Shown here: one piece after another, positions 1 through 39,348 of the stretch
How positions within the stretch are numbered: position 1 is the first letter of the stretch
Layout of the letters: each line of letters begins with the position of its first letter
Origin: a virus
Strand: one strand, 5' to 3'
Length of the DNA stretch: 39,348 bases
Virus record (IMG/VR): IMGVR_UViG_3300005471_000033
Coordinates: 1 to 39,348 of that record
Made by a program: the position numbers and the translations under genes
Notes under the pieces: generated by a model
What the model saw: the letters and a program-made list of their open reading frames with translations, nothing else
Told to the model about the DNA's origin: nothing
Database searches by the model: none

Positions 1-77
1 GTTTCGAAGGATGAACCGTCAAATGCCTGCCAAACTCCCCCCGTATGTGTGCGCTTGCTGACTTGAGTTGTGAGCAA
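1..77. other. Non-coding left edge, probable half of the cos/packaging region
   Basis: No gene is visible here. The minus-strand HNH gene ends at 78 and the small terminase gene begins at 39310 at the other edge, also on the minus strand. If the two edges are joined, 115 bases of non-coding DNA separate an HNH gene from terS. In HK97-type phages the HNH gene (gp74) and terS lie on either side of cos. The inference is that the window edges are the physical genome ends or close to them. No direct terminal repeat is seen between the two edges. The remaining 38 bases are at 39311-39348. Confidence 0.45.
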
Positions 78-392
78 TCACTGACCAAGTGCAGTCTTGG
101 CCGCGTGGCATCCCTGCTTCTTCCCCTGCAGATCGTAATACGTGCAGAGGACTTGGCAGTTCTGCTCCGTGTCTGGGCCACCAGCATCTAACCTGACCTT
201 GTGATCGAGCTCGAACCCATGGGGCCAGTCGGTGAGCCGTCCGCAGATAGCACAGCAGGGAGTCTTGCTCCACATGCGCCAGCGTCGCTTCTGTAGCGCC
301 CATCCTGCCATGCGCTTGTCTGAGAGGGTCTGTGCTTGGTGCAGTCCTTGAGGGAGCCTGTTGAGGCTGGAGCTCAGTGCTCGTAGCTTCAT
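78..392 (-). CDS. HNH endonuclease (HK97 gp74-like, packaging-associated)
   Basis: A 104-residue protein with a zinc-binding HNH fold. C47 and C50 form a CxxC pair, ELDH (H64) carries the first catalytic His, N78 is in NCQ, C83 follows, and C95-H96 plus the KT that follows complete the usual LC...CH..KT ending. In HK97-like phages such proteins nick or cut DNA at cos together with the terminase, and their genes flank the cos site. Here the gene is the last of the minus-strand early/late junction and reads toward terS across the window ends, as expected for that role. Its ATG overlaps the stop of the upstream gene (ATGA), so translation is likely coupled. The family call is firm; a role in packaging is inferred from position. 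Confidence 0.85.
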   Translation of the reverse strand: MKLRALSSSLNRLPQGLHQAQTLSDKRMAGWALQKRRWRMWSKTPCCAICGRLTDWPHGFELDHKVRLDAGGPDTEQNCQVLCTYYDLQGKKQGCHAAKTALGQ

Positions 393-694
393 CCCAGGCT
401 CTCTGCCTTGTTGCGCTCCCGGCCGATGTATTCGCCTTCAAGGCTGAGGCTGGGTTCTTCTTCCTCGTCCTCGGCTAGTGCCTTGATCAGGGTATCCAGC
501 TTCCCGAGGATTTCCTCGAGGATGTCTGCCTTGGCGTTCATGCTGGCGACACGGGGGAGAACCAGAAGATCGAGACGGGCAAGGATGCGATCTTGCGTTG
601 ACTGCAGGCGGTCGACCTTGGCGTTTAGGTCACCGATCTGCGTGGAAGTGACATCGCTCGAGCGGCGAGCGGGGATGGTTTCCTCGTCGTCCAT
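389..694 (-). CDS. Acidic coiled-coil protein of unknown function
   Basis: A 101-residue protein starting MDDEETIPARR. The ATG at 694 is chosen because AAGGAAG lies eight bases upstream; an in-frame ATG further up (739) has no such site. Residues about 20-75 show a heptad-like pattern of Leu/Ile/Met, suggesting a coiled coil, and the C-terminal part is very acidic (EDEEEE). There is no membrane segment or enzyme motif. It is the first gene after the Q-like antiterminator and overlaps the HNH gene by ATGA, so it is probably the first gene of the late transcript and may act in packaging or in dimerising a partner. I do not recognise the family. Confidence 0.7.
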   Translation of the reverse strand: MDDEETIPARRSSDVTSTQIGDLNAKVDRLQSTQDRILARLDLLVLPRVASMNAKADILEEILGKLDTLIKALAEDEEEEPSLSLEGEYIGRERNKAESLG

Positions 695-951
695 GTCACG
701 TCTTCCTTGTAAAGCGGCTTGACCGGGCAAATAAGGCATCCGTTGAGGGGAGGGACCTCGCCTTGCTGTGGAAAGCCCGGGGCCGTGGAATCCTAGATGC
801 GTCCTATGTCAATGGTTTGACGATAGCTCTGCCATCGCTGCTTGTGTCGCCTCTGGGACGAATCGAGCCGTGAGGCTGGCGGTGATCTGGTGCGGCTTGC
901 GGGCCGAGAAGATGGATCGCGCTTGAATGGGCGCGAATATATCAGATTCGA
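695..951 (-). promoter_or_regulatory. Non-coding gap after the Q-like gene, expected site of the late promoter
   Basis: This gap of 257 bases lies between the Q-like antiterminator and the first late gene, the place of PR' in lambda. Two weak signals are visible on the minus strand. One is an extended -10 (TGA then TATATT, at 944-936) with no good -35. The other is a perfect TTGACA (812-807) with TAGGAT only 11 bases further, which is too close for a normal promoter. I see no convincing Q-binding site or hairpin. The promoter assignment rests mainly on position. Confidence 0.3.
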
Positions 952-1476
952 TTATGTGTGGCGCAACAATCGCTGAATCCGACGCGATGCAGCATCAACC
1001 TTGGATTCCATCTCGGCGCCGATTCTCTCGGCAATCGCTTGTTCCTCCATTCTCCAGAACAGCGAACGGCGCTTGCTGCCGTTACATGCTTGGCAGATGG
1101 TCTGCGGGGTTCCATATTCCCCGACCTGTCCGCGTCCCGTGCAGGACGGACATTGAGGACTCAGCCAGTGATCCAGAAGCTTCGACGCGATCTCGTGCGC
1201 ATTGGCCTGGATTTCTTCGTCGTCAGTGCGCTTGAAGATCAAGGCTATAAGACGGATTCTCACGGTCTGGGCCGTTTTGAGGCGTGAAGCCAGATGCCGA
1301 GCTCCTGGCATGCAGCTGATTGCGTCGAACTCGGCCCGCAAACGTAGCAGGCTGGTTCCGAGGGTTTCCTCGGTCATTCCGGCCGCTGTGAGCATATCGA
1401 TTGCCCCAGGGTCGACGCGCCACTCGAGATGACTGCTGCCGATGGCCCGCGAATACGATTCCGCAATGCTGCTCAC
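952..1476 (-). CDS. Q-like zinc-finger late antitermination protein
   Basis: A 174-residue protein starting at GTG 1476, which overlaps the stop of the upstream gene (GTGA). Residues 109-131 hold a DnaJ-type zinc knuckle: C109 and C112 in CPSCTGRG, then C128 and C131 in CQACNG. The rest is mainly helical and basic. Phage 82 and other lambdoid Q antiterminators (Antiterm family) carry CxxCxGxG knuckles of this kind, and Q always closes the early operon just before the late promoter. This gene sits exactly there. The knuckle is directly visible; the Q assignment combines motif and location. A different small DNA- or RNA-binding protein remains possible. Confidence 0.6.
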   Translation of the reverse strand: MSSIAESYSRAIGSSHLEWRVDPGAIDMLTAAGMTEETLGTSLLRLRAEFDAISCMPGARHLASRLKTAQTVRIRLIALIFKRTDDEEIQANAHEIASKLLDHWLSPQCPSCTGRGQVGEYGTPQTICQACNGSKRRSLFWRMEEQAIAERIGAEMESKVDAASRRIQRLLRHT

Positions 1477-1910
1477 GCTTCGATCCCTTCGGCGAATTCC
1501 TTGCGCCCTGCCGCCTTGGCGATGCGCTGCATGCGCTTGACGTAGGCGGCCTCTATCTCCCGGCTTTCGTGCCGGCCCAAGCCCATTCTCAGGTCGTGCT
1601 CCTGATGGCATCCTGGCTTGCCGTAGTGCGGCGCACATAGGGGGAAGCACAGGACATCGCTGGTTTTCATGCCGAGTCCTTTCCCGAAATTCGGATGCGC
1701 CGCTTGGCTATAACCCGCGATACCGCAACCGAAACAAGGCTGCGCTGCGACGAATCTCCGGTATGACTCGCTGCGAACCGGAGATTCTTTCTCGATCGGC
1801 ATGACCAGTACTTCGCGAGTTTCCATGATTCTGACGCTGGCGACGCGGGCTTTTGAGGGATTCGCGCCTTCGTATTGCTTTGAGCGCGCTGGTGGGCGTT
1901 TCCAACTCAT
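1473..1910 (-). CDS. Ref/DUF968-like HNH-type nuclease
   Basis: A 145-residue protein. Its zinc/HNH-like residues are C59 and C62 (CFGCG), H72 in QAAHPNFGKG, then KTSD, C88, C92, and GCHQEHD (C101, H102, H105). The GxGxGMKTSD...PLC......CHxEHD layout resembles phage P1 Ref, a RecA-dependent nuclease, and DUF968 nin-region proteins. The first 40 residues are basic and probably disordered. The ATG at 1910 overlaps the RusA stop (ATGA). Neighbouring NinB and RusA homologues point to a recombination or branched-DNA role. Assignment to the broad family is good; the exact activity is unknown. Confidence 0.65.
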   Translation of the reverse strand: MSWKRPPARSKQYEGANPSKARVASVRIMETREVLVMPIEKESPVRSESYRRFVAAQPCFGCGIAGYSQAAHPNFGKGLGMKTSDVLCFPLCAPHYGKPGCHQEHDLRMGLGRHESREIEAAYVKRMQRIAKAAGRKEFAEGIEA

Positions 1911-2266
1911 TGCATTATCTCCACGCGAACCGCCCATTTCTTGCCGCGCTGCTGCGCGCATTCATAGCGCATCTTATCGCTTTTCCGGTCATCAACTCCC
2001 AACCAATTGGCGATCTCGTCCACGCACCCCTTAAGCGAACTAGGCAGATTGTCGAACGGGTCAAGCCCATTTGTCGGACCGATGCGAGTCAGTTTGACCA
2101 CGCACGGGATACGTGGCGCCTGTGCGAGTTTTGGACCGAACGCATTGACGATCGCTAACCGAACCGCTTGACGTTCATCCTCAACCCGCTTTGCCCGCTT
2201 GCGCCAATGTTCGCGCGCATTCATGCCGCTCACGGTGCGCAAAGGGATCAGGAGTTCGACCTTCAC
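1907..2266 (-). CDS. rusA: RusA-family Holliday junction resolvase
   Basis: A 119-residue protein, the usual RusA length. The signature is D69, D72-N73, K79, D83 and D92-D93 (GLDPFDN...LK..VDE...LGVDD). It matches the D..DN..K...D.L....DD pattern in which acidic residues bind magnesium for resolution of four-way junctions. The start is GTG at 2266, overlapping the preceding stop (GTGA). RusA homologues are typical of phage nin regions, where they resolve recombination or replication intermediates before packaging. Residues before 60 form the usual beta-sheet start (VELLIPL). Confidence is high for the family; the symbol is used in that sense. Confidence 0.75.
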   Translation of the reverse strand: MKVELLIPLRTVSGMNAREHWRKRAKRVEDERQAVRLAIVNAFGPKLAQAPRIPCVVKLTRIGPTNGLDPFDNLPSSLKGCVDEIANWLGVDDRKSDKMRYECAQQRGKKWAVRVEIMQ

Positions 2267-2469
2267 AGCTTCGGCCCGATCCGGTTATCGCACTGGCCGG
2301 TCAGCCAGTCCAGATTTGGCATGACGTAGACCTGACGGTCAGGATGCCCAGGTTCGCGTCTCCGGCAATCGTTGCATTGCGGATGGAGCTCGGGAATCTT
2401 CACGCCTCCGCGATCCTGCGTCAGGGTCTGGCCGACGCAGCGGCTGAATTGGAAGCCTAGGGTCGTCAT
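2263..2469 (-). CDS. Small cysteine-containing protein, unknown
   Basis: A 68-residue protein starting MTTLGFQF. ATG 2469 is chosen because AAGGAAA lies about seven bases upstream; it begins 11 bases after the NinB stop. Four cysteines are present: one near the N-terminus (SRCVG), a CNDC pair in the middle and one in TGQC near the C-terminus, so a small zinc ribbon is possible. It lies between NinB and RusA in a fully coupled operon. The family is not recognised. Confidence 0.65.
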   Translation of the reverse strand: MTTLGFQFSRCVGQTLTQDRGGVKIPELHPQCNDCRRREPGHPDRQVYVMPNLDWLTGQCDNRIGPKL

Positions 2470-2480
2470 GCTGTTTCCTT

Positions 2481-2912
2481 CTACGGCGGATAGAGCCCTG
2501 GCTCGCTCCATCTGACATCGCGCTCGGCCCCGTAGGCGTACAGGAACTCGATGAACTGTGCCGCCTCCTTCACGTAGAAGTCGCGGCTCTGGATGCCAAG
2601 TTGGATCATGCGCCGGCCGTCTTCACTCAGGATGAGCCGCCCGTCGTGGTGCAATGGGGTATTCGCCATGCGCATCTCGTAGGCGAACTCATCGATCATG
2701 ATGCGCTTCATGTCGTCTGCATCCCAGCGCTTCCCGGCGTAAATGGTCTGCTCGGCGATATCTCCGACCATAGCGTGATACTTTTCCTCTTGGATGCGCT
2801 TTTTGGTCGGCTCGGTCAGGCGCATCACATAGCCGTCCGGCGCTTCATCGATGTAGCCATGCGCGGTCTGACGCTGGCGCGGACCGACGAGGACCACGGT
2901 TTTCGCGCTCAT
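2481..2912 (-). CDS. ninB: NinB recombination protein (Orf family)
   Basis: A 143-residue protein close in size to lambda NinB/Orf (146). It shares the family layout: a beta-rich start, then a helical region around KYHAMVGDIAEQ with the W-D motif (GKRWDADDMKRIM), and a C-terminal FIEFLYAYGAERDVRWSEP resembling lambda's LIQAFGTERGVKWSD. Lambda Orf helps RecFOR-type loading in Red recombination by binding single-stranded DNA and SSB. The ATG at 2912 overlaps the upstream stop (ATGA). It forms a nin-like block with RusA and the Ref-like nuclease. Confidence 0.8.
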   Translation of the reverse strand: MSAKTVVLVGPRQRQTAHGYIDEAPDGYVMRLTEPTKKRIQEEKYHAMVGDIAEQTIYAGKRWDADDMKRIMIDEFAYEMRMANTPLHHDGRLILSEDGRRMIQLGIQSRDFYVKEAAQFIEFLYAYGAERDVRWSEPGLYPP

Positions 2913-3133
2913 GCCTGCCAAATCCACAGCGTAGGCGCCTTCCCAGGCCCAGGAGCGACGCGCGGCGCCTGCCCCTTCCTGAGACGCCCGAGCCGCCACA
3001 GAGCCTTCAGCCAGCGCCTGGCGGACTGCTCGATCAGGCCGAGCTCCTGGCAGACTTCTTCAGTGGTCCTTGGCGCCTTGACGAGGAAATCGACCATTTG
3101 GGCATACCTCTCGACCTGCGGGCCTTGTTTCAT
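2909..3133 (-). CDS. Small winged-helix DNA-binding protein
   Basis: A 74-residue protein. Residues about 10-50 (MVDFLVKAPRTTEEVCQELG then SARRWLKALWRLGRL) read as a winged helix-turn-helix of MarR/DprA-tail type, with a basic Pro/Gly-rich wing and a C-terminal WIWQA. The start ATG 3133 overlaps the helicase stop (TGATG). It could be a helicase loader, a regulator or an accessory protein; the sequence does not decide. The fold is reasonably clear, the function unknown. Confidence 0.65.
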   Translation of the reverse strand: MKQGPQVERYAQMVDFLVKAPRTTEEVCQELGLIEQSARRWLKALWRLGRLRKGQAPRVAPGPGKAPTLWIWQA

Positions 3134-4107
3134 CAGAACCCCGTCCGGTGCGGGAAGCCGGAGTAGAAATTCAGCGGCGCAGCGCCAGCCGCAGCGACAA
3201 ACTGCTGAGAATCCCTCTCGTACCAGAGGGTGAATCGTCCCTCCCATTCGCCATTTCTCTGCTTGTCGCAGATCAGCAATGCATCCGGCTCGGTGGCGCT
3301 CACCATCTTTCCGGCTTGTCCGTCACGTTCCTTTTTCTTGTTCCGCCAGACGATCAGCACGTTATCGACCTGGTCAGTAATCGCCCCGGAACCCTTTGAA
3401 TCCATCTTATCGGGCTGCGCTTCTTCACTCGCGAGTTTCTTACTATGGTGAACGATGTGAATGTGCATACCATAATCCCGGGCAATTGAAGTCGCTTCAT
3501 CGATTAGATACTTCTGGCCGTTGTAATCGTCCTCGTTGAGCACGCATTTCCCGAGGTTATCGAGGAAAAAATGCGTGATCTTGAGTTCCTTGGCGCAATA
3601 TCGCATGACCGCGAGAATCTGTTTCGCCTTGATCGTGCCCTGTTGGTCATAGAGCCACAGGCGCCGATTCGTCCAGTCCCGGAACTGCTCATAGGTGTCG
3701 CGGAATGCCGCGAGGATTGATTCGTCGGCCACATCGGCCGGCGTCGGTGCGGCTTGGCTGCTGAACTGGCGGGCCATGCGTTCGAGCGTCTTGCGTGGCT
3801 TCATCTCGAAACTGGCGATGCAGACGCGCTCGTCCTGGGTGCAGAGACTCAAGCCCGTCTGGCCCGTCGCGAGGCTCTTGCCGTGCCCGTTCACGCCGAA
3901 CCAGAGCGTGACCTCGCCGGGGCGGAACTGGAACAGGCCGTGCGTCTTCTCCCACGGGAGGTAGGAATGGTTTTCATTGCGCGAGACGCCCAGGTCATCG
4001 ATCAACTCCTGCACATAGTCGCCGGCCGGTCGCACCTTCTGCTGCGCGTCCGTTTCCTGCTCGTATGCCTCGAAGTCGATCATGTCCGGGTTCAAATACT
4101 CAGCCAT
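3133..4107 (-). CDS. DnaB/RecA-like replicative helicase
   Basis: A 324-residue protein comprising essentially only the RecA-like motor of DnaB. Walker A is GVNGHGKS (residues 71-78). Further motifs are the conserved SFEMKP around 99-104, Walker B FFLDNL (180-185), the HHSKK segment near 220, and GSGAITDQVDNVL (239-251), which corresponds to the DnaB gamma-phosphate sensor and arginine region. The DnaB N-terminal collar is missing, as in several phage Twinkle-like helicases. ATG 4107 follows GGAGG at seven bases, so an upstream in-frame ATG was rejected. The gene follows the O-like initiator, as P follows O in lambda, but here the phage supplies its own motor. Confidence 0.85.
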   Translation of the reverse strand: MAEYLNPDMIDFEAYEQETDAQQKVRPAGDYVQELIDDLGVSRNENHSYLPWEKTHGLFQFRPGEVTLWFGVNGHGKSLATGQTGLSLCTQDERVCIASFEMKPRKTLERMARQFSSQAAPTPADVADESILAAFRDTYEQFRDWTNRRLWLYDQQGTIKAKQILAVMRYCAKELKITHFFLDNLGKCVLNEDDYNGQKYLIDEATSIARDYGMHIHIVHHSKKLASEEAQPDKMDSKGSGAITDQVDNVLIVWRNKKKERDGQAGKMVSATEPDALLICDKQRNGEWEGRFTLWYERDSQQFVAAAGAAPLNFYSGFPHRTGF

Positions 4108-4480
4108 CAATGTCCTCCGGCATCGGGGTGAAAATGTTCTCGGTATCGGTGGTTTCCACGAGCTTGAACGCGGTGAATTCGCCTTCTCCGACACGCCGCA
4201 GCACGGAGGCGATTACCCGGGTTGCCTTGGCTGCGATCAGTGCATCTCGCACGGCATGTACGCGGGCCATATCCTCGCCAGCGACATAGCACGGCAGGCC
4301 AATCGCGAAGCGGAAATCGAAATGCCGATCCTTCTGTTCGATCAGGATCGACGCCCGTCGGTTGTTCATCGTCGGCCAGTCGCGCCAGGATTCAAGCGCA
4401 TCCTCGTCCATGTCGATGAAAATCCAGTCCGGCACGAAGCCGGCTTTCCGCATCGCAATCAGCGGTTCATGTCCGCGCAT
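4100..4480 (-). CDS. Conserved-looking protein of unknown function in the replication block
   Basis: A 126-residue protein starting MRGHEPLIAMRKAG at ATG 4480, which overlaps the stop of the O-like gene (TGATG). It overlaps the helicase start by eight bases. The order is alpha/beta: WIFIDMDED, RASILIEQ, then a helix and a C-terminal acidic tail. Residues DWIFIDMDED could be an acidic metal-binding strand, but no catalytic family is recognised. Its place between initiator and helicase suggests a replication accessory or helicase-loading role by position only. Confidence 0.6.
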   Translation of the reverse strand: MRGHEPLIAMRKAGFVPDWIFIDMDEDALESWRDWPTMNNRRASILIEQKDRHFDFRFAIGLPCYVAGEDMARVHAVRDALIAAKATRVIASVLRRVGEGEFTAFKLVETTDTENIFTPMPEDIDG

Positions 4481-5211
4481 CAGATTGCTCCCACGAATGA
4501 CGATTGCGGCTGCTCGAGCTCGGCGCCAGTCCAAGCCAAGCTGCGCAGATAGACGACTGGTGCCGGGACGTACTGGCGATCATCCTTCGTCCAATCCGTT
4601 GTCGCCGTCATCGCTGCTACATGCGCCACGATGACGCTTGCATCCGGCTCGAATCGCTTTTCACGCCAGACCGCTAGGCACTTGTCCCGACCGCCCTTGC
4701 GCGTGCTCTTGGGCCATGCAGCCCAGAAAGCCAGAAAGCCATCAGGTTCAGAAACCGACCCCTTGGGGGGTTGGGGGGTTTCTTTATCTTCTCTTCTCTT
4801 CTCTTCTCTAGTCCGCTTTTTGTCCGCATCGGATGCGGACGGATTGCGCGCATCTCGTTTGGCGTCTCCTTCGCGGCCGATCCGCTTGCGTTTTGCCTCG
4901 GTAGCACGGCGTTTTGCACTCTGGCCGTTGTGCTCATCGAACTCAGGCAGAGACAGGCCATCATGCTCACATAGGAGCCATTTGACGCCGCACATCGCGT
5001 CCGCAAAACCCTGAAATCCGATCAGTTCGTCGACGGCTTGCGGCGTATATCCGGACAACTTTCCGTCTTCCGAGTGGACATCGAACAGACACCAGACCGC
5101 ATGTAGTCCGCCAACTATCCGCAATCTGTCCGCATTCAATGCGGACGCGATGCGGACAACTTTCGGATGTGTGTGGAGTTCGGCGCGCATTTTTATCCAG
5201 TCGCCGGACAT
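4480..5211 (-). CDS. O-like replication initiator with C-terminal partner region
   Basis: A 243-residue protein. Residues 1-95 (starting MSGDWIKMRAELHTHPKVVR) resemble the winged-helix domain found in many phage replication proteins. A highly charged Lys/Arg/Glu linker spans about 100-150, and residues about 155-225 (FLAFWAAWPKSTRKGG onward) resemble the conserved C-terminal segment of O/DnaT-like proteins. The gene follows the Cro-like gene and precedes the helicase, matching cro-O-P order. Two arrays of 11-bp-spaced elements lie inside the coding region (4811-4851 and 5095-5168), as lambda's origin lies inside O. Start ATG 5211 is four bases beyond the Cro-like stop. Initiator function is inferred. 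Confidence 0.7.
   Translation of the reverse strand: MSGDWIKMRAELHTHPKVVRIASALNADRLRIVGGLHAVWCLFDVHSEDGKLSGYTPQAVDELIGFQGFADAMCGVKWLLCEHDGLSLPEFDEHNGQSAKRRATEAKRKRIGREGDAKRDARNPSASDADKKRTREEKRREDKETPQPPKGSVSEPDGFLAFWAAWPKSTRKGGRDKCLAVWREKRFEPDASVIVAHVAAMTATTDWTKDDRQYVPAPVVYLRSLAWTGAELEQPQSSFVGAI
4765..4809. repeat. G-run and CTTCT pentanucleotide tract inside the O-like gene
   Basis: On the plus strand two GGGGGG runs separated by TT (4765-4778) are followed by a pyrimidine tract containing four tandem CTTCT units (4788-4807). In the protein this encodes the charged linker and a Pro-rich turn. The tract abuts the second 11-bp element array at 4811. Strong purine/pyrimidine strand asymmetry next to initiator sites could mark a melting or unwinding region. 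The five-base unit could also slip during replication and shift frame. Confidence 0.5.
4811..4851. repeat. Second 11-bp phased element array (candidate origin)
   Basis: Elements of eight bases with three-base spacers start at 4811 (GTCCGCTT), 4822 (GTCCGCAT), 4833 (ATGCGGAC) and, weaker, 4844 (TTGCGCGC). The middle two form a perfect inverted repeat with 8-bp arms around CGG. The same element and the same 11-bp spacing recur at 5095-5168. The period is not a multiple of three, so codon repetition does not explain it. The likely reader is the O-like initiator. Confidence 0.6.
5095..5168. repeat. First 11-bp phased element array (candidate origin iterons)
   Basis: Seven eight-base elements start at 5095, 5106, 5117, 5128, 5139, 5150 and 5161. 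They read GACCGCAT, GTCCGCCA, ATCCGCAA, GTCCGCAT, then in reverse orientation ATGCGGAC, ATGCGGAC and the weak TTTCGGAT. Every spacer is three bases, giving an exact 11-bp period, so all sites face the same side of the helix. The array turns round at a perfect 8-bp inverted repeat centred on 5136-5138. It lies in the 5' part of the O-like gene. Function as initiator-binding iterons is inferred by analogy with lambda ori; autoregulatory operators are the alternative. Confidence 0.65.
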
Positions 5212-5215
5212 GCGC

Positions 5216-5473
5216 TTAGTCTTTCCTAGACGCTGGCGCGACGCCGGTCACCTTGGCGCCTCTCACCCCGTCTACGCTCGCAAAAGGGAGCGGCGCTTCT
5301 CCGATTGCCTCCCCTGCCTTCGTGAACCATTTCGGTCGCAGGATGCGAAGCTGCCAATAGCGTGGCTCTGGGACGACTTCTTTCCATTGAGTCACAGCCG
5401 AGGGCGTGATGCCCAGAAGAGCCGCGAGTTTGGTCGCGCTGCCTGCAAGGTTGATGGCGGTTTCTGTCTTCAT
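5216..5473 (-). CDS. Cro-like helix-turn-helix regulator
   Basis: An 85-residue protein starting MKTETAINLAG. Residues about 8-35 (SATKLAALLGITPSAVTQWK) are a clear Cro/YdaS-type helix-turn-helix, followed by VVPEPRYWQLRIL, typical of phage Cro-family regulators. The tail after residue 50 is unstructured-looking and variable. It is the first gene of the early minus-strand operon and reads away from a divergent promoter region, as cro does. The promoter at 5509-5481 would place the transcript start almost on the ATG, with no Shine-Dalgarno visible. No matching CI repressor gene is found on the opposite side. Confidence 0.8.
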   Translation of the reverse strand: MKTETAINLAGSATKLAALLGITPSAVTQWKEVVPEPRYWQLRILRPKWFTKAGEAIGEAPLPFASVDGVRGAKVTGVAPASRKD

Positions 5474-5480
5474 GTAGCTG

Positions 5481-5509
5481 ACTGTAGTCGTTTGCACACG
5501 AATTGGCAA
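5481..5509 (-). promoter_or_regulatory. Early minus-strand promoter (PR-like) for cro-O-helicase operon
   Basis: On the minus strand TTGCCA (5509-5504), 17 bases, then TACAGT (5486-5481). The expected start point is about 5475-5474, at or one base before the ATG of the Cro-like gene at 5473, giving a leaderless or nearly leaderless message. Confidence 0.6.
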
Positions 5510-5538
5510 GCCACCTCAAAAATATTTCTTAAACAGGC

Positions 5539-5567
5539 TTGACACTCAAATGCAAGAGAACTAAAGT
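5539..5567 (+). promoter_or_regulatory. Early plus-strand promoter (PL-like)
   Basis: TTGACA (5539-5544), a 17-base spacer, then TAAAGT (5562-5567): a near-consensus sigma-70 promoter. The start would be near 5574, about 38 bases before the first plus-strand gene. A short GC stem (GCTGC and GCAGC arms) lies in that leader. Together with the minus promoter it forms a divergent early control region, where a Cro-like protein would be expected to bind. Confidence 0.75.
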
Positions 5568-5611
5568 CTCTACATCCGCTGCAGTCCCGCAGCCCAGTCG
5601 GAGCCAGTCAG

Positions 5612-5791
5612 ATGCAAGCCTCAAAGATCAGCAGCAACGAAGCGCTCATCGTCGTCGTGCTGCGCAACAATGGTGAAGAACGTCTCCTATTGTCGAGCTC
5701 GCCGGACCTGATCCCGCCGCTCGAGTTCGAGCCGGTCGCGAAGTCTAGCTTCATGACCCCGGCCCCGGTTCGCAACATCGCCCGGAGATAA
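5612..5791 (+). CDS. Small first protein of the plus-strand early operon, unknown
   Basis: A 59-residue protein starting MQASKISSNEALIVVVLRNN, with GGAG eight bases before the ATG. An N-terminal strand-forming stretch (ALIVVVLR) precedes a Pro-rich second half. It resembles no repressor or integrase-associated protein I know. First genes of such operons often encode host-takeover or antitermination proteins, but nothing in the sequence proves that here. Confidence 0.55.
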   Translation: MQASKISSNEALIVVVLRNNGEERLLLSSSPDLIPPLEFEPVAKSSFMTPAPVRNIARR

Positions 5792-5795
5792 GAGC

Positions 5796-6092
5796 ATGAA
5801 GCCATCCCTGCTCATTGCCACCAGCCGCGCAATGATCGACTTCAGCATGCGCTTGGTCAAGTCCCGCCGCGAGTCGGAAGCGGCGCAAGCCGCTGTCCTG
5901 GCCGAGCTTGGCGAGCAGATCGCCGAAGGCGCCCAGCGCATCGAGCGCTCGCGCAGCAAGGTCGTCTATCTGTTCGACTCGGTTCGGGACGATCCGATGA
6001 TGAAGAACACCTTGATCCGTCAGGCTCGGATTCAGGCGCATCGCAAGCACGAAGCAGACGCCGTGGCCCATTCGGCCTTCGGGAGCTTCTGA
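5796..6092 (+). CDS. Helical protein of unknown function
   Basis: A 98-residue protein starting MKPSLLIATSRAMI with GGAG upstream. The middle (residues about 20-55) is a long alanine/glutamate-rich amphipathic helix; the C-terminal third has a basic helix (RQARIQAHRKHE). No signal peptide or enzyme motif. Spacing of four bases to the upstream stop and overlap with the downstream gene (TGATG) show operon structure. Confidence 0.6.
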   Translation: MKPSLLIATSRAMIDFSMRLVKSRRESEAAQAAVLAELGEQIAEGAQRIERSRSKVVYLFDSVRDDPMMKNTLIRQARIQAHRKHEADAVAHSAFGSF

Positions 6093-6238
6093 TGCAAACC
6101 ATCCGCCTGAGCACCTACGAGGAATTCTGGCCCACCGGCTGGATGGTCTGGCTCTGCGTCGCGCTTGCGGTGTTTGACGCTAGCCTGATCGGGTTCATTG
6201 TGCGGCAATTGTTCACTCACATCGGGAGTTTCCGATGA
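6092..6238 (+). CDS. Single-pass membrane mini-protein
   Basis: A 48-residue protein starting MQTIRLSTYEEFWP. Residues about 17-38 (beginning WMVWLCVALAVFD) form one hydrophobic membrane helix, followed by a short basic tail. ATG overlaps the upstream stop (TGATG) and its own stop overlaps the next ATG (ATGA). Function unknown; small inner-membrane proteins are common in phage left operons. Confidence 0.55.
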   Translation: MQTIRLSTYEEFWPTGWMVWLCVALAVFDASLIGFIVRQLFTHIGSFR

Positions 6239-6385
6239 GCCAATCCTCTTACCCCGAATGCTGGAAGGCATTCGTTGCCTAGTGCGGAAACAATGCCTTC
6301 GACTCCGAGGACAGCGAGCTCTGGATCGCATTCCTTGCCGGCGTCGAATGGTCTGAAACTCGAAAGCTCATCCATGGAGAGCAGC
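6235..6385 (+). pseudogene. Small ORF interrupted by an in-frame amber codon
   Basis: ATG 6235 overlaps the previous stop (ATGA). The frame reads MSQSSYPECWKAFVA, meets TAG at 6280-6282, then continues in the same frame with CGNNAFDSEDSELWIAFLAG and further. The two halves together look like one small phage protein, with Trp and a WIAFLAG helix after the stop and no new start codon. A single base change (for example CAG to TAG) would explain it. It may be a disrupted gene, a sequencing error or, less likely, a read-through site. The true C-terminus is unclear because the frame stays open into the next gene. Confidence 0.4.
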
Positions 6386-6594
6386 ATGAACCGAATCCTC
6401 GATCAAATCCTGGCGGACGCGAACGTCAGCATGGAATTCAAGCGGCACATTGCCGCGGTTGCTCGGCTGATCGACCGCAGGACCGCAAGGCCGAAACGCC
6501 GGCTGATCTGCGGCCGGACGACATCCACACGCGCGGCAGCAAGCGTTGGCAAGAGGTTGGCGACGAATGCGCAGCCGATGAGCGAGGCGAGTGA
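6386..6594 (+). pseudogene. Small ORF that appears frameshifted
   Basis: ATG 6386 has GGAG four to five bases upstream and starts MNRILDQILADANVSMEFKR, a well-formed helical N-terminus up to about residue 31 (ARLIDR). After that the zero frame turns into a low-quality Arg/Thr/Ala-rich string. The -1 frame gives a natural-looking continuation (RKAETPADLRPDDIHTRG, then KRWQEVGDEC) that ends in TGA at 6592-6594, five bases before the next ATG. One missing base near 6477-6485 would restore a protein of about 70 residues. The cause, mutation or sequencing error, cannot be told from one sequence. Confidence 0.4.
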
Positions 6595-6598
6595 TCGC

Positions 6599-6757
6599 AT
6601 GACCACGATCGAGACGATCAAGAAGCGCCTGCATGAAAACCGCCGCATATCCGAGGCAATCGATGCGCAAGAACTGCGCGCATGGCCTGGATTGACCGCT
6701 GACCAATGCGCAGCAGTCGATGAGATGGCCGGACTTTGCGATGAGGTTCAGCCATGA
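6599..6757 (+). CDS. Small helical protein, unknown
   Basis: A 52-residue protein starting MTTIETIKKRLHENRR. Two or three amphipathic helices are likely and there is no membrane segment. The start is chosen because the upstream -1-frame ORF ends five bases earlier and GAGG lies upstream. Its stop overlaps the next ATG (ATGA). No family recognised. Confidence 0.5.
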   Translation: MTTIETIKKRLHENRRISEAIDAQELRAWPGLTADQCAAVDEMAGLCDEVQP

Positions 6758-6930
6758 GCCATTTCGACAAACTGGATGATCTGATTGCGCGGCGATATCC
6801 GATCCAACCGCAATCCGTCAAAGAAGACGAGTTCCCCGCGTTCAACCGGTGCACGTTCGGTGCGGCGGTCCTGATCGTCATGGCAGCCGCTGCGCTGTCG
6901 GCGATCTTTCCGTACTGGGTGATGCCGTGA
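6754..6930 (+). CDS. Single-pass membrane mini-protein
   Basis: A 58-residue protein starting MSHFDKLDDLIARR. A soluble N-terminal part of about 35 residues is followed by one membrane helix near the C-terminus (AAVLIVMAAAALSAIF). The ATG overlaps the previous stop and its stop overlaps the following GTG start (GTGA). Unknown function; possibly paired with the next membrane protein. Confidence 0.5.
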   Translation: MSHFDKLDDLIARRYPIQPQSVKEDEFPAFNRCTFGAAVLIVMAAAALSAIFPYWVMP

Positions 6931-7115
6931 AGGACAGCGAAATCTGCTGCAATGGATCGTGCCGGCAGGCGCATGACTACCCACGGCACCGTAAACCTGC
7001 GGAGCCAAGCGCCACCGTCTGGATTGTCGATACCTTGTGCGTCTGCGCTCTGGTGCTGATCGTGTGGGGCATCGCAGCCTACGGCAATTCGTTCAAGGCG
7101 TGGCTCTGGTCCTAA
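6927..7115 (+). CDS. Cysteine-containing membrane mini-protein
   Basis: A 62-residue protein starting at GTG 6927 (VKDSEICCNGSCRQ). Three cysteines near the N-terminus (CC and C) could bind metal; residues about 34-52 (VDTLCVCALVLIVWGIAAY) form a membrane helix. GTG is chosen because it overlaps the preceding stop. Function unknown. Confidence 0.5.
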   Translation: MKDSEICCNGSCRQAHDYPRHRKPAEPSATVWIVDTLCVCALVLIVWGIAAYGNSFKAWLWS

Positions 7116-7130
7116 CTTCTGGAGAGAAAC

Positions 7131-7334
7131 ATGAACAAGCCAATCGAGCGTCCGCCGTTTTCGCGAATCGCGCTTCCGAGCAAAGAGCTCTGCAAGCAGT
7201 GCAAGCCCGGCGACGACTTCGAGTTCGTCTACTTCAATGCCGCGAGCACCGACATCACCCGAACATTCAACCGGGTGCGTGCTGAACTCGCATCCAAGCC
7301 TGCCCGCGCTTTGCGGGCTGTGGTGAAACGCTGA
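7131..7334 (+). CDS. Small protein, unknown
   Basis: A 67-residue protein starting MNKPIERPPFSRIALPS with GGAGAG six bases upstream. It has a CKQC pair near residue 21-24 and a basic C-terminus. It immediately precedes the Erf-type recombination gene with 20 bases between, which also carries GGAGG. No family recognised. Confidence 0.55.
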   Translation: MNKPIERPPFSRIALPSKELCKQCKPGDDFEFVYFNAASTDITRTFNRVRAELASKPARALRAVVKR

Positions 7335-7354
7335 TTGATCCCTGGAGGAAGAAC

Positions 7355-8098
7355 ATGAATGACGAACTGGAATTGATGGAAGTGACGCCGCCGAAAGAAA
7401 CCCGCGCGGTGCAACTGCTCGGCAATACGCCGGCCGACCTGATCCGCATCGCGGTTGAGCGCGGCGACGGGATCGACATCCTCGAACGCCTGATGGCCCT
7501 GCAGGAGCGCCAGCAAGCGGCCCAAGCCGCACAAGCCTACAGCGAGGCATTCTCTGCCTTCAAGGCCGAAGCGGTGACGATCATCAAGAATCGCGGCGTG
7601 ACCGATGGCCCGATGAAGGGCAAGCGATACGCCGAGTTGTTCGCCGTCGTCAACGCGGTAACGCCGGCCCTGTCTAGGCATGGCCTTTCGGCTTCGTGGA
7701 AGTTGTCCAAGGACGATCGCGACTGGATCGAAGTGACATGCACGCTGAAGCATGTCGGCGGGCATGCGGAATCCGTCTCGATGGGTGGCCCGCCGGACGC
7801 TGGCGGCGCGAAGAACGCGATTCAGGCCCGTGCCTCAACCGTGTCCTACCTAGAACGGTATACGCTGAAGGCGATCACCGGCTTGTCGGAGCAGGAAGAC
7901 GACAGCGACGGCGGCCGCGGCGGAAACGACGAGAGCGGCGAAGTCGATCCGGTCCTGCAGAAAGGGCGCGATGCGGCGATGGAAGGAATGCCGGCCCTGA
8001 TTGACTGGTGGGGTTCGCTGAACAACCGCCAGCGCAGCGCCTGGCAGAAGGAATACGGCTCGCTTCGCAAGGCAGCACAGGGGGCTGATCGTGTTTGA
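7355..8098 (+). CDS. erf: Erf-family single-strand annealing protein
   Basis: A 247-residue protein. Residues about 45-170 match the ERF core: a helical start (IDILERLMALQERQQA), AFSAFKAEAVTIIKN, then YAELFAVVNAVTPALSRHGL, the conserved annealing core. This is followed by GHAESVSMGGPPD and the QARASTVSYLERYTLKAITGL helix, typical of Erf/Rad52-like proteins. A Gly/Asp/Glu-rich linker (about 188-203) separates a C-terminal helical part. It would coat and anneal single strands made by the exonuclease encoded just downstream. GGAGG precedes the ATG; the 3' end overlaps the exonuclease start by eight bases. Confidence 0.88.
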   Translation: MNDELELMEVTPPKETRAVQLLGNTPADLIRIAVERGDGIDILERLMALQERQQAAQAAQAYSEAFSAFKAEAVTIIKNRGVTDGPMKGKRYAELFAVVNAVTPALSRHGLSASWKLSKDDRDWIEVTCTLKHVGGHAESVSMGGPPDAGGAKNAIQARASTVSYLERYTLKAITGLSEQEDDSDGGRGGNDESGEVDPVLQKGRDAAMEGMPALIDWWGSLNNRQRSAWQKEYGSLRKAAQGADRV

Positions 8099-8756
8099 CG
8101 ACATCGTATTCCGCTGTCACTCGATTGGCAGACTCATGACCGAACCGAAGACCCTCAAGGAAGGGCCGCTGTCGGTCGGCGCGAAGACGTTCGTTCGCGA
8201 ACTCGTTGCTCAAGACCTTTGGGGCGTCGACTTCGTGGTCAGCAGCAAGGAGATGGAGAAAGGCATCGAGTGCGAGCCGGATTCCATCGCGCTTCTGAAC
8301 CGGGTCCGCGGCTTGAGCCTGACCAAGAACACCGAGCGCCGCAGCAATGGCCTGTTGACTGGCGAGTGCGACCTCTACGAAGCGGAGCGCCGCAGTGGTC
8401 ACGACCTCAAGACATCGTGGTCACTCAAGACATTTCCGATCTCACTGCTCGATTGCGTCGATCGCGCCTATGAGTGGCAGATGCGCGCATACATGCTTCT
8501 CTGGGACGCGGATGAGTGGTGGGTCGATTACGCGATGGTGAATACACCGGATCGCCTGATCGGCTATGAGCCGCAATCCCTGCACTTTGTTGACCACATC
8601 CCGGCGCATCACCGGCTGACAAGCTGGGTGGTCAAGCGCGACATTGAGAAAGAGGAATCGATGCTGGAGAAAATCAAGCACGCTCGGACGTATTACGCCG
8701 AGGTAATCGCCGAGTTCGATCGGCTGCACGCCAAGATCGGGGCTTGGACCCCGTAA
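8091..8756 (+). CDS. PD-(D/E)XK exonuclease, partner of Erf
   Basis: A 221-residue protein starting at GTG 8091. Catalytic residues of the lambda-exonuclease/YqaJ-like fold are visible: E around residue 60 (GIECEPDSI), then GECDLYEAE and HDLKTSW, the D...D/ExK box that binds magnesium, followed by the conserved WQMRAYMLLW helix. Such enzymes chew 5' ends to expose single strands for annealing. The gene overlaps erf, so the two are co-translated as a recombination pair like bet/exo. Family is clear; polarity of digestion is inferred. Confidence 0.8.
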   Translation: MFDDIVFRCHSIGRLMTEPKTLKEGPLSVGAKTFVRELVAQDLWGVDFVVSSKEMEKGIECEPDSIALLNRVRGLSLTKNTERRSNGLLTGECDLYEAERRSGHDLKTSWSLKTFPISLLDCVDRAYEWQMRAYMLLWDADEWWVDYAMVNTPDRLIGYEPQSLHFVDHIPAHHRLTSWVVKRDIEKEESMLEKIKHARTYYAEVIAEFDRLHAKIGAWTP

Positions 8757-8760
8757 CAGA

Positions 8761-8985
8761 ATGAGCCTTCCCGACCTGAAGACCATCAAAGACCGCTGCC
8801 ATGAATACGGCTCCTGCTGGCTCTGGGCACAGAACTGCAACAGCGCCGGCTACCCGATGGCGAGCCATGAAGGAAAACAGATGCTGGTGCGCCGTCGATC
8901 CTTCCAACTTTTTCGCGACCGGCTCCCGGACGGGCGCAAGCGAGCGATCATCCCAACATGCCGGAATAAACTGTGCGTGCGGTGA
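8761..8985 (+). CDS. HNH-like phage protein, C-terminally truncated
   Basis: A 74-residue protein starting MSLPDLKTIKDRCHEYGSCW. The layout C..WLW....GYP....GK...VRR...L....C..KLCV is that of a widespread phage HNH-type family, which normally continues CVNP.HL and a further DNA-binding tail. Here the frame stops right after CV with Arg and TGA, so the catalytic C-terminal half is absent. The end point coincides with the place where an oppositely oriented GIY-YIG gene loses similarity. Probably a remnant, though it still has an intact start and operon position four bases after the exonuclease. Confidence 0.55.
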   Translation: MSLPDLKTIKDRCHEYGSCWLWAQNCNSAGYPMASHEGKQMLVRRRSFQLFRDRLPDGRKRAIIPTCRNKLCVR

Positions 8986-9140
8986 TACGACATGCGCCGG
9001 CTGAAGTTCATTGTCGTCCCTGTGTATTGCCTGAGGCTCTCGATATGAACGATAACGTAGATGCCGCTTTGCTTTGCGGCTCTCACCTGCTCACCTTCGG
9101 CAATTGCCGCGCAGGCGAACCTGAGTTGCTCGGTCCTCAT
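8850..9140 (-). CDS. GIY-YIG-type nuclease, apparently truncated
   Basis: A 96-residue protein on the strand opposite to its neighbours. GIY is at residues 26-28, then ten residues, then YTG at 39-41, then NFSRR (R48/R49) and H53. These match the GIY-(x10)-YIG, Arg and His positions of the nuclease fold. The usual downstream catalytic Glu and Asn are not seen. Beyond residue about 53 the frame runs antisense through the plus-strand HNH-like gene and turns Arg/Ser-rich, so only the N-terminal half looks native. ATG 9140 overlaps the RHH gene stop (ATGA). Activity is doubtful unless the new C-terminus compensates. Confidence 0.55.
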   Translation of the reverse strand: MRTEQLRFACAAIAEGEQVRAAKQSGIYVIVHIESLRQYTGTTMNFSRRMSYHRTHSLFRHVGMIARLRPSGSRSRKSWKDRRRTSICFPSWLAIG

Positions 9141-9313
9141 TTCACCTTGGCCTTTTCTATCTTCCCGCGTATCCATGGCGCACCACCCAACTTGGTCAGC
9201 TTGTCCCGCAGGGACTGTGTCATGCGCAGGGAAACGGTCACGGTCGGCTCATCCTCCGATAGAGGGGGGCGACCTTGGCCTCGGTGGCTTGGCGGGCGTT
9301 TCGTGTCTTCCAT
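9137..9313 (-). CDS. Ribbon-helix-helix type regulator
   Basis: A 58-residue protein. After a basic GRPPLSE start, the strand TVTVSLRM and helices QSLRDKLTKLGGAPWIRGKI fit the short ribbon-helix-helix family found on plasmids and phages (pattern V.VRLT....KL..LGGA.W.R..I). Such proteins bind DNA as dimers and repress their own promoters. It is the first gene of a two-gene minus-strand unit inside an otherwise plus-strand operon. Its promoter would start transcription on its ATG. A 9-bp direct repeat in the promoter region is a plausible operator. Confidence 0.7.
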   Translation of the reverse strand: MEDTKRPPSHRGQGRPPLSEDEPTVTVSLRMTQSLRDKLTKLGGAPWIRGKIEKAKVK

Positions 9314-9320
9314 GGACGGA

Positions 9321-9373
9321 ATGATAACGCACTACAAATTGTTCTTGCAATCCGTTTGATTCCGCACTACATT
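9321..9373. promoter_or_regulatory. Divergent promoters sharing one palindromic -35 box
   Basis: The hexamer TTGCAA (9345-9350) is its own reverse complement. On the minus strand it is followed after 18 bases by TATCAT (9326-9321), serving the RHH gene. On the plus strand it is followed after 17 bases by TACATT (9368-9373), serving the gene at 9405. A 9-bp direct repeat CGCACTACA occurs at 9328-9336 and 9363-9371, touching the two -10 regions. These are plausible operators for the RHH protein. Confidence 0.6.
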
Positions 9374-9404
9374 AATCACATCGAACAACCAACCGGAGCG
9401 CAAC

Positions 9405-9599
9405 ATGACCACCTACCTCGCAACCTTCCACAACGAAGAGGACAACATGACTGCTGTGGTGTTCGAGTCCAACCATGAGGAAGGCGGCTACGGTGTGGCG
9501 CTGCGCGATGACGATTCCGGAAACTTTGCGCCGTCTTCCTTCCACGGTTTCAAGTTCATCGAAGCGGCGATTGCCAAGGCGAAGGAAATCCTGCTGTGA
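9405..9599 (+). CDS. Small acidic protein, unknown
   Basis: A 64-residue protein starting MTTYLATFHNEEDNM, with CGGAG eight bases upstream and its own promoter (start near 9380). It shows a beta-strand pattern (TAVVFES, GYGVALRDD) and a C-terminal helix. It stands divergent from the RHH/GIY-YIG pair, so it could be co-regulated. Function unknown. Confidence 0.6.
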   Translation: MTTYLATFHNEEDNMTAVVFESNHEEGGYGVALRDDDSGNFAPSSFHGFKFIEAAIAKAKEILL

Positions 9600-9805
9600 T
9601 GCTCCCCCACGAAAGCCAATGCTTCGCATGCAATCGGCGCCTCGTGCGCCCGGAAGAGGTCTACACGATGGACGGTGACGGCAGCAATATGGTTTGGGTT
9701 GGTCCCGAGTGCTTCAAGAAGATCGAAGCCGCAGGCGAGGCGGGTTATCAGCCACCACTTGGTGGGCCGCGCCTGTACCTGTTCAACCCGAACGGTAGAC
9801 GGTGA
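9596..9805 (+). CDS. Small zinc-finger-like phage protein
   Basis: A 69-residue protein. GTG 9596 sits eight bases after AAGGAA; ATG 9599 is an alternative. It has CFACNRRL near the N-terminus and a second Cys in GPECFKKI, then the conserved GYQPPLGGPRLYLF ending seen in small phage zinc-binding proteins. The Cys pairs suggest a metal site. It overlaps the upstream stop and the following ATG. Role unknown. Confidence 0.6.
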   Translation: MMLPHESQCFACNRRLVRPEEVYTMDGDGSNMVWVGPECFKKIEAAGEAGYQPPLGGPRLYLFNPNGRR

Positions 9806-9954
9806 TGGCACAGGCGCTGTTTACCTTTGCCGATGCGGAGGCCGTATTCGCCGAAGCCGGCGCGCTCATCTGGCATTCGATGCAGAAGTATGACGGCAAC
9901 CCGACTCACGAAAACATGCACCCGCTGACCTGCGGCTGCGTCTATTGCAACTGA
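9805..9954 (+). CDS. Very small protein with C-terminal CxCxxC
   Basis: A 49-residue protein starting MAQALFTFADAEAVF at an ATG that overlaps the previous stop (TGATG). A helical N-terminus is followed by CGCVYCN at the end, three cysteines that may bind zinc or iron. No family recognised; coding status rests on the coupling and codon quality. Confidence 0.45.
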   Translation: MAQALFTFADAEAVFAEAGALIWHSMQKYDGNPTHENMHPLTCGCVYCN

Positions 9955-9964
9955 GATCATCATC

Positions 9965-10306
9965 ATGAGCCACAACAACTTCAATGATGAGTGTGCGAGC
10001 CACAAATCTTTGAGGGAAGCAGCGAAAACTCTTCTCGACGTCTATGGGGCGATGTTCGCTGACACGCTCCATGCACCACTCGACAAGGAAGTGAGAGCCC
10101 TTCGCATCGCCCTAGCCGTCCCAGCACAAGGGGATGACGCACTCGATGCGCGGCGGTATCGGCGTCTGCGAGGCATCTACATGTCGCTGCTATGTAGCCA
10201 CATCGGTATGAAGCCGACAGTTCGATTCATGAAGAACTTGGAGCATCCCGACTTCATGCCGGAAATGCTCGACGCTGTTGTTGACGTAGAGGAGGATGGG
10301 AGATGA
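9965..10306 (+). CDS. Phage protein of unknown function
   Basis: A 113-residue protein starting MSHNNFNDECASHKSL. Mostly helical, with an Arg-rich segment (DARRYRRLRGIY) near residue 60-70 that is common in small phage proteins of this sort, and an acidic C-terminus. Only a weak ribosome site (GAG) precedes the ATG. Its end overlaps the next ATG (ATGA). Function unknown. Confidence 0.6.
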   Translation: MSHNNFNDECASHKSLREAAKTLLDVYGAMFADTLHAPLDKEVRALRIALAVPAQGDDALDARRYRRLRGIYMSLLCSHIGMKPTVRFMKNLEHPDFMPEMLDAVVDVEEDGR

Positions 10307-10803
10307 CTAACCCCCTGCAAAGCGAGCGAGAGGCGCGAATCGGGATCATGCAGATCGCCGCCGATCTTGCCCAACGCAAACCGCTTCGATCGTTGTTCCA
10401 TCTTGAGGATTGCACGCACATCGGACATAGGCAGTTTCGGGCAGCGTTTGAGCCTGCCGACGAGGCTTGCCGGCTCATGTCTATCCGACTACGAGATTGT
10501 CTGGACGCCCTAGCCTCCCGCACCCCCAGCCCAGCGCCCGAGGGGGCGGCAGAGCCGACCTTGCCAGTCGAAATCTACGGGAAGCTTTACGAGGTTCCGA
10601 TTGCAGTGCAAGTGCATATCGTCGCGTTGCACGAGCGGCTCTATGCCGTACAGAGGTCGGTGACTGAGGAGTCTCGCAAGTTCATCGAGCACTGCGCCAC
10701 GCTCGGCGGCGGCATGGTGAACGGCAACATCCTCGCGGAACATGCCCGCGCCGCTCTCGCTGCTGTACCCCAAGCAGCCGGCGCAGATGGAGAGCAGACA
10801 TGA
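10303..10803 (+). CDS. Phage protein of unknown function
   Basis: A 166-residue protein starting MTNPLQSEREARIGIM. An N-terminal helical region of about 70 residues, a Pro/Ala linker (SPAPEGAAEP), and a second part with LPVEIYGKLYEVPIAVQVHI followed by helices. The linker suggests two small domains. Coupled to both neighbours by 4-bp overlaps. No family recognised. Confidence 0.6.
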   Translation: MTNPLQSEREARIGIMQIAADLAQRKPLRSLFHLEDCTHIGHRQFRAAFEPADEACRLMSIRLRDCLDALASRTPSPAPEGAAEPTLPVEIYGKLYEVPIAVQVHIVALHERLYAVQRSVTEESRKFIEHCATLGGGMVNGNILAEHARAALAAVPQAAGADGEQT

Positions 10804-11078
10804 GCACCCAGAACCTGATCGGCGCAATCGGCGCGATTCTGCACATCGCCGAGAATGACAAGCGCGGCTTGAACGATTGGAACTACGTGGCGCAGATTTG
10901 CCGCGCAGCCCTCGCAGCCGAGCCGCCCTCCCAAGAGCCCAGCGGGCTGACGGAGGCGCTGGCGATTGCGCAATGGGCGCTTAGACATCCGTTCGATGAG
11001 TGGAAGGGTGATGCTGAACGAAAAGCGCTCGATGCCATTGCAGCCGCCCTTGCTTCTCAGAAGGGGCAGCAGAAATGA
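10800..11078 (+). CDS. Phage protein of unknown function
   Basis: A 92-residue helical protein starting MSTQNLIGAIGAILHIAEND. Ala-rich helices are interrupted by a Pro/Ser linker (EPPSQEPSG). The start overlaps the upstream stop and the end overlaps the following ATG. It may be distantly related to the second domain of the preceding protein (both have AARAAL-like helices), but this is weak. Confidence 0.55.
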   Translation: MSTQNLIGAIGAILHIAENDKRGLNDWNYVAQICRAALAAEPPSQEPSGLTEALAIAQWALRHPFDEWKGDAERKALDAIAAALASQKGQQK

Positions 11079-11278
11079 GCGATCAAACACCGGAGCGCGC
11101 GACATCCGACAGGAAGTGCTACGCCAGAGCAATTTGCACTGGCGACCATGCGACAGCCTCGCGCATCGAGAAGGATTGGGACTTGTACGGCTACCCGCCA
11201 GAGATCGTGTCCAACGTGCTCGCGTGCGTTTCCACTGGGCTTCCTCTCGAAGCCGCCATAGCCGAGGCCACATCATGA
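11075..11278 (+). CDS. Small phage protein of unknown function
   Basis: A 67-residue protein starting MSDQTPERATSDRKCY. It has two cysteines early and one later, and a helical C-terminus (LPLEAAIAEATS). ATGA overlaps at both ends place it firmly in the operon. Function unknown. Confidence 0.55.
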   Translation: MSDQTPERATSDRKCYARAICTGDHATASRIEKDWDLYGYPPEIVSNVLACVSTGLPLEAAIAEATS

Positions 11279-11447
11279 ACCTCACCGATGAGCAGATCGC
11301 AGCTATTTCAATGGAGCCGGCGTCTGCACCGAGACCACACCTTGGGAACCGCTCAGCCGAATTACCAACGTGCCGCCCGAGATGATGCCGATGTTCCACA
11401 GTGAAGGACGCGCCATGCATGAGCGCCCGCTCCCGCGCACCAGATAG
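11275..11447 (+). pseudogene. Last plus-strand ORF, apparently frameshifted
   Basis: ATG 11275 (ATGA overlap) starts MNLTDEQIAAI, then the zero frame gives a poor Pro/Arg-rich string and stops at 11383-11385. From residue 12 the -1 frame reads naturally (FNGAGVCTETTPWEPLSRIT, then NVPPEMMPMFHSEGRAM) and ends with TAG at 11445-11447. One extra T in the run at 11308-11312 would join the two into about 57 residues. A homopolymer-type deletion or a sequencing error is likely. No classical slippery heptamer is present. Confidence 0.45.
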
Positions 11448-11448
11448 A

Positions 11449-11471
11449 GGCTGAGTGATGCTCACCCAGCC
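11449..11471. terminator. Hairpin between convergent operons
   Basis: Arms GGCTG-A-GTGA and TCAC-C-CAGCC around a TGC loop give nine pairs with one mismatch. It starts two bases after the last plus-strand stop and covers the end of the last minus-strand gene. There is no U-tract on either side, so it is a weak or factor-dependent bidirectional terminator candidate. Confidence 0.4.
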
Positions 11472-11632
11472 GCTTGATCGCTGCGCTTCACAGCGCGCGT
11501 AGCCTGGTCCTGCACCCATCCCGGGTGCTCTGGCAGTTGGAGCCAGTTGTCATGCGGCGTCGGCGGCGCCTTGTCCTCGACCCTTGGGCCGAGCGTTGTT
11601 GGCTGCTCATCGCCGTCGCGTGGGGTCTGCAT
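11462..11632 (-). CDS. Small Pro-rich protein, last late gene
   Basis: A 56-residue protein starting MQTPRDGDEQPTTLGPRV at ATG 11632, 32 bases after the previous gene. Composition is natural for a phage protein (PTPHDNWLQLPEHPGWVQDQ), with charged residues and two Trp; there is no membrane segment. A ribosome site is weak. The opposite strand carries an alternative frame that lacks these features. Coding status is probable; function unknown. Confidence 0.45.
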   Translation of the reverse strand: MQTPRDGDEQPTTLGPRVEDKAPPTPHDNWLQLPEHPGWVQDQATRAVKRSDQAAG

Positions 11633-11663
11633 GCTCGTTTGGTTCTGAGCGATGCAGCCTGAC

Positions 11664-11939
11664 TCAGGCCGTTGGTGCGTCCGGGTTCAGGTTATCCAGC
11701 GCCCTGGCTGCGGCCTGTAGACGGGAAACCGCGGCGTCCACTTCCGGGGTTGTGGTGCCGGAATTCGAGATCGCCGTGGTGATCTCGGTGGTCGCCTTGG
11801 CGAGTTCATCACTGACAGCGGTGAGCGCGCTCAGAAGTTCGGTCTGGTTCATGAAGATTCTCCAGGCAAGGTACAGGTTGGCACCACTCAGGACGATGAC
11901 AAGAATGGCGGCGATGTAGGTCACGCGCCGTTCTACCAC
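11664..11939 (-). CDS. Membrane-anchored coiled-coil protein in the lysis block
   Basis: A 91-residue protein. GTG 11939 is chosen because CAGG lies six bases upstream; a second GTG is at 11924. Residues about 7-28 (TYIAAILVIVLSGANLYLAW) are one membrane helix, followed by an alpha-helical, heptad-like stretch and a Pro-terminated tail. This topology is compatible with an inner-membrane lysis accessory such as a spanin component, but no spanin-specific feature or nested outer-membrane partner is seen. Confidence 0.55.
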   Translation of the reverse strand: MVERRVTYIAAILVIVLSGANLYLAWRIFMNQTELLSALTAVSDELAKATTEITTAISNSGTTTPEVDAAVSRLQAAARALDNLNPDAPTA

Positions 11940-11949
11940 GATTGGCCTG

Positions 11950-12483
11950 TCAGGTCGATGACGCCACTGGCGCCGCCTGTGCAAGCAACTCGGTTTTGCG
12001 ACCACTCTCGCGGGTGGTTCCCAGCCAGAACGCCAGTGCGCTCGTGAAGCCGCCACTGAGTTGGCCGATCATGTAGACCACGATGTCGCGATTCGTCGTC
12101 GGCACATCGAACTTCAGAAGCAGGATCAGAGTGGCGGTGAATGCCCCAACGACAAAGCAGGTCAGCAGTGCCGGGATGCGAGAGGGGGCTGCGGCCTGCA
12201 TCTTTCGGGCACTGTCGCGGTCGCCTGCCGCGATGGCTTCCAGATCGGTGATCTCCTTGAACCCAAGCGCCTGCATCTGCAACGCGAAGTCCTGATCGGC
12301 TTTTTTGAGTGCGAGCATTTGCTCTGGTGTTGCGCCTGAGATTGCCTGCTTGAGCGCATCGGTGGTTTTCTCTCCAACGCCAAGGGCATCACATGCCGCT
12401 TTGACTGCAAGCCCTCCCAATGGCCCCGTCAGCGCGGTTGCTATCCACGGGCAAACCGCTTTCAATACCTGGGACATGTCCAT
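11950..12483 (-). CDS. Putative holin
   Basis: A 177-residue protein starting MDMSQVLKAVCPWIATAL. A Gly/Ala-rich hydrophobic N-terminus and helical middle are followed by membrane segments at about 104-122 (PALLTCFVVGAFTATLILLL) and about 134-153 (YMIGQLSGGFTSALAFWLG), then a basic tail (TTRESGRKTELLAQA) that ends many phage holin-like proteins. It overlaps the lysin gene by TGATG. Pore formation to release the lysin is the likely role; the assignment comes from topology and neighbours. Confidence 0.6.
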   Translation of the reverse strand: MDMSQVLKAVCPWIATALTGPLGGLAVKAACDALGVGEKTTDALKQAISGATPEQMLALKKADQDFALQMQALGFKEITDLEAIAAGDRDSARKMQAAAPSRIPALLTCFVVGAFTATLILLLKFDVPTTNRDIVVYMIGQLSGGFTSALAFWLGTTRESGRKTELLAQAAPVASST

Positions 12484-12995
12484 CAGAGGGCTCCTATCAC
12501 TGCCGCAACGGCTTGGGCATGATGGGCCGCCCAGGTGGCAGGGCGTGGCTTTCCCGGTCGCCAGCAGGCCACGTAGTAGTCCCAGGCGCCCCCAGCGTCA
12601 TCCAAGGTTGGCAGGGGCTTGGGATCGGTGAACAGCAGGAGACGCCCGCAGGCCGCGGCAAGAAGGTCGTCGTACTCGAGCGCCGCCCAGATCGAGGAAA
12701 CCTCCCAGGCCGTGTTGCGCGCATTGCAGAGCGCCCGCACCCAGAGCGCGCTGGCATCATGCTCATAGATGCCCTTGACGCCGCCGCCTCGCTCGAACTG
12801 GAGCAGGCCGCGTGCGGGGCCATCGCCCATCTGGCGCCTGTGTGCCAGGCCGGATTCCTGCAGGCCGATCGCGGTCAGCAGTGCCCGCGCCGGTAGCGTA
12901 TCCATCGTCTTGGGCAGCAGCGCCAGCGCAGGCGTCAGGACGAGGTTGTCGAAGTCGACCGGCGAAATCGGCAGCTGCAGCAAGGTATCAGGCAT
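12483..12995 (-). CDS. Putative endolysin (lytic transglycosylase-like)
   Basis: A 170-residue protein; ATG 12995 overlaps the previous gene by eight bases. Residues about 40-75 (ARALLTAIGLQESGLAHRRQ, then GDGPARGLLQFERGGG) show the ES-G...A.GLLQF pattern typical of lysozyme-like transglycosylases, with the Glu of QES as the candidate catalytic acid. Trp- and Ala-rich helices follow. There is no signal peptide, so a holin would be needed, and a holin-like gene overlaps it. Peptidoglycan cleavage is inferred. Confidence 0.65.
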   Translation of the reverse strand: MPDTLLQLPISPVDFDNLVLTPALALLPKTMDTLPARALLTAIGLQESGLAHRRQMGDGPARGLLQFERGGGVKGIYEHDASALWVRALCNARNTAWEVSSIWAALEYDDLLAAACGRLLLFTDPKPLPTLDDAGGAWDYYVACWRPGKPRPATWAAHHAQAVAAVIGAL

Positions 12996-13257
12996 CGCGT
13001 TCTCGGTGGAATAGGCTGCGGCCGAAGGCAGCAATCGATGCGAGGAACCGGAATGCCGCGTCTATCTCCGGGGCGCGCATCTCGCGCGGCAGTTTCAAGC
13101 TCTCGCGCAGCTGATACTCGCTGTGCGACGGGTAGAAATAAACCTCGGTCGTGTCTCTCGGCAGCGGATCGATTGGTGGGAGAGAGGACATCTCGAAGGT
13201 GACATCACCGATTTTCGCGACCATGCGTTTGTTCTTGAAATACAGCATGTCGCTCAT
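12988..13257 (-). CDS. Unknown small late protein
   Basis: An 89-residue protein starting MSDMLYFKNKRMVAKIGDVT. The N-terminal half is beta-like (MVAKIGDVTFEMSSLP), the C-terminal half helical with aromatic residues (IDAAFRFLASIAAFGRSLF). No membrane or signal sequence is clear. It lies between a multi-pass membrane protein and the lysin. Function unknown. Confidence 0.6.
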   Translation of the reverse strand: MSDMLYFKNKRMVAKIGDVTFEMSSLPPIDPLPRDTTEVYFYPSHSEYQLRESLKLPREMRAPEIDAAFRFLASIAAFGRSLFHRERDA

Positions 13258-13264
13258 GAGTGAT

Positions 13265-13672
13265 TTACTTCCGAGGCTGACGCATGAATGAAATCAGCAG
13301 CACGACGGTGATCGTGATCATGTAGATCGGCCATCCCGTCGCCACATCGCAAAGTCCGGTATAGAGCTCCGTCTTCGGGGATGGTTGGTCCATCGGATAC
13401 TGCAGGCGACAGGCCGCTATCTGGACCGATTCGAGCGCACCCCATGCGCACACAACGCTGCCGGCAATGCGAACCGAGATAGGCTCCCACGGAAGGAGAA
13501 GCCACACGAGCAAATAGAGCAGCGTCGCCTCGGGAAACGCACGCAGCACCGAATGCCAGTTTGCCGCAGCCCGCACTTGATTGGCTGGATACAGGCTTCC
13601 GATCGGATCGTAGGCCATGTGCGTGATCACGACGATCAGCAGGAGCAAGCTGGGAAGCCATAGCTTCCTCAT
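13265..13672 (-). CDS. Multi-pass membrane protein (possible second holin/antiholin)
   Basis: A 135-residue protein starting MRKLWLPSLLLLIVVITHM. Hydrophobic segments lie at about 4-20, 44-62, 69-86 and 114-130, so three or four membrane helices. The position beside the lysin and the holin-like gene makes a lysis-timing or superinfection-exclusion role possible. Another frame open over the same region (13661-13254) is Gly/Arg/Cys-rich and was rejected. Confidence 0.6.
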   Translation of the reverse strand: MRKLWLPSLLLLIVVITHMAYDPIGSLYPANQVRAAANWHSVLRAFPEATLLYLLVWLLLPWEPISVRIAGSVVCAWGALESVQIAACRLQYPMDQPSPKTELYTGLCDVATGWPIYMITITVVLLISFMRQPRK

Positions 13673-13686
13673 GATCGCCTGAGTGC

Positions 13687-13875
13687 TTATTCCGGGTCGC
13701 CGTGACCGCCCGCGAGGTTCGGCTCGACAGCGGGAGGAACTTCCTCGATCGTCATTATCGCGCCCACCACGTAGAACTCGGCGTGCTTGTGCGCCTCGAT
13801 CGTGAACGGGACGTCACCACCGCGAACGAGAAGATCGTTCGGGCCGTAGTTGAGAATCACCGCTTTGGTCGTCAT
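13687..13875 (-). CDS. Small beta-rich late protein, unknown
   Basis: A 62-residue protein starting MTTKAVILNYGPNDLLVRGG, with AGAAAG seven bases upstream of ATG 13875. It alternates strands (KAVILNY, DLLVRGG, FTIEAH, FYVVGAIMTIEEV) and ends in a Gly/Pro tail, like small virion or tail accessory proteins. Function unknown. Confidence 0.55.
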   Translation of the reverse strand: MTTKAVILNYGPNDLLVRGGDVPFTIEAHKHAEFYVVGAIMTIEEVPPAVEPNLAGGHGDPE

Positions 13876-13898
13876 CGGATGTCTTTCTATAGGTTTCT

Positions 13899-15317
13899 TC
13901 ACGGCACCACGACCATCTCGCGCCCGTCGCCTATCAGCGTCGAGCCGCAGTTCTTCGCGGTGTTGAGACATTTTGACACGAAAGTCTCCATCACTGCAGC
14001 ATCCCAACCGAGCATATAGTCCCCGTGGCTCGAGTATCCGGCCGGCTGAGTCACATCGTAGTTATCGCTCGCCAACCGCCAGCGTCGCGTGTCGTCTGTC
14101 GATCTAACTGGATACTCGACCTCGAAACTGATTTCAGGAATCGCCACCGGATGCGTGGATGGGCAATACCCTGCCTGATTCGCTGTCGTGTAGATGGCAT
14201 TCGCCATGTGGCTTTTGTGATCGGGGCTGTCCAGATTCACGCCGTCCCAGCATTGAGGAAATGTGATCGACATCCGCATGATCGTGTATCCCGATACCTG
14301 GCAATAGGGAATCGTCGGCTGCGCGTTGCTGATATCGGCCTGTGTGGCACCACCATTCCTGATACAGCGATAGGAAGCCACGCGGCTCGGGTTCGTCGGG
14401 TTTCCCTTGGAGTCTCCGGTGATGATTCGAAGTCCAGCAGGAACGGGCTTGATCTGTGCCACCGGCAGCGTGTATCCCGTCTTGTAGTAGAACTGCGAGC
14501 CGACATACTGATCGTTGTTCGCCCCAATCGGCCGGCCGTCGAGTGTGTCGATCATTGCCGGCACCCAATACCCGCTGCGGTTGATAGTGCCGCCATTGCA
14601 GGTGCTGTTCCCAGTGGTCGCGATCGATGTCGTGCTCGAGCTCGCATTCGTTGCCGTGTTGCCGAAGAACGTGTGAAGGTGCGAAGCGCCTGGCTGGTTC
14701 GGGTAGACGAGTGGATCATCGAACGCCATGTGCGACCACTTGCAGGTCGTGCGGAAAGCCCCGGAGCCATCGCCTGCTGAGGGGTACAGCGTGTTCGTCG
14801 TGAACATCGGCTTGTCCCAGCCCTGCCATGTCGCCTTGGGAATCTTCGCGCAGTCGATCTTGACCGCCAGATTGGTCGGGCCGCAGGCCGTGGTCGGCGG
14901 TGGCGGCGTCGTGCAGGCGCCACTCGGTGCGGAGGTCGGCGTCCAGGCGCCTGCCACCCAGGCGATTCCGTTCCATGTGTAGGTCCGCGTCTGCGTCCAG
15001 TTTCCAGTCTCAGGCGCGGTGCACTGCGCTGTCTGCGTCTCGCCGTTCGGGAACGGATTCGGCGGAATGGGCGTCGGCGCGGTGTAGACCACCGAGAATT
15101 GCGAGTCCTGCCGGCAGCGATAGTTGGCGCTGGCCTTGCGCAACTCGGCGTCCTGGGCCCCCGCGGCGTAGCACAGATCGATCGTCGCGAAGCCGGTTTT
15201 CACCGTTGTTGCGCTGCGGATCAGCGTGTAGGTGCCGAGCTTGATCGGAGTGGAGGTCGTGTCGGCCTGGGCCATGCCCGCGAGCAGGAGGAAGGCAAGA
15301 GCAAGGATGCGCTTCAT
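13899..15317 (-). CDS. Secreted DUF1996-domain protein
   Basis: A 472-residue protein with a clear signal peptide (MKRILALAFLLLAGMAQA, cleavage after about residue 18). Residues about 20-170 are variable and Pro/Thr/Cys-rich. From about 185 to the end it matches the DUF1996 layout: FRTTCKWSHMAFDDPLVYP, the SHLHTFFGNT box, GNSTCNGG..NRSGYWVPAM, FPQCWDGVNLDSPDHKSHM, CPSTHPVAIPEISF and SSHGDYMLGWD. Conserved His, Asp and Cys residues are all kept, suggesting a functional, disulfide-bonded secreted domain. DUF1996 proteins occur in fungi, actinomycetes and some proteobacteria; I do not know their activity. It overlaps its upstream neighbour by ATGA, so it is part of the late operon. An envelope- or polysaccharide-active role is a guess. 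Confidence 0.8.
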   Translation of the reverse strand: MKRILALAFLLLAGMAQADTTSTPIKLGTYTLIRSATTVKTGFATIDLCYAAGAQDAELRKASANYRCRQDSQFSVVYTAPTPIPPNPFPNGETQTAQCTAPETGNWTQTRTYTWNGIAWVAGAWTPTSAPSGACTTPPPPTTACGPTNLAVKIDCAKIPKATWQGWDKPMFTTNTLYPSAGDGSGAFRTTCKWSHMAFDDPLVYPNQPGASHLHTFFGNTATNASSSTTSIATTGNSTCNGGTINRSGYWVPAMIDTLDGRPIGANNDQYVGSQFYYKTGYTLPVAQIKPVPAGLRIITGDSKGNPTNPSRVASYRCIRNGGATQADISNAQPTIPYCQVSGYTIMRMSITFPQCWDGVNLDSPDHKSHMANAIYTTANQAGYCPSTHPVAIPEISFEVEYPVRSTDDTRRWRLASDNYDVTQPAGYSSHGDYMLGWDAAVMETFVSKCLNTAKNCGSTLIGDGREMVVVP

Positions 15318-15688
15318 GGTCGCCTCGCAGGGGGTGAGGGTGGAGTGCCGGTCTGGGTTTCGATCTTGATCAGCTTGTTGCTCATGTCGCGGATGTCGAC
15401 CTTCATCTCGCCGACATCCTTCTGGAACTGGGCAACCGCACCCTTCACATCGGTGCGGTCGCGTTCGGCCGAGGTCTTGAGTTGATCGATGTCGGCTTTG
15501 ACTACCGCCCGATCCTCGCGATAGGTGCCGTAGGCCATTGCAGCTGCCACGAGGATCGTGCCAAGCTGGATCAGCGTTCCGCTCGATACCGTGGGATCGA
15601 ACCGAAAGAACTGGCGCCGATGATCCGATGATCGGCGATGGAGAGGCATAGGCCCGGTTTCTTCCATCTCGGTGTCCTCGTGTCTCAT
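15314..15688 (-). CDS. Membrane-anchored coiled-coil protein
   Basis: A 124-residue protein starting MRHEDTEMEETGPMPLHRRS at ATG 15688, 14 bases after the fibre gene. A polar N-terminus of about 35 residues is followed by one membrane helix (about 38-57, TLIQLGTILVAAAMAYGTY) and a long charged helix with heptads (AVVKADIDQLKTS to KLIKIETQT), then a Pro-rich tail. Similar proteins lie next to lysis genes in many phages. It may be a holin accessory or an i-spanin-like protein, but this is not proven. Confidence 0.6.
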   Translation of the reverse strand: MRHEDTEMEETGPMPLHRRSSDHRRQFFRFDPTVSSGTLIQLGTILVAAAMAYGTYREDRAVVKADIDQLKTSAERDRTDVKGAVAQFQKDVGEMKVDIRDMSNKLIKIETQTGTPPSPPARRP

Positions 15689-15702
15689 TGCGAGATCATC
15701 AG

Positions 15703-17826
15703 TTAGGCCGTCTGCACGCCACAAATTTCGGCAACCCAATAGATCGTCGTTGCAGCAACACCATTGACCGTCACTTTGACGGTCTTATTCGTATTGTCAG
15801 CGATGACCGCGCATGTGCAGGTATTCACTGCGGCATCGGATGCGACTTGCGTAACCGTAGCCGATCCGACCAGTGAAACCGTGGCGCTTACATTCTTCAA
15901 GAGTGCAGTGAAGTCAAAGCAGACGACATCACCGCTGGTGCTCCGTCCGACGACCTGTCCTCGGACCTTCAAACCGCTACCGGTCGGCAGAAGAAGCTGA
16001 TTGTTCGCAGCCGCCGCATTGCTGTCTGTCGTCAGTGCTACGGCTGTCGCTGCGTCTGTCGTCTGACCGCGATAGACAGCCTCCATCTTTTGAGAATCAC
16101 CGTTGGCTGTGCGACTGGCCGATGCAAAGACATCAACGCCGATGATCCCGCGTGCGAGCGCTCGCTGACCACGCACATGCGCACCCGCCGCATCGGCAGT
16201 TAACTGGAAGCCGATGGCGCATGCGTAGTCGGCAGAAACCGTGTTATTCGAGCCGAAGCCAACGACATAATTCCCGCCGTTATGGGTCTGCGTAGAACCA
16301 CCCAGAACGCCATAAGAGACGGCGCCACTGACGGTATGACCTCCGCCAAATCCTGTATTCCGACCGCCAGAACCGCCAATCGTGATGCTGTCGCCACCGA
16401 GGATCGAATTGTAGTTACCGCTCGAACTGATCGTGTTGGTACTACCCCCTCCGATGAATCCGCCATTCCCACCAGAGATTTTGTTGTTCTGACCGCCGAG
16501 AATCGCCGAGACCGTGCTGCCGCCTGCCACCATATCGGCGGCTGACCTGACTTGTTGAAGATCAACAGCATTGGTTGCGCGCTTGTTACCGCCCGTCGTC
16601 GTATTGTCAGGAGACTGAGCCAGAAACGAACCGGTACCTTTCGGACTGAAGACGGCATCAACGTTGGTCGCTGCATTCGTAGCCAGCAAGCGAACCGCGG
16701 GGATCGTCGCATTCGGCGCGCTGCTGTTGACCGATTCCGTGAAGTTCGTCAGCCCACTTCCTGAACCCCCGATCCCCCGCATCGTGAAGTAATTGGTTCC
16801 GTCCGAGGCGATCAATGTCCCCTGATTTGTCGTCAGCGCGAGGGATGCCGCCCCATCGATCGTGCTCGTCGTCGGCGTGATCGTCAGTGTGCCGGCACCC
16901 CGGTTCTGCACGAACATGGCCCAGGTCGCGCCAAAGGCGCCTGTCGCTTGCGGCAAGGTAGCTGCAATCGCCGATGCGTTCGTATGCGTGACGAGCTTGT
17001 GCCGGTCATTGCTTAGATAGGTGTAGGTCGTTCCAGTCTGCGCGTTGACCGCCAGTCCTTGGGAATCAATGACAGCGGCTCGATAATTCGTGCCGTCAGA
17101 GAATAAAAGAACGGTGACGCCTGTGGTTATTACGATCGTCGCTGCGCCGTTGACCGTGCTGGTCGTCGGCGTCAATGTCACGGCACCGACACCGATATTC
17201 TCGAGGTAGACGTAGTAGCCGTTTTCAAAGCCAGCCGTTCCAGCCTGCGCGATCGAGGCTGCAATACTCGCCGCATTGGAAAGCGTTACATGCTTGCCGC
17301 GATCCCCAGCAACAACTGCATAGGTCGTCCCGGTCTGCGCATTGATGACATGCGCTCCTTGGATCGTTCCTGTCGATGTGATCGCCGAGCCAGTCGTGGT
17401 TTGAACGCCGCCGCTCGCGTCAACGCTGGTAACGGTTCCAGTCCCGGCCGCTGCTGCACCCCCTTGGACGCCACGAGGGCCGGCTCGATGATCCTCGGTT
17501 GCGGTGATCACGCCGCCTGCTGTCGTGATCTTGTAGACACGGGCGTAATTCGTCGCGTCATTCCAATTCGTGACGCTGGTGCTGGTGCTGATCACGCCAG
17601 TCGAGATGGCAACGACAATGTAATTGGTCGCGGCATTCGTCAATGACAGGGTACCCGCCGTGACCGCAATGCCGCCCCATCGGCCGCCGTGATAACCCCA
17701 TGTCAGGGCGGTTGTGGTCAGATAAGCCTGCCCATAGACCCCCTGATGTTCCAGCGCTCTGAAATTCTCATTGACAATGACTTCAGCCTGGTACTGCGCT
17801 GGTGATGTGATCTGGTCCAAACTCAT
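15703..17826 (-). CDS. Tail fibre/spike with tandem repeats and YadA-like region
   Basis: A 707-residue protein. Residues 1-120 look like a fibre attachment domain (NENFRALEHQGVYG). Two homologous blocks of about 92 residues follow (161-253 and 260-351), each starting INAQTGTTY or VNAQTGTTY and ending SDGTNY. A Gly/Ser/Asn-rich stretch at about 430-545 repeats short units such as GGSTNTISSSGN and GFGSNNTVSADY, resembling the trimeric YadA head repeat. The C-terminus is beta-rich. Trimeric host-binding fibre is the likely role. It overlaps the tip-protein gene (ATGA), as fibres often do. Confidence 0.75.
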   Translation of the reverse strand: MSLDQITSPAQYQAEVIVNENFRALEHQGVYGQAYLTTTALTWGYHGGRWGGIAVTAGTLSLTNAATNYIVVAISTGVISTSTSVTNWNDATNYARVYKITTAGGVITATEDHRAGPRGVQGGAAAAGTGTVTSVDASGGVQTTTGSAITSTGTIQGAHVINAQTGTTYAVVAGDRGKHVTLSNAASIAASIAQAGTAGFENGYYVYLENIGVGAVTLTPTTSTVNGAATIVITTGVTVLLFSDGTNYRAAVIDSQGLAVNAQTGTTYTYLSNDRHKLVTHTNASAIAATLPQATGAFGATWAMFVQNRGAGTLTITPTTSTIDGAASLALTTNQGTLIASDGTNYFTMRGIGGSGSGLTNFTESVNSSAPNATIPAVRLLATNAATNVDAVFSPKGTGSFLAQSPDNTTTGGNKRATNAVDLQQVRSAADMVAGGSTVSAILGGQNNKISGGNGGFIGGGSTNTISSSGNYNSILGGDSITIGGSGGRNTGFGGGHTVSGAVSYGVLGGSTQTHNGGNYVVGFGSNNTVSADYACAIGFQLTADAAGAHVRGQRALARGIIGVDVFASASRTANGDSQKMEAVYRGQTTDAATAVALTTDSNAAAANNQLLLPTGSGLKVRGQVVGRSTSGDVVCFDFTALLKNVSATVSLVGSATVTQVASDAAVNTCTCAVIADNTNKTVKVTVNGVAATTIYWVAEICGVQTA

Positions 17827-20800
17827 GCTGCCGCCTGTAATGAATAGCCGCGCCCCACTGATGAACTGATCTGATAAACGCGAGCATATATTGTGGACTG
17901 AGGCGAACCGAAATCAGTCGTTTGATCGGCAGCGCTATAACTAGCAGTAGCCGATGATGTACTGATCGTTCGTTTCAATGTCGTATAGGTCGAATTCCAG
18001 ATTTCCACTGCGTAGGCTTCCGATGCCTCGCCGAGCGGCGGATTGACACCTTCCGCAAGAAATCTGCTGCTCAACCGTGACCGACGATGCCAGGCGATTG
18101 TGATATCGCTTGTCGTGGCGTCTCGTGTCACCATGAAGTCAACAGGAGCAAATGGCTTGAGACCAATCCCAGTGTCAGAGAATACTTGCGAAGCCGTATG
18201 CGCAATCGATGCCCCGAAAGTCACGCCCTTCCAATATCGCGAGACGTTGATATCCGACAGTTGATCTGTCACGCGCCGAAGCGTTGCAGAGGTCAGCAGG
18301 ACAAACCGTTCATCTGCAACGTGCCCATTAAGCGCCCATTCGGTACCGCGCCGGCCCCGCAATAGACCGCTCAACGTGTACTGTCCAGCCCCTATGAGTG
18401 TGGCTGTGCTGAACTGGATGATCTCGGAGCCGACTAGCGCAGCATTGGTTGTTCCGTTGGTCAAAACATCCAGCGTCGTGCTCGAGAGTGTGCCCGCTCC
18501 AACATCCACGCTAACTGTATTCACGGAATCAACCGTGTTGCCTCCTGTGAAGGTTGCCAGAGTGGAACTGCATGTCCCGATGACCGCTTCTACCGTCGAC
18601 TCGTAGATTTTCAGGTAGGTCGTATCATCATCACTTTCGAGAAGCGAGTACCCCGACCATGGATCTGTAGTCGTTGGCTTGGCGGCAGCGTAGAACCCAG
18701 GATCATTGTCCCCATCGCGAAGGATCGGGATATCCATCAGTTCGAGATCGGTCGGGCTTTTCGCTCGGACGATCGTCGTGTTGTTGTAGCCACCACTGGT
18801 CACTGCGCTGCTGTTAATCGCGGTGGCGTCATCAAGCACGCCTTCTATATTCGCAAGCCCTCCCGAATCCGTGCGCTTCAGGACTCGGATGCGGTAGGTG
18901 CTTCCCGTTTTCCCGGTGATCAACAGAACATCAGTCGGCTCGATGGCCGCATATTTCCGGGTCAGCCCCACCGGGCCAAACCGGATCAAGCTTGCCATGG
19001 CATCAGTGACCGAGATTTCCGCAAGGCGCTTCGCCTCGGTCGGAGTCAGTCCCAGAGGAACTTCGATGGTCGAGACGATGCTACTTCCCGTCGCCAGACG
19101 GGTACTGGATTCGTTCCCATCCTGATAGTCATCATCGACATTCGCGAATTTGACGCTGACTTGAGCCGGGAGCTCCAGTTCGTTGCCGCGCGTTCTGGGA
19201 AATGCTTCGACTGGATCGCCCTCAGTCCCTCCCAGGTCATCGTATGGAATCGTCAGAACCGGAGCACCGCCGCGGAGCTTCATCCGCACGATCGCGCCGG
19301 ACTCAACACACTCGAACACATAAGCAGAGGCCAGTGTCTCGATCACTTGGCGTGGCGCAGTGACCTGAGAAATCGCCATCGCTCTGACATTCAATCCGGC
19401 CAGATCAGTGACATCGAGATAGGAAAGACTCAACCCAGCCCGCTGCCATTGCCTTTGGACGACCTCATCTAGCGAGGCATCTGTCGCCGGGTAAACATTG
19501 GAAATCCTGGCCCTCCAGACCCGGTAGACATTCGTGCTTGGCGACGAGACGGCGTAGAGATCGCCATTCGAGATCGTCACATCAGCGGGTACCGTTGACG
19601 ATGCCTGTCTCAGGTAGCTAGGTAAGCCCGTGAGGTATGTGGACCATGCGGAACCGCTCCATTCATAAACATCGCCCGCGTACATCAGATACAGTGTCCC
19701 GGTCACTGTGTCGGCGAGCAGCATGCCGCCGCTGCCGCCAGTCGGGCGCGGGTCCACAATCGTTCCGCCCGCAACGGGAACGCTCCCGACGATCGTATAA
19801 GTCCGGATGGTTCCATCGACAGCCGAGGGCATCACGTACCAGATTGATCCGCTCTTGGCGGCAGAGTACGGCGTATAGCTTGTCGCCGTCACAGTCCCAT
19901 CGATGAGCGCTAAACCGCGCGGAAGCGTTGGCAAGTTGCCACTCAGCATGATCAAGGTTTCGCTCTGATATCGAGCGTAGTGATTCACCGTGCTGAAGTT
20001 GACGTTCGTCGTGCTGACACCTAACGAATCGGATAGGTAAACAGTCGATCCGTTCGCTATCCAATAAGGCTCGTCCGATGAACCAATGACGAAGTTTGTC
20101 GGGAATCCGCAATCCGGCAGAGAACCAGAACTAATAGAAATCTGCGGAACTGCATCTTCGTCCCAGTTGATCTGGGTGAAATCGCGGGTCAGGAATGAGC
20201 CGTCGAAGTCTGGGATGTAAAGCGAATGCAGCGGGCCGACATAGGCCTGGTGAGCCGTGACCCCAGCAACAGCCCCTGATTCTTCATAAAGCTGGCTGTC
20301 CGTTCGATGTGCCGTGCCGTTTGCGCTGTCTGCGAGCTCGAAGGTTAGGACCGGGAATTGCCCGTTCTGGCCGAGGTTCAATCCAACGATCACGATGGTG
20401 CTGCGATCCCTGTATGCCGGCGCATTTCCAACCCCGACAGCCGCCTCGTAGGTCGGGTCCGGCATCTGCGTGGAACCGCCAGGATAGAAGCGAATCTCCC
20501 GCCATGAATTCCCGACGCTGGAAGCATCAATTGAGGTATCGGTTGCATCATCGCCGGCGGTCCAGATCAGCGCTCCATTGCTCCAGATTCTTCGAGCGAC
20601 CTTCCCAGGATTTTCGGCGATCATCACGATCAGATCGCACTCATAGGTGTACAGCGTCGTGTCGACCCCTGGGCCTCCTTTCCCATCCTGAGTCGATTCG
20701 TGCGCGACTTCTCGTTTGTCTGTGGACCAAACGATATTGCCGGCCAGCCGAGGATGACCTTCCACATAGGCGATGGGAGCGCCATAGGCGGCGCTTGCCA

Positions 20801-20960
20801 TCTTCAAGTCATCGAGGCGAGGTCCCTGGACCTTCTTGTTCGGATCGAGACTGCCCGTAACCCCATAGGTCAGAGAAAACGCCTGCAACCCGGCTTGCGG
20901 TCCTGCGAAGTACCCGACCGCAACACCAACGACCGCCGAGACAATGAAGCGCGTGCTCAT
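17823..20960 (-). CDS. Tail tip/host-specificity protein
   Basis: A 1045-residue protein starting MSTRFIVSAVVGVAVGYFAG. The hydrophobic Gly/Ala-rich start, then LDDLKMASAAYGAPIAYVEG and the beta-rich ARRIWSNGALIW segment, are typical of GTA orfg15/Phage-tail_3 type tip proteins. The middle carries a baseplate-hub-like domain (VIETLASAYVFECVESGAIV near 560-580) and the C-terminal 200 residues contain fibronectin-like strands. It follows DUF2460, DUF2163 and NlpC genes in the conserved GTA-like tip order. It would cap the tail and touch the host surface. Confidence 0.8.
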   Translation of the reverse strand: MSTRFIVSAVVGVAVGYFAGPQAGLQAFSLTYGVTGSLDPNKKVQGPRLDDLKMASAAYGAPIAYVEGHPRLAGNIVWSTDKREVAHESTQDGKGGPGVDTTLYTYECDLIVMIAENPGKVARRIWSNGALIWTAGDDATDTSIDASSVGNSWREIRFYPGGSTQMPDPTYEAAVGVGNAPAYRDRSTIVIVGLNLGQNGQFPVLTFELADSANGTAHRTDSQLYEESGAVAGVTAHQAYVGPLHSLYIPDFDGSFLTRDFTQINWDEDAVPQISISSGSLPDCGFPTNFVIGSSDEPYWIANGSTVYLSDSLGVSTTNVNFSTVNHYARYQSETLIMLSGNLPTLPRGLALIDGTVTATSYTPYSAAKSGSIWYVMPSAVDGTIRTYTIVGSVPVAGGTIVDPRPTGGSGGMLLADTVTGTLYLMYAGDVYEWSGSAWSTYLTGLPSYLRQASSTVPADVTISNGDLYAVSSPSTNVYRVWRARISNVYPATDASLDEVVQRQWQRAGLSLSYLDVTDLAGLNVRAMAISQVTAPRQVIETLASAYVFECVESGAIVRMKLRGGAPVLTIPYDDLGGTEGDPVEAFPRTRGNELELPAQVSVKFANVDDDYQDGNESSTRLATGSSIVSTIEVPLGLTPTEAKRLAEISVTDAMASLIRFGPVGLTRKYAAIEPTDVLLITGKTGSTYRIRVLKRTDSGGLANIEGVLDDATAINSSAVTSGGYNNTTIVRAKSPTDLELMDIPILRDGDNDPGFYAAAKPTTTDPWSGYSLLESDDDTTYLKIYESTVEAVIGTCSSTLATFTGGNTVDSVNTVSVDVGAGTLSSTTLDVLTNGTTNAALVGSEIIQFSTATLIGAGQYTLSGLLRGRRGTEWALNGHVADERFVLLTSATLRRVTDQLSDINVSRYWKGVTFGASIAHTASQVFSDTGIGLKPFAPVDFMVTRDATTSDITIAWHRRSRLSSRFLAEGVNPPLGEASEAYAVEIWNSTYTTLKRTISTSSATASYSAADQTTDFGSPQSTIYARVYQISSSVGRGYSLQAAA

Positions 20961-21397
20961 GCGATCCCCGGCATCCGATACGAGGCCACGAAACGCGCGA
21001 GATGCGCCGGCCCGAGATGATGCTCGATGACTTTTCCATGGGATGAGCCATCGCTGTAGGCATGGATCATCGATAGGCCGCCGTGAACATAGTCACCCAC
21101 AATCCCAAGGTGCTGCGGGTCTTTGGCCCAGCGGATCACGATCACATCACCGGGTTGCATTTCATTCTTCGCGATGCGGGTCATCCATTGGTTGCAGTGC
21201 TCGAGCAGCGACTTTCCATCGGGACTGCGCGGATAGGCGGTGATATCGAATTCTGGAGCGATCAGTCCGAGCTCGCGCGCAACCCCGATCACCAGGCCGG
21301 CGCAGTCCACCAGAACCCCGCGCATGCGCTGTTGATGCCCGTAAGGCGTCCCGAGCCATTCCCTGGCCTGGCGTGCAATGGTGAGTCCATCGATCAC
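20957..21397 (-). CDS. NlpC/P60 cell-wall peptidase of the tail tip
   Basis: A 146-residue protein starting at GTG 21397 (GTGA overlap). The papain-like triad is visible: C32 in VDCAGLV, H96 in QHLGIV and H112 in MIHAY, with the GD-V.I-W strand (PGDVIVIRW, 82-90) of the family. In GTA-like tails the gp14 homologue sits in the tip and cuts peptidoglycan during DNA delivery. Gene order (DUF2460, DUF2163, NlpC, tip) supports that role. The first 15 residues form the usual helix. Confidence 0.85.
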   Translation of the reverse strand: MIDGLTIARQAREWLGTPYGHQQRMRGVLVDCAGLVIGVARELGLIAPEFDITAYPRSPDGKSLLEHCNQWMTRIAKNEMQPGDVIVIRWAKDPQHLGIVGDYVHGGLSMIHAYSDGSSHGKVIEHHLGPAHLARFVASYRMPGIA

Positions 21398-22299
21398 GTC
21401 CCGACTCCCGGAACCTTGGTGATCGTGTCGATCCCCGGAAGATGCGGTTCGCCCTGGAAGTTCAGGACGTTCGAGAACTTTGTCTTGCAGTCCTCGGTGA
21501 GTCGCTTTTGACATCCGGCAATCACGCTGTAGGCATCCCCGACATCGATATCGAACGGGAATGGGAGCGTGAAAGTGAACGTCTTGGTCGATTGGATGTA
21601 GGACCTGATCTGCCGTTCGTAGTTGGCATTGAGTCCGCTCGTGAATTTCAGAAACCCGGCCGTGAACCAGTCATCCGCTTCGGTGCGAGACGTATCGATG
21701 ACGATTTGCCGACTCGTGGAGGTCGTGATGGTCCCGGTCTCGGTCCAATCAGCCGGATCAAGACGGCATGGCGAGCCGCCTGAAACGCCGTCCGATTCGA
21801 TCGTCACTGGACCACCCGCAACCCTCGGGTAATCGGCAAAGTGAGCGCGGCATGTACGTTGCGTGACAATGCCAACGGGTTGCTGCAGTGCCTGCGTCAG
21901 CCCTCGGAACTCAAGCGTATAGCTTCCGGTATCGGTGATCTGCGCTTCGCCTGTCGTTCCTCGCTTGAGATCATTAACCCCGTCGCTGGTTGTCTCGTAG
22001 TTGATCTCGAAAAGATAGAAAGCCGCGTTGTCGTATCGACCTGCCTCAAGATCAGCCAGCAGATCAGGTTCGTCCGTGACAATTTTCAGTTCGAGGTTGT
22101 CGGCACCTAGGTTTGCTTGGGAAACCAACTGGCTGACATCGAGCCACGCCTCATAGACCAGTCCATCGATGACCAGGCTTTTGTCCAGAGTCGTCGCCGC
22201 GACGGTCGTGCCGTCGCGTAACGTCATCTCCAGACATTGGCAAATGGAAGTTGCTGGCAGCGCGTAGTGCGCCGCCAAAGCAATCGGGATTGTCTTCAT
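21394..22299 (-). CDS. DUF2163/BR0599-family tail hub protein, probable Fe-S binder
   Basis: A 301-residue protein. N-terminal residues 1-150 fit DUF2163 (CLEMTLRDGTTVAATT, VYEAWLDVSQL) and the rest fits the BR0599 domain. Four cysteines at 150 (RTCRAHF), 178 (SPCRL), 263 (AGCQKRL) and 271 (EDCKTKF) are in the positions that hold a 4Fe-4S cluster in the GTA hub and lambda gpL families. The protein would form part of the tail hub between tape measure and tip. It overlaps both neighbours by four bases. Confidence 0.82.
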   Translation of the reverse strand: MKTIPIALAAHYALPATSICQCLEMTLRDGTTVAATTLDKSLVIDGLVYEAWLDVSQLVSQANLGADNLELKIVTDEPDLLADLEAGRYDNAAFYLFEINYETTSDGVNDLKRGTTGEAQITDTGSYTLEFRGLTQALQQPVGIVTQRTCRAHFADYPRVAGGPVTIESDGVSGGSPCRLDPADWTETGTITTSTSRQIVIDTSRTEADDWFTAGFLKFTSGLNANYERQIRSYIQSTKTFTFTLPFPFDIDVGDAYSVIAGCQKRLTEDCKTKFSNVLNFQGEPHLPGIDTITKVPGVGT

Positions 22300-22913
22300 C
22301 CACGAATCTCGATCAGCGGGATCGAATCCCAGGAGATCAATAGGCCGTCATGCTGATTCTTGCTGACGATCTGCCCGACAAGTTTGTCAACGTCGAACCG
22401 AACCGGCACATCGAATTCGCCTGACCATGTGAGATTGGCCGCTGTCTTGGACGTCGTCGTCGTGACCACGCCAGTCGCCGTGTTCAAGGTGTAGTCGGCC
22501 GGCGTATTAAGGGTCGTCCCGGAATTCTTTAGCACGATTCCGGCAATCGGCTTCTTGATATCCCGCAGCGTCACATCGCTGCCGCTGACGTACTTCTTCT
22601 GAAGCTGAAAGGTCGTGCCCGTGATCCCTTCGACAACACCCTCAGTAATCGTCGCCTGGAAGTCCGCGAAGTCTTTGAACCGGAAGCCATCCTTGCGGCC
22701 TTTGACCGCGCGGAAGAATGCGCCGATCACCCGAAAATCGGCTTCCGTCTTGACGCCCGTACTGACATCGTATTCCTGGCGGCTGTCGGCCCAGTTCTGA
22801 TTCCTCGATTCCTCGCCACTGGTCACGGTCACGATGGACGTACTGAATGCGGGACCGCCTGTCGCCCCGAATGAAATTCTCTCGGGGAACCGTGGGGACT
22901 CCTTGAAGGCCAT
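22296..22913 (-). CDS. DUF2460 distal tail protein
   Basis: A 205-residue protein starting MAFKESPRFPERISFGATGG. The ERISFGATGGP.F.T.IV.. start, the RKDGFRFKDFADFQ segment (about 72-86) and the C-terminal GEFDVPVRFDVDKL motif are typical of DUF2460 (GTA orfg12). These are distal tail proteins that form the ring joining tube to hub. It directly follows the tape measure gene, as expected. Very confident on family and position. Confidence 0.88.
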   Translation of the reverse strand: MAFKESPRFPERISFGATGGPAFSTSIVTVTSGEESRNQNWADSRQEYDVSTGVKTEADFRVIGAFFRAVKGRKDGFRFKDFADFQATITEGVVEGITGTTFQLQKKYVSGSDVTLRDIKKPIAGIVLKNSGTTLNTPADYTLNTATGVVTTTTSKTAANLTWSGEFDVPVRFDVDKLVGQIVSKNQHDGLLISWDSIPLIEIRG

Positions 22914-25372
22914 CAGTTGTTTCTCCGGTCAGCCGTTGCCAGTTGTCGGGCGATGTCAGCACCAATCTGCATCGCAGTCTTTCGATCCGTCCCCGCTGGC
23001 GGCGACACAGAGATGTAGTTGTTCTGCGTGCGCTGATTGGTCGTGTTGCCCTTCAGAAGATCGTTCGGAAGGATTGTTCCTGCCGTCCTGGGCACGAATA
23101 GTTCAGGCCCCTTCTCGCCCACGACACTGAGCTTATTCAAGGGCGGATCGCCGCCGCCTGCAAAGAAGCCACCAAAGAGATTGGCGATTTGCGACACCAG
23201 GCCGCCGCTCGAGGAACCGCTGCCGGACCCGAACAGGCTGGAGACAAAACCACCTGCGCCACCTTGTCCGTTCGCACTGCCGAAGATTTCCTTGGCGATG
23301 TCCTTGGCTGCAAGTTCCGCGACACTGGACAGGATGTTCCGCGCGAAGTCATCGAAGGCATCGCTTGCAGACTTTGTGCCCTTGATGAAGTCAGCCAGCG
23401 GCGAGCTCAGGCTATCCTCAAGGCTCTTGTTGATCCGCTGCGCCAGAGGATCGATCTCGGCGCTTGCCTTCTTGACAGCCAAAGCAAGATCGGCCGCGCG
23501 GCGCTTGTCCTCATCGGTTCCGCTGACAGCCGCCAACTGTGCTGCCGCTGCGGCCTGCTCCTGAAGTTGCTGGATCGCGACCTTGCGCGCATCCCGAATC
23601 GCCGCCAGCGTCTCGAGCTCGCCCTTCCCGCCGTTCGCGGCGTCGAGGTAAATCTCCTGCTCGCGGCGCGATTGGTCGGATAGAAGGTTGTTGTAGTCCT
23701 TCTGGAGTTGAATCGAAGTGGCCTGGAACTCGAGCCGCTGCTGTAGCCGCACAGCATCTTGCGGATCACCGCCAGCCTGCTGGATCAGCCTCTGAGCGTC
23801 CCTGAACTGCTGTGCAATACGTATCTGCGTAGCCCCGAAGTCATTCCCGCTCAATTGCAGGATTTGCGCCTTCAGGTTGTCATAGGAATCCGCTAACTGT
23901 TCGGCCGCGCGCTGGCTGGCCTGGTTCGCCAGAATCTCGGTTGCGGATGCCTTGGTGACCGCTTCGGCCCTTTGCTGGACTGCCAGCTTGATCTTTTCTT
24001 CGGCCGCCACCCGATCGGCCGGCTTCGACAACGGATTGCTGATGAATGCGCGCTGTGCTGCGATCTCACGATCGATCGCCTCGAGTTGATCCTTCAGCGC
24101 TTCATCGCGAATGTTCTTCTGCTGCGTGAAGAAATCGCGTTGACTCAGGAGCCCTTCCTGATAGGCGCCTTCGAGGTAGGTATTACCTACCTGCAAGGCA
24201 TCGGCCTGGGACTTGGCGAAGTCCTGAATCAGCTTGATCTGTCCATCGAGTTGCTTCTTGAGCGCTGCCGCTGCTTCGTTGTCGGCGCTCTCATCGCGAC
24301 GAGGCGTCAGCTTGCGCTTCGGCGTCGCTGCGGTCGGCTGCGTGTCGGTCTTCTTCTGGCCGTTCAATACCGCATCGAAGAACTTGACAGCAGAATCTTT
24401 GGCACTTGCCAGATCGTTGGCTGTCTCTTTCCCGATGTTGAAGGCGCCCTTGAAGTCGAACTTGCTCGCGGCTTCTACTGCGGCGATCAAGCCACCGAAG
24501 GCTTTCCCGACCCCGACAATGCCGATGACAGCAGCGCCAGCCGTCGCAACGATTCCCTTGAAAGCTTCCGCGATCGTCGTAGCTACTCCACGGAATTGAT
24601 CGCCGTTTTCCTTGTTTTCCAGCCAAAGGTCAGCTAGCCCCTGGAGTGTCGGAAGCAACTCGGACGCGAGCGTTTGACCGAACGCGCCACTCAGAAGCTT
24701 GAGCTTCCCGAGCGTGTCATTGAACTGGTCGGCCTGCTCCGCCGTCTGCTGGGTGACGCCGCTGTAGCGCTTGTAATACTCGATGTTCTTCAGCAGAGCA
24801 TCGCCGCCATCGTTCAGAAGCGCGAGTTGATCAGCACCAGCCTTACCCAGGACATTCGTTGCCGCTGCGGTCTTCAGAGCGCCTTCTTCAGCGCCTGCGA
24901 AGCCATCGGCGAGCTTGGCGAAGATCTGATCCGGCGTCTGCGTCTTCAAATCTTGAAGGCTGATCCCTAAATCCTTGAAGTCCGCGATCGCGTTCTTGTT
25001 TCCACCGAGCGCGCTGGCGATGGACTTGTCCATCTTCACGAAAGCGGCGGTCACGCCTTCAAGATCGCCACCGGCCTGCGATGCAGCAAAGCCAATCCCG
25101 CCAAGAGTCTCGACTGCAATGCCCGTCTTCTTCGACAGATCGTTCAGATGATCAGCGGAATCGATCGTGCTCTTGATGAGCGCAGTGAAGCCCGCAATCG
25201 TTCCTGCTCCCAGCGTGATCGCGCCGAGCTTGACGATCGTATCCCCGAGCGCCTTCCCGGCGTCGGCGGCTTCCTTCTTGAACTTGGTGAGTTGCTTTGC
25301 CGCTCGGTCGGTATCCGTCTGGAAACTGCCCGTGCGCAGCAAAAGATCAACAATGATCGAGCCCGCTGCCAT
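22913..25372 (-). CDS. Tape measure protein
   Basis: An 819-residue protein, the longest helical one in the tail block. It starts MAAGSIIVDLLLRTGSFQTD, then has a long Ala/Lys/Asp-rich helical region, hydrophobic segments around 45-65 and 275-300 (GIVATAGAAVIGIVGVGKAF), and coiled-coil stretches at about 400-620. The C-terminal 150 residues contain a Gly-rich part and the GEKGPELFVP motif common to tape measure proteins. By the 1.5-angstrom-per-residue rule the tail would be roughly 120 nm. AAGGAA precedes ATG 25372, which follows the chaperone stop by two bases. Confidence 0.88.
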   Translation of the reverse strand: MAAGSIIVDLLLRTGSFQTDTDRAAKQLTKFKKEAADAGKALGDTIVKLGAITLGAGTIAGFTALIKSTIDSADHLNDLSKKTGIAVETLGGIGFAASQAGGDLEGVTAAFVKMDKSIASALGGNKNAIADFKDLGISLQDLKTQTPDQIFAKLADGFAGAEEGALKTAAATNVLGKAGADQLALLNDGGDALLKNIEYYKRYSGVTQQTAEQADQFNDTLGKLKLLSGAFGQTLASELLPTLQGLADLWLENKENGDQFRGVATTIAEAFKGIVATAGAAVIGIVGVGKAFGGLIAAVEAASKFDFKGAFNIGKETANDLASAKDSAVKFFDAVLNGQKKTDTQPTAATPKRKLTPRRDESADNEAAAALKKQLDGQIKLIQDFAKSQADALQVGNTYLEGAYQEGLLSQRDFFTQQKNIRDEALKDQLEAIDREIAAQRAFISNPLSKPADRVAAEEKIKLAVQQRAEAVTKASATEILANQASQRAAEQLADSYDNLKAQILQLSGNDFGATQIRIAQQFRDAQRLIQQAGGDPQDAVRLQQRLEFQATSIQLQKDYNNLLSDQSRREQEIYLDAANGGKGELETLAAIRDARKVAIQQLQEQAAAAAQLAAVSGTDEDKRRAADLALAVKKASAEIDPLAQRINKSLEDSLSSPLADFIKGTKSASDAFDDFARNILSSVAELAAKDIAKEIFGSANGQGGAGGFVSSLFGSGSGSSSGGLVSQIANLFGGFFAGGGDPPLNKLSVVGEKGPELFVPRTAGTILPNDLLKGNTTNQRTQNNYISVSPPAGTDRKTAMQIGADIARQLATADRRNN

Positions 25373-25374
25373 CC

Positions 25375-26006
25375 CTATTCCTTCGCCTTCGGCTTGATGC
25401 CAAACGTTTTCAAGGTTCGCATATCGGACTCACTCAAGCCTTGAGGTTTTAGTTGGGGCGCCAGCCATTCCAATAGTGGATCGATACCCGAAGGCCCGCT
25501 TCTGCTGGAGTAGGCCACGAGTGCTGCTGGCCGGTGGAAGCGATGGTAGTCATCGAATGGGTGAGCCCGATAGAACGCAATCCAGAACTCGAATTCATCG
25601 GGGGTCATCACCCCCTTCCACTCATCGATCGTGCGACCGCCGAGTGCGAGGGCTAGGATTCCCCAGAACCATTCTTCGCCCCTGGCTCCGACGCTTTTCC
25701 CCGGCCGCTGGGCCGGTTGACTTGCATGGCGCCTTGGTACATGGAATCGACAACGCCCTGATCGAGCGTGCCGACCTGTTCGATTGTCAGGGATTGTTTG
25801 CCATCGGCTTCGCAGAGGCTACAGGCCACCAAGCGAATGATGGCCTGCGCCATCAGGCCAGGATCGCCAGAAGCGACCCCCGCCTGAAAGCGGGTCCACT
25901 CGAAGGAGCCCACGCGCTTGAACGGGAACTTGGCGACGGTCCCATCCGCCAGGTTGACATCACATTCCTGGATGGCCGCTTGGGCCATCAGTTTCGTGAT
26001 ATCCAT
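25375..26006 (-). CDS. Tail assembly chaperone G-T fusion made by -1 frameshift
   Basis: Translation starts at ATG 26006. At the heptamer G-GGA-AAA (25701-25695 on the minus strand) ribosomes can slip back one base. The -1 frame then stays open from AGC (25695) to TAG at 25377-25375. It adds about 106 residues beginning SVGARGEEWFWGILALALGG after 104 shared residues, giving about 210 in all. The T part has TIDEWKG and EFEFWIAFYRAHPFDD. This is the lambda G/G-T arrangement, positioned between the major tail gene and the tape measure. The T part has its own internal ATGs but no ribosome site, which supports frameshifting. Confidence 0.8.
25653..26006 (-). CDS. Tail assembly chaperone G-type (zero-frame product)
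   Basis: A 117-residue protein starting MDITKLMAQAAIQECDVNLA, overlapping the major tail gene by one base (TGATG). It has an N-terminal beta part with VAKFPFKRVGSFEW, then helices (FQAGVASGDPGLMAQAIIRL) and a basic, Gly/Ser-rich tail that contains the slip site. The zero-frame end is short and unstructured, as in lambda gpG. It would coat the tape measure during tail assembly. Confidence 0.75.
   Translation of the reverse strand: MDITKLMAQAAIQECDVNLADGTVAKFPFKRVGSFEWTRFQAGVASGDPGLMAQAIIRLVACSLCEADGKQSLTIEQVGTLDQGVVDSMYQGAMQVNRPSGRGKASEPGAKNGSGES
25695..25701 (-). promoter_or_regulatory. Slippery heptamer for -1 frameshifting
   Basis: On the minus strand GGGAAAA sits in phase as G-GGA-AAA within codons CGG GGA AAA GCG of the G-type gene. 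It matches the X-XXY-YYZ rule and is close to lambda's G-GGA-AAG. The first -1 codon is AGC. A GC-rich stretch precedes it; no obvious strong downstream pseudoknot is seen by eye. Confidence 0.75.
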
Positions 26007-26494
26007 CAGGCGGCCGGATGGAACGTCGTGGTGCCGCTCGGTTGGATCGTCAGCGTCCCGCGGACGACCTCATTGGTTGCTGCGTCGATGGTGAGGTTCG
26101 AGACGTAGCCATCGAACGTCAGGCAGGTGCGTGCGTTCGGCGGGTCGAGCTCGAAGTTGCTTGTGACGGTCGGGGCGGTCGAGGAATCGCTCAGGCCCAC
26201 CAGCCAACTGACAACGGAGTTGCTGTCGCGCATGGTGAATAGCGATTCGTGGGAACCGTCGCCCTTGTACAGGATGAACGGAACGGAGACTTCGCTCGCA
26301 TCGGCGAAGCCGCCGACGTAGGTGCGATACGCGCCGGTCTCATCGAGACAGGTCGTGTCGATCTTGTCCTTAGAGCCACCGCCGATGCCGGTGATCCCGG
26401 TCGGGCATGTCAGCTTCACAGCGGCATGGGTGACGGGATCAACGAAATAGAGATGGGTGCCCTTGGTCTCAAAGGCGTTGTCAACGACGGCCAT
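26006..26494 (-). CDS. Major tail tube protein
   Basis: A 162-residue protein; ATG 26494 has AAGGAG six bases upstream, one of the strongest ribosome sites here. The fold is beta-rich: TKGTHLYFVDP, then a GGGSKDKIDTTCLDE segment, SEVSVPFILYKGD, and a final LTFDGYVSNLTIDAATNEVV with RGTLTIQPSG. This is the pattern of siphophage tail-tube subunits. Its place between the completion genes and the chaperone pair agrees. An intrinsic terminator lies just upstream. High copy is expected. Confidence 0.8.
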   Translation of the reverse strand: MAVVDNAFETKGTHLYFVDPVTHAAVKLTCPTGITGIGGGSKDKIDTTCLDETGAYRTYVGGFADASEVSVPFILYKGDGSHESLFTMRDSNSVVSWLVGLSDSSTAPTVTSNFELDPPNARTCLTFDGYVSNLTIDAATNEVVRGTLTIQPSGTTTFHPAA

Positions 26495-26506
26495 GATGGC
26501 TCCTTG

Positions 26507-26531
26507 AAAAAGAAAACCCGCCATCGGCGGG
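26507..26531 (-). terminator. Intrinsic terminator upstream of the major tail gene
   Basis: On the minus strand CCCGCC-GAT-GGCGGG (26531-26517) is followed directly by TTTTCTTTTT (26516-26507). Arms pair perfectly and the U-tract is strong, so this is a standard factor-independent terminator. It ends just before the major tail protein ribosome site, inside the late operon. It would either thin transcription or require antitermination by the Q-like protein. Confidence 0.8.
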
Positions 26532-26560
26532 CAGGGTGGGTGAAAGCGGTTGGTCCCCGG

Positions 26561-26923
26561 CTATCTGCCGAAGAAATCGAATTGAAGCCCGATTCGGTAG
26601 AGCTTCGTTTCGGGTTCCTGCTCATCGAGCAGGGTCGATGTCATGTGCGCAATGGGCTCGATGGCATCGCGCACCGCCGTAGCGAGCGTATCGATGTCAT
26701 CGGAATTCTGGTGCCAGCAATCGATCTGTACCGTCTGACGGTCGGTCGGTGGCAGATCACTGAGATTGTTTTCGGGGACGCTGGAGACGAGCGTCCATGT
26801 GATGTAAGGCAGCGTCAGCCCTTGCGGCGCCGCGCCATGCCGATAGATTCGGGCCGGACTCGTGCCGACAATGGCCCGAACCGAGGCAGAAGCCTTCAAT
26901 GCCGGGAAGACGGGAGGCAACAT
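26561..26923 (-). CDS. DUF3168 tail completion protein
   Basis: A 120-residue protein starting MLPPVFPALKASASVRAIVG. The P.LPYITWTLVSSVPE..LS...PTDRQTVQIDCW segment and the C-terminal LYRIGLQFDFFGR are the standard DUF3168 signature. Family members complete or terminate the tail tube. It lies between the gp10-like gene and the major tail gene in the usual order, overlapping its neighbour by one base. Confidence 0.82.
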   Translation of the reverse strand: MLPPVFPALKASASVRAIVGTSPARIYRHGAAPQGLTLPYITWTLVSSVPENNLSDLPPTDRQTVQIDCWHQNSDDIDTLATAVRDAIEPIAHMTSTLLDEQEPETKLYRIGLQFDFFGR

Positions 26924-27423
26924 CAGGCGCCCCCTTGCTTCATCAGTTTGGTGGCGATCCTGTCGATCGCTGCCACGAGCTCAGTCTCGACCGTCCGAAT
27001 GGCTTCTGCTGCCTTCGATTGGAAGGCCGGACGAATCCACGGCTCGGCCGGTTGTTTGCTCGATCCGTACTCGAGTAGCTGGGCAGTCTTGAGCGTCGTC
27101 ACCGCTTTGCCACTCACACGCGCATAGGTCTTTCGGCGAACCCGGACAAGATAGCGCTCGCCATTCCCGTCGGTCGGCGGCTTGCCTCGGCTGACAATGA
27201 CGTTTTTCGCCAGTAGGCCCGTCGATAGGCTTTCTTCCTGGGTCTGGTTGGAAGTCACGACCCGGAGATTGGCAATCTCGGCCTTGCGGATGACAACAGC
27301 GCCCTTCCTGAGCGCCGTCTTGACCGGACCACCGCGCTTGCTCACGACCTCGGCCGGTAATGAGCGAAGCATCTCGTAGACGCCATCCAGGCCCGTGAGT
27401 TGAATGGTGGTGGTGTCAGCCAT
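26923..27423 (-). CDS. HK97 gp10-like head-tail joining protein
   Basis: A 166-residue protein. Residues 5-65 (IQLTGLDGVYEMLRSLPAEV, then VKTALRKGAVVIRKAE) match the HK97-gp10 family, and the C-terminal half has the TAQLLEYGSSKQPAEPWIRP motif, which is highly typical. These proteins join or gate the head-tail interface. In this phage the gene is separated from the other head-completion genes by the six-gene sugar cassette. ATG 27423 overlaps the cassette's last stop, so the cassette is translationally joined. Confidence 0.85.
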   Translation of the reverse strand: MADTTTIQLTGLDGVYEMLRSLPAEVVSKRGGPVKTALRKGAVVIRKAEIANLRVVTSNQTQEESLSTGLLAKNVIVSRGKPPTDGNGERYLVRVRRKTYARVSGKAVTTLKTAQLLEYGSSKQPAEPWIRPAFQSKAAEAIRTVETELVAAIDRIATKLMKQGGA

Positions 27424-28064
27424 CAGATATACGCCTGCCGCAGGAATTCATGCTCGGCGTGCCATGCCTCTGCGCCGTTGGCATTCCTATAATGCCAAAA
27501 GCCAGGACTGCCCGCCGTCCAATGGAGAAGCTTTGCGCCTTCGGGACTGCCGTTCTCATCCACGAGGACATTCCACTCGGCTGGGAGTTCGCCGATTCGG
27601 TCATCATCGAAGCCCGCAAACTGCTGCTGGCCCCTTCGACTCCATGTGACACTTTGCCATTCAGGCGCGGCACAGTTGATGAGTTGCAGGCTGGACCAGT
27701 TCTTGCGCGGATAGTCCACGTTCGGGCACTGCATCGCCGTGCCGATGTACTTGATCGGGTTGCGCGTCTTGTAGCTGTTCTTCACGACCTGAACCGCGAA
27801 CTTCTCATCCCGCAGTGCCCACAGTTCGGCCATGTCGCCGATGCAGAGCATGTCGCAGGCATCCGCGAAGATCGCCCAACCTTCGAACTTGCATAGCTCG
27901 GCGACCTTGAAGCGCGCATAGACGAATGTGTTCGAGCCATCGGCTTGGTCGTCGCTTACTGGCGTGAAAGCCACCGGAACCGAACAAGTCCGAATCACTG
28001 ACGAGCAGAAGACATGGTAGCCAAAGGCTTCGCGCTCGTCGTATCCTGCAAAAACGCGAATCAC
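27423..28064 (-). CDS. GT8-like glycosyltransferase
   Basis: A 213-residue protein starting at GTG 28064 (GTGA overlap). An N-terminal FAGYDEREAFGYHVFCSSVI segment resembles GT8/GT-A enzymes. Residues about 60-80 (FEGWAIFADACDMLCIGDMA) carry an acidic D-x-x-D in the place of the metal-binding DxD, and a conserved K..YIGTAMQCPN and LLHWTAGSPGFWHY follow, like HYTDG.P motifs of GT8. A UDP-sugar donor and Mn2+ are inferred from family. It is the last gene of the cassette and the one with the clearest GT-A features. Confidence 0.7.
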   Translation of the reverse strand: MIRVFAGYDEREAFGYHVFCSSVIRTCSVPVAFTPVSDDQADGSNTFVYARFKVAELCKFEGWAIFADACDMLCIGDMAELWALRDEKFAVQVVKNSYKTRNPIKYIGTAMQCPNVDYPRKNWSSLQLINCAAPEWQSVTWSRRGQQQFAGFDDDRIGELPAEWNVLVDENGSPEGAKLLHWTAGSPGFWHYRNANGAEAWHAEHEFLRQAYI

Positions 28065-28621
28065 TTGATTGCCTCCAGCCGCATATCCCGATGGTCCCGT
28101 CCTGCCGGATGAAACTGTGTTTGACGCTCGGCCACTTTCTTGAATCCGTGATCTCTCAGCAAGGCGGAGAGTTCATCCGGCGACCAGCCCCAGGGGTGGC
28201 ACATGAATTTGTCCCCCGTCCTCGGATCGCCATAGATTCCCCACCGCGCGAGTTGGTCCGGGTCTTTGCCCCCGCGCTTGCGACCTGATAGGTAGTTTTC
28301 GCAGCACTTCACGAGGTTCGGCAGTTCGAGGATCAAGGTTCCGCGTTGCCGAAGCAGCCTGGACCATTCACGAAGAACCGCGTCGCATTCCCAGCGGTAG
28401 AAGTGCTCGAAGACATGGATTGCCATCAATGTATTGGCGCATCCGTCTGGCAGCGGAATCTCCTTGGCATCGCATAGCAACTCAGGTGCTCGAGGCGCGT
28501 TCGGATTGCGCTGGATGTCGCAGTTGAACCAGCCGTCCATCACCCGGGCGCCGCACCCCACGTTGAGTTTGAGACCATCAACAGGAATTTCCACGCTTGT
28601 GCCGCCTCTGAGTTTTTCCAT
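28061..28621 (-). CDS. SAM-dependent methyltransferase (class I)
   Basis: A 186-residue protein. Motif I is LNVGCG near residue 19-24, followed by the acidic loop CDI near 34; motif II/post-I regions include LPDGCANTLMAIHVFEHFYRW and motif III LLRQRGTLILELPNL. This is the Methyltransf_11 pattern seen in sugar- or lipid-modifying enzymes. It overlaps the upstream transferase gene by 82 bases in another frame; a GTG further in is possible. In a glycosylation cassette it would cap or methylate a transferred sugar, but the substrate is not visible. Confidence 0.78.
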   Translation of the reverse strand: MEKLRGGTSVEIPVDGLKLNVGCGARVMDGWFNCDIQRNPNAPRAPELLCDAKEIPLPDGCANTLMAIHVFEHFYRWECDAVLREWSRLLRQRGTLILELPNLVKCCENYLSGRKRGGKDPDQLARWGIYGDPRTGDKFMCHPWGWSPDELSALLRDHGFKKVAERQTQFHPAGRDHRDMRLEAIK

Positions 28622-29307
28622 TGCCACCAGGCCAATCGTTGCAAGAAAGCCAATCGTTCTTCGTGCGAGGGATTCCTAGGAGCCGCGAGATCTGAGCCAT
28701 AGAGCTCTGCTGCCGCCCCATCCTCGCAGACCACCGGAACCCCCGCGATACAGGCATCGATCGCCACGTTCGAGTGCCGGCAGACCACCAGCGCTGCATT
28801 CTTCAGGAGCCGTTCGATCGGCTGATCGCTGACCCGGCATCCGGTCCATTCCTCGGGGCGCTTGGCCTTGTAATAGATGCGCGACTCAGGATAGGTCCGC
28901 TTGATCCGCCAGAGCGTTTTCTTCTCCCACTCCTGGCCCCTGAACCCGAGCATCGAGCGTGACTTCGTGCCCATGCCGGCGAGCAGGATGTGCCCGGTCG
29001 GCTTGTAGTCATTCCGCAGCGTGATCCCGCTGGACCTGAACCGATCGGCTGGCGCCTGCGGCATGTTCCTTGGATGCTCATATCCCACGACCACGCGCAT
29101 CGCCTCCTGCCGGTTCCAGTAGCCCAAGTCCCAGCAGATGCGGGTTCCCTGGTGCGCCTTCCACCACTTCAATCGCTCGGGATGCCCGACGCCATAGAGC
29201 ATCAGGATTTCACTGTTGCCCTCGTACCGTTCCGTGATCTTGACCGGGATCGGTGCCGCCTCGGCCATCGCTCGCAGCATCCTCAAGCCACGTTGGCTCC
29301 CGGCCAT
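28540..29307 (-). CDS. Glycosyltransferase-like protein (capsule-type), paralogue of 30143-30835
   Basis: A 255-residue protein starting MAGSQRGLRMLRAMAEAAPI at ATG 29307 (TGATG). Its C-terminal half has GHILLAGMGTKSRSMLGF, then VVCRHSNVAIDACIAGVPVV and CEDG, the G-S/N-x-A-x-x-A...G-PV pattern of GT-B capsule/LPS transferases. The end (LQRLAWWQWKNSEAAQAW) closely matches the end of the protein from 30143-30835 (LRNLAWAQWELHEIESGEAF), showing the two are related. A nucleotide-sugar donor is inferred. Fold call moderate; exact sugar unknown. Confidence 0.6.
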   Translation of the reverse strand: MAGSQRGLRMLRAMAEAAPIPVKITERYEGNSEILMLYGVGHPERLKWWKAHQGTRICWDLGYWNRQEAMRVVVGYEHPRNMPQAPADRFRSSGITLRNDYKPTGHILLAGMGTKSRSMLGFRGQEWEKKTLWRIKRTYPESRIYYKAKRPEEWTGCRVSDQPIERLLKNAALVVCRHSNVAIDACIAGVPVVCEDGAAAELYGSDLAAPRNPSHEERLAFLQRLAWWQWKNSEAAQAWKFLLMVSNSTWGAAPG

Positions 29308-30146
29308 CAGGATTTCAGCTTGCACAGCACCTCGCGGTACCGCTCTGCGACCATGTTCCACGTGAAACATGCGCCAAGGAATCGCTCACGGATCGCCAAC
29401 CGTGCATCTCGCGTCTCGAGCCAGTCCAGCGCAGTGGCGAGTTCCCGAGGATCGTCGGCCCAATGCTCGGCCCCTGTCTGCGTTTCCAGATACCCGGCTT
29501 CCCTCGAGCCGATGAACGGTGTTCCGCTTCCATGTGCGTTCGCCAACTTGACATTCGATTTCCAGTGCCGCTGCGGGTAGCCATTCCAGCCCTCTCCGCG
29601 CAGCGCGAGCACGACATCGACATCCGCCAATTGCGGAGGATTGACCATGAAGGTCAGCCCGCGCCTGGAGCATTCCTTGCCAATCGCCTCGGCCCATCCC
29701 CGGATATAGATCGGGGAGCCTTCATAGCCGATCATCTCCAGCTGTTCGCGGATTGGGTTGACCGCCAGATTCGGCCGATGGTGGTGATAGATCACTTCCC
29801 CGAACCCGAGGTCGTCGCGCATCCGCTCGTTCGGCAGGATCACTATTGTCGGCGCCAGCCGGCGAACTTCACCCCTCAGCCAGTCGATTGATTCCTGTCT
29901 CGACCACGCCGAGCACTTCGGCTGCGGGAAGGCATCCACCACATCCCAGGCCCACGGTCGGCCGCTTTTCCTGATTGTTTCCAGCAGTGGATCGGGAATG
30001 CGCTTGACCGCCACGATCGCATGCACTGCCTTGCAATCCTGCAGGCCAGCCATCGGCACCGCGGTTGCGCCTAGCGCCTTGGAAGCTTGTAGACCACGAA
30101 TCTGCCAGCTGCCTGACGTTCCTTTCCCAGTGAATAGCCACTTCAC
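29307..30146 (-). CDS. GT4-like glycosyltransferase
   Basis: A 279-residue protein starting at GTG 30146 (GTGA). It begins KWLFTGKGTSGSWQIRGLQA, a GT-B style loop. The C-terminal half has LADVDVVLALRGEGWNG, KLANAHGSGTPFIGSREAGY and GAEHWADDPRELATALDWLE, resembling the donor-binding part of GT4 transferases (the N/K...A.G.P.I.....G..E pattern, then D..ELA.AL..L). Length is shorter than most GT4 enzymes (350-400), so the N-terminal domain is reduced. It sits in the middle of the cassette and is coupled at both ends. Confidence 0.65.
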   Translation of the reverse strand: MKWLFTGKGTSGSWQIRGLQASKALGATAVPMAGLQDCKAVHAIVAVKRIPDPLLETIRKSGRPWAWDVVDAFPQPKCSAWSRQESIDWLRGEVRRLAPTIVILPNERMRDDLGFGEVIYHHHRPNLAVNPIREQLEMIGYEGSPIYIRGWAEAIGKECSRRGLTFMVNPPQLADVDVVLALRGEGWNGYPQRHWKSNVKLANAHGSGTPFIGSREAGYLETQTGAEHWADDPRELATALDWLETRDARLAIRERFLGACFTWNMVAERYREVLCKLKS

Positions 30147-30835
30147 AGAAACCCCTCGAATGCCTCGCCACTCTCGATCTCGTGGAGCTCCCACTGAGCC
30201 CAGGCCAGATTCCTCAACATGGACAGCCGGCCTGTGTCCGTGTTGTCCTGCTCACCAATCCAATCCGGCATCTCCGAAATCACATGGAGACCCATCATCA
30301 GAGCCTGAATTGCGGCGCCGCTGCCCCAGGTCACGACCCGGCCACAGCGCTCCAGATCATCGGCCAGCGGCTTCGCCTGATTCCTGCCAGGATGCGGCCG
30401 GATGCGCCCGCCATGCCGTTGATAGGCTGACTTGGCCCAATTGGCCGGCATTGCCGTTGGAGGACTCCCGATCCCACGCTGCGGCAAGATGACCGTTTCG
30501 CCTTCAGTCCTCCAGGGTGCGAGCTCGATGCCGAGCGCATCCCACCGTTCAGACCCGCCAGCCAGGAACATCCCCGCCGTGTTGTGTCGATCCTTCGCGA
30601 GGCTGATCCACTTCCGCTCGAGAAACCCATTGCCCCAGGCCGCATTCTCGGCAACCAGCACCAGCCCGTAATCCCTGGCGAGCCGATCTGCGGCACCTAT
30701 CCGGTTCCATGTCACCAGCGCATCGGCCGGCTGCAATCCTGGGATGACGACGAATCCATGCCGCCTCAGTCCTCGCTCGAATGCCTGGATCCGCTCAGTC
30801 AGCGAGTACCGCAGATTCAGCGAGACAGTCCTCAA
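30143..30835 (-). CDS. Glycosyltransferase-like protein (capsule-type)
   Basis: A 230-residue protein. The only reasonable start is TTG 30835, overlapping the previous gene by 41 bases, in front of LNLRYSLTERIQAF. The features are a Rossmann-like FVVIPGLQPADALVTWNRIG, LVLVAENAAWGNG, then CGRVVTWGSGAAIQALMMGLHVISE, the GS.AA..AL..G.PV pattern of KpsC/KpsS-type capsule transferases, and LRNLAWAQWELHEI at the end. It is related to the 28540-29307 protein, so an old duplication shaped the cassette. Substrate unknown. Confidence 0.55.
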   Translation of the reverse strand: MRTVSLNLRYSLTERIQAFERGLRRHGFVVIPGLQPADALVTWNRIGAADRLARDYGLVLVAENAAWGNGFLERKWISLAKDRHNTAGMFLAGGSERWDALGIELAPWRTEGETVILPQRGIGSPPTAMPANWAKSAYQRHGGRIRPHPGRNQAKPLADDLERCGRVVTWGSGAAIQALMMGLHVISEMPDWIGEQDNTDTGRLSMLRNLAWAQWELHEIESGEAFEGFL

Positions 30836-31337
30836 GTGAACCCCGCGAGTAGCAGGTTAGCGAACTCGATGGCGAACAATTGATGATCTCGACGCCTTTG
30901 GGCCGGTAGTGCCCGAACTGCCGCTTGAATGCTTCCATCCGGGCTGCGTTTGTGGATTTGAGCGGCGTCGGATGCTTGCCGAAGAAATGATGCCCAGGCT
31001 GATTCAGGTCGATCCCGCATAGCAGAATCCGCTTCGCTCCCAGATGAACCGCCACCATCACTCCGAGCAACCCTGAATTCGTGTGAGTCTCGGCCGGGAA
31101 ACTCTCGACCTTCTCGAGCGGCCTGAAACTCTGCATCGCCCCGAACTTGCGTCCCTCGAATTCCAGCGCCTCGGGATGTGCCTTCCACCAAGCGCCATCT
31201 GTCGAGACCAGCGCGTTGGCCCACGGCGCCAGCTTCCAGGCATCGCTGACCGCCACCGCCTTGCAGCGCCCCTTGACCTGATCCGCCACCGCCTGCGACA
31301 TGGATGGTCCCGTCGCGAGCACCGCCCATGTTGTCAT
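30795..31337 (-). CDS. DUF115/GT42-like Rossmann protein, first gene of the sugar cassette
   Basis: A 180-residue protein. The N-terminus is WAVLATGPSMSQAVAD, a G.GPS nucleotide-binding loop. Residues about 85-112 are THTNSGLLGVMVAVHLGAKR then ILLCGIDLNQ, with a later GVEIINCSPSSSLTCY. The GPS loop and the NSG...A..LG...I.L.GIDL block are shared by DUF115/Maf flagellar glycosylation proteins and by GT42 sialyltransferases. A nucleotide-linked sugar is therefore a plausible donor, but the family alone does not name the reaction. ATG 31337 overlaps the head-closure stop (ATGA). Confidence 0.6.
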   Translation of the reverse strand: MTTWAVLATGPSMSQAVADQVKGRCKAVAVSDAWKLAPWANALVSTDGAWWKAHPEALEFEGRKFGAMQSFRPLEKVESFPAETHTNSGLLGVMVAVHLGAKRILLCGIDLNQPGHHFFGKHPTPLKSTNAARMEAFKRQFGHYRPKGVEIINCSPSSSLTCYSRGSLEDCLAESAVLAD

Positions 31338-31717
31338 TGGCCCTGGCTAACCCCGGTCGATACCGGGATCGTGATGTAGTCCAGACCGCTTTCGACATCC
31401 GGCAGAAAGCCTGCCGGGTTGTAGACGACATCGGCGCGACCGGTTCTCGTATGCACCAGGCGCATCGCCGGGTCCAGATCATCCCGGAATCGGATCGTGA
31501 TCCGTGCCGTGACCTTCGATTGCGTGGCCTGTGCTGCCAGGAACTCCCGAGCGCTCAGAGGTTCGATTGCTGCCCACACTGTCGCGACCTCGGTCCATTC
31601 CTGCAGAACGGTTCCAGTCTCATCGTCCTGTGCCGGTTCGCCGTTCGAGTCAATCAGGCTTTCCAGCTGCTCGATGCGAACCCGGTGCCGCAGTTTCCCA
31701 GCCTCGACGCTAGCCAT
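31334..31717 (-). CDS. Head closure/head-tail adaptor protein
   Basis: A 127-residue protein. Residues 5-20 (EAGKLRHRVRIEQLES) and 45-60 (TVWAAIEPLSAREFLAAQ) and the ITIRFRDDLDPAMRLVHT segment match the Phage_H_T_join family (SPP1 gp16-like). It would plug the portal-connector complex and dock the tail. The ATG is three bases... close after the connector stop, at 31717. An upstream in-frame ATG lies inside the connector gene and is rejected. Confidence 0.8.
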   Translation of the reverse strand: MASVEAGKLRHRVRIEQLESLIDSNGEPAQDDETGTVLQEWTEVATVWAAIEPLSAREFLAAQATQSKVTARITIRFRDDLDPAMRLVHTRTGRADVVYNPAGFLPDVESGLDYITIPVSTGVSQGQ

Positions 31718-31719
31718 GT

Positions 31720-32112
31720 TTAGACGACGGTGGACTTGCGAACCGCGACCAGCAGACTCGTGGCACCAGCACCCAGCACGTAGCCATGCCCCCATTCGGA
31801 AGGAACCACTGCGGCTCCAGAGCCATCCCGGAACCGATACTGCTGGGCCAGTTCAATCAAGCAGGCCGCGCGCACCATCGGCTTGACCGTCCTGTCTCCA
31901 TCCGAGTCCTCGAACGGGATCGCGTCACCATTGCTGTCAAGAAGCGGGTTTCCGTTTTCATCAAGGATCGGCTCGAATGCCCGCCAGTCCTCCTTGAGCC
32001 AGGACATGACGGCTTGACTGATCGCCGGAATCCAGACCGCGAGCCATGCATCATCCGCATCGCTGTCCGTCCGGATGTGGTTGCGCGCATCCTCAATGGA
32101 AACGAGGTCCAT
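31720..32112 (-). CDS. Head-tail connector protein (gp6/gp15-like)
   Basis: A 130-residue protein starting MDLVSIEDARNHIRTDSDAD. This start and the DDAWLAVWIPAISQAVMSWL helix are the standard Phage_connect_1 pattern. Unusually an acidic insert (about 52-75, DENGNPLLDSNGDAIPFEDS) lies in the middle; related proteins often carry a hydrophilic loop there. The helix MVRAACLIELAQQYRFRDG follows. It would form the ring under the portal. Two bases separate it from the gene upstream. Confidence 0.82.
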   Translation of the reverse strand: MDLVSIEDARNHIRTDSDADDAWLAVWIPAISQAVMSWLKEDWRAFEPILDENGNPLLDSNGDAIPFEDSDGDRTVKPMVRAACLIELAQQYRFRDGSGAAVVPSEWGHGYVLGAGATSLLVAVRKSTVV

Positions 32113-32114
32113 GC

Positions 32115-32801
32115 TCAGGCCTGAAGCTTGATCGGGCCAGGAGGCGCCGCATTGATCGTCTTGACGGTCGTCTCACCATCCCGACCCTTACGCGCGGCAA
32201 TGATCCAGTCGGCGCCCTTCGTATCCGGCTTCGATTGCGTGTCCTTGGTCGCGATCCAGAGCGACCCATCGTGAACCCATGCTTCCGCAGCCTTGGCCTT
32301 CGTACCTTCGCGCCAGTAGCCTGACGGACGAATGCCGCCTGCGGGATAGCGAATCTCCTTGACCCGCGTCCCGACCGTCGCCTTCACGGAAACCTCGTGC
32401 GATTCAGCGATGTATTCCAGATCGAACGAATCGAAGCTGACGCCATCGTTGCCGTCCTTGCCAACCACTTTCCCGAGGTTCTTGACCTCGCCGTTCGTCA
32501 GCGTGATCTGCAGCGCGCCGTCCCGGTCGATCATCGCGCCAGCCAATCCCAGGCCATCGTCACCCTTGACCGGGCCGGGAATCTGCGCGAGGACTTCCTT
32601 GATGATCAGGATCGGATCGGCATCAACGCCATCTTTGGGGGCGGGCAGCGCTTCCACGGCGGCACTGACGGAACGTTCGATCTGAGCGGGTATGTCCTTG
32701 GTGAGTTGCGCCTCGATTTCCGCAAGCTTCTTCTGCAGGGGAGCGATTGCATCTCGGATCGCGGCGCCCATGGCTTCGCCGAACTTCTCAGGGTCAAACA
32801 T
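32115..32801 (-). CDS. Structural protein with collagen-like and carbohydrate-module-like parts
   Basis: A 228-residue protein starting MFDPEKFGEAMGAAIRDAIA; ATG 32801 has GGAGG six bases upstream and overlaps the portal gene by eight bases. The N-terminal 55 residues form a coiled-coil-like helix. Short GxxG pieces follow (IPGPVKGDDGLGLAG, GKDGNDG). The C-terminal part reads SGYWREGTKAKAAEAWVHDG and SLWIATKDTQSKP, ending RKGRDG, similar to the small CBM5/12-like modules on phage head proteins. It could decorate the capsid or bind sugars; location next to the portal and the sugar cassette is suggestive only. Confidence 0.6.
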   Translation of the reverse strand: MFDPEKFGEAMGAAIRDAIAPLQKKLAEIEAQLTKDIPAQIERSVSAAVEALPAPKDGVDADPILIIKEVLAQIPGPVKGDDGLGLAGAMIDRDGALQITLTNGEVKNLGKVVGKDGNDGVSFDSFDLEYIAESHEVSVKATVGTRVKEIRYPAGGIRPSGYWREGTKAKAAEAWVHDGSLWIATKDTQSKPDTKGADWIIAARKGRDGETTVKTINAAPPGPIKLQA

Positions 32802-34197
32802 GCGTGGCCTCCGGTTGTGCGGATTTCCGCATGGCCTCGATGGCCTTCTGGGTTGCGATGATGGCTTGCGCCTGCTCAATCAGCGCTTTGTTTGCATCGC
32901 TGACGGAAGCCGTATCGGCAGATGTTGGAGCGGGAGCCGGCGTCTGCATGGCCGGGTCCCAGGTCGCGCGATCAGCCAGCATCCCGAGCGGGTAATCCTG
33001 ATTCTGGCCCCACAGCGTGCCTCCGCCGCCCGTGGGAGCGAGATTGAACCGGATACGGCCTTCGTCCGGGGTCTTGATCTTGCCGGCCACGAGTTTCGTC
33101 TCGACCTCGGCCCGCTTGGCTTCATCCATCCGCAGGAGCGGAGCAAGATCGAGCTCGACGCCGAGAGGCTGGGAGATTTTCAGGCCGTCATCGAGCAGGT
33201 TTTCCATGTGCTCGATGTGCGTCTGGAGCGCGTCTTGGTAGTACAGCTGATTCACGCCATCGACGCCAAGGCCAGAAGGAATCGTGCCGATGCCGACCTT
33301 GAACGGCGGAATCCCGAACGGCTGGCAGATTTGCTCATCCGAATAACGCATCTGCTCGACCATTTGCGAATCGATCGACTTCATCGCGAACGGCGTGAAC
33401 TTCATGTCCGCACCGACGATCGCGACTCGGCCGGCGTTCGATCCGGTGAAGTTGCTGCTCCAATAGTCCTGCACCTTCTTCGCGTCGTCTTCCGTCATGC
33501 CCGCAGGCGCGGTCAGGATGCCGCCAGGCTGCGCATTGTTCGCGAAGAACTCGGTCGCGCTTCGCATGATCTTCATGTTCTTCAGCGCCGGCCAATGGGC
33601 CGCAGCAACTGGAGGGATGCCGATCAGCGGGTGATGCATCGTCATGCAGCGATCGTGGATGATCTCGCTCGCCGGAACAATCAAGTTCGCGGCCGGGTAA
33701 TCGACCGGCAGGGTGTTCAGCGCATCGGTCTGGAGTTGATAGAACACATCCCCGGCGTCCGAGACCATCGGCATGACACGCTCGGGATCGAGGACATAGA
33801 GATCGATCACGACCTGCCGCGCATCCCGGCGCTTCAGGATGTAGGCATTCCCGTGGATCAGTTTCGTGAGTAGCCAGTACTCACGGAACTGCCCTTCGGT
33901 CTGGAAGTTGTTCGGCTTCCGCAGGACCGGCGTATAAGCAGGGCTCGTGGTCACCATCGAGACGCCTGACTCCTGCAGGATTCTCAGGGTGAATGGAAGC
34001 TTGCCGATGTCGCTCGAGATGCGGTAGATGCATGCAAATAGCGTCGGATAGGTCAGTAGATGGCCGCGCTTTTCCTCGATATTCCTTTGCCATGCCCCCG
34101 AGAATGGCTCGAGGATGTTGAGGTAGCCGCCGCGCCACGCTCCGCTGATCGCGTTCAGCGCCTTCTCGCGGGTGATCGTCAGCCCGAACAGTTTCAT
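32794..34197 (-). CDS. Portal protein (HK97 family)
   Basis: A 467-residue protein. Landmarks of the Phage_portal family are TYPTLFACIYRISSDIGKLP (about 48-67), the NAYILKRRD strand, RVMPMVSDAG, EIIHDRCMTM, a PGGILTAP segment, then QICQPFGIPPFKVGIG (about 300-315) and the helix before LDDGLKISQPLGVELD. It forms the dodecameric DNA gate at one capsid vertex. It overlaps the HeH-like gene by ATGA. It lies after the capsid gene rather than between terL and the protease, which is unusual for HK97-type phages. Confidence 0.9.
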   Translation of the reverse strand: MKLFGLTITREKALNAISGAWRGGYLNILEPFSGAWQRNIEEKRGHLLTYPTLFACIYRISSDIGKLPFTLRILQESGVSMVTTSPAYTPVLRKPNNFQTEGQFREYWLLTKLIHGNAYILKRRDARQVVIDLYVLDPERVMPMVSDAGDVFYQLQTDALNTLPVDYPAANLIVPASEIIHDRCMTMHHPLIGIPPVAAAHWPALKNMKIMRSATEFFANNAQPGGILTAPAGMTEDDAKKVQDYWSSNFTGSNAGRVAIVGADMKFTPFAMKSIDSQMVEQMRYSDEQICQPFGIPPFKVGIGTIPSGLGVDGVNQLYYQDALQTHIEHMENLLDDGLKISQPLGVELDLAPLLRMDEAKRAEVETKLVAGKIKTPDEGRIRFNLAPTGGGGTLWGQNQDYPLGMLADRATWDPAMQTPAPAPTSADTASVSDANKALIEQAQAIIATQKAIEAMRKSAQPEATHV

Positions 34198-34451
34198 TGA
34201 CGAAGCGCCGCCCGCACCTTGTCAGCACCCGCCAGATGATGAACCGCGACGCCGCGTTCTTTCGCCAGCGCGTGCAGTTGCCCCCGGTCGAGATCATCTA
34301 GGCCATCACCGGTCTTCTGGATCATCGGCTGATCGGCCATGTCGCGGGTCATGTACTCACCCAGACCATGCTTCTGCAGAACGTCCGCCGTCAGCTTGTG
34401 CATCATCCGCTGGCTTCCGTTCTTCTTGAATGTGAACGCCACTCGAGTCAT
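34194..34451 (-). CDS. Small protein with C-terminal HeH/SAP-like motif
   Basis: An 85-residue protein starting MTRVAFTFKKNGSQRMMHKL at ATG 34451 (ATGA overlap). The last 30 residues (LDRGQLHALAKERGVAVHHL then AGADKVRAALRQ) follow the helix-extension-helix pattern seen in HeH/LEM/SAP-type modules found near phage capsid genes. The first part is basic. It may bind DNA or another head component. Function inferred only from the module and place. Confidence 0.6.
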   Translation of the reverse strand: MTRVAFTFKKNGSQRMMHKLTADVLQKHGLGEYMTRDMADQPMIQKTGDGLDDLDRGQLHALAKERGVAVHHLAGADKVRAALRQ

Positions 34452-35059
34452 ATCCGTTCTTCCCATCGAGATTTGAAGGTGCCGACCGTCGCGCCGGTAG
34501 AGGTCATCCGAATGTAGTAGGTGCCGGCGCCAACGCCGCGTTCGTCACCAGGCGCCAGTCCGACCGAGCTCGCAAAGTTCGCATTCGTCGCCGTCTTGTT
34601 GAGCAATACATCGATCACGGTTCCGCCCGTTAGCGTGCCTCCCGCGGTAACCACGACTTGCGGCGTATAGAACGGTGCCGGTCGTTCGCTCATGGTATTG
34701 CGCGGATAGACTGGAATCGTCTCGCTGAAACTGCCGCCTTCGGTCCCGCCGACGACTGTTTCGACCCGAAGCTGGCCCGAGAGCAACTGAACCTCAAGCC
34801 CGAAAAGAATGAGGTCGATCGGAACAACTCCCTTGATCACAAGGCTCGAGTCTGTCAGGTTGATCTCGCGGAATGTTCTGAATTCTCGACCAGCGAAGAA
34901 ACTGGTTTGCCCGACATCGACACGATAGCGCCGATTCGGCCCGTTGCCGCCATCTGTCATCAGATCGGCGGGCGGAACGGTTCGCAGCGCATGGCCGCCA
35001 ATTTGGCTTGATCTCGAATCTCTGAGCAGGATGAACAACTGCTTGACGAAACCGAACAT
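34448..35059 (-). CDS. Virion structural protein, possible capsid decoration
   Basis: A 203-residue protein starting MFGFVKQLFILLRDSRSSQI. The body is beta-rich with VDVGQTSFFAGREFRTFREI, VQLLSGQLRVETVVGGTEGG, NTMSERPAPFYTPQVVVTAG and a final ERGVGAGTYYIRMTS...WEER. The ERG..AGTYY.R......WEER ending is seen in structural proteins of several podophages and siphophages. ATG 35059 has GGGGA upstream, lying inside a small hairpin. It follows the capsid gene and a terminator, so its level may be set separately. Confidence 0.6.
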   Translation of the reverse strand: MFGFVKQLFILLRDSRSSQIGGHALRTVPPADLMTDGGNGPNRRYRVDVGQTSFFAGREFRTFREINLTDSSLVIKGVVPIDLILFGLEVQLLSGQLRVETVVGGTEGGSFSETIPVYPRNTMSERPAPFYTPQVVVTAGGTLTGGTVIDVLLNKTATNANFASSVGLAPGDERGVGAGTYYIRMTSTGATVGTFKSRWEERI

Positions 35060-35063
35060 GATA

Positions 35064-35081
35064 TTCCCCAGAAATGGGGAA
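35064..35081 (-). promoter_or_regulatory. Small hairpin covering the ribosome site of the next gene
   Basis: Arms TTCCCCA and TGGGGAA pair around a four-base loop (GAAA on plus, TTTC on minus). On the minus strand the second arm is the GGGGAA used as ribosome-binding site of the gene starting at 35059. When folded it would hide that site. It lies just beyond the terminator that follows the capsid gene. Confidence 0.5.
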
Positions 35082-35082
35082 A

Positions 35083-35102
35083 GGGGCTCCCGAAGGAGCC
35101 CC
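35083..35102 (-). terminator. Terminator-like hairpin with UUCG loop after the capsid gene
   Basis: Arms GGGGCTCC and GGAGCCCC pair perfectly; on the minus strand the loop is TTCG closed by C-G, the very stable C(UUCG)G tetraloop. Only a short T run follows (TTT then CCCC). It starts six bases after the capsid stop codon. It may end or protect the capsid message. Passage would need antitermination. Confidence 0.7.
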
Positions 35103-35108
35103 GATCCG

Positions 35109-36557
35109 TCAGCAGGAAGTCGGCATCCCGTCGATCCACTGGAGAGCGCCGCTGCGACGCGGACCCCACCAGATGAAGCGTTCCGCACGGAACGCGATCG
35201 AGTTCGTCTGCCACATCGAGACGAGGTTCACGCTCGAAGCCGCGACCGTGGTGGACGACGAACCGGCCGGCGTGCTCGACATTTCGATCGATGCCACATC
35301 CGACGCATCCAGCGTCACGCTGCCGTCGTCGGCGAGGTAGATTTCCGCCTCATCCACGAGGATGAAGGGAGCACCACCGGAGCCGCCATCGTTCGCGAGA
35401 TACTGGGACACCCGCAGCGGCACGCCGTCCAGCGTTCCGCCCGTCATCGTCACGCCCGGGAATGCCAGGGTGCCGAGCGGTTCGCGTGCCATCGCCAACT
35501 GGCGCGCCACAGCCGGGGTCGTGTAGTACGCCGGACGAGCGCCGATGTTCGTGGAATCCCACGGAGCCCACAGGAGCGCGATCGCGCAGCGCACCGAGGT
35601 CGGATCGGCGTAGTCGATCGTGTTGGTCGCGATCGAGATGGGCGTCACGCCGTTCAGCAGGCCGGCCGGCGAGACGTTCGCCACTGCTGCCAAATCCGGG
35701 TCGAACAGATCGGTATCGACACGGGCGATCACAGTATCGGCCAGCGAATCGCGCACCAGACCTTCCGCAGCCGGGTCCGAGAAGCGGGCGAGCTCCTGGG
35801 TGATGACCGCGATCGCCGCCACCTTGGTGAACGGCACGGTCGTGGCGTTGAAGTCGAACTTCGTCACCGGCTTGGCCTTGCCCTGACCGACCCACCCAGC
35901 AGTACCGCCCGAGGTCTGACCGCCGATGCGAACGTTGAACGGGACCGGACGGAACTGGGCCTGCCCGATCAGCGTGCGCGGGCGCAGGTAGCTGATGAAG
36001 TCGCCCATGAACGTGCTGGCGTAGACCAGCGGCGCCGCCCAGGTGCTGTCCAGGCTCGTGCCGGCCGCAACGGTGGCTTTCATCTGCATCATCTGTGCCA
36101 GATTTGCGCCTTCCGCCTGGGCCTTGAGCGTCTTGACGATGCTCTCGGTCTTCGGGTAGTGACGCTCGGCCATCTTGAACGCGAGTTCCTTGTTGCCCTT
36201 CGCGGCCGTCAGGCACATCGCGTAGCGGGCGAAGGCGATGCCGGGTTCCAGCTTCTCGACGGTCTTCAGCTGGAGTTCGGCGCGCTCGCCGTTGCGGCTG
36301 ATGGTCGATTCGCTCTTGTCCTCGGTCACAGCCTTGACCGTGGTCTTGTCGATCTCGGCCAGGCGCGAGTAACGCGAAATGTCATCATCGAGGCGCTTGA
36401 TCTCGCCTTCGATCGTGTCGAACTGTTCCGACTCGCCGGTATCCATCGACCGGCCGGCGTCCACCGCCTTCTGCGCGATCTCGCGCATGGAGGTTGCCTT
36501 GGTTTCACGGGTTGCCTTCAGGTCCGCGACCTGTTCGGCGAAAGTCTTCGATGCCAT
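35109..36557 (-). CDS. Major capsid protein (HK97 fold, with N-terminal delta domain)
   Basis: A 482-residue protein; ATG 36557 has AAGGAG seven bases upstream. Residues 1-100 are charged and coiled-coil-like, the scaffolding delta domain removed by the protease. The mature part starts around 100-140 and has the HK97-type segments GTSLDSTWAAPLVYASTFMG, RPVPFNVRIGGQTSGGTAGW, VIARVDTDLFDP, TMTGGTLDGVPLRVSQYL and the C-terminal FRAERFIWWGP. The C-terminus contains a Ser/Thr-rich insert (TPAGSSSTTVAASS). It is the most abundant virion protein and a candidate target for the sugar cassette. Confidence 0.92.
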   Translation of the reverse strand: MASKTFAEQVADLKATRETKATSMREIAQKAVDAGRSMDTGESEQFDTIEGEIKRLDDDISRYSRLAEIDKTTVKAVTEDKSESTISRNGERAELQLKTVEKLEPGIAFARYAMCLTAAKGNKELAFKMAERHYPKTESIVKTLKAQAEGANLAQMMQMKATVAAGTSLDSTWAAPLVYASTFMGDFISYLRPRTLIGQAQFRPVPFNVRIGGQTSGGTAGWVGQGKAKPVTKFDFNATTVPFTKVAAIAVITQELARFSDPAAEGLVRDSLADTVIARVDTDLFDPDLAAVANVSPAGLLNGVTPISIATNTIDYADPTSVRCAIALLWAPWDSTNIGARPAYYTTPAVARQLAMAREPLGTLAFPGVTMTGGTLDGVPLRVSQYLANDGGSGGAPFILVDEAEIYLADDGSVTLDASDVASIEMSSTPAGSSSTTVAASSVNLVSMWQTNSIAFRAERFIWWGPRRSGALQWIDGMPTSC

Positions 36558-36595
36558 GAGTGGCTCCTTCGAAATTGAATGGTTGGTTTGGAGCT

Positions 36596-37186
36596 CTAGG
36601 GGCGTGCGTGCAACGGCAGGCTGCCAGAGGATGCTCGAATCAATTGAATCGAGCCGTCACGCGGCTGTTGGTCAGCGACGCGAGTAATGAGTCGAACGGC
36701 GCCTGAAGCATCCTTGCGGAAGTCGAGCGCCTTGATGGTCTGGATCGTGGCCGAGGCATTGGCCGGGATCGTCACGAGGGATAACTCGTAAATCTCGGTC
36801 GAAGTGAACCGGATGCCGCCTTCATCCATGAAGGAGAACTCCAGCGCACGGAAACCGATCGAGACGCCGCGCACAAGCTTGGCCTTGACTGCTTGCCAGG
36901 CCATGTCAACCATGTCCTTCAGCGGGCCGGCCTCGGCGATCGAGGCAATGCTCGCGACGAACGGAATCCCTTTCTTCGTGGCCTTTCCGAACGTCGTCAT
37001 GCCGACCGGCTTGTCGTGTTGGTGCTGCCAAAGGAGAGGAATCTCGGCCGCGAACTTTGCCCCCATTGGGTCCACGATGTCCCCGACCCGATCGGTTTCC
37101 GGCGTGGTCGCCATGCCGGTAATGACCCGCTTTTCCTCATCGAGGGACTTCACCTCGAGCAGGCTGTATGCGCGTTCGATTCTCAT
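36596..37186 (-). CDS. Prohead maturation protease (HK97 S78/U35 family)
   Basis: A 196-residue protein starting MRIERAYSLLEVKSLDEEKR; the ATG at 37186 overlaps the stop of the 40-residue gene (ATGA). It has GMATTPETDRVGDIVDPMGA, then LLWQHQHDKPVGM (the catalytic His region, about 61-73), KLVRGVSIGF (catalytic Ser in GVSIGF, about 117) and ELSLVTIPANASATI. These are the usual order of the prohead serine protease. It should remove the capsid delta domain during maturation and is placed directly upstream of the capsid gene. Confidence 0.9.
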   Translation of the reverse strand: MRIERAYSLLEVKSLDEEKRVITGMATTPETDRVGDIVDPMGAKFAAEIPLLWQHQHDKPVGMTTFGKATKKGIPFVASIASIAEAGPLKDMVDMAWQAVKAKLVRGVSIGFRALEFSFMDEGGIRFTSTEIYELSLVTIPANASATIQTIKALDFRKDASGAVRLITRVADQQPRDGSIQLIRASSGSLPLHARP

Positions 37187-37305
37187 TGTTGACTCGCTTC
37201 CATCTTTGCCAGCCGCGCCATTGCCAGCTGGCACAGTCTCGTCAAGCCATGCTTGCAGAGCCGCTCGACAATCCAGCGCTGCCGCTCGAGGCACTTGCAG
37301 GCCAT
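37183..37305 (-). CDS. 40-residue Cys/Arg-rich ORF between terL and protease
   Basis: A 40-residue protein: MACKCLERQRWIVERLCKHG, then LTRLCQLAMARL and KMEASQQ. Its ATG overlaps the terL stop (TGATG) and its stop overlaps the protease ATG (ATGA), so it fills the gap exactly. Four cysteines and many Arg/Lys residues on a helical frame suggest a small basic helix or zinc-bound pair. It is too short for most gene callers. The perfect coupling at both ends is the best evidence that it is translated; function unknown. Confidence 0.55.
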   Translation of the reverse strand: MACKCLERQRWIVERLCKHGLTRLCQLAMARLAKMEASQQ

Positions 37306-38993
37306 CAGCCGGCTACCGCCAGGACAAGATTCTTCTTGCTCGGCTCGGGATTCAATGCCATCAGGGACGCCGCATCGAACGTCGACATCAGCGGATCGAT
37401 CTTCGCGGTCCCGCTGACTTGCTTGTTGATCGTCACCGCGTTACCGACTTGAACAATTCTGGCGTTGCCGACGCACCAGTTCATCAGGTCGGTGGCGCCG
37501 TGCAGGAATTCGCCACCCGCCAACATCCGCTCAACCGTCTTGATCGCACCGTTCAGCCGCCAGCCTTGGCTGACCGCAACGATATGTTCCTCGGTGAACT
37601 TGTGCTCCGGGCACATCAGCGCCTCAACGATGGCCCCAATGCCAGCGGCGTCCACGCCAATCGCGTTCTTAGCCGGCAGCAGGCCAGCCTTCCGAACGCC
37701 CGAGATCGTGTCGGCCACTTGCTGGACATCCTCGCCGGGTCGATTGACGATAGTGAGTTGGCCCTTGGACTGGAAGTCCAGCAGCCTCGGCGCGATCTCC
37801 TTGCGGCGCTCGAGCACGATCTTGTGCGCCCAGGCATGCGTCCAATGCAGCCAGCGCCGGGTTTTCTTCTCCCGGCCTATGGCGCATATCCCCAATAGGT
37901 CGTCCAGGCCACCACCGTCGATTCCGAAGACAACCACCTCGGAACGTTCGATCAAACTCTGCAAGTCCAGGCGCTTATCGCCTGCGCTCTCCCAGAAATC
38001 GGCTCCCGTCCAGCGATCTGAACGGAGATTCAGGCCGATTTCGATATTCAGGTGCTTGGCTAGAAACTCCTGAAATGATCCGTCTGTCTTGGCCTGATTC
38101 TTTTTCAGGTTGTCCGCGATCCACTCGGCATTTACCGACCTGCCAATATTCGGGTTCGTGATGTAGAAATTCTTCGGGTCGAGATAAGCCTTGGATTCGA
38201 CCATCTTCGCCGGAAACTCGTACAGCACGCCGAGAGATTTCTTGTCGACAATCTTCCCGTCCCGAACATCCCTGAAGTAATTCAGTTTGTCCAGAAATAC
38301 CCCAGCAGGCGGTTCATCGCTCTGGGTGGTCAGGTAAATCACCCAACCCTCATTGCGCGAAACCTGCCCGCCCGTGGCTTCCATGAACATGGAGCTCGCA
38401 TTCGCCCTCGAGCCGAACAGCCAGTGCTCGTCAACCAGAACCCGCCCGGATTTTTTGCCGGATACCGTGTCGGTGTCAGCCGCCACGACTTTGAGCGAGG
38501 ACTTCGTGACCCGGTGCGTGATCGTCCGAACGTGATCCTGCACGTGAAACAGCGTCATGAGCTCGTCGTCGGCCCGGATCATCCCGGCCGCAGGCTTAAA
38601 GCTCATGTCCGCGACTTCCTTGGTCGGGGCCAGGATCAGATGTTCTTCTTCCTCGCGCCAGCAGAGGATGACAGCGGTCAGCATGATGCCGGCCGCTATC
38701 GTGGACTTCGTGTTCTTCTTGCTGATCAGGAGGTAGAACTCCCGGATCAGTTGATTCCCCGTCTCGGCGTCATAGGCTCCGAAGATCGCCGACACGAAGT
38801 CGAACACCCACTGTTCGCTGCATTCGCCGAACTTTGGCTTGCCGGGTAGATCCGTGACCCGGAGTTCCTTGAAGATCGCCAGCGCCTGATCCGCTTGCGC
38901 CTGGTAGATCGGCGCCGGGATGATGGAGCGGCCTTCGACTATCCGCTTTTCCCAGTCTGGGCAGGCCGTGCTCCAGTCCGGTAGATCGTCCAC
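37305..38993 (-). CDS. Large terminase subunit
   Basis: A 562-residue protein starting at GTG 38993. It has the Terminase_1 architecture: QWVFDFVSAIFGAYD, a Walker A at about 90-98 (LISKKNTKST), HLILAPTKEVADMSF, Walker B RVLVDEHW (about 184-191), the LTTQSDEPPAG coupling motif, then a C-terminal RNase H-like nuclease with GIDGGGLDDLLGI (about 374-386) and VGVDAAG-type AIGVDAAGIGAI. Walker A has Thr where most relatives have Gly (KKNGKS). It pumps DNA into the prohead and cuts it. Confidence 0.92.
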   Translation of the reverse strand: MDDLPDWSTACPDWEKRIVEGRSIIPAPIYQAQADQALAIFKELRVTDLPGKPKFGECSEQWVFDFVSAIFGAYDAETGNQLIREFYLLISKKNTKSTIAAGIMLTAVILCWREEEEHLILAPTKEVADMSFKPAAGMIRADDELMTLFHVQDHVRTITHRVTKSSLKVVAADTDTVSGKKSGRVLVDEHWLFGSRANASSMFMEATGGQVSRNEGWVIYLTTQSDEPPAGVFLDKLNYFRDVRDGKIVDKKSLGVLYEFPAKMVESKAYLDPKNFYITNPNIGRSVNAEWIADNLKKNQAKTDGSFQEFLAKHLNIEIGLNLRSDRWTGADFWESAGDKRLDLQSLIERSEVVVFGIDGGGLDDLLGICAIGREKKTRRWLHWTHAWAHKIVLERRKEIAPRLLDFQSKGQLTIVNRPGEDVQQVADTISGVRKAGLLPAKNAIGVDAAGIGAIVEALMCPEHKFTEEHIVAVSQGWRLNGAIKTVERMLAGGEFLHGATDLMNWCVGNARIVQVGNAVTINKQVSGTAKIDPLMSTFDAASLMALNPEPSKKNLVLAVAG

Positions 38994-38995
38994 CC

Positions 38996-39310
38996 TCAGA
39001 CCTTCTTACCGCCAGCCGCCACCAGTTTCGGGGCCGTCGCAGCCGAGAATCGACCCGCGACCTCCTTCGCTGCCTTGTTCACAGCATCCTTCTTACCCCC
39101 ATCGCTCCTACGCGTATGGGTGTACTGAACCGCTGCTACGGCCGCCCTGACCTGGGTCGCATTCGCCTCAACCCGACCGAAAGCCACGTCGATCAGCCAT
39201 TTCAGGACATCGCTGGCCTTCCCGGTCTCGGGCTCGACATGAACGAACGGTTTTGGCTTGCGGCCGGCCCCTTCTCGAGCGCCACCGCTGCGGCCTTTCA
39301 CGCCTGCCAT
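38996..39310 (-). CDS. Small terminase subunit
   Basis: A 104-residue protein starting MAGVKGRSGGAREGAGRKPK. The Gly/Arg-rich GR.GGAREGAGRKP start is typical of phage small terminases and DNA-binding terminase-associated proteins, followed by helical DVLKWLIDVAFGRVEANATQ and a Lys-rich tail. It precedes terL by two bases. It should recognise cos and load the large subunit. AAGG lies seven bases before the ATG. It is the first gene next to the right edge. Confidence 0.78.
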   Translation of the reverse strand: MAGVKGRSGGAREGAGRKPKPFVHVEPETGKASDVLKWLIDVAFGRVEANATQVRAAVAAVQYTHTRRSDGGKKDAVNKAAKEVAGRFSAATAPKLVAAGGKKV

Positions 39311-39348
39311 TTGATACCTTGGGTCGTGGATTTGAATCTATAAATGGG
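39311..39348. other. Non-coding right edge, other half of the probable cos region
   Basis: These 38 bases carry the terS ribosome site and nothing else recognisable. Joined to bases 1-77 they make the 115-base gap between the HNH and terS genes. Confidence 0.4.

Follow-up and report, generated by a model that had tools for sequence, protein, structure and literature searches.

Gene content of the locus

The window, i.e. the whole 39,348-nucleotide stretch of viral DNA analysed here (IMG/VR record IMGVR_UViG_3300005471_000033), carries five genes for sugar-transfer enzymes and one for a methyl-transfer enzyme among its head, neck and tail genes. Six overlapping ORFs on the minus strand (31337-27423), in the place and order given by the initial annotation, are flanked by the head closure gene Hc1 upstream and a gp10/Neck1 gene downstream:

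32115..32801, minus strand: x32, collagen-like or fibre-like protein, downstream of the portal gene (phrog_1289, 2e-15)
31720..32112, minus strand: head-tail adaptor Ad1 (phrog_40, 2.2e-7)
31334..31795, minus strand: head closure protein Hc1 (Pfam Phage_HCP, 3.7e-24; phrog_25, 1.8e-27)
30795..31337, minus strand: g1, GT42/DUF115-type sialyltransferase-like protein, 180 aa (phrog_4603, 4.3e-34)
30143..30835, minus strand: g2, GT-B protein of CMP-Kdo-transferase type, 230 aa (AlphaFold2 and Foldseek)
29307..30146, minus strand: g3, GT4-like GT-B glycosyltransferase, 279 aa (AlphaFold2 and Foldseek; weak Pfam match)
28540..29370, minus strand: g4, paralogue of g2 (hhalign against g2)
28061..28627, minus strand: g5, SAM-dependent methyltransferase (Pfam Methyltransf_11)
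27423..28064, minus strand: g6, GT8-like glycosyltransferase (phrog_28018, 1.3e-19)
26923..27423, minus strand: gp10-like/Neck1 tail completion protein (phrog_5, 2e-10)
26561..26923, minus strand: tail terminator (own HMM; alignment to the tail terminator annotated in D3/PAJU2)
26006..26524, minus strand: major tail tube protein (own HMM; alignment to the major tail protein annotated in D3/PAJU2)

The true start of Hc1 is probably nearer 31717. We placed the start of g3 at the GTG at 30146 rather than at 30194, because homologues begin there and a GTGA is formed with the g2 stop; g4 starts at either 29370 or 29307, and the start of g5 is likewise uncertain. Coupling through ATGA had been proposed for both ends of the block, and holds for the Hc1/g1 junction, but g6 and the gp10-like gene overlap as TGATG. 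Between 26900 and 32200, no sigma-70-like promoter or terminator pattern was found (0 against 1.3 and 3.4 expected from shuffles), and neither GC nor GC3 of the block differed from those of the structural genes. Close relatives kept all six genes at ~88-97% identity, with the exception of g5 (54% or 97%).

Enzyme families of the six genes

The assignment of g1 as DUF115/GT42-like was borne out by its profile, which matched structures of the sialyltransferase CstII (1.1e-4, over ~135 profile positions) with GPS and SG motifs aligned between the two and the CMP-site motifs GPS and NSG present in g1, although g1 is the shorter protein. Residues G10, D47, G108 and H117 were invariant in 51/51 aligned homologues, suggesting that g1 is catalytic, and H122 was kept in 47/51.

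Structure prediction, from alignments rebuilt without rows from annotated records, gave a confident model of g2 (pLDDT 96), whose best Foldseek matches were the Kdo transferases WbbB (GT99) and KrkA (E 1.3e-5, prob 1.00, TMq 0.52). These share the predicted GT-B fold of g2, but at ~15% identity, with g2 being shorter and TMq only about 0.5; because the TM-scores to WbbB are modest, Kdo is proposed as donor of g2 at the level of the family. Positions E63, R120, H148-P149 and S172 of g2 were invariant. The claim of two related capsule-type transferases stands, as hhalign established homology between g2 and g4 (99.6%, E 2e-24), and Pfam Capsule_synth was matched, though weakly, by three homologues of g2 (best E 0.028); by homology with g2, g4 is predicted to have the same CMP-Kdo-transferase-type fold. 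The GT4-like assignment of g3 is likewise upheld by a GT-B model (pLDDT 94.5) with Foldseek matches to BshA (E 1.4e-8, TMq 0.70), SenB and GtfC, alongside a weak Pfam Glyco_trans_4_4/1_2 match. The two folds examined, those of g2 and g3, are therefore both predicted nucleotide-sugar transferase folds, which for these two proteins argues against the lack of a nucleotide-sugar site that the initial annotation had named as counter-evidence. When the PDB was searched by sequence with the profiles of g2, g3 and g4, nothing relevant was matched, the structural relatives of g2 and g3 there being detected by fold search only. A g2 profile search of genome contigs gave no match either, nor were g2 relatives found in plasmids.

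Identification of g5 as a SAM methyltransferase rests on a Pfam Methyltransf_11 match above cut-off (4.8e-7), accompanied by a weak match, below cut-off, to the NCBIfam MftM oligosaccharide methyltransferase (8.9e-8). For g6, the match of the window's protein to Pfam Glyco_transf_8 (18.7 bits) fell below the 24.3 cut-off, and 4/48 homologues matched that family (best 4.9e-9). The acidic motif previously described for g6 is present, with D68, D71 and H181 invariant, but usually takes the form DxxD (e.g. DACD), the classical DxD (e.g. DCD) being found in relatives at the divergent end of the family. Overall, the enzyme classes of the block are well supported.

Recurrence and genomic position of the block

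We recovered the block from 74 distinct IMG/VR loci, of which 28 had the full order g1-g2-g3-g4-g5-g6 and 46 more were partial, contig-cut or permuted. With further, shorter relatives in D3, PAJU2, P1 and Caulobacter jumbo phages, the arrangement is not rare, contrary to its first description as uncommon. Flanking structural genes were recognised in 72/74 loci, and PHROGs placed structural or packaging genes near the remaining two: in Mu-like locus L067 the cassette adjoins a Neck1 gene, and in L065 terminase and head-tail adaptor genes lie downstream. Cassettes sat between Hc1 and gp10, between x32 and Hc1, after the tail terminator or before the tape gene, in siphovirus-, Mu- and podovirus-like genomes, indicating that structural context is conserved rather than one ancestral site. 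Homologues of g1 also occurred elsewhere, which weighs against a virion target: between lysis and terminase genes in Citrobacter phiNP, and away from recognised structural genes in some jumbo phages (Eowyn). A DNA-level search of the phage collection gave no match.

Of 49 loci whose portal gene is similar, 8 had a six-gene type block in the gap between Hc1 and gp10, 26 had g1 with other genes, one had g1 and g5, and 14 had nothing there, identifying the block as an optional module. A host-derived operon was rejected, since, among 369 genomes sampled from the class, g3 was found in a single one, the prophage carrier on which the sample was centred, and GC3 was phage-like. Co-expression with the structural genes is plausible, given the context in 72/74 loci and the absence of an internal promoter or terminator pattern. 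PADLOC matched no known anti-phage defence model, and on that ground we also rejected a defence-system reading.

Proposed targets of the block and known relatives

As the block recurs in dozens of unrelated phages and nearly always among particle genes, phages carrying it probably attach a methyl-capped sugar to one of their particle proteins. The proposal of virion glycosylation is strengthened by structural-gene context at several positions and in different phage types, and we favour, with some confidence, a late-expressed, optional virion-glycosylation island of the late operon. Support for the virion as target is moderate; like co-transcription, donor identity, step order and benefit, it is something we infer. 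The block would be transcribed together with the head-neck-tail genes that its own genes overlap, and its soluble enzymes would work in the cytoplasm while particles assemble, building a short glycan on a protein of the virion. In such a pathway, g3 and g6 would use UDP or similar donors to attach neutral or amino sugars, g1 and g2/g4 would attach CMP-activated acid sugars, and g5 would cap the glycan by methylation. Family-level folds suggest that the acid-sugar donor is probably host CMP-Kdo, the most likely choice, or a related acid sugar. Benefits could include, e.g. shielding of the particle, altered adsorption to debris or masking of a receptor-like surface.

The 32115-32801 protein, x32, had been put forward as an acceptor and is still a candidate, some homologues matching Pfam Collagen (5e-23 in locus L034). 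Co-occurrence did not single it out as cassette-specific: homologues occur in loci with and without the cassette, including 14/14 related cassette-less loci. Comparing structural proteins between cassette classes for Ser/Thr enrichment likewise gave no clear signal and singled out no acceptor.

Late modification of the host envelope, be it the LPS core or a different surface glycan, blocking superinfection or the binding of progeny to debris, is a less likely alternative. LPS and LOS synthesis commonly employs GT42, Kdo-transferase, GT4 and GT8 folds, which makes a target on the host surface chemically reasonable; an LPS acceptor would suit CMP-Kdo-type enzymes, g3 and g4 are predicted to be basic (pI 9.3 and 9.7), as are many LPS transferases, and the bacterial hosts appearing in the match list of g1 are Gram-negative. 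However, the block overlaps structural genes and showed no separate promoter, which sets it apart from typical lysogenic-conversion genes, and its repeated occurrence at structural sites spans siphovirus-, Mu- and podovirus-like genomes. Moreover, in loci L036-L038 g1 lies in one ORF with a fibre having collagen-like, PKD and laminin-G-like domains, and the g1 homologue of PAJU2, ORF010, was labelled 'structural protein' by its depositors, a plain label otherwise given in that record only to the capsid, the major tail protein and ORF023.

The same fusion and label would also fit g1, and perhaps the block, being mainly a virion component of the neck or head, with the other enzymes decorating g1 or its fibre. 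We consider this improbable, as the four residues invariant in all g1 homologues suggest catalysis and the PAJU2 label could not be traced to an experiment here. Hypermodification of phage DNA is very improbable: DNA glycosylation occurs in phages and the block has both glycosyltransferases and a methyltransferase, but its context is late and structural, no base-modification partner was recognised within it, and its six enzymes resemble glycan-building families. Returning to virion glycosylation, we offer only tentatively the narrower proposal that a swappable module in phages of Gram-negative bacteria, apparently unrelated to the mycobacteriophage system, takes the LPS precursor CMP-Kdo (or a related ulosonic acid) from the host and uses it for O-glycosylation of neck or tail proteins, and that g1, its first enzyme, can be borne on the particle.

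To our knowledge, the late genes pmgO and pmgP of P1 and orf7, orf12 and orf13 of D3 have no established role. The D3 trio and its counterpart in PAJU2 (ORF010-012) resemble the block in combining a g1 homologue with a methyltransferase, the PAJU2 genes also sharing its position between Hc1 and gp10, but comprise three genes only, with a middle gene for which these HMMs gave no homology to g2-g4; in D3, unlike the window, the g1 homologue lies upstream of Ad1. A GT9 assignment for that middle gene (PAJU2 ORF011, D3 orf12) was discarded, with a GLGD motif as its only indication and no Pfam match at E 0.01 (L111 homologue). In the pmgO-pmgP-ppp-pmgQ region of P1, with a late promoter annotated upstream at pmgL, pmgO and pmgP are both g1 homologues; g2-g6 were not found in P1, and PmgQ, annotated as a glycosyltransferase, was rejected as a g6 homologue (hhalign probability 0.2%). 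Both pmgO and pmgP are non-essential for lytic growth (PMC10695390), ppp and pmgQ are likewise dispensable, and P1 makes the idea of virion glycosylation directly testable.

Contrary to what the initial annotation had suggested, the principle itself is not undescribed, because mycobacteriophages are already known to glycosylate their virions with clusters of glycosyltransferases and a methyltransferase. Two published accounts describe virion glycosylation by phage-encoded glycosyltransferases in Corndog (cluster O), Che8 and Myrna (PMC11600133, PMC12363180 citing Freeman et al. 2023), with three tandem glycosyltransferase genes downstream of an O-methyltransferase gene in cluster O, whose products reportedly modify capsid and tail tube proteins (PMC11600133, PMC12363180). 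The block shares with these systems phage-encoded glycosyltransferases and a methyltransferase, but differs in its CMP-Kdo- and GT42-type families, and modification here is a prediction from genes. Searches with g1, g2, g3, g4 and g6 (tblastn) against 50,697 phage records returned no mycobacteriophage among the matches listed. The block would be a new Gram-negative form of virion glycosylation, apparently unrelated to the mycobacteriophage system. If our reading is correct, a role could be offered for a group of 'putative morphogenetic' phage genes, an enzyme set would become available for CMP-acid-sugar chemistry on proteins, and there would be consequences for how phage particles encounter antibodies and surfaces. 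Virion glycosylation would then be no peculiarity of mycobacteriophages, but a modular trait of Gram-negative phages including P1 and D3.

Gene content and layout

The initial annotation placed a six-gene sugar- and methyl-transfer cassette between the head closure and gp10-like genes, and all six genes (g1–g6; minus strand, 31337–27423) were located as claimed. Gene order on the minus strand is portal, a collagen-like/fibre-like protein (x32; 32115..32801), head-tail adaptor (Ad1), head closure (Hc1), g1–g6, the gp10-like tail completion protein (Neck1), tail terminator, tail tube and tape measure, with flanking genes named by Pfam and PHROGs (Hc1 3.7e-24, Ad1 2.2e-7, Neck1/gp10 2e-10). Of the ATGA coupling described at both ends, that at Hc1/g1 is present, but g6/gp10 reads TGATG. 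GTGA occurs at g2/g3 and g5/g6; the g2/g3 overlap, together with the starts of relatives, indicates that g3 begins at 30146. Neither a sigma-70-like promoter nor a terminator pattern was seen in the block region of the window, and GC3 of the block was not distinct from that of the structural genes.

The g1 protein matched phrog_4603, labelled alpha-2,3-sialyltransferase (4.3e-34), a g1 profile of 13 sequences matched CstII structures (1.1e-4, ~135 positions), and 11 of 54 g1 homologues matched Pfam MptE-like/DUF115. Sequence gave no family assignment for g2; the top PDB matches of its AlphaFold2 model (alignment of 54 sequences, pLDDT 96) were WbbB, a beta-Kdo transferase whose structure includes CMP-Kdo, and KrkA, a retaining Kdo transferase (E 1e-5 to 1e-4, TMq ~0.5). 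The g4 and g2 proteins are homologues. The g3 model (pLDDT 94.5) matched GT4-type enzymes, among them BshA, SenB and GtfC (E 1e-8 to 1e-7, TMq ~0.6–0.7), g5 scored above the Pfam cut-off as a methyltransferase, and g6 is GT8-like at family level (best member 4.9e-9), each of the 48 aligned members carrying DxxD or DxD as its motif. Numerous invariant polar residues in the g1, g2, g3, g4 and g6 alignments suggest that these are working enzymes.

Recurrence and variation

A g3 profile search of IMG/VR returned 78 loci. Block genes were counted across all fetched loci with HMMs built from the window proteins, minus duplicates and frameshifted contigs; in six excluded loci (L074, L078, L083, L085, L087, L097) block and structural genes were split into many frames, probably by sequencing errors. 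g3 occurred with at least two further block genes in 74 loci, 28 of them in the exact order g1-g2-g3-g4-g5-g6. The block lay between Hc1 and gp10 in 25 loci and between x32 and Hc1 in eight, while the other blocks had x32, capsid, tail terminator, tube or tape as neighbours, many of them lying at the end of a contig. Recognised structural genes adjoined it in 72/74 loci. A PHROGs check of the two exceptions found a Mu-like locus that has head genes, with Neck1 adjoining the block (L067), and terminase and head-tail adaptor genes downstream (L065), placing the block in siphovirus-, Mu- and podovirus-like backgrounds. By HMM matches, Caulobacter jumbo phages carry, behind tail genes and ahead of the endolysin, g1-g2-g4-g6 and a methyltransferase.

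Among 49 control loci picked by portal similarity alone and holding both flanks, the Hc1/gp10 site contained the six-gene type in 8, g1 alone of the six families in 26, g1 with g5 in one, and was empty in 14. The g1-only loci also hold other genes, such as a hypothetical protein and methyltransferase pair of the type found in phage PAJU2. This mixed content marks the site as a hot spot at which modification genes are optional. All 49 loci had x32, so its presence does not single it out as a specific block partner.

Variation inside the block is largely uncoupled from that of the backbone: correlations of distances with those of structural genes, descriptive only as pairs are non-independent, were ~0.0–0.3 for g3, g4 and g5 and ~0.25–0.6 for g1, g2 and g6, against ~0.2–0.85 among structural genes themselves. 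Closeness of a gene to the flanks may account for this pattern. In close relatives g5 is 97% or 54% identical where the rest of the block is ~90% identical. An extra conserved methyltransferase-like family (34 members; no Pfam match for the single representative scanned), absent from the window, lies mostly between g2 and g3 (e.g. L010, L036, L054, L068). In four loci g4 and g5 are separated by a gene for a 2OG-Fe(II) oxygenase (Pfam 2OG-FeII_Oxy_3, 7.9e-19 in L049), which may act as a hydroxylase on a glycan or on prolyl residues:

L042, 10048-10773, 2OG-Fe(II) oxygenase gene
L048, 3810-4397, 2OG-Fe(II) oxygenase gene
L049, 9928-10521, 2OG-Fe(II) oxygenase gene
L137, 13769-14464, 2OG-Fe(II) oxygenase gene

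By eye, free-standing HNH-homing-endonuclease-like genes occur at block junctions or just before the block in L004, L005, L006, L007, L028, L056, L061, L063 and L132.

Putative target and donor

In three loci, representing at least two distinct phages, a g1 homologue runs in frame into domains of collagen-like, PKD and laminin-G-like type, an arrangement that would put the transferase on a fibre:

L036, 6902-8794, g1-fibre fusion ORF
L037, 2116-4032, g1-fibre fusion ORF
L038, 3487-5379, g1-fibre fusion ORF

In the original PAJU2 record (L022/L100), the g1 homologue ORF010 is labelled 'structural protein' without 'putative', a plain label otherwise given only to capsid, tail tube and ORF023, which suggests experimental detection in virions. 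The same label in the Eowyn record may have been carried over from another annotation; the Eowyn paper makes no mention of mass spectrometry. The main rival reading is that the enzymes modify LPS, because their families are those of LPS synthesis. We nevertheless lean towards a virion target, favoured by the fusion, the PAJU2 label, the block's optional presence, its structural context across phage types and its presumed late transcription together with structural genes. Nearly every Gram-negative host can supply CMP-Kdo, and those bacterial hosts that are named among g1 matches are Gram-negative; given this supply and the donors used by their families, g1 and g2/g4 would draw on a CMP-activated acid sugar, most likely CMP-Kdo.

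Comparison with known phages

In PAJU2 a g1 homologue, a hypothetical protein and a methyltransferase occupy the very site between Hc1 and gp10, and D3 shares this trio in a slightly different arrangement. P1 pmgO and pmgP each encode a g1 homologue, with a late promoter annotated upstream, at pmgL; both are non-essential (PMC10695390). Tetraselmis viridis virus S20 (L177), a tailed phage with an algal host on record, has behind its head genes a g1 homologue as well as a gene annotated as glycosyl transferase; its true host is probably a bacterium.

The initial annotation suggested that this may be an undescribed virion glycosylation system; the titles, abstracts and text passages searched contained no description of the block. 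Virion glycosylation by phage genes is itself known from mycobacteriophages: in those of cluster O an O-methyltransferase gene is followed downstream by a tandem of three GT genes, and capsid and tail tube are the proteins reported to be modified (PMC11600133; PMC12363180). The present block would be a new variant, with a putative glycan and acceptor.
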